Source of the DNA: Planctomycetales bacterium | Lineage (GTDB): Bacteria; Planctomycetota; Planctomycetia; Pirellulales; Pirellulaceae | Length of the DNA stretch: 34,754 nt | Assembly: GCA_020426595.1 (NCBI GenBank) | Contig: JAGQPS010000020.1 | Span: forward strand, 1-34,754 | Direction of reading: 5' to 3' | In this document: piece by piece, positions 1-34,754 of the stretch | Position numbering within the stretch: position 1 is the first letter of the stretch | How the letters are laid out: each line of letters begins with the position of its first letter | Made by a program: the position numbers and the translations under genes | The notes under the pieces: model-generated | Databases searched by the model: none | Seen by the model: only the letters and a program-made list of their open reading frames with translations | What the model was told of the DNA's origin: nothing

Positions 1-27
1 ATCCGTCGGGCTTAAATCAACAGGCCG

Positions 28-118
28 GTGAGCGAGGGACTCTTCGACTTCTCAAGCAAGCCGGCAACTCGTTACGCCACCCACAGCTCGTCCACCCCAT
101 CCCTGAAAGCGCGACGCC
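28..118. repeat. Dispersed intergenic repeat, copy 1 (about 91 bp)
   Basis: This stretch begins GTGAGCGAGGGACTCTTCGA and ends near CATCCCTGAAAGCGCGACGC. A second element of almost the same length, with matching ends and a diverged middle, lies at 18013-18105. No ORF is shared between the copies. It sits just downstream of the E2 gene, and the first 145 bases of the window hold no recognisable gene. Confidence 0.6.
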
Positions 119-145
119 CCAACCGGGCTCTGTCCCCGACGAGTC

Positions 146-1561
146 TCAGCGTTGCAACTCGAACCGCGCGATGCGTTCTTGCAGATCGGTGAGGAACCGA
201 CCGGCGCCCAAGCCATTAAGTACTCGGTGATCGAACGTCAGCGACGCGGTCGCTCGTTTCTCGAAGCGGAAACTAGTTCCCTCCGGCACGGGCCGAGGCT
301 CGACTGCTCCAAGCGCGAGTGTCGCGACGGCGGGAGGGACGACGACCGGAACCCCGGAGTGGAGTCCGAAGGTGCCGATGTTCGACACGGTGAAGGTGAC
401 TCGATCGTTCGCTTGATCGCGTCCTTGCTTGGCCAGCGCGATGCGTTCGCGCGCGACTTGCCAGAACTCGGTCTGCGATAGCTTGTCGGCTTGAGGAACC
501 ACGGCGGTAACGAGCCGATCGTCGGGCAAGGCGACGGCGATGCCGAGATCGACATGCTTGAACGTCCGCAGCACGCGCCCATCGCGTACCAAGGTGGAAC
601 GCAGCGGGGCATGAGCCGCGAGGCTTTGGGCGATGCACCAGAGCATCATCATGAAGCCGGTCGGCCCTTGCTCGGCTCGAGTGATTTCACGAGCCGCCGC
701 GATCTTGTCCCAAGGCAATTCGATGATCGCCGTGGCGGGGACCACCTGCTGCAAGCCGCGCAGCAAGCGGTAGTTGAGCGTCAGTTGCCCCTTGGCGACC
801 GCTTGTTCGTCATACCAAGCCGTGCTTTGCGGCTGGGTTTGATGATGGAATCGCTGAGCCAGCGGGCCGTGCGGCGCGGGAATCGAGGGACGAGCCGCGA
901 CCGCCGTGTCGGTATCGACCAGCTCCTCGGCCGAGGCTTCCCGATTCAAACCCGTCGCGACGTAACGATCGACGTCCTCGGGCAACAGCTTTTCACCGCG
1001 AGCCGGAATCTCGTCGAGATATTCCATCACGCCGAGCATCGCCATATGACGGCGCGTCCGCGGAGGAACTCGAACTCCGTCACTCCGATGTCGCTTGGGA
1101 CCGGTGAGTTCAGGTTGAGCCGGATCGAGTCGAAGCGACTGAGTAGCCGGCTTGTTCGCGGCGATCGCGTGGGTGGCCGGCGTAGGGGCGGGAGCCGCGA
1201 TCGCTGAATCGCCGTCGTCCCGCGCTTCCTCCACCATTTGCTCGACGTTATCGACCGACGCGGCGACTCGGTCAAGCGTCGGAACCTCATCCGCCTCGTC
1301 GAGTTCGCTCGCCGTCTCGATCAACAGTTCGATGCGTCCGATTTCGTAGCCGATGGGCAGCACTTGCCCCGGCTCCACCAACCACGCGACGAGTCGGCCT
1401 TCGACCGGACATTCCACCTCGGTGGTCGCCTTGTCGGTTTCCATCACGTAGATCGGTTGGTCCCGACGGATGACGTCGCCAGGCTGACAGAGATACTCGA
1501 CCAAGACCGCCTCATGCAGTCCCTCGCCGAGTTGTGGAATCTGAAGTGTCTGAATCGACAT
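146..1561 (-). CDS. 2-oxoacid dehydrogenase E2 (dihydrolipoyl acyltransferase)
   Basis: This is the acyltransferase core of a 2-oxoacid dehydrogenase complex; it moves the acyl group from lipoyl-lysine to CoA in the cytoplasm. The 471 residues show three parts: a lipoyl domain (about 4-80) with the lipoylation motif ETDKATTEV (K44), a proline/alanine-rich linker with a short E1/E3-binding domain (about 163-200), and a catalytic domain (about 245-468). The catalytic motif reads FDHRVLNG with H445; most E2 enzymes have DHRxxDG, so Asp is replaced by Asn at 449. It lies 8 bp downstream of the fused E1 gene and is surely co-transcribed. Substrate cannot be fixed from sequence; branched-chain oxoacids are likely given the E1 type. 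No E3 gene is in the window. Confidence 0.93.
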   Translation of the reverse strand: MSIQTLQIPQLGEGLHEAVLVEYLCQPGDVIRRDQPIYVMETDKATTEVECPVEGRLVAWLVEPGQVLPIGYEIGRIELLIETASELDEADEVPTLDRVAASVDNVEQMVEEARDDGDSAIAAPAPTPATHAIAANKPATQSLRLDPAQPELTGPKRHRSDGVRVPPRTRRHMAMLGVMEYLDEIPARGEKLLPEDVDRYVATGLNREASAEELVDTDTAVAARPSIPAPHGPLAQRFHHQTQPQSTAWYDEQAVAKGQLTLNYRLLRGLQQVVPATAIIELPWDKIAAAREITRAEQGPTGFMMMLWCIAQSLAAHAPLRSTLVRDGRVLRTFKHVDLGIAVALPDDRLVTAVVPQADKLSQTEFWQVARERIALAKQGRDQANDRVTFTVSNIGTFGLHSGVPVVVPPAVATLALGAVEPRPVPEGTSFRFEKRATASLTFDHRVLNGLGAGRFLTDLQERIARFELQR

Positions 1562-1569
1562 GCGAAAGC

Positions 1570-3549
1570 CTACTCTTCCATCGTCGTACGAATCGCGGCG
1601 ATCACGTCCTCGAGTGACGGGAGCGCGGCGTATTCAAGGATTGGGTTGAACCCAATCGGAACATCGGTGCGAGACACGAGCTTGGGTGGACTGAGCAGCT
1701 CGTACCAGGAATCGGGATCATCGACGATCTCGCCAATGATCGACTGGCCGAAACTGCAACTGCGGTTGTCTTCCTGAACCACCACGAGTCGTCCGGTCTT
1801 CTCCAACGAATCAATCACGGTTTCACGGTCCCACGGCACGAGACAACGCAGGTCGATCACTTCGACGCTCGCTTCGTCCGCGAGCGCTTCCGCGGCCTGC
1901 AGGGCAAGCTCCATCGCATTGCCCCAGGCGACGAGCGTCACGTCGGTCCCGGCTTGGCGAATCCGAGCCCGGCCGAAGGGAACCGCCGGCACTTGGGGAT
2001 CGACCTCGAGTGACTTGCGGAACAGATGCTTGGGAATCAGATACACCGTCGGATTGTTGGTCGACATCGCGGTCCACATGAGACCGGCCGCGTCCTCGGG
2101 CGTGCTGGGAACGACCACGTGGATGCCAGGCAGGTGAGCGAACGCGGCTTCGTTCGATTGGCTATGCCACGGTCCACCGCCAGGCAGGTAGGCTCCGTAG
2201 GGTGCGTAGAGCACCATCGGACAGTTCCACTTCCCTTGCGTGCGCCAATTGAGTGTCGAGAGGTTCGTGGCGATCTGGTTCCAAGCTGGTCCGACGAAGT
2301 CGACGAACTGCAACTCGAAGACCGGCCGCTTGCCGTAACTCGCGAGTCCAATGCCAACGCCCACGATCGTGCATTCGGCGAGTGGTGAATTGTGAACACG
2401 GTCGGGATGAGCGGTCGAAAGACCGGCGGTCAGTTTGAACACGCCCCCTTTGGGATCCTCGATGTCCTCGCCCAGGAACACGGTTCGCTCGTCGCGTTCG
2501 AGCGCGGCGCGAAACACTTGGTTGACCGCGTCGACCATTCGCCAAGCCTGTCCGCCCGGCAAGGGAGGCGCCGTCGCTTCCTCCGAGGTCTCGTTCCAAA
2601 CGTGATCGAGCACTTCCGTCGGCTTGGGATCGGGAGCGGTCGCGGCGAACTGGTAGTCCTGATCGACCGCCGAGTCGATCTCGGCTCGCATCGCTTCCCA
2701 CTCGTCCCAGGTCAGTTCACCTTGGTCGACGAGCTGCTCGGCGAGCGTCCTCACGGGATCGCGTTCGAGCATGGTTTGAATGTCTTCCGAGCTTCGGTAC
2801 GTGCGGTGATCGTCGCTGCTGGTGTGGCTGCAGAGCCGATCGACCTCGCAAACGAGAATCGAGGGCCCCTGCCCCGCACGAGCCTTGTCGAGCGCCGCCG
2901 AGGCCGCTTCGTGAACGGCCTGAGGCGAGCGACCATCGACATGCCGGACGCCAATGCCGTCGGCGAAGACGCCGAGCTTGAACGGATTGAGTTGATCGGT
3001 GTTGGTGCTGATGCCGTAACGGTTGTCTTCCACGACAAACACGATCGGCAATTGTCGTTCGACCGCGAAACAAACCGCCTCGTAGAACTCGCCCTGACGA
3101 GTCGCGGCTTCGCCGATGCACGCCACGACGACTTGTGGGAGCCCATCGAGCTGGATGCCCCAAGCGAATCCGCAAGCGGGGAGCAACGTGGCTCCCGTTG
3201 GACTGGGCATGCTCCAAATGCGTCGCTCGGCGCACGAGAAATGCGAGGGCATCTGCCGGCCACCGCTGCTGCTGTCCGCCTTGGCGAAGAAATCATGAGC
3301 CAATTCGCGAACCGTGACGCCGCGGGCGAGCATCATGGCTCGGTCGCGATAATACGGAAAGAGAAAATCCTCGTCGTGCATGAGCAGGCCGAGAATCGCC
3401 AGCGCTTCGTGCCCCATGCTGCCGATCTGGAACCAGCCACGACCTTGGCGAAAGAGAATCCCCTCGCGGCGATCCGCTTCGCGGCTCAAGTACATCAGCT
3501 TGAGCAAGTCTAGCTGGCGATAGGTCAGCTGCGCCGACGTGCCGCTCAT
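1570..3549 (-). CDS. 2-oxoacid dehydrogenase E1, alpha-beta fusion
   Basis: This thiamine-diphosphate-dependent E1 decarboxylates a 2-oxoacid and passes the acyl group to the E2 lipoyl arm. The 659-residue protein joins what are usually two subunits. The alpha half (about 1-320) has the TPP region starting GEAATRQGEFYEA (146-158) and ending VVEDN (172-176), where GDG..NN is usual, plus HTSSDDHRTYRS (242-253), close to the phosphorylation-loop segment of branched-chain E1 alpha. The beta half (about 335-659) has LGEDIEDPKGGVF (359-371) and GPWHSQSNEA (459-468). The start has a GGAAGG ribosome-binding site just upstream. Fused E1 proteins are known in several bacterial phyla; a branched-chain or mixed substrate is likely but unproven. 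It is first in a two-gene operon with E2. Confidence 0.92.
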   Translation of the reverse strand: MSGTSAQLTYRQLDLLKLMYLSREADRREGILFRQGRGWFQIGSMGHEALAILGLLMHDEDFLFPYYRDRAMMLARGVTVRELAHDFFAKADSSSGGRQMPSHFSCAERRIWSMPSPTGATLLPACGFAWGIQLDGLPQVVVACIGEAATRQGEFYEAVCFAVERQLPIVFVVEDNRYGISTNTDQLNPFKLGVFADGIGVRHVDGRSPQAVHEAASAALDKARAGQGPSILVCEVDRLCSHTSSDDHRTYRSSEDIQTMLERDPVRTLAEQLVDQGELTWDEWEAMRAEIDSAVDQDYQFAATAPDPKPTEVLDHVWNETSEEATAPPLPGGQAWRMVDAVNQVFRAALERDERTVFLGEDIEDPKGGVFKLTAGLSTAHPDRVHNSPLAECTIVGVGIGLASYGKRPVFELQFVDFVGPAWNQIATNLSTLNWRTQGKWNCPMVLYAPYGAYLPGGGPWHSQSNEAAFAHLPGIHVVVPSTPEDAAGLMWTAMSTNNPTVYLIPKHLFRKSLEVDPQVPAVPFGRARIRQAGTDVTLVAWGNAMELALQAAEALADEASVEVIDLRCLVPWDRETVIDSLEKTGRLVVVQEDNRSCSFGQSIIGEIVDDPDSWYELLSPPKLVSRTDVPIGFNPILEYAALPSLEDVIAAIRTTMEE

Positions 3550-3947
3550 CGCATCCCTTCCTCATCCTTGGGGCGAAACGCTCCTGCCTTCCGTGGCAGG
3601 TCCTAGCGGAGAGACTGTTCACCAATGCAGAGATCACGACCTTCGCTGCAAGCGCTCGCCTCCTTCAGCCTTGGGTACCAATTCTCGCGTCTGCTGTCAA
3701 AACCGGTTTACCGATGCACCCGGGATTTTACGTGGCTCTAACGTGTCGGATTCATCCCGCAAACAAAGAGCCCGACAACCATTCCCCAGGCATTCCGACC
3801 CTCGATCTCTATCGGTCGCCCTACCTTCCACCCATCGACTCCCACACGACACCGTTGAGCAGGTTTCCGATCTGCTAGCAGGCCCGGCCGCGCCGGCTCG
3901 CGGACTCCGAGGCTTGCTGCCACGGGACGTACGCGATGGCTGGGGAG
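3550..3947. other. Intergenic region between E1 and ccoS
   Basis: About 400 bases lie between the start of the E1 gene and the end of ccoS, both on the minus strand. It must hold the E1 promoter and the 3' end of the oxidase transcript. Short GC-rich inverted segments occur near 3885-3915, but I see no clear terminator with a T-run and no convincing gene. Confidence 0.5.
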
Positions 3948-4109
3948 TCACTTTGGGGACGACGAGGGGGAGTCGTCATCAAAAAGAATGCGCACCGCCG
4001 GAGTCTCGAGGTCCTCGTACTGACCACCTCGGATGCACCAAACGCACGCGGCCAAAGCGCCGGCGGCGAACACCAGCGCCACGGGAAGAGCAATGTAGAT
4101 CACCGACAT
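3948..4109 (-). CDS. ccoS: cbb3 oxidase maturation protein CcoS
   Basis: This 53-residue protein is the short membrane factor CcoS (FixS), needed to insert cofactors into the cbb3 oxidase catalytic subunit. It begins MSVIYIALPVALVF, continues as a single membrane helix (about 3-26), and carries the family signature RGGQYEDLETPAVRILFDDD at 27-46, followed by a serine-rich tail. Canonical CcoS has GQFDDLETPAxRILFDDD, so the match is close to complete. The ATG at 4109 has AAGGAA about 7 bases upstream. It lies 15 bp after the ccoI stop codon, the usual ccoI-ccoS order, and is too short for ordinary ORF cut-offs, so it is easily overlooked. Confidence 0.93.
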   Translation of the reverse strand: MSVIYIALPVALVFAAGALAACVWCIRGGQYEDLETPAVRILFDDDSPSSSPK

Positions 4110-4124
4110 GCCGAGTGTTCCTTA

Positions 4125-6743
4125 TTACGAATTGGCGGGAGCTGGCCCAAGACTCGCCGCTGGTTCAGCCGCAAGGGTTGGCCCCTCCATCGTGCCCGAC
4201 TTGAACGCTCGGCCACCCACCGCGATCGCGAGGACGGTGAGCGAACTGACCGGCATCAGCGCGGCGGCCACGAGGGGATTGATTTGCCCGGCGGCGGCCA
4301 AGATGACCGCCAAGGCGTTGTACATCAAACTCACGCCAAGGCCGAGCTGAATAGTGTGGACCGTCCGCCGAGCTCCTTGCAGCAAGCCCAACAGCGGCAG
4401 CAAACCCGACCGCCCGAAGTAGACGTCGGCCGATCGCAGACTGATCTCCGCCCCCGACTGCACCGAGATCCCCACATCGGCCGCCGCGAGCGCCGCGCTG
4501 TCGTTCATGCCGTCTCCGACCATGACACAGGGACCGGTTCCCTGGTGACGGTGGTCGTTGAGCACTTCGACCTTTTGTTCGGGAGAGAGACTTCCCAGCG
4601 CCCGCCGAGACTCGATGCCTAACTCGCGAGCGACTCCCGCGACGACTCGTGGGTGGTCACCCGACAAGACTCCGACTTGCCAGCCGAGTTGCTTGAGTCG
4701 AGCGATCACACTCGCGGTCTCGCCACGCAGCGCGTCGCCCACACTCACGCCGGCGACGACCGCTCCATCCACCGCCGCCAGAATCGGCGTGCAGCCTTGC
4801 CGAGCCACCCAGTCGCTCCACCGATCCCATCGCGGGTCGATCGATGCCTTGTCACCCACGAATCGACTCGTTCCCACGCGCACGTCGCGTCCCGCCACGA
4901 CGCCAGCGATTCCGCCGGTCTCGCCTTGTTGGACTTGTTCGACCGATAACGACGAGGCCCCGTCATGACCGGTCGTGCCGCTGGCACCTCCGAGCGACCA
5001 ACGGCTCGAATCACGCGTGATGGCTCGCGCGGCCTGATGGTTGGATAGCGACTCGAGTGCCACGACGTATTCGATCACGCTTCGATCGCCGACCCACGAG
5101 CGGACGGAAGTCCGTCCTTCGGTCAACGTTCCCGTCTTATCGAACCAGATCGTTCCGGGATGAACCAAGCGTTCGAGAGCGTCACCACCCTTTACCAGCA
5201 GCCGCTGCCGAGCGGCTCGTCCCACGGCGACGGCGATCGCCAAGGGAGTCGCCAATCCAAGAGCACAGGGACAAGCCACGATCGCCAGCGCGATCGCATG
5301 ATCCCAGGCGTGAGGATCGCGGACCCACGACCAACCAAGAGCGGTCGCCAAGGTCGCCACGACGATCACCACGACGAACCAGCCTCCGAGCGCGTCGGCT
5401 CGCTGCACCAGACGAGTCCGTTTGAGCGCGGCGTTCTCGACGAGATCGATCAGTCGCCCGAGACGCGAGACGCCACCGACCGCCGTGACCTCGAGCTCGA
5501 TCGGACTCTCGATATTGTTCATGCCGCCATGCACGGCATCGCCGGGAGCGATCTCCACCGGAGTCGACTCTCCGGTGAGCAACGATCGGTCGATCGAGGT
5601 TCTCCCCGAGACGACGATTCCATCCGCTGGAATCGTCTCGTTCCCCAGCACGCGAACACGATCACCAACGGTGAGCGCCGACGCGGGAACCCACCGCGCC
5701 TCGCCTTCGGCCGAGACGCGCCGAGCGCGGCTTGGCGTGAGTTCATAGAGCCGGCGAATGTCGTCCGAGGCGCGGCGAGTCTGGCGGTATTGGATCCAGC
5801 GCCCGACGAGCAACAGAAATACCAGCATTCCGAGCGAATCAAAGTAGATCGCGCCGGTGTCGCGAAACGTGTTGATCCAGCCAACGGTCGTCCCGAGGCC
5901 CAAGCCGAGCGCGATCGGCAGATCCATATTGGGGACACCGGCCCGTAGGCCCGCCCAGGCCTGACGAAAGAAGGTCCGCCCTGGTCCGGCCAAGGCGATG
6001 GCCCCGAGTCCCGCGCTGACCCAACGCAAGTACCGTTCGATGTTGGCGTCCATGCCGCTCACCCAACCGGCATAGAGCGCGATGGCGATCAACATCAAGT
6101 TCCCCGCGACCGCCGCCGCGATGGCGATCTCGACCAACCTTCGACGCGTTTCACGCAGCGCCGATTCCTCGGCGTCATTGCGCTGGTAGGGATAAGGGCG
6201 GTAGCCAAGTTGATCGAGTCTCCGCGCGACCTGCGAGAGTTTCGTTTGCTCGGCATCCCACGTCACGGTCAGCACGCCGCGATGCAGATTGAGTCGGGCT
6301 TCACTGACGCCCGGCATCAACCGGGGCAATCGTTCGAGCAACCACACACAAGCCCGGCAATGGATTCCATCGAGTCGCAAATCAACGCTCAGGGAGTTGG
6401 GCCCCATCGATCGCGCATGATCCGCGAGAAAGCTCGGATCATCGAACTCCTCGTAGCTCTCGCCCGAGTCGCCGGGGTGTCCCGCCGCTCCTGGTTCATG
6501 GGCCCGATATTGATAGAAGTCATCGAGGCCCGAGGCATGGAGCAGTTCGTAAGCCGCCTCGCAGCCGTTGCAGCAGAACACGACGCCGGCCGCGGCCGCT
6601 TCGGCGTTGGCTCCGCGCGCGATGAGCAGCTTGGTTTGAGCCTCTTGATAGGCCCGCGGGATCGGCAACTGGCAATGCCGACAGACTCCGCTCGGGCCGG
6701 TGGCGCAGGCTTGCCCTTGAGAATCGGCCTCGCCGGCGCTCAT
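4125..6743 (-). CDS. ccoI: Copper P1B-type ATPase CcoI (FixI)
   Basis: CcoI pumps copper across the inner membrane for assembly of the haem-copper centre of cbb3 oxidase. The 872 residues hold an N-terminal cysteine-rich metal-binding domain typical of this subfamily (FCCNGCEAAYELL, 56-68), an HMA domain with CRAC (129-132), membrane helices, the actuator motif LTGES (389-393), the transport motif CPC (491-493), the phosphorylated aspartate in DKTGT (D535) and GDGMND (743-748). The nucleotide-domain His-Pro dipeptide expected near 569 reads SNHQ (567-570), an unusual change. The start overlaps the stop of the upstream TauE/SafE-like gene by ATGA, so the two are translationally coupled, and ccoS follows after 15 bp. 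Confidence 0.93.
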   Translation of the reverse strand: MSAGEADSQGQACATGPSGVCRHCQLPIPRAYQEAQTKLLIARGANAEAAAAGVVFCCNGCEAAYELLHASGLDDFYQYRAHEPGAAGHPGDSGESYEEFDDPSFLADHARSMGPNSLSVDLRLDGIHCRACVWLLERLPRLMPGVSEARLNLHRGVLTVTWDAEQTKLSQVARRLDQLGYRPYPYQRNDAEESALRETRRRLVEIAIAAAVAGNLMLIAIALYAGWVSGMDANIERYLRWVSAGLGAIALAGPGRTFFRQAWAGLRAGVPNMDLPIALGLGLGTTVGWINTFRDTGAIYFDSLGMLVFLLLVGRWIQYRQTRRASDDIRRLYELTPSRARRVSAEGEARWVPASALTVGDRVRVLGNETIPADGIVVSGRTSIDRSLLTGESTPVEIAPGDAVHGGMNNIESPIELEVTAVGGVSRLGRLIDLVENAALKRTRLVQRADALGGWFVVVIVVATLATALGWSWVRDPHAWDHAIALAIVACPCALGLATPLAIAVAVGRAARQRLLVKGGDALERLVHPGTIWFDKTGTLTEGRTSVRSWVGDRSVIEYVVALESLSNHQAARAITRDSSRWSLGGASGTTGHDGASSLSVEQVQQGETGGIAGVVAGRDVRVGTSRFVGDKASIDPRWDRWSDWVARQGCTPILAAVDGAVVAGVSVGDALRGETASVIARLKQLGWQVGVLSGDHPRVVAGVARELGIESRRALGSLSPEQKVEVLNDHRHQGTGPCVMVGDGMNDSAALAAADVGISVQSGAEISLRSADVYFGRSGLLPLLGLLQGARRTVHTIQLGLGVSLMYNALAVILAAAGQINPLVAAALMPVSSLTVLAIAVGGRAFKSGTMEGPTLAAEPAASLGPAPANS

Positions 6744-7618
6744 GGCCCCTGGCTCCCATCAGCCTCGGCGGTCGCTGATTCCTCGGCTTCGCGGAGTGCG
6801 TTTGCGGCCGCCTCGCAGCACGGCTTCTTTTCATTCGTCAGAGTCTCGATGCCGCCGCCATCCAGAACGACGGGATGTTGGCTCAGGTTGCCGAGCCATT
6901 CCTCCCACGCCGCGCTGGCTCGGCTACGAATCGTCGTGACGCCAATCGCGATCACAAGCACGGCGGTCGCCCAAGTGGCGTGTCGGCCCCAGCGACCGGC
7001 GATCCACCGCGCGCTGATGCCGAGCGAAACCAGGACCGGGAGTGCTCCGGCCCACAACAATCCCATCACCGCAGCGCCAGCCCAGGGCGAACCGGTACCG
7101 GCGGCGACGAGCACGAATGTGTAGAGCCAGCCGCAGGGGAGCAAACCGGTCACCAATCCCAGAGTCGTCGCGCGGGCCCGAGGGCTCCAGCCCGCGCTCG
7201 CCTTGCGCACGCGCACGATGAAGTTCATGAGCCCCTTGGGAAGCGGCAAATGCCAGAATCGGCCTAGCCAATGTTTGACCAGCACCGCCACGCCAATCCC
7301 GATGCTCGTGATGCCAGCCAGCCAAGCCGCGCCAACCTGCCAACCGACCCAATCGCCTCCCAGATCCAAGGCCGCGCCGAGGGCTCCGGCCGCGAGTCCG
7401 ATCGCGAGGTAGGTCGTTAGGCGTCCCGCTTGGTAGCAAAGCGTCGTACCGGAGCTTCGACGCGGCGCGGCGCATCCGCCTTGCGAGTCACAGCCTTCGC
7501 GCGAACCACTCCGCCCCGTTCCGCCCGCCAATGCCGCGATCGGTCCGCACATGCCGGCGCAATGCAGCGAACCGACAAGGCTGGCGATGGCGACGGCGGT
7601 CCAAAAGGTGACATTCAT
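6740..7618 (-). CDS. TauE/SafE (DsbD_2-like) family membrane protein
   Basis: This 292-residue membrane protein belongs to the group annotated as sulfite exporter TauE/SafE or UreH/DsbD_2-like, which is often found inside cbb3 gene clusters. It has about six hydrophobic helices and the hallmark motif HCAGMCGP (19-26) in the first helix, whose cysteines could handle copper; the C-terminal tail has a KPCCEA segment. The name should not be taken as proof of sulfite export. Position between ccoG and ccoI, with a 21-bp gap on one side and a 4-bp overlap on the other, argues for a role in oxidase maturation, probably metal or thiol handling. A purine-rich GAGAGAG lies upstream of the ATG. Confidence 0.85.
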   Translation of the reverse strand: MNVTFWTAVAIASLVGSLHCAGMCGPIAALAGGTGRSGSREGCDSQGGCAAPRRSSGTTLCYQAGRLTTYLAIGLAAGALGAALDLGGDWVGWQVGAAWLAGITSIGIGVAVLVKHWLGRFWHLPLPKGLMNFIVRVRKASAGWSPRARATTLGLVTGLLPCGWLYTFVLVAAGTGSPWAGAAVMGLLWAGALPVLVSLGISARWIAGRWGRHATWATAVLVIAIGVTTIRSRASAAWEEWLGNLSQHPVVLDGGGIETLTNEKKPCCEAAANALREAEESATAEADGSQGP

Positions 7619-7639
7619 GAGCGAGGCTCTCTCTGGGTT

Positions 7640-9073
7640 CTAGGGACCCGCCATGCGGAAACTAATGACTCGTTCATCCCCTTGGTCGCTGCGGAAGGTC
7701 ACTTTCACGGGCAACCAATGATCCTTGAACAGGGACGCCGGTGCCACGGCTCGAAGTCCAGCGGTCACGCTTTTCTCGCCCTCGATCGGAATCTCATCGC
7801 TCGTCGTTTTCACATCGACCTCCGCCGGTTCGACGCCGACAAGCGTGAGGACCGCATCGTCCCGAGAGCGATTGACCAAGTGCATGGTGAAGGTGTTGGC
7901 GATCCGATCGCTCTCCACCTTCTGGTAAGGCAATCCTCGCTCACGATTGATCGCGACATCGAAGCTCTTGCGTCCCATCACGAGTGTCACGATTCCGGTG
8001 ACCAAGGCGAGCAAGACGATGGGATAGATCAAAATCCGTGGGCGGAACAACGAGAAACGCTGGCCCTCGTCTTCCATTTGCGAACTGTAGTGGATCAACC
8101 CCTGGGGACGACCAATCTTCTCCATCACGTCATCACAAGCGTCGATGCACTGAGCGCAGTTGATGCACTCGAGTTGCAGGCCGTCTCGTATGTCGATGCC
8201 CGTGGGACAAGTCGTCACGCATTTACGACAATCCACGCAGTCTCCGACGATGGGCAAGTCGGGAGACATCTCCTTGCGTCGCCCCTTGTGGCGAGGCTCG
8301 CCACGAGCCTTGTCATAGGACACCACGCGCGAACTTCGGTCGAGCAACACCGACTGAAATCGGCCATAGGGACAGGCGATGATGCAGAGCTGTTCGCGGA
8401 AGAAACCGAAATCGAACAACATCGCGATCGTGACGAGCGTCACGATGCCGAACGCCCATGGGTGCTCGAACGGCGTGCTCCGCCAAACCCACTTGATCAG
8501 ATTGTCCATCCCCACGAAGTACGCGAGAAAGGTGTGGGCCAGGTAGAAACTGATCACGAAGTACAGGCCGTACTTCACCACCTGCCGCCAAGGAACTGCC
8601 GCCCCCTTGGCCTTACCTCCCTTGCCCCACGTTCCGTCGGCCCATCGTTCGATCGGCCGAAACACGAATTCCATGTACACGGTTTGAGGACAAGCCCAAC
8701 CACACCAGACCCGTCCGAAGACGGCGGTGAACCAAAAGATCGAGAGAAAGACAAAGACCATGCCGAGCGCCATGATCGCGGTGTCGGTCGGCAAGATGCG
8801 CAGGCCGAACACGAAGAACTCGCGATTCATGATGTCGAGCAGCAACAGCGGGCGGCCGTCGTACTTGAGGAATGGCAGCAGCGTGAACACGAAGATCAAG
8901 AGGGCCGCCACGATGCGACGGCGGCGAAGATAGCGACCGTCGGAAACCTTGGGTTTGAGCCAGCGACGTGAACCGTCGCTCTCCATGGTGGAGAGGATCT
9001 GCCCAGGTGGCTTGAGCAGATGGGGAACCGCTTCTTGACCTTGCTCCGGTTGCTCTGACGCTGACTGAACCAT
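7640..9073 (-). CDS. ccoG: cbb3 oxidase accessory protein CcoG (ferredoxin-type)
   Basis: CcoG (FixG/RdxA) is a membrane-bound iron-sulfur protein that helps cbb3 oxidase assembly; work in other bacteria links it to cupric ion reduction. In 477 residues it shows membrane helices, the family motif CGWACPQT (124-131), CIIACPYG (230-237), and two [4Fe-4S] ligand sets: C279/C282/C285 with C289, and C303/C306/C309 with C313. A final helix (about 347-366) is followed by an Ig-like C-terminal domain. A GTG codon lies immediately upstream in frame, but the ATG at 9073 has GGAGAAGG at good spacing and is preferred. A separate transcription start upstream is possible, because 268 bases lie between ccoP and ccoG. 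Confidence 0.93.
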   Translation of the reverse strand: MVQSASEQPEQGQEAVPHLLKPPGQILSTMESDGSRRWLKPKVSDGRYLRRRRIVAALLIFVFTLLPFLKYDGRPLLLLDIMNREFFVFGLRILPTDTAIMALGMVFVFLSIFWFTAVFGRVWCGWACPQTVYMEFVFRPIERWADGTWGKGGKAKGAAVPWRQVVKYGLYFVISFYLAHTFLAYFVGMDNLIKWVWRSTPFEHPWAFGIVTLVTIAMLFDFGFFREQLCIIACPYGRFQSVLLDRSSRVVSYDKARGEPRHKGRRKEMSPDLPIVGDCVDCRKCVTTCPTGIDIRDGLQLECINCAQCIDACDDVMEKIGRPQGLIHYSSQMEDEGQRFSLFRPRILIYPIVLLALVTGIVTLVMGRKSFDVAINRERGLPYQKVESDRIANTFTMHLVNRSRDDAVLTLVGVEPAEVDVKTTSDEIPIEGEKSVTAGLRAVAPASLFKDHWLPVKVTFRSDQGDERVISFRMAGP

Positions 9074-9085
9074 CACACACCTTCT

Positions 9086-9105
9086 CCGACTGAAGCTTCA
9101 GCCGG
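9086..9105. promoter_or_regulatory. 20-bp near-perfect palindrome upstream of ccoG
   Basis: The sequence CCGACTGAAGCTTCAGCCGG is a palindrome with one mismatched pair and a perfect 12-bp core, CTGAAGCTTCAG. It lies just upstream of the ccoG ribosome-binding site. It could be an operator for a dimeric repressor or a 5'-UTR structure; no known regulator site was recognised. Confidence 0.35.
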
Positions 9106-9341
9106 AAACATGAAGTCGATGGGTTCACGACGAGCCCACCCCACAACAAACGCTCCCGACACGCAAGTCGAGGAGCACCCCTGTCGCACGTTGGTACGGC
9201 CACCAAGGGCCTCGCGACGACAGCGGTTCAAGGCGAGAAACTCCGGCTCGGGCGATTGACTCCCAACCGAGGTCGGGACGCCGTTGCCATGGAGATTCGT
9301 GCCACGTTGCGAGACATGGCACTCGGCCCCTCGAGCCCCCG

Positions 9342-10142
9342 CTATTCTCCACCGCCGCCTGGGGCGACGAGCGGAGGCTCACTGTTGGTGGTTTCCTCGG
9401 TGGAGCCCTCGGCCGCCCCGTCACCCGCGCCGGCCTCGGCGGTACCGTCACCGGCAGCGCCGTTTTCGATCGCACCTTCGTTGGACGATTCGGGCGTTTC
9501 GGAGCTTACGTCGGGGGTTGTTGTTTCGCTGGAATCCTGGCCATCTTCTGGCGATTCCTCGAGGCTGGTGGGCCACGGAGGAATCACATTGCCCTCGGCT
9601 TCCTTGGGCTGGGCCGGGCTGGTGCCACGAAGACTCGCGACGTAGCACGCGACGAGCACCACTTCATTCGGATGGAGACGCGTCCGCCAAGCGGGCATCG
9701 CCCCGTTGTTGGCCCCGTCGGCCACGACCTTGGCGAGATCCTCGATCTGCTTCACGTTCTTATAAGCGTCGTCGGTCAGGTTGGGCCCCTGCAAACCACC
9801 GCCATCGGGAGCGTGGCAGGTAATGCAGTTCGCTTGATAGACAACCTTGCCAACGTCGAGCCACTTGGTGTCCTGATAGAACTTGATCATCTCGGCCCGA
9901 GTTCCCTGCAATTCACCAATCTCGGAGAATTGCTGGCGAAGATTCGCGGCGTTGGCCCGTTCGTATTGATCGATGACGCCGCGTCCGGATACGCCGGAGT
10001 GGAAGTAAATGAAATAGAACAGGCTATGGACCGCGGTCGCGAAGAACAGCCAGTTCCACCAACCTGGAGTCGGGTTGTCGTACTCTTGAATCCCGTCATA
10101 GACGTGACCCGACAACTCATGGTTATCCGATGTTTCTGACAC
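9342..10142 (-). CDS. ccoP: cbb3 oxidase subunit CcoP, monohaem form
   Basis: CcoP is a membrane-anchored cytochrome c subunit that feeds electrons to the cbb3 catalytic core. The 266 residues start with a FixP N-terminal region (YDGIQEYDNPTPGWW, 15-29), one membrane helix (about 30-50), then a single cytochrome c domain with CITCH (106-110) and MPAW (149-152, axial Met149). Classical CcoP has two haem domains; only one is present here. From about residue 180 the protein is a long tail rich in Glu, Ser, Thr, Ala and Gly with no fold I recognise. The start is GTG, fixed by a perfect AAGGAG nine bases upstream. It follows ccoQ by 89 bp. Confidence 0.9.
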   Translation of the reverse strand: MSETSDNHELSGHVYDGIQEYDNPTPGWWNWLFFATAVHSLFYFIYFHSGVSGRGVIDQYERANAANLRQQFSEIGELQGTRAEMIKFYQDTKWLDVGKVVYQANCITCHAPDGGGLQGPNLTDDAYKNVKQIEDLAKVVADGANNGAMPAWRTRLHPNEVVLVACYVASLRGTSPAQPKEAEGNVIPPWPTSLEESPEDGQDSSETTTPDVSSETPESSNEGAIENGAAGDGTAEAGAGDGAAEGSTEETTNSEPPLVAPGGGGE

Positions 10143-10231
10143 GATCCGCTGCTCCTTGATTATCGCTGTTCAAATGCGATGCATTCGCGAGGCGTGTGCG
10201 ATCACCCGCCCGGCCGTTACCGATGTGGCGT

Positions 10232-10387
10232 CTAGTCCTCGAGGGGAAGCCGAGAAACCACACTCACTTCCTTGCGCCGCTGGAGCAACGCCTGAGTCGT
10301 CGCGATGGCGAAGGCCGCGAGGAACAGCACCAGGCCGCCCTCCGCCCAGAACTGATAGTCCATGTGCTTGAGTACTTCTTTGATCAT
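10232..10387 (-). CDS. ccoQ: cbb3 oxidase subunit CcoQ-like small protein
   Basis: The 51-residue product has one membrane helix and ends RRKEVSVVSRLPLED. A basic stretch directly after the helix and an acidic RLPLED-type ending are typical of CcoQ, the small subunit that stabilises cbb3 oxidase. Position between ccoNO and ccoP agrees with this. Three starts are possible: TTG at 10417, ATG at 10387 and ATG at 10363. I chose 10387 because AAAGG lies eight bases upstream; the 10363 ATG would give the conventional MDYQFW start and a 43-residue protein but has a poorer ribosome-binding site. Confidence 0.8.
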   Translation of the reverse strand: MIKEVLKHMDYQFWAEGGLVLFLAAFAIATTQALLQRRKEVSVVSRLPLED

Positions 10388-10523
10388 CCGAATGGCCTTT
10401 ATGGTTGCCGCGCCCAAGGCGCTCGAGATTTCTGGTTGAGTGGGATGGGAATGAAGTCAAGCGTTTCACGAGCTGGGCCCGTGGTCTCGCCAGGCATATT
10501 CCATGGAGCCGAACCGCGGACGA

Positions 10524-10565
10524 GATCGGAGGAGTCGATGATGCTCACTTTCGACTCCTCCGATC
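10524..10565 (-). terminator. Perfect 15-bp stem hairpin between ccoNO and ccoQ
   Basis: GATCGGAGGAGTCGA (10524-10538) is exactly complementary to TCGACTCCTCCGATC (10551-10565), with a 12-base loop. It starts 13 bases after the ccoNO stop codon. No T-run follows on the minus strand, so a pure intrinsic terminator is unlikely; a partial terminator or an mRNA-end stabiliser that sets the ccoNO to ccoQP ratio fits better. Confidence 0.55.
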
Positions 10566-10578
10566 CCAGTTCCGAGGG

Positions 10579-13017
10579 CTAGCGAGGCGTCGCGAGCGTT
10601 TCCTCATCACTACTTGAGCGATCGGTCGTCGCGCCGCTGGCCGTGGATTCCGTTCCTGCCCCATCGGGAGTCTCGTTCGACTCCGTCGCCGCCGTGCTTT
10701 CAGCTTCCGGCTCCGTTTCCGAGGTGGGTTCCTCGGCTTCCGCGGCCGGTTCTTCGGTGTTGTAGATATCGGTGCCCAGACGCTGGAGATAAGCGATCAA
10801 GGCGACCACCTTCTTGTCATGCAATCCCTCGGGACCGTCTTGTCGAGCGATTTCCTCCGCGATCTCTCGCGCTTGTCGCTCGGCATCGGCGGCCGGGTTG
10901 TTCATGATCTCGTCCGAGTACTCGGCGCCAAGGAACGACGCCGCGCGAACGCGTGGTTGCACGTCGGCGAAGTTGATCGTCTCTTGCTCGAGCCATGCAT
11001 AGGCCGGCATGATCGACCCTTCCACTTGGCTCGCGGGATCACGGAAGTGAGTCACGTGCCAGAGGTGCGATTGGCGACCTCCGACTCGAGCCAAGTCGGG
11101 ACCGATGCGCCGTGAGCCCCATTGGAATGGCCGGTCATACACGAACTCCCCGGCTCGCGAGTAATCACCGAATCGCTTCTTGTCCGCCAACAATGGACGA
11201 ATCATCTGCGAGTGGCAGTTGTAACAACCTTCCGCCACGTAGATGTCGCGACCATAGAGCTCAAGCGGCGTGTACGGCTTGACCGAGGCGATCGTTGGTA
11301 CGTTGCTGCGGATCAGGAACGTTGGCACCATTTCAAAGGCACTGGCCAGCAAGACACTCGCCGTGACCCACAGGGTGAGCCGGACCGGGAGACGTTCGAG
11401 GCGACGGTGCCAGAACGCCTTGCTCCACACATCGACCTTCTTGCCGATCTCGAGCACGCCATCGAGTTGCGACTTGGGAGGCACCGGATCGTGGAATCCG
11501 CCTCGCAGCGGAGCCGCGCGATGGACCGGCACTTCGTAAACCGCGGGACGAGCCGCCCAGGTCATGATGAGGTTGACCATCATCATCACCACGCCCCCCA
11601 CATACAGCAGTCCGGCACAGATACGGATGATGTAGGGAATCTGCAGAACGCGAGTCGTTTCAATCCAGTTCGGATACTCAAGAGCACCGTTCTCGGGATT
11701 GATCGCCGACCACATCAGGCCTTGCGTGATGCCGGCCCAGTAAATCGGGATGATGTAGAGCAGGATCGCGAGCGTGCCAGTCCAGAAGTGAGTCGAAGCC
11801 CAGCTCTTGCTCCACAGTGGCGTCTGGAAGACTCGAGGAGCCAACCAGTAGAGCATGCCGAACGCCATGAAGCCGTTCCAACCGAGTGCGCCCGAGTGCA
11901 CGTGGGCGATCGTCCAGTCGGTAAAGTGGCTGAGCTTGTTGACGCTCTTGATGGACAACAACGGACCTTCGAACGTCGACATGCCGTAGAAGGTAATACC
12001 GACGACGAAGAACTTCAGAATCGGATCGTCCGCCACCTTCTTCCAGGCGCCTCGCAACGTCAACAGACCGTTGATCATGCCGCCCCATGAAGGCATCCAC
12101 AGCATGACCGAGAAGATCATGCCGAGCGTCGACATCCAGTCGGGCACCGCCGAGTAATGCAAGTGGTGCGGACCGGCCCAGATGTAGATAAACACAAGCG
12201 ACCAGAAGTGAATGATGCTCAAGCGGTACGAGAAGACCGGTCGATCCGCCGCCTTCGGCAGGAAGTAATACATCAATCCAAGGAAGGGCGTGGTGAGGAA
12301 GAACGCCACCGCGTTGTGGCCGTACCACCACTGCATGAAGGCGTCTTGCACACCCGCGTAGATCGGATAGCTGGTGAGGATGCCCGTCGGCACGACCAAG
12401 TTATTGAAGACGTGCAGGACCGCCACGGTCACGATCGTCGCGATGTAGAACCAGAGAGCCACATACAAGTGACGCTCGCGACGATGGAGCAACGTCATCA
12501 GGAAGTTGCCGCCGAAGATCACCAACCATACGACCGCGATCAGCAAGTCGACGGGCCACGGCAACTCGGCATACTCCTTACCCTGGCTGAAGCCCAACGG
12601 AATCGTCAGAGCCGCCAGGACGATGATCAGCTGCCAACCCCAGAAATGCAGACGGCTCAGCAAGTCGCTGTACATGCGACACTTGCAGAGCCGTTGGGTG
12701 GAGTAGTAGACGGCCGCGAAGATCGCGTTGCCGGCGAACGCGAAGATCGCCGCGTTCGTATGCAACGGCCGCAGGCGACCGAACGTGAGGAAGTCGAGCC
12801 CGAAGCTGGCCTGGGGGACGACCAACATCAGGGCGACGTAGACTCCCGCCAAGGTTCCCACCAGAGCCCACAACACCGTTGCCGCCACAAACAGCCGGAC
12901 GATGCCATCGTCGTAGGTGAACTCTTCAAGATTCCCATCCTTGCCGACTCCCGCCGGATTGGCGATGTCGAGCTTGGAAGCGTCATCGCTTCCGGCCAAC
13001 GCTTCGGTCTGACTCAT
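10579..13017 (-). CDS. ccoNO: cbb3-type cytochrome oxidase, fused CcoN-CcoO
   Basis: This is the catalytic subunit of a cbb3 oxidase, joined to the monohaem electron-transfer subunit CcoO in one 812-residue chain. The CcoN part (about 40-500) has twelve or so helices and the metal ligands: H86 in RPLHTNAA, YGHNAV (232-237; H234), GPHHLHYS (282-289; H284/H285), and AHVHSGALGWN (371-381; H372/H374). The CcoO part (about 540-755) has an anchor helix, CYNCH (598-602) and M670 in MPAY. A tail of about 58 residues rich in Glu, Ser and Thr follows. The frame runs further upstream, but the start at 13017 (MSQTEALAG) is chosen because everything before it lacks family similarity. It leads the cco locus; a GCAGGCGGA segment upstream is a weak ribosome-binding site. 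Confidence 0.95.
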   Translation of the reverse strand: MSQTEALAGSDDASKLDIANPAGVGKDGNLEEFTYDDGIVRLFVAATVLWALVGTLAGVYVALMLVVPQASFGLDFLTFGRLRPLHTNAAIFAFAGNAIFAAVYYSTQRLCKCRMYSDLLSRLHFWGWQLIIVLAALTIPLGFSQGKEYAELPWPVDLLIAVVWLVIFGGNFLMTLLHRRERHLYVALWFYIATIVTVAVLHVFNNLVVPTGILTSYPIYAGVQDAFMQWWYGHNAVAFFLTTPFLGLMYYFLPKAADRPVFSYRLSIIHFWSLVFIYIWAGPHHLHYSAVPDWMSTLGMIFSVMLWMPSWGGMINGLLTLRGAWKKVADDPILKFFVVGITFYGMSTFEGPLLSIKSVNKLSHFTDWTIAHVHSGALGWNGFMAFGMLYWLAPRVFQTPLWSKSWASTHFWTGTLAILLYIIPIYWAGITQGLMWSAINPENGALEYPNWIETTRVLQIPYIIRICAGLLYVGGVVMMMVNLIMTWAARPAVYEVPVHRAAPLRGGFHDPVPPKSQLDGVLEIGKKVDVWSKAFWHRRLERLPVRLTLWVTASVLLASAFEMVPTFLIRSNVPTIASVKPYTPLELYGRDIYVAEGCYNCHSQMIRPLLADKKRFGDYSRAGEFVYDRPFQWGSRRIGPDLARVGGRQSHLWHVTHFRDPASQVEGSIMPAYAWLEQETINFADVQPRVRAASFLGAEYSDEIMNNPAADAERQAREIAEEIARQDGPEGLHDKKVVALIAYLQRLGTDIYNTEEPAAEAEEPTSETEPEAESTAATESNETPDGAGTESTASGATTDRSSSDEETLATPR

Positions 13018-13579
13018 GCTGTGGGTCGTCCGCCTGCAACGGTCACTGAACCTGCGATCCGCCAACATCGGCTCGATCGCGCACTGAATGCAACGCGTCG
13101 CACTGACGCAACCACTGTGCCAGTGCAAACTGCGCCGATTCGTCGCACCCCGATCCAAAGGGTTCCCGCATCGCTTCAAGCCGGCCCAAGTGTCGAGAAG
13201 CTCGCCTACTTGCGGCTCAAGGTAGCGCCAAGCTCCCCTCACGCTTGGTCCGCACATTCCGGCACACCGACCCGTCATCAGCGCGCCGCTAGCTGTGCGG
13301 CGCGCTTTTCCAGCGTGCACGTGTGCGGCCATGCACACTTGTCGGTCGACTGTGAGGAGCCAGCGGGTCGAGGCGGTAGGCAACTCCTCGCGTCCGTCGC
13401 GATGGTCATTGCTCGAGCGAAAGATTGCGAACCCCTAGAAGCCTCCGCTAGGCTGATCTCGGTTACCAACGATCGAGCTGATCCATTCCTCCCGGTCCGC
13501 GGACCGACGATCACCCAGCCTCGGTCCGCGCGCCTTCCCACTGACGCTTTCCGCCACATCTTGCCAGGAGACCCGCACG
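13018..13579. other. Divergent promoter region, ccoNO and oxidoreductase
   Basis: These 562 bases separate two diverging genes and must hold both promoters. I looked for an FNR-type box (TTGAT-N4-ATCAA), common before cbb3 genes, and found none. A strong hairpin at 13281-13305 is listed separately; another short inverted repeat, GTGTGC/GCACAC, lies near 13320-13338. No gene is supported here. Confidence 0.5.
13281..13309 (+). terminator. Intrinsic-terminator-like hairpin with no upstream gene
   Basis: GCGCGCCGC (13281-13289) pairs perfectly with GCGGCGCGC (13297-13305) around a 7-base loop, followed on the plus strand by TTTT. The form is that of an intrinsic terminator reading plus, yet the nearest plus-strand gene starts 270 bases downstream. 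It could end a small RNA or a leader transcript. Confidence 0.5.
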
Positions 13580-14875
13580 ATGCCTCAATCGCCACGCCCC
13601 ACCCCCACGCGCCGCGCGATGCTGCAGGCTTCCGCCGCCGCCTCCGTCGCGCTCACGACTCGTTCCGCTTGGGCGACTCCGCGCGCCACCGCCAATGACC
13701 GCATCAACCTCGGGTTCATCGGCATTGGCATGATGGGGCGTGGGCATCTTGGTGGGTTCCTGAATCACGGCGATGTGCAGGTCGTCGCCGTATGCGACGT
13801 CGAACAGACTCGCCTGAAGAACGCTCAAGAACAGGTCGAAGCCAAGTACGCCCAGGCGACTCGCGACGGCAACTACAGTGGCTGCGCCGCCTACGGCGAC
13901 TTTCGTGAGCTGCTTGCCCGCGACGATATTGACGCGGTCGTGATCGCCACCCCCGACCACTGGCATGTCCTCAACTGCATGCACGCCATCAAGGCGGGCA
14001 AGGACATCTACTGCGAGAAGCCGCTGACTCACCACATCGGCGAAGGCCGGAAACTCGTCGACATGGTTCGAGCGCACGACACCGTGTTTCAAACGGGAAG
14101 CCAACAGCGCAGTGAGTTCGGCGGCAAGTTCCGCACGGCGGTCGACGCGATTCGAGCCGGAAGAATCGGCGAGCTGCGTACCGTGCGAGTCGGAGTCGGC
14201 GGCCCCCCCGTCGCATGCGATCTCCCCGAGCAAGAAGCGCCGGCGGATGTCGATTGGGAGATGTGGGTTGGCCCCGCGCCCTATCGCGGCTACAGCGAGG
14301 TTCTCTGTCCCAAGGGAATGCACGGACACTTCCCCGCGTTCCGCAACTATCGCGAGTACGCCGGAGGGGGACTCGCCGACATGGGAGCTCACCACTTTGA
14401 CATCGCCCAGTGGGCCATGGACCGAGACGCCAGCGGACCGACTCGCATCATTCCTCCGGGCCCCGACGCCACGACCGGCTTGCGATTCGTGTACGACGAT
14501 GGGGTGGAGATGTTCCACGGAGGCCCGAGCGGCTGCACCTTCGAAGGGACCGAGGGCATGATCTATGTCGATCGCGGCGAGCTACGAAGTGAGCCCGCGG
14601 CGGCCCTTGAACAACCGCTCCCCGACACCGCCCCTCGCGTCTACCTTTCCGAAGACCACAAGCGCAACTGGCTCGATTGCATTCGCAGCCGCAAACGCCC
14701 CATCTGCGACGTCGAGATCGGCCACCGCTCGGCCTCGATCTGTCACTTGGCCAACATCGGATATCGACTCGGTCGCGAGCTTGCTTGGGATCCTCGGGCG
14801 GAACGCTTCGATGACGATGAAGCCAACCAACTCCTGAATCGCGATCCGCGTGGTCCTTGGACGTACGACGTCTAG
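13580..14875 (+). CDS. Tat-exported Gfo/Idh/MocA family oxidoreductase
   Basis: This 431-residue protein is an NAD(P)-dependent sugar or polyol dehydrogenase-like enzyme of the Gfo/Idh/MocA family. The N-terminus has a twin-arginine signal (RRAM at 11-14, then an alanine-rich segment ending near AWA), so it is exported folded with its cofactor. The Rossmann fold shows GFIGIGMMGRG (45-55), and the family CEKP motif lies at 145-148. Planctomycetes carry many paralogues of this kind; the substrate cannot be read from sequence. AGGAGA nine bases upstream supports the ATG. The esterase gene downstream on the same strand may be co-transcribed, and the pair suggests work on polysaccharide-derived sugars. 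Confidence 0.92.
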   Translation: MPQSPRPTPTRRAMLQASAAASVALTTRSAWATPRATANDRINLGFIGIGMMGRGHLGGFLNHGDVQVVAVCDVEQTRLKNAQEQVEAKYAQATRDGNYSGCAAYGDFRELLARDDIDAVVIATPDHWHVLNCMHAIKAGKDIYCEKPLTHHIGEGRKLVDMVRAHDTVFQTGSQQRSEFGGKFRTAVDAIRAGRIGELRTVRVGVGGPPVACDLPEQEAPADVDWEMWVGPAPYRGYSEVLCPKGMHGHFPAFRNYREYAGGGLADMGAHHFDIAQWAMDRDASGPTRIIPPGPDATTGLRFVYDDGVEMFHGGPSGCTFEGTEGMIYVDRGELRSEPAAALEQPLPDTAPRVYLSEDHKRNWLDCIRSRKRPICDVEIGHRSASICHLANIGYRLGRELAWDPRAERFDDDEANQLLNRDPRGPWTYDV

Positions 14876-14994
14876 GACGCCGGAACGCCTCGCCGTGAAC
14901 ATCGTGACACGGTCGACGAGCGCGCATGCTCGTGACCGGGTTCACGCCCGTCCTGTTGGTTCTTGTTTTTTCAACGCTTGGGAGTCGCCGCGTG

Positions 14995-16332
14995 ATGACC
15001 CTCCTTGATTCTCCGACTCGCCTTCGGCGTCGCCCGACTCGGTTGGTTCGAGCCTTTGTTTGTCAGGTGGCACTGATGCTCGCTCTGTTCTCTTTCGATG
15101 GCGAAGCCGAGGCTCAGCCGGCAGGCTTCAACTATGACGAATCCAAGGTGCCGGAGTACGTATTGCCCGACCCGCTGGTGTTCGCTTCGGGCGATCCCGT
15201 GACCTCCGCCGATGACTGGGCCAAGCGACGCGTGGAGCTGTACGACTTGTTCGCGCGCGAGATGTTCGGAGTGACTCCCGACAAGCCGGTCGACGTCAGC
15301 GTCGTCGAGGCCGAACGCAAGAACGATGCGCTCGGCGGCAAGGCGACTCGGCGACAACTCACCGTGACACTCTCGCGCGGCGATCGTCGACTGGTCGTTT
15401 CACTTCTGCTTTACACACCCAATGACCAAACCGGCCCCGTGCCGACGTTCCTCGGTCTCAACTTCAACGGCAACCACACCGTGGAAACCGATCCGGCGAT
15501 TCCACTGCCGATGGGCTGGGTGCCGAACAACCCAAAGGCCGCGGCGGAGAACAATCGAGCGAGCGCCGAGGGTCGTGGCTCGTTCGCGCATCGCTGGCCG
15601 GTGGAAGCGATTGTCGACGAGGGATTCGGAGTCGCGACGGCGTACTATGGCGATCTCGATCCCGACTTCGATGACGGCTTCGCCAACGGCATGCATCCGC
15701 TCTTGGACGACTCGCCCGAGAGTCGAACCGAGGAATCCTGGGGAAGTATCGCTGGTTGGGCTTGGGGCCTGAGCCGTTTATTGGATGCGTTGGAAACGGT
15801 CGAGCAAGTCGACTCTCGGCGCGTGATGGTCGTGGGCCATTCGCGGCTAGGAAAGACGTCGCTGTGGGCGGGAGCCAGTGATCCGCGTTTCGCCATGGTC
15901 GTGTCGAACGACAGCGGCTGCGGTGGTGCGGCGATTTCACGTCGGCGGTTTGGCGAAACCGTTGCCCGTATCAATACGTCGTTCCCGCACTGGTTCTGCG
16001 ACAACTATTTGAAATACAACGACCACGAGGACCGGGCGGCGTTCGATCAACACGAACTCATCGCGCTCATCGCGCCTCGACCGGTTTTCATCACCAGCGC
16101 GACCGACGATCAGTGGGCCGATCCGCGCGGTGAGTTCCTGTCGGGCGTTGGCGCGGATGCGGTCTACCGACTGCTGGGCACGGACGGAATCGCGACCGAC
16201 CAATGGCCGCCGGCCGGTGAAGCCATTCACTCGCGGATTGGCTACCGCCTGCGAACCGGTTCGCACGATCTGTTGCTGGAGGATTGGCAAGCGTTCATGG
16301 AACAGGCCCGTCGCCATGTCCTTGCCGACTAG
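14995..16332 (+). CDS. Secreted CE15-like (glucuronoyl esterase-type) hydrolase
   Basis: This 445-residue alpha/beta hydrolase resembles bacterial carbohydrate esterases of family 15, which cut glucuronoyl or related esters in plant or algal polysaccharides. The nucleophile motif is GHSRLGK (281-287, S283), followed by SNDSGCGGAAI (304-314) typical of the family, and a late histidine in RTGSHDLLLEDW (about H424). A basic N-terminus and a hydrophobic stretch, VALMLALFSF, followed by AEAQPA form a signal peptide. The frame opens at 14926, but the ATG at 14995 is preferred: it gives a proper signal peptide and has GGGAG ten bases upstream. Exact substrate is unknown; family assignment is more certain than function. 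Confidence 0.87.
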   Translation: MTLLDSPTRLRRRPTRLVRAFVCQVALMLALFSFDGEAEAQPAGFNYDESKVPEYVLPDPLVFASGDPVTSADDWAKRRVELYDLFAREMFGVTPDKPVDVSVVEAERKNDALGGKATRRQLTVTLSRGDRRLVVSLLLYTPNDQTGPVPTFLGLNFNGNHTVETDPAIPLPMGWVPNNPKAAAENNRASAEGRGSFAHRWPVEAIVDEGFGVATAYYGDLDPDFDDGFANGMHPLLDDSPESRTEESWGSIAGWAWGLSRLLDALETVEQVDSRRVMVVGHSRLGKTSLWAGASDPRFAMVVSNDSGCGGAAISRRRFGETVARINTSFPHWFCDNYLKYNDHEDRAAFDQHELIALIAPRPVFITSATDDQWADPRGEFLSGVGADAVYRLLGTDGIATDQWPPAGEAIHSRIGYRLRTGSHDLLLEDWQAFMEQARRHVLAD

Positions 16333-16480
16333 GAAAGCCTCGCCACGACCCTCGAGAGGGGAGCCATTTCATTTTTTCACGTTCACGTAAGCGCCGCCTC
16401 GGGAGTGTCGTCCAAACGGTGTTGAAGCCAATGAGCATGGTTGACTCAGGCTCGACAGACGCTCAACGAGGAGAGATTCC

Positions 16481-16807
16481 ATGAAAGCGGCGACCGTGAA
16501 CGATACCCAATTTCGTCAAGAAGTCCTGGAATCCGATCAAGTCGTATTGATCGACTTCTGGGCTCCTTGGTGTGGCCCGTGTCGAGCCATGTCGCCGGTT
16601 GTGGATCAGCTGGCGGGTGACTTGGCCGGAGTCGCCAAAGTCGTCAAGGTCAACGTCGATGAATCGCCGGTGACCGCACAGCAATTCGGAATTCGAGCCA
16701 TCCCTTCGTTCTTCGTCATGAAGCAGGGTCAAGTCGTTGAATCGCTCGCCGGCACTCAGTCCGCCGGGAGGTTGACGAATGCCGTGCAACATGCGATCAA
16801 CGCATAA
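16481..16807 (+). CDS. trxA: Thioredoxin
   Basis: A 108-residue cytoplasmic thioredoxin that reduces protein disulfides. The active site is WAPWCGPC (27-34, C31 and C34), the buried Asp is in LIDFWA (D25), and the cis-proline is P76 in RAIPSFF. Length and fold pattern are standard, with no signal peptide. AGGAGAG lies just upstream of the ATG. The gene stands 93 bp ahead of an ECF sigma factor on the same strand, with a terminator-like hairpin between them. In actinobacteria a thioredoxin system is the target of SigR-RsrA, so this neighbourhood may mean regulation by the adjacent sigma factor. Confidence 0.95.
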   Translation: MKAATVNDTQFRQEVLESDQVVLIDFWAPWCGPCRAMSPVVDQLAGDLAGVAKVVKVNVDESPVTAQQFGIRAIPSFFVMKQGQVVESLAGTQSAGRLTNAVQHAINA

Positions 16808-16848
16808 CTGGCTCGAACGAAGCGTGGCTGCGACGATTGAGTCATACG

Positions 16849-16877
16849 GCCGCCGCGCGACAAGGCCGCGGCGGCTT
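16849..16877 (+). terminator. Hairpin after thioredoxin gene
   Basis: GCCGCCGCG (16849-16857) pairs with CGCGGCGGC (16867-16875), with a 9-base loop, followed by TT and a short ACTTTC. It follows the thioredoxin stop by 41 bases and probably ends or weakens that transcript before the sigma factor gene. Confidence 0.5.
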
Positions 16878-16900
16878 GGGACTTTCGCTCGGAGACACGG

Positions 16901-17593
16901 ATGAGCGATCTTGAATCCAACGAACTGGTTCCCACGACTGGGACCACGGAGCCGTCGGGCGATGCGGCCCGCATCGCCGAAATGGCGGACGAGTCGGCGC
17001 GCAAATGGGTCCAGCGGCTTTACGGCGGCCGGAATGAGCGGGCCAAGGCTCTGGAGGAACTGCGTTCGATCTTGCTGCGCGGATTGCGAGCCGCGTTCGC
17101 CGGCGACAATGTGTCGGACGACCTGTTCGAGGATGCCGTGCAGGATTCGCTCATGAAGATCCTCCGCAACCTCGACTCGTTCGAGGGGCGGAGTCGATTC
17201 GAGAGCTGGGCGACTTCGATCGCGCTGCGCACCTTGCTATCCGAACTCCGACACCGGCGTTACCAAGACATTCCGCTCGCGAGCCTCAGTGATCCCAACC
17301 GAGGCGTATCCAGCGCTCAGCCCGATCGGAGCGAAACGTCACCCGACGTACAAATGATGAAGCAACAAGTCGTCGCGGTGATGCATCGTCTCATCGACGA
17401 ACATCTTTCCGAGCACCAACGATCGGCTCTGCGAGGCGTGCTGGCTGGCATCCCGAGTGATGTCCTGGCCAATCGACTGCACTTGCAACGCAACGCACTT
17501 TACAAATTGCTGCACGATGCTCGGCAAAAACTCAAACAAGGGTTGGCCCAAGAAGGCTACGAAGGCGCCGACCTGCTCTCTCTCTTTGAATAA
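16901..17593 (+). CDS. ECF-type RNA polymerase sigma factor
   Basis: This 230-residue protein is a group 4 (ECF) sigma factor. Region 2 (about 60-125) includes FEDAVQDSLMKILRNL (75-90) and RFESWATSIALRTLLS, the core-binding and -10 segment. After a linker, region 4 (about 165-215) forms the helix-turn-helix (VLANRLHLQRNALYKLLHDA). The N-terminus is about 55 residues longer than the minimum. GGAGA lies close to the ATG. A small zinc-finger protein gene follows after 15 bp and is its likely anti-sigma factor; a thioredoxin gene lies before it. Target promoters and inducing signal are unknown. Confidence 0.88.
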   Translation: MSDLESNELVPTTGTTEPSGDAARIAEMADESARKWVQRLYGGRNERAKALEELRSILLRGLRAAFAGDNVSDDLFEDAVQDSLMKILRNLDSFEGRSRFESWATSIALRTLLSELRHRRYQDIPLASLSDPNRGVSSAQPDRSETSPDVQMMKQQVVAVMHRLIDEHLSEHQRSALRGVLAGIPSDVLANRLHLQRNALYKLLHDARQKLKQGLAQEGYEGADLLSLFE

Positions 17594-17608
17594 TTCGGAG
17601 TCGCGAAC

Positions 17609-17851
17609 ATGAGTGAACCTTGGCGAGATCTCGTTCGACTCGTCGCGCAAACTCGCGACGACGAAGGCGCGGGGTGCGAGTGTTGTCATGAGAACCTAGC
17701 GGAATTCGCCGAGCGCGAACTCCAAGGACTCAGTCGCTGCGAAACGCTCATGCGCATCGCGGCGCACTTGCAAGACTGCCCTTGCTGCCAGGACGAATAC
17801 CAACGCCTCACCACCGCGCTCAAGGCGGTCTGGTGCCCACCCGGGTCGTGA
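17609..17851 (+). CDS. Small soluble zinc-binding (ZAS-type) anti-sigma candidate
   Basis: An 80-residue protein without any membrane segment. It has the ZAS signature H53-x3-C57-x2-C60 (HLQDCPCC), which in anti-sigma factors binds zinc and grips the sigma factor. A second cluster, CECCH (23-27), and two more cysteines (C44, C76) make it very cysteine-rich. Soluble ZAS proteins of this size, such as RsrA of Streptomyces, sense disulfide stress by losing zinc. With the ECF gene 15 bp upstream and thioredoxin before that, a thiol-redox anti-sigma role is a reasonable inference but not shown. Confidence 0.75.
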   Translation: MSEPWRDLVRLVAQTRDDEGAGCECCHENLAEFAERELQGLSRCETLMRIAAHLQDCPCCQDEYQRLTTALKAVWCPPGS

Positions 17852-18012
17852 GAGAGCAACAAGTGTTCTTTTTCGATTGAACAGTGAGTGGGATTCGTGA
17901 CCGGGCCTAGTTGCTCCCACAGGAACCTCGGTCCTTGCCCGATATCGCGTTACTCATGCTTCGCCCCGGTCGACCAAGCCAATGGCGTGGAAAACCCAAG
18001 GAAACCCGAAGC

Positions 18013-18105
18013 GTCAGCGAGGGATTCTTCGACTTCCCAAACAAGCCAACAACCCCTTGCGACATTAACACTTCCGTCTAGCCCCATCCCTGAAAGCGCA
18101 ACACC
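18013..18105. repeat. Dispersed intergenic repeat, copy 2 (about 93 bp)
   Basis: It starts GTCAGCGAGGGATTCTTCGA and ends CATCCCTGAAAGCGCAACAC, matching 28-118 at both ends and in length, with the middle diverged. The conserved ends flanking a variable centre suggest a structured or mobile non-coding element rather than chance similarity. Confidence 0.6.
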
Positions 18106-18110
18106 TTAGA

Positions 18111-18130
18111 GCGTGAGCGAGGGATTCTTC
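18111..18130. repeat. Partial third copy of the dispersed repeat
   Basis: GCGTGAGCGAGGGATTCTTC repeats the 5' end of the 91-93-bp element five bases after copy 2 ends. The rest of the element is absent. Confidence 0.5.
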
Positions 18131-18197
18131 ATGGTTAACCACGAAGATCTCGGAGAGCACGGAGAAGGAGTGGCGGGCCGGTCGCGTCCGTTGTCGC

Positions 18198-19127
18198 TTA
18201 AGCGTCCGTCGGCAACAAATCGAAATGCCGATGAGGCCGCTCGCTCCGGCGGACCAACCAAGCGGGACGCGCCGCGAACTCCGATGCGATTCCATTGGCG
18301 CGTTCCGAGTCCAACTCTCCCTCGTGCACGTCAAGCAAGTACCGCACGCGGAGCGGATGTTCGGCATCGATGACGATGCCATTGGGCTGGCTCGTCGAGG
18401 CGGTCATCCATCCGTCGCTTCGGACATGCCAGCGACTCGGGTAGGACGGATTGCTGGGGTGATCGAAGTAGGTCACCCCCTCGGTCACTTGGCGCGGCTG
18501 GCTCGCCTCCCAAACCTCGACGGGCCCGGAGTAGTCGACCCAGCGAGCGGTCTGCTCGAAGATTCGCGGCTCTCCCTCTCGCCCCTCGCTGCAACGGAGT
18601 CGGCCTCCACCGAAGGCGACACTGAGGCTCTTCGCGAGCCGGACGGCGAAGATCCCGAAGTTGGAAGCGGCGAGTTCGATCGCTCCGTTGCGTGCCTCGA
18701 AGTCCGATTGAATCTCGAGCTGCCACTGTCGTTGCTCGTCGGGATACATGATCGCGACGAGCGTTTGGTGGAGTAGCGGCGCCGGGTTGTGGCCGTCGAG
18801 CCACTCCAGCTCGACCGCCATCCCGCCCCACTCGTCTCCATCCTCGATCGCCAGCCAGCGCCGCTGCACGACCCGCGCGCCGGTACCATCGGCCCAGAAG
18901 TTCACTCCCATCACCAAGTTGTGGGCGAACCAGACGGAGCGATGATGATCGTGGTCCGGCGCGCCGGGATGCCCCATCCGCGTCAAGCTGACGGAACTCG
19001 GACCTATCAGCGGATAAAAGCAAGGACGCGGATCGCTCGGTGCCGAGCACCACTGAGTCACTCGACGGCCGTCGATCGTCCAGTCCCAGCGATGCCCCAC
19101 CTCGGGCGTGATTTGACAACGCGGCAT
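18198..19127 (-). CDS. DUF6807 (PmoA-like) family protein
   Basis: A 309-residue protein of the family named PmoA-like or DUF6807, common in planctomycetes and related bacteria, and probably unrelated in activity to methane monooxygenase. Family features seen are RPCFYPLIGP (33-42), the histidine-rich HPGAPDHDHHRSVWFAHN (52-69), and the C-terminal region with RPAWLVRRSERPHRHFD. The histidine cluster suggests metal or sugar binding, but no function is established. There is no signal peptide. GAGGGAGG lies upstream of the ATG. The hydrolase gene upstream ends 44 bp away on the same strand, so the two form an operon. Confidence 0.85.
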   Translation of the reverse strand: MPRCQITPEVGHRWDWTIDGRRVTQWCSAPSDPRPCFYPLIGPSSVSLTRMGHPGAPDHDHHRSVWFAHNLVMGVNFWADGTGARVVQRRWLAIEDGDEWGGMAVELEWLDGHNPAPLLHQTLVAIMYPDEQRQWQLEIQSDFEARNGAIELAASNFGIFAVRLAKSLSVAFGGGRLRCSEGREGEPRIFEQTARWVDYSGPVEVWEASQPRQVTEGVTYFDHPSNPSYPSRWHVRSDGWMTASTSQPNGIVIDAEHPLRVRYLLDVHEGELDSERANGIASEFAARPAWLVRRSERPHRHFDLLPTDA

Positions 19128-19171
19128 TGCACCAAGCCTCCCTCGAATCGCGCGACACCGGGACCGGCCGA

Positions 19172-20065
19172 CTAGTTGGCGGCCTCCAACAAGTGGGCAT
19201 CCATCCAGTCGGCGAGCGCCTGCAGGGCTCGTTCGTTGTCATCGCCCGCGAAGCCGTGGGCCGCGCCTTCGATCACGATCAACTCGCATTCGACTCCGGC
19301 TTCGTCCATCGCCTCCTTGATCTTCTCGCTATGGAACAACGGCACGAGTTCGTCGCGGTCGCCGTGCACGAGCAAGGTCGGCGCGTCGTCGGCGGTCACG
19401 TGTCGCAGTGGCGAGACGCTCTCGACTTGGGACTGAGGAAAATCGAGCGCGGGAAACTGTTTGACGATTGGCTTGTCCGGCCCGACATACGGCTCGAGAT
19501 CGGTCGGTGGGAAATACGCGACCACGCAGCGCACGCGGCTCGAGGCCCGCTGTGCCGGATCCGATTGGCTCGCGTCACCATCGTCGCCTCGCGTTCCCAT
19601 CATCAGCGAGAGGTGCCCACCCGCGCTGCCGCCGCAGACGCCCAATCGGTCCGGGTCGACGCCAAACTCCTCGGCGTGGGCGTGGATGTGTCGAATCGCG
19701 AGCTCCACGTCACTCCAAGCCTCGGGCACCTTGAATCGTGGACTACTTCCGTGCCGCACCATGAATACGGTGTAGCCGCGATCGACGAGTCGCTCCCAAA
19801 GATTCAGACCCGCGGGCTTGGGCTCGCGCACGACTCCCTCGGGAGCGAACCATGTCGAAACCCAACCGCCGCTAACCATGAACAACACGCCGGCTCCATT
19901 GGCGTTCTCGGTCGGCGTGATGACATCGTAGGTCAGTGCCATTCCAGCCTTGTGGCCATAAACGACATCCGGCTTGATCGTTCTCCAGCCGTCGTCCGCG
20001 ATCAACGAAGCCATGGGCGACATCACCCACGCGACAACCAAACTCATGAGGGCAAAAGTGCGCAT
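19172..20065 (-). CDS. Secreted alpha/beta hydrolase (esterase-like)
   Basis: A 297-residue secreted serine hydrolase. The catalytic triad can be seen as GGSAGGH (145-151, S147), HGDRDEL (234-240, D238) and AAHGF (268-272, H270). The fold resembles the BD-FAE/dienelactone group of esterases. The frame extends to 20161, but the ATG at 20065 is chosen because it opens a signal peptide (MRTFALMSLVVAWVMSPMAS, cleavage near SLIADD) and has GGAG about ten bases upstream. It lies upstream of the DUF6807 gene on the same transcript. Substrate is unknown; a sugar ester or peptide-like ester is possible. Confidence 0.88.
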   Translation of the reverse strand: MRTFALMSLVVAWVMSPMASLIADDGWRTIKPDVVYGHKAGMALTYDVITPTENANGAGVLFMVSGGWVSTWFAPEGVVREPKPAGLNLWERLVDRGYTVFMVRHGSSPRFKVPEAWSDVELAIRHIHAHAEEFGVDPDRLGVCGGSAGGHLSLMMGTRGDDGDASQSDPAQRASSRVRCVVAYFPPTDLEPYVGPDKPIVKQFPALDFPQSQVESVSPLRHVTADDAPTLLVHGDRDELVPLFHSEKIKEAMDEAGVECELIVIEGAAHGFAGDDNERALQALADWMDAHLLEAAN

Positions 20066-20272
20066 CGATCGGAACTCCAGGGATGCGAGCCAGTCGGGAT
20101 CGGCACGAGAATCGACACAAGGTTCAAGCACCAACGGCGACGAGCTCGACCGAGACAACAAGCTGGGAGCTAGACGTCGTTGATCAACGGGCCCAAGTGT
20201 ACTCGATCGCGCGCGGCATCGCTGCTCTTCACCACGAGCGTCGGCCTGGTTCGAGCCATCGATCGAGCGCCG

Positions 20273-22786
20273 TTAGGTCCTCAGCCGCAACGCGTTGCCA
20301 ATCACGCTCACGCTGCTGAAGCTCATGGCCGCGGCGGCGACCATGGGACTCAATGTCCAACCGAGCCAGGGATACAGCACGCCAGCGGCGATCGGAATGC
20401 CGATCGCGTTGTAGGCGAAGGCGAAGAAGAGATTCTGCCGAATGTTGGTCATCACGCGACGCGACAACCGAATGGCCTCCGCCAAGGCACGAGGGTCTCC
20501 GGCGACGAGTGACACGTCGGCGGTTTCGATCGCGACGTCGGTCCCGGTCCCCATCGCGATGCCAACATCCGCGGCCGCGAGACTCGGGGCGTCATTGATG
20601 CCGTCGCCGACCATCGCCACGACTTGGCCCGTTTGCTGCAACGATCGAATCAGCCGTTGCTTGTCCTCGGGCAGGGCGTCGGGCAATACTTGCTCGATGC
20701 CGACTTGAGCCGCGACGCTCCGCGCGACCGCCGCGCGATCACCGCTGGCGAGATGCACGGTGCAGCCCAGTTCGCGCAGCGAGCGAACCGCTTCCACCGC
20801 GTTCGGCTTGATGGCATCGGCCAGGACGATCGCTCCGATCACGTTCGTGTCCCTCGCCACCCAAACCACGGTCCCGGTAACGGAATCGACGCGCTTTCGC
20901 AAACCCTCGGGAATCCGTCCACCCACTTCTTCCAACCACGGGGCGCGCCCCAATCGCCAAACGTGGCCGTCGATCCGCCCCCGCACGCCGGATCCCGCTT
21001 GAATGCTGATCTCCGCCGCCGTGGGCAATGACAATTCGCGCCGCTGGGCTTCGAGAACGATCGCGGCCGCGAGTGGGTGTTCGCTCCCTCGCTCCACCGC
21101 CGCCGCCGAGGCCAACACGCGAGCCTCATCAAAACCCTCGGCCGAATCCTCGGCTAGTTCAATCCGATCGACTCGCGCCTTCCCCTCGGTCAACGTGCCG
21201 GTCTTGTCGAACACGATCGTCCGCACTTGGGCCAGTCGCTGCAGCGCCGCGCCTTGCTTGATCAGAATCCCGCCTCGAGCGGCTCGTCCCACACCGACCA
21301 TGATCGATACGGGAGTCGCCAAGCCCAGCGCGCAGGGACAGGCGATCAACAGCACCGAGATGGCGGCGAGCGCGGCACTGGAAAGTCGCTCGTCGGCCGG
21401 CCCCCAAATCCACCAGGCGAGCGCGGCGGCGAGCGCGCAAACGATCACGATCGGAACAAACACGCTCGCGACTTGATCGGCGAGTTTCTGAATCGGAGCT
21501 CGCGTGCGCTGCGCTTCGGTGACCGCGTGAATGATCCGAGCCAACAACGAATCACGAGTCGTCGCGCGGACTTCAATGAGCAGCGCGCCTTCACCGTTGA
21601 TCGTGCCTCCGACGACATCGTCTCCCGACTCGCGCGCCACCGGCAAGGACTCGCCCGTCACCATCGCTTCGTCCAGGTGCGACGCGCCTTCCAGGACGTG
21701 ACCATCGATCGGCACGCGCTCGCCCGGCTTCACCCGCACACGATCGCCAACCTTTAGTTGCTCGATCGGTACCGATTGTTCTTGGCCCTCGGTCAGTAGA
21801 GTCGCGTGCGTCGGATTGAGCGCGAGGAGTTGGCCGAGCGCCGACTGTACCTTGAGTCGAGCCCCGATCTCGAGCCACTGACCGAGCAGGACGAGCGTGA
21901 TGATCACCGCGGCGGATTCAAAGTACCAACCGCCGTGATCTTGATTGGCCCAAGTCGGCAATAGTCCCGGTGTGATCAACGCGACCAAACTCAGTCCCAA
22001 GGCCGCCCAAGTTCCCAGCGCGATGAGCGTGAACATGTTGGGCGAGCGATGGATCACGCTATTGACCGCTCGAGTCCACAGAGGCCATGCGGACCAGGTG
22101 ACGACCGGCAAAGCCAAGGCGAACTGCAGCCAACCGGCGACTTGATGAGAGACACCTGGGAGCCTCAACCCGATCATCGGTCCCATGGCGATGAGGAACA
22201 ATGGAGTCGTCAATGTGGCCGCGACGACCAGCCGCCGGGAAATGTCGGCTCGCCCCATATCGTCGGCCGTGGCCGTGGGACGTGTCGGTTCGAGGTCCAT
22301 GCCACAGATCGGACAGGCTCCGGGTTCCGCGCGTCTCACCTCCGGATGCATGGGGCAGACATATTCCACGTCGCGCCGGGCCGCGGGGTTGGCCTGCAAG
22401 GGCATCCCACAGTGCGGACAGTCACCCGGCGAATCGGACTCGACCGTTGGACAACAAGGACAGAAGTAAGCGGATTGGACGACACGATTCGCCTTGCTCC
22501 CCGCGCTGCTGGCGCCCCCACAGCAACTCGGCGGTTCACTCGCCGGGGCCGCACAACAACCTCCGACCGAGTCTTCACCGTCCGAAACTGGCGGGCCCAT
22601 TTGTATTTGGAAAACGCCGGCATTGGCCGGTTGAGGCGCGCGGTCAGGGACCGAAAGTCCGTGCCGCCGTGCGTATTGGCTCTGGCACCCCGCCGAACAG
22701 AAGTAGACCGGTTCCCCATCATGCTCGAGGGAGAATCGTGCGGTGCCGGGGTCAACCTGCATGCCGCATATGGGGTCGATGGCCAT
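20273..22786 (-). CDS. Copper-type P1B ATPase with YHS and two HMBD modules
   Basis: A heavy-metal efflux ATPase, probably exporting Cu(I) or Ag(I), 837 residues. The N-terminus has a YHS domain (MAIDPICGMQVDP, then YFCSAGC at 28-34), a CC..CC spacer (C77/C78 and C88/C89), and two heavy-metal-binding modules: YFCPCCPTV (107-115) with CPHCGMPL, and the canonical YVCPMHPEV (142-150) with CPICGMDLEP. The ATPase core shows VTGES (376-380), CPC (483-485), DKTGT (D527), SEHP (568-571) and GDGIND (727-732). The frame also has a GTG start at 22837, but the ATG at 22786 begins the YHS domain directly. No clear ribosome-binding site is seen. No copper-responsive regulator gene is adjacent. Confidence 0.93.
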   Translation of the reverse strand: MAIDPICGMQVDPGTARFSLEHDGEPVYFCSAGCQSQYARRHGLSVPDRAPQPANAGVFQIQMGPPVSDGEDSVGGCCAAPASEPPSCCGGASSAGSKANRVVQSAYFCPCCPTVESDSPGDCPHCGMPLQANPAARRDVEYVCPMHPEVRRAEPGACPICGMDLEPTRPTATADDMGRADISRRLVVAATLTTPLFLIAMGPMIGLRLPGVSHQVAGWLQFALALPVVTWSAWPLWTRAVNSVIHRSPNMFTLIALGTWAALGLSLVALITPGLLPTWANQDHGGWYFESAAVIITLVLLGQWLEIGARLKVQSALGQLLALNPTHATLLTEGQEQSVPIEQLKVGDRVRVKPGERVPIDGHVLEGASHLDEAMVTGESLPVARESGDDVVGGTINGEGALLIEVRATTRDSLLARIIHAVTEAQRTRAPIQKLADQVASVFVPIVIVCALAAALAWWIWGPADERLSSAALAAISVLLIACPCALGLATPVSIMVGVGRAARGGILIKQGAALQRLAQVRTIVFDKTGTLTEGKARVDRIELAEDSAEGFDEARVLASAAAVERGSEHPLAAAIVLEAQRRELSLPTAAEISIQAGSGVRGRIDGHVWRLGRAPWLEEVGGRIPEGLRKRVDSVTGTVVWVARDTNVIGAIVLADAIKPNAVEAVRSLRELGCTVHLASGDRAAVARSVAAQVGIEQVLPDALPEDKQRLIRSLQQTGQVVAMVGDGINDAPSLAAADVGIAMGTGTDVAIETADVSLVAGDPRALAEAIRLSRRVMTNIRQNLFFAFAYNAIGIPIAAGVLYPWLGWTLSPMVAAAAMSFSSVSVIGNALRLRT

Positions 22787-23342
22787 GGTGAATCCAAACG
22801 ATTGTCGTGTCGACGCGCGGCGCCACTCCCGGGGCACGGTCCATGGCCCCGTTTGGTCCGCCGTTCTTCGACGTAGATTGGGTCGTCGTTTCTTACGCGA
22901 GAGCTCAACGCTCTAGCGGAAAACGGAAGGCGAGCGATCTGGATCGGCATTCGCGATGCCTGTCCGCTCGATTCAGTCGCGAGGGAACGGGCGAACTCGT
23001 GATTTCCAACGGGTTTGCATCGCGGCCAGTCCCGGTTAAGCCCGACACCTTTTTTCTAGAGACTGTCCCGGCGGAAGTCGATGGTTTCTCTCACGCCATT
23101 CCATTCGTGAGTCGACCCAGGAAGTCGAAACGCTCGATCGCCGTGAGCGAGACGAAAGGCGGGGCGAATCGCGGCCGGATGAGCGACGAGTCCTCTTTCC
23201 TTCGCGGCCTCGTTCGACCACGATGTGGAGTCATGGGCGTTTCGGCCCACCGTTTGCGGACTCGTTGGTGCCCTCGGCGTGGGTGCGAGGCTTGCCCCGC
23301 GATCGAAACAGCCTCCGTGCTGGTTCGGTAAAGGGTGTTAGG
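22787..23342. other. Intergenic region upstream of the copper ATPase
   Basis: About 550 bases lie between the copper ATPase start (minus) and the first tiny plus-strand gene. A 174-codon plus-strand frame crosses it, but its codon choice and overlap with the ATPase 5' end argue against a gene. The ATPase promoter must be here; no known metal-regulator operator was recognised. Confidence 0.45.
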
Positions 23343-23471
23343 GTGGACAAGCCAGACAAGGCAGCCGCTGACGCCCGTCCTGTCGAGGGAGCCCCACAGC
23401 TGGGCCTAGGGCTCAAGCCGTGCGAACCGCGATTGCCTGGAAACCCGTGTGATTGTCCCCATGTCGCTTGA
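23343..23471 (+). CDS. Small hydrophilic Cys-containing protein, unknown function
   Basis: A possible 42-residue protein starting at GTG with AAGGG upstream at normal spacing. It begins MDKPDKAAADARPVEG and ends with a proline- and cysteine-rich segment, KPCEPRLPGNPCDCPHVA, where three cysteines and a histidine could bind a metal. There is no membrane segment or signal. It is the first of three tiny plus-strand genes and faces away from the copper ATPase. I do not recognise the family; the evidence is the ribosome-binding site and the non-random Cys-Pro-His ending. A structured RNA in the same interval is an alternative. Confidence 0.4.
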   Translation: MDKPDKAAADARPVEGAPQLGLGLKPCEPRLPGNPCDCPHVA

Positions 23472-23591
23472 TGGGCATGGTTAGCCAGTCACTTGGTGGT
23501 TGAGCGAAGATTTTGGCTCTCTCGCGAGGCGATGGAGCATGCTTCGCCCTTTTGCAACGTTACTCATTTTCCTCAGTGGAGCCGCAAGGCC

Positions 23592-23699
23592 ATGTTGGAC
23601 GCGAAGAAAGTTGAGCTGGGATTGATTGGCTTGTTGGTCGTTGCCGGGATGACGATTGTCGGCATCGCGGTCACCTGCTCGGAATTCATCTGGAAGTAA
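23592..23699 (+). CDS. Small single-helix membrane protein, unknown function
   Basis: A 35-residue protein that starts MLDAKKVELG, has one membrane helix (about 10-28, LGLIGLLVVAGMTIVGIAV) and ends TCSEFIWK. The in-frame start at 23493 would give 68 residues, but the ATG at 23592 has GGAG ten bases upstream and gives a neat short helix protein. No family is recognised. Similar tiny membrane peptides often attach to larger membrane complexes, but no partner is evident here. Confidence 0.5.
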   Translation: MLDAKKVELGLIGLLVVAGMTIVGIAVTCSEFIWK

Positions 23700-23749
23700 C
23701 TCACGGCTACCGTTGGTCTTGGGTCGTCCCCTCGAAAGTCTCGCTCGGC

Positions 23750-23779
23750 TTGCGAAACTCTTGGATTGTCGACTAGACT
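23750..23779 (+). promoter_or_regulatory. Possible sigma-70 type promoter
   Basis: TTGCGA (23750-23755) and TAGACT (23774-23779), with 18 bases between them, resemble a housekeeping promoter about 70 bases before the small basic protein gene. The match is moderate and was found by eye. Confidence 0.3.
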
Positions 23780-23851
23780 ACGGAGCTCCCCTGCGAAGGC
23801 GTAGGCGGACGCTGTGAATAGTCAATCAGTAATCGATGGGAGTCGCACGAG

Positions 23852-23938
23852 GTGGGAACGAAGAAGACTGGTAAGGGGCGTCGCAAGATTGGCCGTAAGA
23901 AGCGAAAGATGCGGGCGAAGATCCGCCACCGCAAATAA
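23852..23938 (+). CDS. Tiny basic protein, AURKAIP1/COX24 (mS38)-like
   Basis: This 28-residue product consists almost wholly of Lys, Arg and small residues: MGTKKTGKGRRKIGRKKR, then KMRAKIRHRK. The pattern RRK..x.KK.RKMR.K.RH is close to the bacterial AURKAIP1/COX24-domain proteins and mitoribosomal mS38, short basic peptides that bind ribosomal RNA. It starts at GTG with GGGAG nine bases upstream, which fixes the frame, and it has its own possible promoter and a hairpin downstream. At 87 bases it is far below usual gene-finder limits. A ribosome-associated role is inferred from similarity and charge only. Confidence 0.7.
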   Translation: MGTKKTGKGRRKIGRKKRKMRAKIRHRK

Positions 23939-23989
23939 GCGGATTCGCCGCGGCTAGTCCGGGCCTCACTCGTTGCGACTTCGTCTATG

Positions 23990-24023
23990 CTGCTGGCTGC
24001 TTCTCTTAAATCGCAGCCAGCAG
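23990..24023 (+). terminator. 11-bp stem hairpin after the tiny basic gene
   Basis: CTGCTGGCTGC (23990-24000) pairs perfectly with GCAGCCAGCAG (24013-24023), loop TTCTCTTAAATC. It lies 51 bases after the stop of the basic peptide gene. No T-run follows, so it may be a processing or stabilising structure instead of an intrinsic terminator. Confidence 0.4.
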
Positions 24024-24150
24024 AGTGTCGCGCGCGGCCAACGGCCTCAGTGTCCACAAGACGACTGAGTAGCGCGTGGAACATCCCCTCCACCATCACA
24101 CGTCTCCGGACCCCAGTATCGACTGGGTCGCTAAGTAGCGCGCGGCCCGA

Positions 24151-24200
24151 CTTCGTCCTTCATTCCTCCGGCTTCCGCCTTCATCCTTCATCCTTCCCCC
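24151..24200. repeat. TCATCCTTC-type degenerate tandem repeat
   Basis: The strand reads as short units related to TTCATCCTTC and TTCCTCCGG, for example CCTTCATCCTTCATCCTTCC near the end. Purine-rich GAAGGATGAA repeats of this sort recur in planctomycete intergenic DNA. It ends about ten bases before the EamA transporter start. Confidence 0.5.
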
Positions 24201-24210
24201 CTCGGCCCCC

Positions 24211-25206
24211 GTGACTCGTGATGCCGATGATTCTCGAGCAAGCACCTGGCTGGGCCGGGGCCTGATCGTTTTTTCGACGGTGCTGTGGAGTTCGAGCGGT
24301 CTCTTCGTGAAGGCGCCGTTGTTCGATTGGCCGGCGGAGGAGCGTGGAGCCGTGCTGGCCTTTTGGCGAGCTCTCTTCGCGTCGCTGATTTTGGCGACGA
24401 TGGTTCGTCGCCCGCGTTGGCACTGGCGCATGCTGCCGATGGCGGCCTGCTTCGTGTTGATGAACTACACGTTCCTGACGGCGATGGCACGAGCCGAAGC
24501 GTCGGTCGTGATCTGGCTCCAGCATCTCGCTCCCGCTTGGGTCGCGATTGGCGGAGCCATGTTCTTTGGTGAGTCGCTACGGCGGGAGGACCTGCTGCTC
24601 GTCGTGCTCGCGGTCTGCGGCGTGTCGGTCATTCTCGCCGATCAATTACGCGGCGAGGATCCGATCGCGATCATCCTCGGCATCGTCTCGGGTATCACGT
24701 ACGCCGGAGTCGTGCTGAGCCTGCGGTTTCTCCGTAATGAGGACCCCGCTTGGCTCGCCACGTTCAATCACGTCGTCACGGCGGTCGTGTTCTTGCCCGC
24801 CGCCCTGACGGCCAGCTCGATGCCGCACGGACGACAATGGTTCATCCTCGCGGCGTTTGGCGCTTTCCAAATGGGGATTCCCTACGTGCTCTTCAGCCTG
24901 GGGCTGCGGCGGATCACCGGGAATCAGGCGGCGGGGCTGGCCTTGCTCGAACCATTGCTCGTGCCGATCTGGGTCTTCCTCGCGCTCCATGGCTCGGCCG
25001 ACTACGAATCACCTCGTTGGTCGACCTATGTGGGCGCCGGATTCATCCTGACCGGACTGCTACTGAGGTTTGTCGTACTGAAGCCCCGGGACCCGCCAAT
25101 GCCGGAACCCGAACTCGCGCCGCCCGACGAGTCGCCCCTCGCGTCGACGGTGCCTGCCGCGTCCGCCGCGGGAGCAACCGCCCCGAGCGCGGATGGTCCC
25201 GGTTAG
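24211..25206 (+). CDS. EamA/DMT superfamily transporter
   Basis: A 331-residue inner-membrane protein with about ten hydrophobic helices in two EamA-type halves, the usual layout of drug/metabolite exporters. Recognisable segments are FSTVLWSSSGLFVKAP (21-36) in helix 1, LNYTFLTAMARA-like sequence in helix 3, and LEPLLVPIWVFL in the second half. The C-terminal 40 residues are a soluble tail rich in Pro, Ala and Glu. The GTG start has no ribosome-binding site because the TCATCCTTC repeat sits immediately before it; the true start is therefore uncertain by some codons. Substrate unknown. Confidence 0.85.
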   Translation: MTRDADDSRASTWLGRGLIVFSTVLWSSSGLFVKAPLFDWPAEERGAVLAFWRALFASLILATMVRRPRWHWRMLPMAACFVLMNYTFLTAMARAEASVVIWLQHLAPAWVAIGGAMFFGESLRREDLLLVVLAVCGVSVILADQLRGEDPIAIILGIVSGITYAGVVLSLRFLRNEDPAWLATFNHVVTAVVFLPAALTASSMPHGRQWFILAAFGAFQMGIPYVLFSLGLRRITGNQAAGLALLEPLLVPIWVFLALHGSADYESPRWSTYVGAGFILTGLLLRFVVLKPRDPPMPEPELAPPDESPLASTVPAASAAGATAPSADGPG

Positions 25207-25351
25207 GAAAACAACTAAAGTAGAAAGGAGTCGCGTGGGGTTCGGCGACGCAGGAACCTCTCGAGCCGCTCCGTGAATCGCTAGATCGTTTCGCCACAAT
25301 CCTTCGCGGTCGCATGCGTGCCCCGCCGCGACGATGTTCCGAGGAACCCCC

Positions 25352-26233
25352 GTGCCGGCCTCGCCTGAAACTACTCCGAGTGCTTCCGAATCGCCGTCGT
25401 ACTGGCGCGTGCTGCTAACCTTCGCGCGCAATTCGCTGATCCGCGACATGACGTTTCGCACCAACTTTCTGGTGCAAGCCGTATCGAGCGTCTCGTGGAC
25501 ACTCATGAACCTCGGCTTCTACATCATCGTGTTCAAACACACGTCGATGATCGGGCCGAACACAGGTTGGGGGCGCGAGGAGTTCTTTGTGTTCCTCGGT
25601 ACGACCTGGATCGTGAACAGCATCGTCCAGGCGTTCTTCATGCCGAATGCGAACGAGTTCAGCGAGTTGATTCGCACGGGCAATCTGGATTTCGCGTTGC
25701 TGAAGCCAATCGACACGCAGTTTCTTATTTCGTTCACGCGCATCGAGTGGTCGAGCCTCGCGAATTTGGCGATGGGAATTGGGCTGCTGATCCACGCGCT
25801 GATTCAATTGGCGGGAGACCCGATCGATCCCAGCGTGCCGACGGTCTGGGCGGTGCTGCTCTATCCGTTCTACATCGCGTGCGGAGTCGCCATTCTTTAC
25901 GGCAGCATGATCTCGCTCGCGGCGACGAGCGTCTGGCTTGGACGGAACCAGTCGCTCTATGACTTCTGGTTCTACCTCACCAACTTCTATCGACACCCGA
26001 TGGAGATCTTCCAACGAGGCCGCTTTGGTTGGTCGCTCTTCGTCGCGGTGCTACCGATCCTCGTGGTGGCGAACGTGCCGGCTCGCTTGCTGGCTCGTCC
26101 CCTCTTCCCCGAGCACGATCCGTGGCTCTGGACGCTCGCGCCTCTCACCGCTCTCGCGGCGGTGGTGGCTCTGGTCGTGAGCCGCTGGGTCTTTCAACGC
26201 GCGCTGCTCTCCTACCGCAGCGCCAGCAGCTGA
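25352..26233 (+). CDS. ABC-2 type transporter permease (DUF990-like)
   Basis: A 293-residue membrane protein with about six helices, of the ABC-2 permease group formerly DUF990 (ABC2_membrane_6). Typical segments are RTNFLVQAVSS near the N-terminus, ELIRTGNLDFALLKPID in the cytoplasmic loop, and the C-terminal half with FYRHPMEIF. Such permeases work with a separate ATPase and often with a second permease; neither is in the window, so this is an orphan. An ATG at 25334 is in frame, but GAGGAA lies five bases before the GTG at 25352 and favours the latter start. Confidence 0.85.
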   Translation: MPASPETTPSASESPSYWRVLLTFARNSLIRDMTFRTNFLVQAVSSVSWTLMNLGFYIIVFKHTSMIGPNTGWGREEFFVFLGTTWIVNSIVQAFFMPNANEFSELIRTGNLDFALLKPIDTQFLISFTRIEWSSLANLAMGIGLLIHALIQLAGDPIDPSVPTVWAVLLYPFYIACGVAILYGSMISLAATSVWLGRNQSLYDFWFYLTNFYRHPMEIFQRGRFGWSLFVAVLPILVVANVPARLLARPLFPEHDPWLWTLAPLTALAAVVALVVSRWVFQRALLSYRSASS

Positions 26234-26589
26234 GGCCAACGTCACCAACGACAGAAACCCACCGATGAATCGGTGGTCTATTGTCGGACACGTCCTTCGC
26301 GTGCCTCGGACGACCGCGGATTGACGAGGTATTCCATCACGAGAAGCGCAAGTGCGAGGCTCGGCAACACTCGCTTCTCATTCGAGCCTGCCGGCTCAAA
26401 CCCTAAACGCGTTTGAGTCACCGTCCTTGTCCAGCTCGGTCGATCCGCCCACTTAGACCTTGAGAACCCACACCTCGATCGCTTCCCACGAATCGCCCGT
26501 GACACTGGTTCGGATAGAATTGAGAGAATCCAAACTCGATTCGAATCCCGCTCCGCCGATATGCTATTCAACGGCAAGGAGTACGAAGC
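26234..26589. other. Intergenic region after the ABC permease
   Basis: About 355 bases without a convincing gene. It contains a short palindromic repeat (26259-26276) and must hold the promoter of the secreted protein gene downstream. A 99-codon minus-strand frame here has no supporting motif. Confidence 0.45.
26259..26276. repeat. CCACCGATGAATCGGTGG palindromic repeat
   Basis: CCACCGA and TCGGTGG form a 7-bp stem around TGAA. Palindromes of this form appear as dispersed intergenic elements in planctomycetes and related phyla. It lies 26 bases after the ABC permease stop and might also act as a transcript end. Confidence 0.45.
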
Positions 26590-27759
26590 ATGTGGTGCAT
26601 TAAAGTCAGACAGTTCAAGGCCCGGCTGGGCACCATGCTCGGCCTGGGTTCGCTCCTTGTGGCTTCGATGGTCATGCCCCGCTTTTGTCGGGCGCAGCCC
26701 TCACGCGAACAAGCACGATTCGCCCAACAACTCGAGCAACACATTCTCTCGTGCGCCCGACCTTCGGGCAGCGCGAACATTGTTCGTTTCGTCGAACATC
26801 CGCAAGGCGCGGGGTTGCGATTCTACTTCGTTTCGGTTGGCCTTTTCCCGTTGGCCGACAATCCCCGATTTCGAAATGAGGTGGAAGGCTATCTGAACTG
26901 GTGTCTGAGTTTGGCGCATCGCGATGACCGGACCTGGAATGACCTGTCGAATATCAATCCAATCGATGAACGACGAAGCGATGCCGACGACTCCAACGCG
27001 GCAATGTTCATTCGGCTCGCCGTTCGCTATGGCTCTAGCCGGCAAGGCGCTCGCTGGTGGCGCCAAAATGAATCGCAGGTCATCTCAATCGCCCAGGAGG
27101 TGCTGCTCGAGAACCAGCAAACCGAGAGTGGCCTTGTGACGACGCATTCGAGCTCGAGACTTCGGGGCGTCGATCAGCAAGACCCTGGGCTTTTAGCGAC
27201 GACTTCGTCGAGCTATCTCATGGACAATTGCGAGGTCTACTCCGCATTGAAGATGCTGGCGGAAAAGCTCGCGCGGGATAATCACGCCGACGCCGACGAG
27301 TTCGCGAAAGCCGCCACTCACGTGGCGTCCGGTATTGACTCGTTGTTCAACGCGGATGCCGGAGCGTTTTACATCCTGGACACGCAAAAGACGGCCATTC
27401 CCAATTTCTATCCCGAGGACGAACTCGACTTTTATCCCCATCGCGCCGCTCAGATCTTTCCTGAATTGTTCGATGTCCCACTCGGCGACGAAGAAGAGAC
27501 TCGCATGAAGTACGACCAAGCGTGGGCGTTCGCGACCGCTAATGGAGATTGGGCGCAAGGTCCGATCACCGACGAGGAGTTTCCCTGGACGGTTCGCGCC
27601 CTGATCGCCGCGAAACGTGGGGACCATCAAACGGCAACGCGGATACTTGCGTGGTATCAAGCCGACATGACGGGGAAACACATGTATATCCACGAGATGG
27701 CGATGGCACTGCAGGCTTTGGAATCGCTGAAAACGACGCGCGACCATCAGGCTCGTTAA
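26590..27759 (+). CDS. Secreted protein with six-hairpin-glycosidase-like features
   Basis: A 389-residue exported protein: a basic start, a hydrophobic segment (about 13-30) and a cleavage region ending RAQPSREQ give a signal peptide. The mature part is alpha-helical, with aromatic- and acid-rich segments such as DDSNAAMFIRLAVRY (132-146) and repeated helical pairs, reminiscent of the alpha/alpha-toroid of GH76/GH88-type enzymes. No catalytic residues can be assigned with certainty. AAGGAG lies eight bases before the ATG. Its codon use is a little less GC-rich than its neighbours. It converges on the dehydratase gene. Function is unknown; polysaccharide processing is the best guess. Confidence 0.7.
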   Translation: MWCIKVRQFKARLGTMLGLGSLLVASMVMPRFCRAQPSREQARFAQQLEQHILSCARPSGSANIVRFVEHPQGAGLRFYFVSVGLFPLADNPRFRNEVEGYLNWCLSLAHRDDRTWNDLSNINPIDERRSDADDSNAAMFIRLAVRYGSSRQGARWWRQNESQVISIAQEVLLENQQTESGLVTTHSSSRLRGVDQQDPGLLATTSSSYLMDNCEVYSALKMLAEKLARDNHADADEFAKAATHVASGIDSLFNADAGAFYILDTQKTAIPNFYPEDELDFYPHRAAQIFPELFDVPLGDEEETRMKYDQAWAFATANGDWAQGPITDEEFPWTVRALIAAKRGDHQTATRILAWYQADMTGKHMYIHEMAMALQALESLKTTRDHQAR

Positions 27760-27818
27760 GAGCGTTCGCGGGAATTCGACGAGCGGGCAGCGACGGAAAT
27801 CGGCCCGCGAATCCGTTG

Positions 27819-29504
27819 CTAGGAACGATAGAAGGCTCGGCTGACGCAGCCGCGGTGGGCTTGGTCGACCGTCGCGCTGAAGTCGGCGAGGTAGCCTCGC
27901 GCGTAGGTGCGGCTCGGTGGCTGCCAACGCGACCGGCGCGACTCCACCTCCGCCTCGCTCACTTCCCACTCGAGCGTGCCGTTCAATAGATCGAACGTGA
28001 TCGAGTCTCCGTCCTCGACCAACGCGATTGGTCCGCCCACTTCGGCCTCGGGACTGCAATGCACTCCGATCGCTCCGTGCGAAACGCCGGAGACTCGGGT
28101 GTCGGAAATCAGAGCGACCTTGCCATCGAGTTCCGGCACGCTCAGCGCCGCGCTGGCGACCAAGACCTCGGGCATGCCGCTGGCGACCGGACCAAGGTAA
28201 CGCAGCACGATGATATGGCCCGGCTTGATCTTGCCCGCTTCCACCGCGTCCTGCACCTGCTTCGCATCGTCGAAGCAAATCGCTTGCCCGGTGAAGCGTG
28301 ACGACTTCATGCTCGAGACTTTGAACACGATCCCATCGGGAGCCAGGTTGCCGAAGCAAACCTGCATGTCGGCATATTCCTTGAACGGTTGATCGACCGG
28401 TGCGATCAGATCCTGCCCCTCGGGCACATCCGGGACGTCCGCCAGGTTCTCGGCCATCGTGCGGCCCGTGACGGTCAGACAATCCCCGTGCAGCAGACCC
28501 ATTTGCAGCAGCCGCTTGAGCAACACCGGCGTGCCACCGATCTTGTGCAGATCGACCATCGTGCGACGCCCACGTGGAGCGAAACTGCAGATGACCGGCG
28601 TGCGACGGAGAATCGGTTGCAGGTCGGCCAGACTAAAGTCGACTCCCGCCTCGACGGCTAGCGCCATCATGTGCAGGACTCCGTTGGTCGAACCGCCCGC
28701 CGCCGCGATCGTTACCGCCGCGTTCTCGAAGGCCTTACGAGTCAGAATGTCGCGCGGCCGCAGTCCGAGCGCGAGCAGGTTCTTGACCGCGGTTCCCACG
28801 TGCCTGCACTCGTTTCGCTTCCCTGGATCCTCGGCCGGAATCGAGCTGCTCGAGGGCAACATCAAACCGACCGCCTCGAGAAAGAGGCCCCAGGTGTTGA
28901 ACGACGCCGCGATGCCGCAGCCTCCCGGACCCGGGCATGCGGTACGCAGAATCTGATCCGCCTCGGCACGAGTCCCCGAGCCCACCATCGCGGCCGCCTG
29001 CGAGTCGTACACGTCGAGAATCGAGATGTCCCTGCCCGCGTGACAGCCCGGCCGAATGCTCCCTCCGCTCACGATCAGACCGGGATAATTCATGCGAGCC
29101 AAAGCCATCGCGAAGCCGGGACCATTCTTGTCGCAATGGTGCAGACCGATCATCGCGTCGTAGCAGTGCGCGGTCACCACGCACTCGGCGCTGTTGGCGA
29201 TCAGATTGCGCGAGACGAGGCTCGCGTTGCCTCCCTCAAGCCCCTGCGTGATGTTGTCGCTCACCCCCGGCACGCCGAAAGGAAAGCCCATCAAGCCCGC
29301 TTCCTGACAACCGGCCGCGATCTCCCGTCCCAGCTCATAGGCGTGAACGTTGCAAAGATTGCCCTCGAGTAACGGAACGCCGATGCCGACCTGAGGACGA
29401 TCGAAATCCCCCTCGGCGAAACCCAGCCCATAGAAGAAGGCCTTCACACCCTGTTGCCAGCCATGAGTGACTTGGCGGCTATTCCAGTTCTCGGCGGAGT
29501 TCAT
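27819..29504 (-). CDS. IlvD/Edd family dehydratase
   Basis: A 561-residue iron-sulfur dehydratase of the dihydroxy-acid/sugar-acid family. Probable cluster ligands are C51 (EGNLCNVH), C124 in HHCDKNGPG (K126 is the metal-side lysine) and C196 in GPGGCGIAASFNTW. The serine region reads SDTRVSGVSHGAIG. Compared with classical IlvD (GACGGMYTANTM and DGRFSGGTHG) these motifs are altered, so the substrate may be a sugar acid and not the valine/isoleucine precursor. It lies 103 bp downstream of the tetrahaem anti-sigma gene on the same strand and may share its transcript. Confidence 0.88.
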   Translation of the reverse strand: MNSAENWNSRQVTHGWQQGVKAFFYGLGFAEGDFDRPQVGIGVPLLEGNLCNVHAYELGREIAAGCQEAGLMGFPFGVPGVSDNITQGLEGGNASLVSRNLIANSAECVVTAHCYDAMIGLHHCDKNGPGFAMALARMNYPGLIVSGGSIRPGCHAGRDISILDVYDSQAAAMVGSGTRAEADQILRTACPGPGGCGIAASFNTWGLFLEAVGLMLPSSSSIPAEDPGKRNECRHVGTAVKNLLALGLRPRDILTRKAFENAAVTIAAAGGSTNGVLHMMALAVEAGVDFSLADLQPILRRTPVICSFAPRGRRTMVDLHKIGGTPVLLKRLLQMGLLHGDCLTVTGRTMAENLADVPDVPEGQDLIAPVDQPFKEYADMQVCFGNLAPDGIVFKVSSMKSSRFTGQAICFDDAKQVQDAVEAGKIKPGHIIVLRYLGPVASGMPEVLVASAALSVPELDGKVALISDTRVSGVSHGAIGVHCSPEAEVGGPIALVEDGDSITFDLLNGTLEWEVSEAEVESRRSRWQPPSRTYARGYLADFSATVDQAHRGCVSRAFYRS

Positions 29505-29607
29505 GGTCGCTCGTCAATCGCAGGAGACAGGTTCCGCACTCGTGCCCCCCAAGGCCGATCGAGAGTGCCGAACAAGCCGCTCATCTTGACGCTTGGACCA
29601 CTCGCGG

Positions 29608-30840
29608 TCAAAGGCAGCAAACCAAGGAACTCAGCCGGAGCGATGGAATTCGGCCATGCTCGTCGCGGCGCTCGCGATCGATTCCCTCATGCAGCCCCGC
29701 CACATGGCACTCTTGGCACGATCGACCTTCCATTTGCCCGGCGCCTCGATGGCCTCGCAACTCCCTCATCGGTCCCAACTCGTGACAGTCCTGGCAATTC
29801 GCCCCCCAATGCTTCGTTGGCAAACCCCGCCCGCAGACATCGTCCGACAACTGGTGACAAGCCGTACAGCTCGCCACGACCGCCATCACCCGCGGAGCAT
29901 CGCGGTCGGACGCGGGAGTCTCATGAGGCGAATCGGCGCCCCTCGCGGAGCCAGACAACTCCGGCATCACACTCCGCTCACCACCGAAATCCGCGCGATG
30001 GCACTTGGTGCAACATTGAAATTGTAGAGCGGTCAACTCGTGCACCGACGCCGCGGCTCCGGGGCGTGCGGCATCCGCGCCGCCACCCAACGCCTCGTCG
30101 GTCGCCAATACGTCGGCCACGCCGCGACAAGCCGCCGGGATCGCCAAGGCGGAAAGCTGCGCGAGCCCCGCATCGCTAGGACGCCCCCATTCGCCGGCGG
30201 CGGCGATACGCGGGGACCGAGCCTGCCAACCGCTCCGCCATCCCTCGCTACGCCCCCAAGTGAACGACACGACAATCAGTGTCAAAGCCGCCACCACGGC
30301 CAGCACGCTCGTGGGCAATCCCAGCCCCTCCCGGCTTTCGCCTCGTGCCACGCGCCCGGCCAGCTGAACCTTGCCGTTGCCACCGGCCACCGTTCTGGCC
30401 GACTGATCAGGATCAACCACACCATCGACAGGAATCGCACAAGGCTTGGGACAAGAACACTCCGCGACTTCATCGGACGTGGCCAAGGGCCAACCGAGCG
30501 ATTGCCATTGAGCCCGTGCCTCGGCGACCGGTAACGGCCGCTCACCCGATTCCCAGGGTCGAGGCGTCTGTTCGCGCGGCGCTGATCGGCCGACCGCTGA
30601 ACCGCCGCTCCAGTCCTCGCGACAAGTCGACAAACCCGCGAGAGCCGCTTGCCAAACTTGCCATTGAGCTCGGCACGACGCGCACGCCTCGAGGTGCCGA
30701 TGCAGCGAGTCGCTCGCGATCGAGCCGCTCTCATCGCTGTTGCTTGGACGCGCGATCGATAGCAACTCCGCCGGTTCTCGAGTGAGCAAGAACTCGCAGT
30801 CGCCCTCCGAGGCTTGCTGTCGTGCGGGATGGTCATTCAT
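29608..30840 (-). CDS. Transmembrane anti-sigma factor with tetrahaem c-type domain
   Basis: A 410-residue protein with an unusual domain order. Residues about 40-70 form a zinc-finger anti-sigma domain with HLEACASC (H49-x3-C53-x2-C56). A cytoplasmic linker includes CSCPKPC (128-134). One membrane helix lies at about 177-196 (SVLAVVAALTLIVVSFTW). The outer domain has four CxxCH haem c motifs: CTKCH (277-281), CTACH (325-329), CQDCH (349-353) and CQECH (375-379), with further histidines that could be axial ligands. It probably holds a sigma factor and releases it on a redox or electron-flow cue. The longer frame to 30999 is rejected: the ATG at 30840 has GGGAG at good spacing and overlaps the sigma stop by 8 bp, showing coupling. 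Confidence 0.82.
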   Translation of the reverse strand: MNDHPARQQASEGDCEFLLTREPAELLSIARPSNSDESGSIASDSLHRHLEACASCRAQWQVWQAALAGLSTCREDWSGGSAVGRSAPREQTPRPWESGERPLPVAEARAQWQSLGWPLATSDEVAECSCPKPCAIPVDGVVDPDQSARTVAGGNGKVQLAGRVARGESREGLGLPTSVLAVVAALTLIVVSFTWGRSEGWRSGWQARSPRIAAAGEWGRPSDAGLAQLSALAIPAACRGVADVLATDEALGGGADAARPGAAASVHELTALQFQCCTKCHRADFGGERSVMPELSGSARGADSPHETPASDRDAPRVMAVVASCTACHQLSDDVCGRGLPTKHWGANCQDCHELGPMRELRGHRGAGQMEGRSCQECHVAGLHEGIDRERRDEHGRIPSLRLSSLVCCL

Positions 30841-31504
30841 CTGCATTTCTCCCACGTTCGTCCCTACGCTCGTCCGTGTCTTTGGTATCACGAGGCCGAA
30901 AGAAGTTGCCCAGCAAGTCCAATCCGGCACGCACGCGATTCTTGGCCGTTGCCAGACAACACCCTTGGGTTTGTGCGATCTCCGGATAAGTCGCTTCACC
31001 GAAGTAGCGCAATCGCACCGCGTCGGCGATGGCTTCGGGGAGCGTCGGCAGGGCCCGCGCGATCGCTCCTTGCAACTCGCTTCGCTCCGCCGCGCTCACC
31101 GGATCCTCGGTCCCAGCGAACGACGCCCACTCGATCGCCTCGGCCGGCAACCGACTGGGCTGGCGAGACTCGAGCGTTTGTCGTCGACGACACTGATTGA
31201 ATAGGATCGTCCACAACCAAGTACGAAACCCATACCGCTCGTCGTAACCCGCCAGATATCGGAACGCCGCGAGGAAGGTCTCTTGCACGACCTCATCGGC
31301 CGAATCAGTTGTCAGGCCACGGCTGATGGCCAGTCGCCGAAGAGCTCCCTCGTACCGCCGCACCAACTCTCCAAACCGCTCGCTCTCGCCCGAGAGCACC
31401 TCGCGCACGAGCGCCTGATCGGGTGTCGAATCGAACGATGACCGTGGATCATCATTCGCTCCCGATTCAGCGGGCGTGCGGTGGCTAGAAGCTGGCGGCG
31501 TCAT
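30833..31504 (-). CDS. ECF-type RNA polymerase sigma factor
   Basis: A 223-residue group 4 sigma factor. Region 2 (about 30-110) contains the core-binding segment DEVVQETFLAAFRYLAG and the -10 segment RTWLWTILFNQCRRR. Region 4 (about 148-205) includes LRYFGEATYPEIAQTQG and the recognition helix near LATAKNRVRAGLDLL. Its last 8 bp overlap the start of the tetrahaem anti-sigma gene, so the two are made together. The start ATG lies in a 150-bp gap after a strong terminator for the neighbouring reductase gene. The regulon is unknown; the IlvD-like gene downstream is one candidate. Confidence 0.9.
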   Translation of the reverse strand: MTPPASSHRTPAESGANDDPRSSFDSTPDQALVREVLSGESERFGELVRRYEGALRRLAISRGLTTDSADEVVQETFLAAFRYLAGYDERYGFRTWLWTILFNQCRRRQTLESRQPSRLPAEAIEWASFAGTEDPVSAAERSELQGAIARALPTLPEAIADAVRLRYFGEATYPEIAQTQGCCLATAKNRVRAGLDLLGNFFRPRDTKDTDERRDERGRNADE

Positions 31505-31581
31505 GCGGCGATTCGCGAAAGGCGTTCCTTAATCCGTTTCAGACCTTATAGATCGATCCGGCCGCGATCGGCTAAGCCGAA

Positions 31582-31608
31582 ATGCCCAGTTCTGCTCGAA
31601 CTGGGCAT
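31582..31608 (-). terminator. Intrinsic terminator after the aldo/keto reductase gene
   Basis: ATGCCCAGTTC (31582-31592) pairs perfectly with GAACTGGGCAT (31598-31608) around a five-base loop; on the minus strand it is followed by TTTCGG. It lies 47 bases beyond the reductase stop and ends that transcript before the sigma factor promoter. Confidence 0.65.
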
Positions 31609-31655
31609 CCTTGGGGGTCGGCGACGAACCTGGGTTGAGTCGTTAGGTCTCGCGA

Positions 31656-32678
31656 TTACTCGGTCGCCCAGCAAGACGAGGGGAGCACCAGGGGCTCGAG
31701 CAACTGGTCGATGTGCCGCAGCTCGTCGTCACTGAAATCGCGATTGGCCAGAGCCTGGCAGTTCTCGCGAATCTGCTCGGGTCGACTCGCCCCCGCCAAC
31801 ACGCTCGTGATGCGTGGGTCGCGGAGGATCCAAGCGACGGCCATCTGAGCCAGAGACTGGCCCCGTTGCTGGGCCAGCTCGTTGAGCCCTCGCACGATCG
31901 CGAGCACTTCGGGCCGCAACTCCGCCTCACGCAACAAACTCCCCGGGATGCTGGCTCGCGACCCCTCGGGGACCTGGCCACTGAGATACTTGCCGGTGAG
32001 CAAGCCTTGAAAGAGCGGACAAAACGCGATCACGCCCATCCCCTCATCCTCGGTCGCGCCGAGCAACTTCTTCTCGATCCAACGATTGAACATCGAGTAG
32101 TTGGGCTGGTGAATCAACAAACGGGGATAGCCCATCTCACGGCAGATCGCTGCGGCTTGGCGAGTTTGCTCGCTGGTGTAGCTCGAGATGCCGACATAGA
32201 GCGCCTTGCCTTGCCGCACCGCCGTATCCAAGGCTCCGAGCGTTTCCTCGAGCGGCGTGTCGGGATCGAAACGGTGGCTGTAGAAGATGTCGACGTAGTC
32301 TAGCCCGAGGCGCTTGAGCGACTGATCGAGGCTCGCGAGCATGTATTTCCGTGAGCCCCATTCGCCGTAAGGCCCTGGCCACATGTCGTAGCCCGCCTTG
32401 CTCGAGATGATCAACTCGTCGCGCGGGAACTCCCCCAAACACTTGCCGACATTCTCCTCGGCCGATCCATACGGAGGGCCGTAGTTGTTGGCGAGATCAA
32501 AATGAGTGATCCCGCAATCAAAGGCCGTCCGCAGCATCATTCGCTGATTCTCGGTCGGAGTCGGTCCGCCGAAGTTATGCCAACAACCGAGACTGATTTC
32601 CGGCAACAACAAGCCGCTGCGTCCACAGCGGCGATATCCCATGCGTCCGTCGTAGCGTTGGGGATCGGGCGAATACAT
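31656..32678 (-). CDS. Aldo/keto reductase (YghZ-like)
   Basis: A 340-residue NADPH-dependent aldo/keto reductase, close in pattern to E. coli YghZ, which reduces L-glyceraldehyde 3-phosphate and methylglyoxal. The catalytic tetrad is D61, Y66 (FDLANNYGPPYGSAEE), K94 (ISSKAGYDMWPGPYGEWGSR region) and H135 (FYSHRFDPDTP). Length and the long loop rich in Gly, Pro and Tyr near 98-108 fit this subgroup. An upstream TTG is in frame, but the ATG at 32678 is the preferred start. It reads away from the aminotransferase gene, sharing a 187-bp promoter region. Role: probably detoxifying small carbonyls. Confidence 0.92.
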   Translation of the reverse strand: MYSPDPQRYDGRMGYRRCGRSGLLLPEISLGCWHNFGGPTPTENQRMMLRTAFDCGITHFDLANNYGPPYGSAEENVGKCLGEFPRDELIISSKAGYDMWPGPYGEWGSRKYMLASLDQSLKRLGLDYVDIFYSHRFDPDTPLEETLGALDTAVRQGKALYVGISSYTSEQTRQAAAICREMGYPRLLIHQPNYSMFNRWIEKKLLGATEDEGMGVIAFCPLFQGLLTGKYLSGQVPEGSRASIPGSLLREAELRPEVLAIVRGLNELAQQRGQSLAQMAVAWILRDPRITSVLAGASRPEQIRENCQALANRDFSDDELRHIDQLLEPLVLPSSCWATE

Positions 32679-32865
32679 CAAACAGTTCTTTCAGCAAGGA
32701 GTGCGTTTTCGAGCCCGGCGGTCATCCGCGAGGGGTTGGCGTCGAATAGACTTCGTTAGTGTCGTCATCCGAACGCGGTGTGGCAACACAAGCCCCCGCG
32801 CGGACGAATCCCAACCGACGCCGCTACCACAATGACTCTCTCGTTCTCGACCGGATCGCTTCTCC

Positions 32866-34062
32866 ATGAATTGGCTCCATCCCGATCACCGCGCTGATCG
32901 ACTCGCCCAAGCCGCCGCGGACTGGCGGTTTCCGGCCGATACGATTTATCTCAATCACGGGTCCTTCGGCCCGGCTCCCCGATCGGTTCGTCAGGCTCGG
33001 CAACAGTGGCAGGAGCGGCAAGACGAACAGCCGATGCAGTTCTATGTCCGTGAGTTGGAACCGGCTTGGTTGAGCGCCCGCGAGAAGCTGGCGACCTGGA
33101 TTGGCGCTCGAGCCGATGATGTCGCGTTCGTCGAGAACGCGACGTATGGCATGAATGTCGTGGCTCAAAGCGTAGCGCTCGAACCGGGCGACGAAGTCTT
33201 GCTCAACAATCATGAGTACGGCGCGGTGCGACGCATTTGGCGGCGGGCCTGTGATCAGCAAGGGGCTCGGCTGGTCGAGGCGACGTTGCCGCTTCAGGTC
33301 GAGACGGCCGACGATTTGCTCGCTCCCCTTTGGTCGGCGGTCACCGAGCGCACGCGGGTGATCGTGATCAGCCACATCACTTCGGCGACAGCGATCACGA
33401 TGCCGGTCGAAGCGATCGTTCGCCAAGCCCACGAACGAGGCATCTTGGTTTGCATCGATGGGCCTCACGCCGTGGCCCAGCTGTCGTTGAATCTCTCGGC
33501 GCTCGACGCGGACTTTTATACGGCCAGTTGTCATAAGTGGCTCTGTGCTCCCTTGGGCACGGGCTTCCTACATGTCGCCGCGCGGCACCATGCGACCATC
33601 CGCCCGGCGCTCCTGAGCTGGGGACGTTTGTTGCCCAACATGCCGGAGCGTTGGGACGAGCAGTTCCGCTGGACCGGCACGCGCGACTACAGTCCGTACC
33701 TCGCCGTGCCCGCGGCGATCGAGTTCCTCGAATCGTTTGGAGTCGAGGCTTTTCGTGAAGCGACTCACGCGATGGCCCGCGCGACTCGGCGGGAGTTGAT
33801 TTCATTGCTTCAGCAACCAGCGCTCGTGCCGGACGATCCCGCTTGGTACGGTTGCATGACCGAGGTCTGGTTGCCATCAGGCGATTGGAGTGATCTGCAG
33901 CAGTGGTTGCGTCACGAGGAAGGGATCGAAGTCCCGATCATCGCGCTCGAGGATCGTTGGGCGGTGAGAGTCTCGTGTCACTTGTACACACGGCCCTTGC
34001 ATGTCGAACGACTGCTGCGCGGATTGCGTCGGGCGTTGGATCGCGTGAGCCGAATGGTGTAG
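32866..34062 (+). CDS. Class V aminotransferase (isopenicillin N epimerase-like)
   Basis: A 398-residue PLP enzyme of the class V aminotransferase fold, similar in outline to isopenicillin N epimerase and cysteine desulfurase-like proteins. It starts with the family segment IYLNHGSFGPAP (27-38); the cofactor-binding parts are ENATYGMNVV (90-99), the aspartate in CIDGPHAV (D198) and the Schiff-base lysine K224 in SCHKWLCAPLGTGFL. No cysteine desulfurase active-site loop is evident, so an aminotransferase, epimerase or lyase role is more likely. No clear ribosome-binding site precedes the ATG. Substrate is unknown. Confidence 0.9.
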   Translation: MNWLHPDHRADRLAQAAADWRFPADTIYLNHGSFGPAPRSVRQARQQWQERQDEQPMQFYVRELEPAWLSAREKLATWIGARADDVAFVENATYGMNVVAQSVALEPGDEVLLNNHEYGAVRRIWRRACDQQGARLVEATLPLQVETADDLLAPLWSAVTERTRVIVISHITSATAITMPVEAIVRQAHERGILVCIDGPHAVAQLSLNLSALDADFYTASCHKWLCAPLGTGFLHVAARHHATIRPALLSWGRLLPNMPERWDEQFRWTGTRDYSPYLAVPAAIEFLESFGVEAFREATHAMARATRRELISLLQQPALVPDDPAWYGCMTEVWLPSGDWSDLQQWLRHEEGIEVPIIALEDRWAVRVSCHLYTRPLHVERLLRGLRRALDRVSRMV

Positions 34063-34200
34063 CGCGGGTGCGTCGCGATGTGTCGCCGGGAGCGATCGCG
34101 CGACGTGAATTAGCGAGGCACGAATCGGCGCGGCCCCCCTGCTCCGCCGCGGACACGAGCCTTGAGACCTTTGAGACCTTCGCGGAACAGGTGTTGATCG

Positions 34201-34754
34201 GTGAATTATCTCAGCCACACCTGGGTCTTGCTCGGCTCTTACGGACACGACGCCGACTCGCCTCGCCCCTGCGACTACGAGGTGGCGGGAACAAGTCTAC
34301 CGGACTGGCTTTCGGTCGTTGATCGAAAGGTCCGGGTGCGTTCCCAAGCCGCCGCCGAGTGGCTCGAGGATACGGACCCCGCGCACAGCGGCTTGGCGCG
34401 TGGCGTCATGCGCCACCATGCCGACGACGCTTGGTTTCACAATTCGGAAGCCTTCCTGCGGCTGAGCATCGACTTTGCTCGCCAGCTGCGCGATCGCTGG
34501 GGTGACGAGACCGGAATGAGGAGCGGCTTCGTCGGCCATATCCTGGTCGAGATCTTGCTCGATGCGCGACTGTCGGTCGATCACCCCTGGTTGCTCGACT
34601 ATTACTACGAAGCGGTCGGGCGAGTCGACGCTGGAAAGATCGAGACCTGGGTCAACCAGACATCGCGCCAGCGGAGCGACCGCATTGCTGGCCTCATTCC
34701 GCGGCTCGTTTCGGAAGGGTTCCTGCGGGACTATGTCGACGATGAAAAACTGCT
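34201..34754 (+). CDS. ACP phosphodiesterase-like protein, 3' end missing
   Basis: A frame opens at GTG 34201, right after an in-frame stop (34195-34197), and stays open for 184 codons to the end of the window. It begins MNYLSHTWVLLGS, like the MNFLAH start of ACP phosphodiesterase AcpH, and later has GVMRHHADDAWFHNSEAFLR (68-87) and GFVGHILVEILLDARL (108-123), which match the histidine/aspartate metal-binding pattern of that group. The remainder lies beyond the window. No strong ribosome-binding site is seen. Family assignment is tentative; a related metal-dependent hydrolase is possible. Confidence 0.7.
   Translation, partial: MNYLSHTWVLLGSYGHDADSPRPCDYEVAGTSLPDWLSVVDRKVRVRSQAAAEWLEDTDPAHSGLARGVMRHHADDAWFHNSEAFLRLSIDFARQLRDRWGDETGMRSGFVGHILVEILLDARLSVDHPWLLDYYYEAVGRVDAGKIETWVNQTSRQRSDRIAGLIPRLVSEGFLRDYVDDEKL

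Follow-up and report, generated by a model that had tools for sequence, protein, structure and literature searches.

A planctomycete thioredoxin operon that appears to carry an ECF sigma factor and a putative CHCC zinc-site anti-sigma factor, a likely separate counterpart of SigR-RsrA

To our knowledge, few planctomycete ECF sigma factors have a known signal or target. In Rhodopirellula baltica alone, 37 ECF sigma genes are reported (PMC2754498). The stretch of DNA analyzed here, designated below as the window, comprises 34,754 nucleotides from a Planctomycetales bacterium, and contains a thioredoxin gene (trx), an ECF sigma factor gene and a gene for a small cysteine-rich protein. A preliminary description proposed that these genes follow the logic of actinobacterial SigR-RsrA, either evolved separately or shared. 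Does the locus encode an oxidant-responsive switch, and is this switch that of RsrA? Our main proposal, to which we give a probability of about two in three, is that the operon is a thiol-oxidant alarm, in which a zinc-holding inhibitor of 80 residues would release the sigma factor upon oxidation, with induction of thioredoxin and feedback by it.

Gene calls, together with the TIGR01068 and TIGR02937 models, place the thioredoxin, the ECF sigma factor and the soluble cysteine-rich protein on one strand, as had been described. The trx gene (16481 to 16807, forward strand) encodes 108 residues with WCGPC and scores 109.9 bits with TIGR01068 (cut-off 96.8); it is a second trx of the genome, another, on contig C266, being higher-scoring. 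The sigma gene (16901 to 17593, forward strand) starts 93 bp further on and encodes 230 residues, identified by PF04542, TIGR02937 (60.1 bits, cut-off 42.9) and family alignments. After a gap of 15 bp comes the gene for the 80-residue protein (17609 to 17851, forward strand), a soluble CHCC zinc-site protein that we consider a putative anti-sigma factor from its family pairing, conserved ligands and profiles. It has eight cysteines (C23, C25, C26, C44, C57, C59, C60 and C76), and the CECCH and HLQDCPCC motifs, the two further cysteines, the 15-bp gap and the lack of a membrane helix are all as first reported: the Kyte-Doolittle mean peaks at 0.16 over 19 residues, with no hydrophobic stretch. 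No Pfam model exceeded its cut-off for this protein, and the general NCBIfam anti-sigma model matched it weakly (13.4 bits, cut-off 100).

The sigma factor stops soon after region 4, and no named SigR or SigH model is present among the best 25 of its 56 NCBIfam matches. In the sigma tree it forms a long branch without close kin, and the one congeneric genome, which is 80% complete, does not have it. Its recognition helix (residues 193 to 212) has a median identity to the family of 60%, versus 37% overall. Neither a sigma-70-type promoter nor a terminator was found in positions 16250 to 18100, and the 250 bp directly upstream of the sigma gene hold no copy of the motif described below; since this is so, the three genes are most simply read as one operon, and they appear to form one.

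How widespread is such a pair? With the 80-residue protein as sole query, matches were present in 7 of 40 relatives (own genome counted, E up to 0.01). In the order, 34 of 396 genomes matched a seven-row alignment (E up to 1e-8), and in the phylum 103 of 392 did so (E up to 1e-3), the weak matches at phylum level mostly spanning just the zinc part of longer frames. Members from Verrucomicrobia, Balneolales, Chloroflexi and Acetothermia were added via named loci. Culturable relatives also carry the pair, for instance Rhodopirellula sp. JC639 (L050) and Bythopirellula polymerisocia (L058). After removal of six identical duplicate loci, the family has 78 members, window included, from Planctomycetota, Verrucomicrobiota, Balneolota, Chloroflexota and Bipolaricaulota; one candidate (L127, E 8e-6) was left out as below the member threshold of 1e-10, and counts over 76 members leave out a membrane outgroup (L128) and a truncated member (L071). 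An ECF sigma gene lies directly upstream on the same strand in 77 of the 78, at a median gap of 10 bp. Because members were gathered by similarity of the small protein alone, the pairing is an independent result, and its recurrence, together with the common promoter motif upstream of the window trx, takes the observation beyond chance. The proteins are 69 to 89 residues long, and all 76 lack a membrane span (top 19-residue hydropathy 1.27, versus 3.07 in the outgroup). Thioredoxin adjoins the pair at just five loci, window included, and an ahpD-type peroxidase gene is the commoner neighbor.

Some loci have a more complex organization. One Candidatus Acetothermia contig (L069) carries two tandem pairs with divergent sigma factors, and L081 likewise has two pairs. 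Three loci labelled Proteobacteria (UBA2383), Acidobacteriia and Phycisphaeraceae (L052, L059 and L051) have sigma factors nested among those of Planctomycetota and Verrucomicrobiota; their contigs are possibly mis-binned or transferred.

What the sigma factor reads can be predicted from the upstream regions of its neighbors. A motif was derived de novo from 31 upstream regions of ahpD-type genes at pair loci, the window not included, in which the dyad GTAAG-N17-C[AG]TC stands out. In the window, a predicted -35 element GTAAG (16387 to 16391, forward strand) matches the motif of the other loci exactly and is followed, 17 nucleotides past it, by a predicted -10 element CGTCCAA (16409 to 16415, forward strand), identified by motif match and matrix score; the whole site, GTAAGCGCCGCCTCGGGAGTGTCGTCCAA (16387 to 16415), lies exactly 94 bp upstream of the start codon (ATG) of trx. 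The window trx shares this dyad with ahpD genes of other pair loci.

The spacing is highly specific. At 17 nucleotides the dyad is found upstream of 24 of 31 ahpD genes, of 11 of 76 sigma genes and of the window trx, versus 0 to 3 occurrences at each other spacing from 8 to 29. Over 632 kb of pair neighborhoods, 98 sites have spacing 17, as against 2 to 14 for spacings 10 to 16 and 18 to 24. A same-strand site occurs within 1500 bp upstream of the sigma gene in 36 of 76 cases (0 to 3 at spacings 12 to 16 and 18 to 22), and none at spacing 17 in the other 40; in the same comparison of spacings, 51 of 73 loci have at least one site, versus 2 to 12. As a control, ahpD homologues carried the motif in 0 of 20 cases in pair-less genomes and 2 of 10 in pair genomes, a comparison that is only approximate because the start came from a default flank in 8 of 30 rows (CxYC motif not found) and one row (L249) was read at its neighbor's position.

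With a scoring matrix trained on 35 sites, the window left out, the window site scores 17.1, about the tenth percentile of the training set (17.0; median 26.9, minimum 14.9). It ranks fifth of 45 loose sites in its own genome, and the strict pattern has just two matches in the 5.96 Mb assembly; from the site density of this genome, a match would fall within 250 bp by chance with a probability of about 0.001 for the loose and 4e-5 for the strict pattern. The second strict site (9481 to 9509, reverse strand) lies inside a cytochrome c (CcoP-like) frame (9342 to 10142) and was dropped as a probable chance match. A motif-like site 171 bp before the trx of contig C266 (GTAAG-N17-CGTC) has a score of 11.3, lower than that of any of the 35 training sites, and is not claimed; nearer to that gene, the main trx of the genome, a sigma-70-like promoter, TTGACA...TAGAAT with 18 nucleotides between its halves, can be read (L154). 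Genome-wide, the loose motif is not enriched in the window's genome (45 matches versus 50 for the reversed control), nor is the strict pattern in 12 pair genomes (39 versus 37) or 12 others (29 versus 30); the sole excess concerns the Verrucomicrobia-type set (20 versus 4 matches in 7 genomes). This lack of excess in Planctomycetota points to a small regulon or to an overly loose pattern.

Which genes, then, stand behind the motif? It directly precedes all four other trx genes examined near pairs, with N17 in L085, L059 and L061 and N16 in L094; a sixth trx-like match (L063, a 281-residue frame, E 2e-7) is outside this count. It also precedes MsrP-type genes in L093, L097 and L100 (450 bits, cut-off 207), Met-rich small lipoprotein genes in L101 and L103, and a DUF417/RclC-like gene in L048 and L114, as well as genes of ahpD-domain, AhpC-TSA-like, YHS, cytochrome P460, SPW and DUF488 type. 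Elsewhere in the window's genome, on the reverse strand of contig C437 (L217), a site scoring 17.3 lies 86 bp before a gene whose rhodanese-like domain was recognized by reading, a possible second operon of the regulon; this gene comes after an MBL-fold/rhodanese-like gene. Since the motif stands before the window trx, the four other trx genes and the msrP, RclC-like and Met-rich genes, the window sigma factor can be predicted, on promoter sequence, to control thioredoxin along with the rest of its own operon, and very probably does so.

The same list of genes raises the possibility of a more specific signal, namely that the thiol alarm is refined into a reactive-chlorine alarm, set off by HOCl or a related oxidant, with periplasmic methionine repair and scavenging as main outputs in some relatives. 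The sites before MsrP, Met-rich lipoprotein and RclC-like genes point that way, as does the ECF16 system that is reported, on exposure to HOCl, to switch on MsrPQ together with a Met-rich peptide (PMC8315932). Against it, the RclC-like match is weak (92 bits, cut-off 275), as is that with MXKDX (17.7 bits, cut-off 41), no such genes were seen beside the window genes, and ahpD and trx also fit peroxide or disulfide stress; we regard this refinement as possible but doubtful. Several genomes that belong to the window's taxonomic family (L093, L097, L100, L101 and L103) carry MsrP near the pair, along with a ferredoxin-reductase fusion that resembles MsrQ and Met-rich lipoproteins of MKDDKMM type, several of them behind the motif, and such neighborhoods are possibly a hypochlorite regulon.

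How the thiol alarm would sense its oxidant is suggested by the zinc site. In RsrA, zinc is held by Cys11, His37, Cys41 and Cys44, and a disulfide of Cys11 frees SigR; more generally, a CHCC set with an N-terminal cysteine is reported to make ZAS proteins dissociate on oxidation, while HHCC proteins without this cysteine are insensitive to disulfide stress (PMC4960319). In the small-protein family, Cys23, His53, Cys57, Cys60 and Glu63 are invariant in 76 of 76 members, all of which have HxxxCxxC and, upstream of it, a cysteine at the ligand position that ZAS proteins fill with Cys or His; in the window, the Cys23 codon is at 17675 to 17677 and HxxxCxxC at 17765 to 17788 (both forward strand). 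Profile alignment with hhalign, though weak (probability 8%, E 0.0042), sets C23, H53, C57 and C60 on C11, H37, position 41 and C44 of RsrA, and the invariant Cys-His-Cys-Cys set is the same as that of RsrA. Of the other cysteines, Cys26 is kept in 63 and Cys59 in 27 of the 76, and Cys25, Cys44 and Cys76 are local extras. The 80-residue protein has the ligand set of a redox ZAS protein, as do all 76 members; on sequence grounds, it probably restrains its paired sigma factor.

The following cycle can be proposed. In a reduced cell, the 80-residue protein would hold one zinc ion on Cys23, His53, Cys57 and Cys60 and, so loaded, would bind the sigma factor and keep it off RNA polymerase. Oxidants would join Cys23 to Cys57 or Cys60 by a disulfide, zinc would be lost and the sigma factor freed to read GTAAG-N17-C[AG]TC promoters, that of trx among them. 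Firing of the trx promoter would yield more thioredoxin, sigma factor and inhibitor, and thioredoxin would re-reduce the inhibitor, closing the loop. In this cycle the attachment to the sigma factor, the zinc ion, the switch by disulfide and the feedback loop are inferred, the sensing chemistry in particular from the CHCC set and the predicted targets. Weighing against it are the weak match to RsrA, fold searches that retrieved no anti-sigma domain, the lack of a genome-wide excess of the motif, the 40 of 76 sigma genes with no spacing-17 site nearby, and the isolation of the window sigma factor in the tree and in its genus.

The zinc could instead be structural, as in RsiW, in which case the pair and its promoter would be real but release would come from proteolysis or a partner protein rather than cysteine oxidation. 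A structural role has been argued for many groups (PMC7406223), but the non-sensing cases named in PMC4960319 are HHCC, whereas this family is invariantly CHCC, soluble, and paired with motif-preceded genes that largely serve thiol or oxidant repair, which makes a structural zinc improbable. A metal alarm, in which the cysteine-rich protein would free the sigma factor when it takes up copper, cadmium or surplus zinc, would suit the eight cysteines and the cbb3-oxidase and P-type ATPase genes read in the same window; yet apart from the trx site the window holds a single motif match, the one within the cytochrome c frame, not before an ATPase gene, and the annotated motif-preceded genes elsewhere are redox genes, not metal pumps, so that we hold this very unlikely. 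By reading, these genes comprise a cbb3-type oxidase cluster (4125 to 13383, reverse strand) with fused CcoN-CcoO-like, CcoP-like, CcoG-like and metal P-type ATPase genes, and a further P-type ATPase whose N-terminus has a YHS-like stretch (20273 to 22837, reverse strand). Finally, that trx lies here by accident, outside the control of the sigma factor, would fit its rarity beside the pair (5 loci among 78 members), but deserves hardly any credence given the motif directly before trx in all five and the chance of about 0.001 (loose) or 4e-5 (strict) for the window site. The SigR-RsrA-like logic first proposed thus finds partial support, in the CHCC set and in the motif upstream of trx in the window as well as in other lineages; adjacency to trx is not a general rule of the family.

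Is the thiol alarm inherited from the same source as RsrA? Kinship at a broad level is suggested by profiles: zf-HC2 matched 20 of 25 members (E up to 1, best 9e-5), the window protein not among them, and a PDB-sequence profile search gave 13 weak matches (each E 0.2 to 0.8; 5wuq 0.23, 2q1z 0.30) including, at E 0.23 to 0.76, RsiW, DdvA, ChrR, RsrA and 3hug, a mycobacterial membrane protein. The family would thus share in the zf-HC2/ZAS superfamily. The RsrA model itself, TIGR03988, gave 11.3 bits on the 80-residue protein, far under its cut-off of 62.5. The class I anti-sigma domain is described as three bundled helices followed by a fourth helix, through which sigma region 2 is bound (PMC7406223), and this layout is not that of the family: a median of 18 residues (range 12 to 25) follows the last ligand cysteine, versus 61 in RsrA, which leaves no room for an RsrA-type fourth helix, and a median of 24 precedes the first ligand, versus 10. 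Both AlphaFold2 models have four helices, the extra one being N-terminal, before the first ligand (residues 3 to 15 in the window protein, pLDDT 66.9; 5 to 20 in its relative L055, pLDDT 78.1). Foldseek and VIA-align retrieved no anti-sigma domain for either model, both of modest confidence. Because it has no room for the C-terminal helix and has an additional N-terminal one, the 80-residue protein is not an RsrA ortholog; the N-terminal helix may stand in for class I helix 4. The choice between the two origins first envisaged is thus answered in part: shared descent may hold at the broad level of the superfamily, and the RsrA score, the helix layout and the promoter set the family apart from SigR-RsrA.

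Among the open-licence papers searched we recognized no description of the family, although key ECF classification papers are outside that scope and an ECF group number may exist; we place it, as an apparently undescribed variant, among putative ZAS anti-sigma factors of redox type. A wider reading, which we put forward tentatively and at odds short of even, is that at least five phyla share a family of soluble redox anti-sigma factors with the sigma-2-binding helix before the zinc bundle, a promoter code of its own (GTAAG-N17-CRTC) and a small oxidant/reactive-chlorine regulon (AhpD-like peroxidase, thioredoxin, MsrP, RclC-like protein, Met-rich lipoproteins), reached independently of SigR-RsrA. 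If the redox step is true, thiol-switch control of sigma factors is found well outside the actinobacteria, and a second protein layout may have given rise to it. As sigma factor, probable inhibitor, promoter sequence and several targets can all be named from sequence alone, the system is testable at once.

SigR-RsrA of Streptomyces forms group ECF12, and SigR promoters read GGAAT/GTT, unlike the GTAAG-N17-CRTC of the window system. Both have an ECF gene followed by that of a soluble, anti-sigma-like protein, and a CHCC set of zinc ligands in which Cys23 takes the position of RsrA Cys11; an autoregulated operon with thioredoxin as target, known from SigR-RsrA, is predicted in our case (PMC5472188, PMC4960319); the residue counts on either side of the zinc site set them apart. 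ECF41 genes, too, adjoin a CMD/AhpD gene, which is their target and has a conserved promoter (PMC3426412), much as is predicted for the ahpD genes at pair loci, but ECF41 has a large C-terminal extension and no anti-sigma gene, whereas the window sigma factor lacks the extension and a zinc-site gene follows. The ECF16/NrsF-type pair BcrS-AbcS of Brucella, which drives MsrPQ and a Met-rich peptide in response to HOCl, has as anti-sigma factor a six-helix membrane protein (DUF1109) (PMC8315932), in place of the soluble 80-residue zinc-site protein found here. The class I domains of RsiW and ChrR, to which the profile matches are weak, share the ZAS-type HxxxCxxC, but their ligands are HHCC (PMC4960319) and their helix 4 comes behind the bundle (PMC7406223). 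With a sigma factor and a zinc-site protein in what appears to be a trx operon, behind a promoter that matches those of antioxidant genes near related pairs, the window system looks like a separate counterpart of the actinobacterial SigR-RsrA oxidant alarm.

Follow-up and report, generated by a model that had tools for sequence, protein, structure and literature searches.

A putative c-type haem sensor domain on a conserved membrane zinc anti-sigma factor of Planctomycetota

The window analysed here (the whole 34,754-nucleotide stretch of contig JAGQPS010000020.1, from a Planctomycetales bacterium, assembly GCA_020426595.1) encodes a membrane zinc anti-sigma factor of a real, conserved variant type that extends across the lineage and has a putative c-type haem sensor, its mechanism being inferred. 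What is shown is the pairing with an ECF sigma gene, a zinc motif of the anti-sigma type, a membrane helix and CxxCH motifs conserved across the order and beyond, usually with one companion cysteine per CxxCH over the same range. We consider this architecture well supported. The presence of haem in the external domain is likely, no haem having been demonstrated, and the pair probably senses through this small domain; haem attachment, sigma binding and the signal itself all remain inferences.

Organization of the gene pair

Both genes lie on the minus strand. The sigma gene (30833-31504, 223 aa) encodes an ECF sigma factor with regions 2 and 4, both recognised above Pfam cut-offs (Sigma70_r2, 6.9e-10; Sigma70_r4_2, 2.5e-6) and in NCBIfam (sigma70-ECF, 3.8e-20). 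The anti-sigma gene (29608-30840) encodes 410 aa, and its frame, read from 30840 to 29608, is interrupted by no stop. The two share 8 bp (30833-30840, minus strand, ATGAATGA), in which the anti-sigma ATG overlaps the sigma TGA; in orthologs, the junction is usually a small overlap or a small gap.

From its N-terminus, the anti-sigma protein comprises a helical domain of the zinc anti-sigma type (residues 15-75, 30616-30798), in which C15 is followed by HLEACASC (residues 49-56, hence H49, C53 and C56) and helices at 41-78 are predicted with high pLDDT. A hydrophobicity scan detected one strongly hydrophobic stretch, from residue 173, corresponding to a single membrane helix (approximately residues 173-195, 30256-30324; predicted helix 177-205). 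The external part contains Cys238, in an LPxxC position (30127-30129), then CCTKCH (29998-30015), which combines Cys276 and the first CxxCH (CTKCH, 277-281, 29998-30012), and three further motifs: CTACH (325-329, 29854-29868), CQDCH (349-353, 29782-29796) and CQECH (375-379, 29704-29718). Of 200,000 shuffled versions of the external part, none contained four CxxCH motifs, and just one contained as many as three. A first-pass annotation of the window had described the zinc motif, the single helix, the four CxxCH, the 8-bp overlap and an extra CSCPKPC motif in the cytoplasmic linker; all of these held, with HLEACASC, the helix and CSCPKPC in the places it had given. The conserved external cysteines C238 and C276 were missing from it.

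CSCPKPC (residues 128-134, 30439-30459) is indeed present, but it is a local oddity without conservation in orthologs and was rejected as a functional motif. Short Cys clusters do occur in the cytoplasmic linker of some relatives (CNCC in L028, CRCC in L031), at positions that are not conserved.

Topology was supported at the level of the family. Lys and Arg residues total 118 before the helix versus 64 after it, with more before in 28 of 38 proteins, and this places the N-terminus inside and the CxxCH motifs outside. The window protein itself is even in this respect (4:4).

Regarding domain identity, neither the anti-sigma protein nor its relatives gave any Pfam or NCBIfam match reaching the curated cut-off. 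Weaker matches were obtained: zf-HC2 in 8 of 30 relatives (best E 1.7e-3) and Cytochrome_C7 in 7 of 30, both below the Pfam cut-off, and, for the Blastopirellula marina protein, an antisigma equivalog (7.5e-6) together with, weakly, a c7-type triheme domain, again under the NCBIfam cut-off. A profile built from 30 family members and searched against all solved structures matched ChrR through its N-terminal part (2q1z, 1.7e-3) and multihaem cytochromes c through its C-terminal part (6qvm, 4.2e-6; 3ubr, 6e-4). Structure models of the external part were of low confidence, and fold searches performed with them gave no match.

The zinc signature expected of a class I zinc anti-sigma factor (ZAS), a Cys ligand upstream of H-x3-C-x2-C, is found in 37/37 aligned proteins. 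The expected location immediately after an ECF sigma gene, with translational coupling, is likewise found, given the 8-bp overlap and 67 pairs, and is absent in 5 CxxCH-bearing and 16 CxxCH-less homologues. A curated family score (zf-HC2 or NCBIfam antisigma) is not reached, ChrR being found by profile only. Of the features expected of haem c, two are present, namely conserved external CxxCH motifs (two invariant, four in the window genus, with the N-in topology family-wide) and a maturation system in the same organism. The genome indeed has two PF01578 matches, one of them in a 1338-aa frame that represents a cytochrome c assembly gene and has the form that a fused CcsBA would be expected to have.

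Conservation, motif number and distribution

The CxxCH family could be detected only by way of the sigma gene. Used as a single query, the window protein found no relatives in 241 genomes of its family or in the species collection, because its sequence is divergent (a long branch in the tree). By contrast, sigma orthologs were identified in 39 genomes of the family, among them that of the window, with E-values no higher than 1e-25, the set being bounded by an E-value gap (1e-25 vs 1e-22). Wherever the sigma ortholog was readable, the next gene encoded a protein of about 190-350 aa with the same order of parts as the window protein: C-xn-H-x3-C-x2-C, one helix, CC[ST]xCH and, close to the C-terminus, a further CxxCH. 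In an alignment of 37 such proteins, C15, H49, C53, C56, C238, C276 and both CxxCH were invariant in all 37; R57 was too, and few other columns were. The stretches RGPFP and LPGYWG, outside the known zinc motif, are also conserved. Overall, a sigma ortholog followed by a partner with CxxCH and zinc motifs was found in 67 non-redundant pairs, most of them tightly spaced or overlapping. The combined anti-sigma and cytochrome-type reading of the first-pass annotation is thus supported: the main check it had proposed, a search for the same domain order in other genomes, came out favourably, and the loss of motifs that it had named as refuting was not seen among the aligned proteins, 37/37 of which retain the zinc motif and two CxxCH.

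Its description of the protein as tetrahaem holds for the window genus only. The usual form in the family has two CxxCH, at the very C-terminal end in most members, and the spacing between these two varies widely, from 23 to 54 residues in most. Three motifs were found in only two genomes besides the window genus, and four are confined to that genus, so the last two CxxCH of the window protein are an extension belonging to it. A genus mate (G001) also has four (CCTRCH, CAVCH, CGDCH and CKECH, the latter two corresponding to the third and fourth motifs of the window protein); its frame is broken by stretches of two N and its zinc motif is unreadable. A single CxxCH is present in the sigma neighbour L018, and profile searches found the one-motif form, again accompanied by its sigma gene, in a second family within the class. 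Judging by its near-C-terminal position, the second CxxCH (325-329) is probably the motif retained in these one-motif relatives.

Profile searches located the anti-sigma protein in 65 of the 396 genomes of the order. In the species collection, the named matches belonged to Planctomycetota, including the cultured strain Blastopirellula marina DSM 3645, which has the two-motif form, and the others were bacterial MAGs; no similar protein was found on plasmids. The scan of the species collection used patterns drawn from the window's own family and is consequently blind to independent fusions elsewhere.

Among 88 non-redundant proteins, 67 had both CxxCH and sigma (an ortholog of the sigma gene within that short locus), 5 had CxxCH without sigma, 16 had neither, and none had sigma without CxxCH. 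Loss of the external domain with retention of the sigma gene was therefore observed in 0 cases. Such a pattern is what would be predicted if the external domain were the input to sigma, a possibility subject to caveats of sampling and kinship: 38 of the 67 pairs were gathered by starting from sigma, and the counts are inflated by kinship. The protein stops soon after the helix in G298 and in one family (f7) of the order. In a tree of the N-terminal domain, poorly resolved, the motif-less forms are scattered among two-motif forms and, being nested in this way, look like losses.

The 21 homologues without an adjacent sigma ortholog keep a highly conserved N-terminal domain. The orphan genomes that were searched contained no close sigma ortholog, their best matches reaching E 1e-24 to 1e-33 versus 1e-62 to 1e-75 for true orthologs. 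These orphans are confined to a few clades, and either a lost sigma gene or a switch to another sigma factor can account for them. The CxxCH-less orphans of f7 (L128-L131, L133, L136-L145), none with an adjoining sigma ortholog, share the N-terminus LTRGPFP...LAEALRP...LPGYWG, and several of them adjoin rsfS-like and argS-like genes, according to our own reading of the translations.

Haem, zinc or thiol in the external domain

The external cysteines beyond the CxxCH motifs follow the number of motifs. Exactly one was counted in 12 of 13 one-motif proteins and exactly two in 51 of 56 two-motif proteins, a 1:1 correspondence in 63 of these 69, and the 16 motif-less proteins have no companion Cys. 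Most three- and four-motif proteins have fewer companions than a 1:1 ratio would give, and L121 retains both CxxCH with both companion Cys absent. No distal His or Met is conserved in the aligned family. With one companion Cys per CxxCH and no conserved distal His, a His/Cys-ligated haem is the preferred model, haem attachment being inferred and a zinc or thiol site not being excluded. A general C238-C276 disulfide was rejected, and excluded for the one-motif relatives, because these possess a single companion Cys.

In the strongest of the alternatives, the external cluster of Cys and His holds no haem. It would then be a zinc (C3H) or a thiol/disulfide redox site whose oxidation frees sigma. 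This is not excluded, though rather unlikely. Most members have three Cys and one His per unit, a companion-Cys pattern that might equally suit C3H zinc sites, and the lack of a conserved distal His or Met also speaks for it. Thiol-zinc anti-sigma factors such as RsrA are, moreover, well established. Against it, both motifs keep an invariant His after their final Cys, a residue required for haem but not for a zinc knuckle, and the best PDB matches of the family profile for the external part are cytochromes c. The deviations from 1:1, in L121 (both CxxCH, zero companion Cys) and in most three- and four-motif proteins, and the wide variation in inter-motif spacing argue in the same direction. 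Cells that have a Ccs system normally load haem onto the CxxCH motifs of exported proteins. L121 and the invariant His following each motif favour haem over zinc.

A second alternative, which we consider unlikely, retains the haem and changes the signal: the domain would report haem supply or cytochrome c maturation, not redox, the unloaded protein being unstable or cleaved and the sigma factor thus freed then inducing maturation or respiratory genes. In its favour, the position of the motifs at the very C-terminal end leaves scant room for a classical sensor fold in most members, and variation from one to four motifs would be tolerable for a read-out of loading. However, the invariant companions C238 and C276 point beyond mere attachment sites, no maturation gene is among the conserved neighbours, and a maturation gene is still present in relatives that lack the external domain. 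Finally, a main role other than that of an anti-sigma factor, with the zinc domain binding some other partner and the adjacency to sigma reflecting only a shared operon, is also unlikely: the conserved N-terminal domain of the 21 homologues without an adjoining sigma ortholog, the lack of a close ortholog in the orphan genomes searched and the conserved RGPFP and LPGYWG would suit it, but the 67 pairs, the N-terminal matches to ChrR, zf-HC2 and antisigma models and the restriction of orphans to a few clades, explicable by sigma loss or switch, speak against it. Several points do count against the haem-sensor model: the five CxxCH proteins without an adjacent sigma ortholog, which may have another partner; L121, with its missing companion Cys; the lack of a conserved distal His or Met; the family scores below cut-off and the poor models of the external part; and the absence of any conserved neighbour or regulon pointing to a signal.

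Related systems, proposed mechanism and significance

The window pair resembles class I membrane ZAS of the zf-HC2 type (ChrR, RsrA, RslA, RseA-like) in its overlapping sigma and anti-sigma genes, its C-xn-H-x3-C-x2-C helical domain and its single helix, in line with the profile match to ChrR. It differs from them in that its external domain has c-type haem motifs and its zf-HC2 score is below the cut-off. External CxxCH motifs are known in signalling proteins with DUF3365/Tll0287 sCache_heme domains, where c-type haem has His/Cys axial ligation and where a signal-fused member shows NO-sensor-like binding (PMC12889525, a preprint, which does not mention sigma factors). Those domains have a Cache fold, one haem and other output modules, whereas the domain of the window family is shorter, its motifs, one to four in number, lying close to the C-terminus; no Pfam match to sCache_heme was found, nor any fold match, though the models were poor. 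The Geobacter chemoreceptors GSU0582 and GSU0935 are likewise membrane signalling proteins whose external sensor contains c-type haem (PMC3460858), but with one haem, a PAS-type swapped dimer and a methyl-accepting output, without sigma control. The closely spaced CxxCH of cytochrome c7 and paired CxxCH cytochromes (PF14522, PF09699) provide the best Pfam match of the external part, at a score below the curated cut-off; the window family differs in having no conserved distal His and in being joined to an anti-sigma domain. In the open literature searched, no title or abstract described an anti-sigma factor with a cytochrome or haem domain; ECF classification literature was only partly covered, so a prior description is possible. 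A paper on anti-sigma co-evolution and an ECF review mentioned neither haem nor cytochromes.

From a mechanistic point of view, the N-terminal zinc domain would bind the sigma factor in the cytoplasm, and the Ccs system would attach haem to every CxxCH outside the membrane. The haem ligands would be the motif His and, in most members, the companion Cys (C238, C276), which may be displaced by a redox change or by a small ligand such as NO. This displacement would rearrange the external domain and free sigma, either across the single helix or through cleavage. The two extra haems predicted in the window genus may provide a wider redox range or a link to an electron-transfer partner. Haem loading, the sensing role and sigma binding remain inference, as the first-pass annotation had already said of the first two.

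Essentially no neighbour is conserved besides the pair itself, and thus none points to the signal. Several sigma genes share a promoter-like motif (TTGACC..CGCTATAA), which occurs at one place in 15 genomes and therefore gives no regulon. As to the surrounding genes, ilvD (dihydroxy-acid dehydratase, 27819-29504, minus strand) lies downstream of the pair on the same strand; in the genus mate (locus L003), an ilvD-like reading adjoins the pair, apparently on the opposite strand by our own reading of the sequence. Another ECF-like sigma gene is located at 16901-17593 (plus strand); at the threshold applied, Pfam recognised only its region 2.

About 16 kb from the pair, the window contains a cbb3-type oxidase cluster (4125-13383, minus strand) with a CcoN-CcoO fusion (934 aa), CcoP, CcoG, a DsbD-like protein and a heavy-metal P-type ATPase, a second ATPase of this kind, with HMBD and YHS-type domains, being encoded at 20273-22837 (minus strand). 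In the genus mate G001, CcoO likewise lies on the contig of the sigma gene. Within the family, CcoO was found in 2 of 23 genera with the anti-sigma pair versus 23 of 45 without it (Fisher p 5e-4, kinship uncorrected), and the window genus is an exception in having the pair and CcoO on one contig. The cbb3 cluster was considered as a sigma target and the CcoO association was not used as support, since pair-bearing genera mostly lack CcoO and kinship was not adjusted for.

Membrane anti-sigma factors are a main route by which the outside reaches the genes in bacteria, and their signal is mostly unknown. This is especially relevant in Planctomycetes, which have many ECF sigma factors per genome and few known inputs. 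Haem attachment motifs built into such a protein name a likely cofactor and reduce the candidate signals to a short list: redox state, NO and haem supply. What is suggested, as a possibility that remains inferred, is that gene expression may be switched by the extracytoplasmic redox, gas or haem state. A bolder reading, tentative and on balance less likely than not as a joint claim, would be an order-wide class of switch in which a His/Cys-ligated mono-, di- or tetrahaem c sensor couples the outside redox or NO state straight to an ECF sigma factor, with lineages differing in the number of haems, from one to four. Natural variants with zero, one, two, three and four motifs, together with the linked absence of the sensor and the sigma gene in one family, make the general idea of a haem-based input testable, for instance in the cultured Blastopirellula marina DSM 3645.
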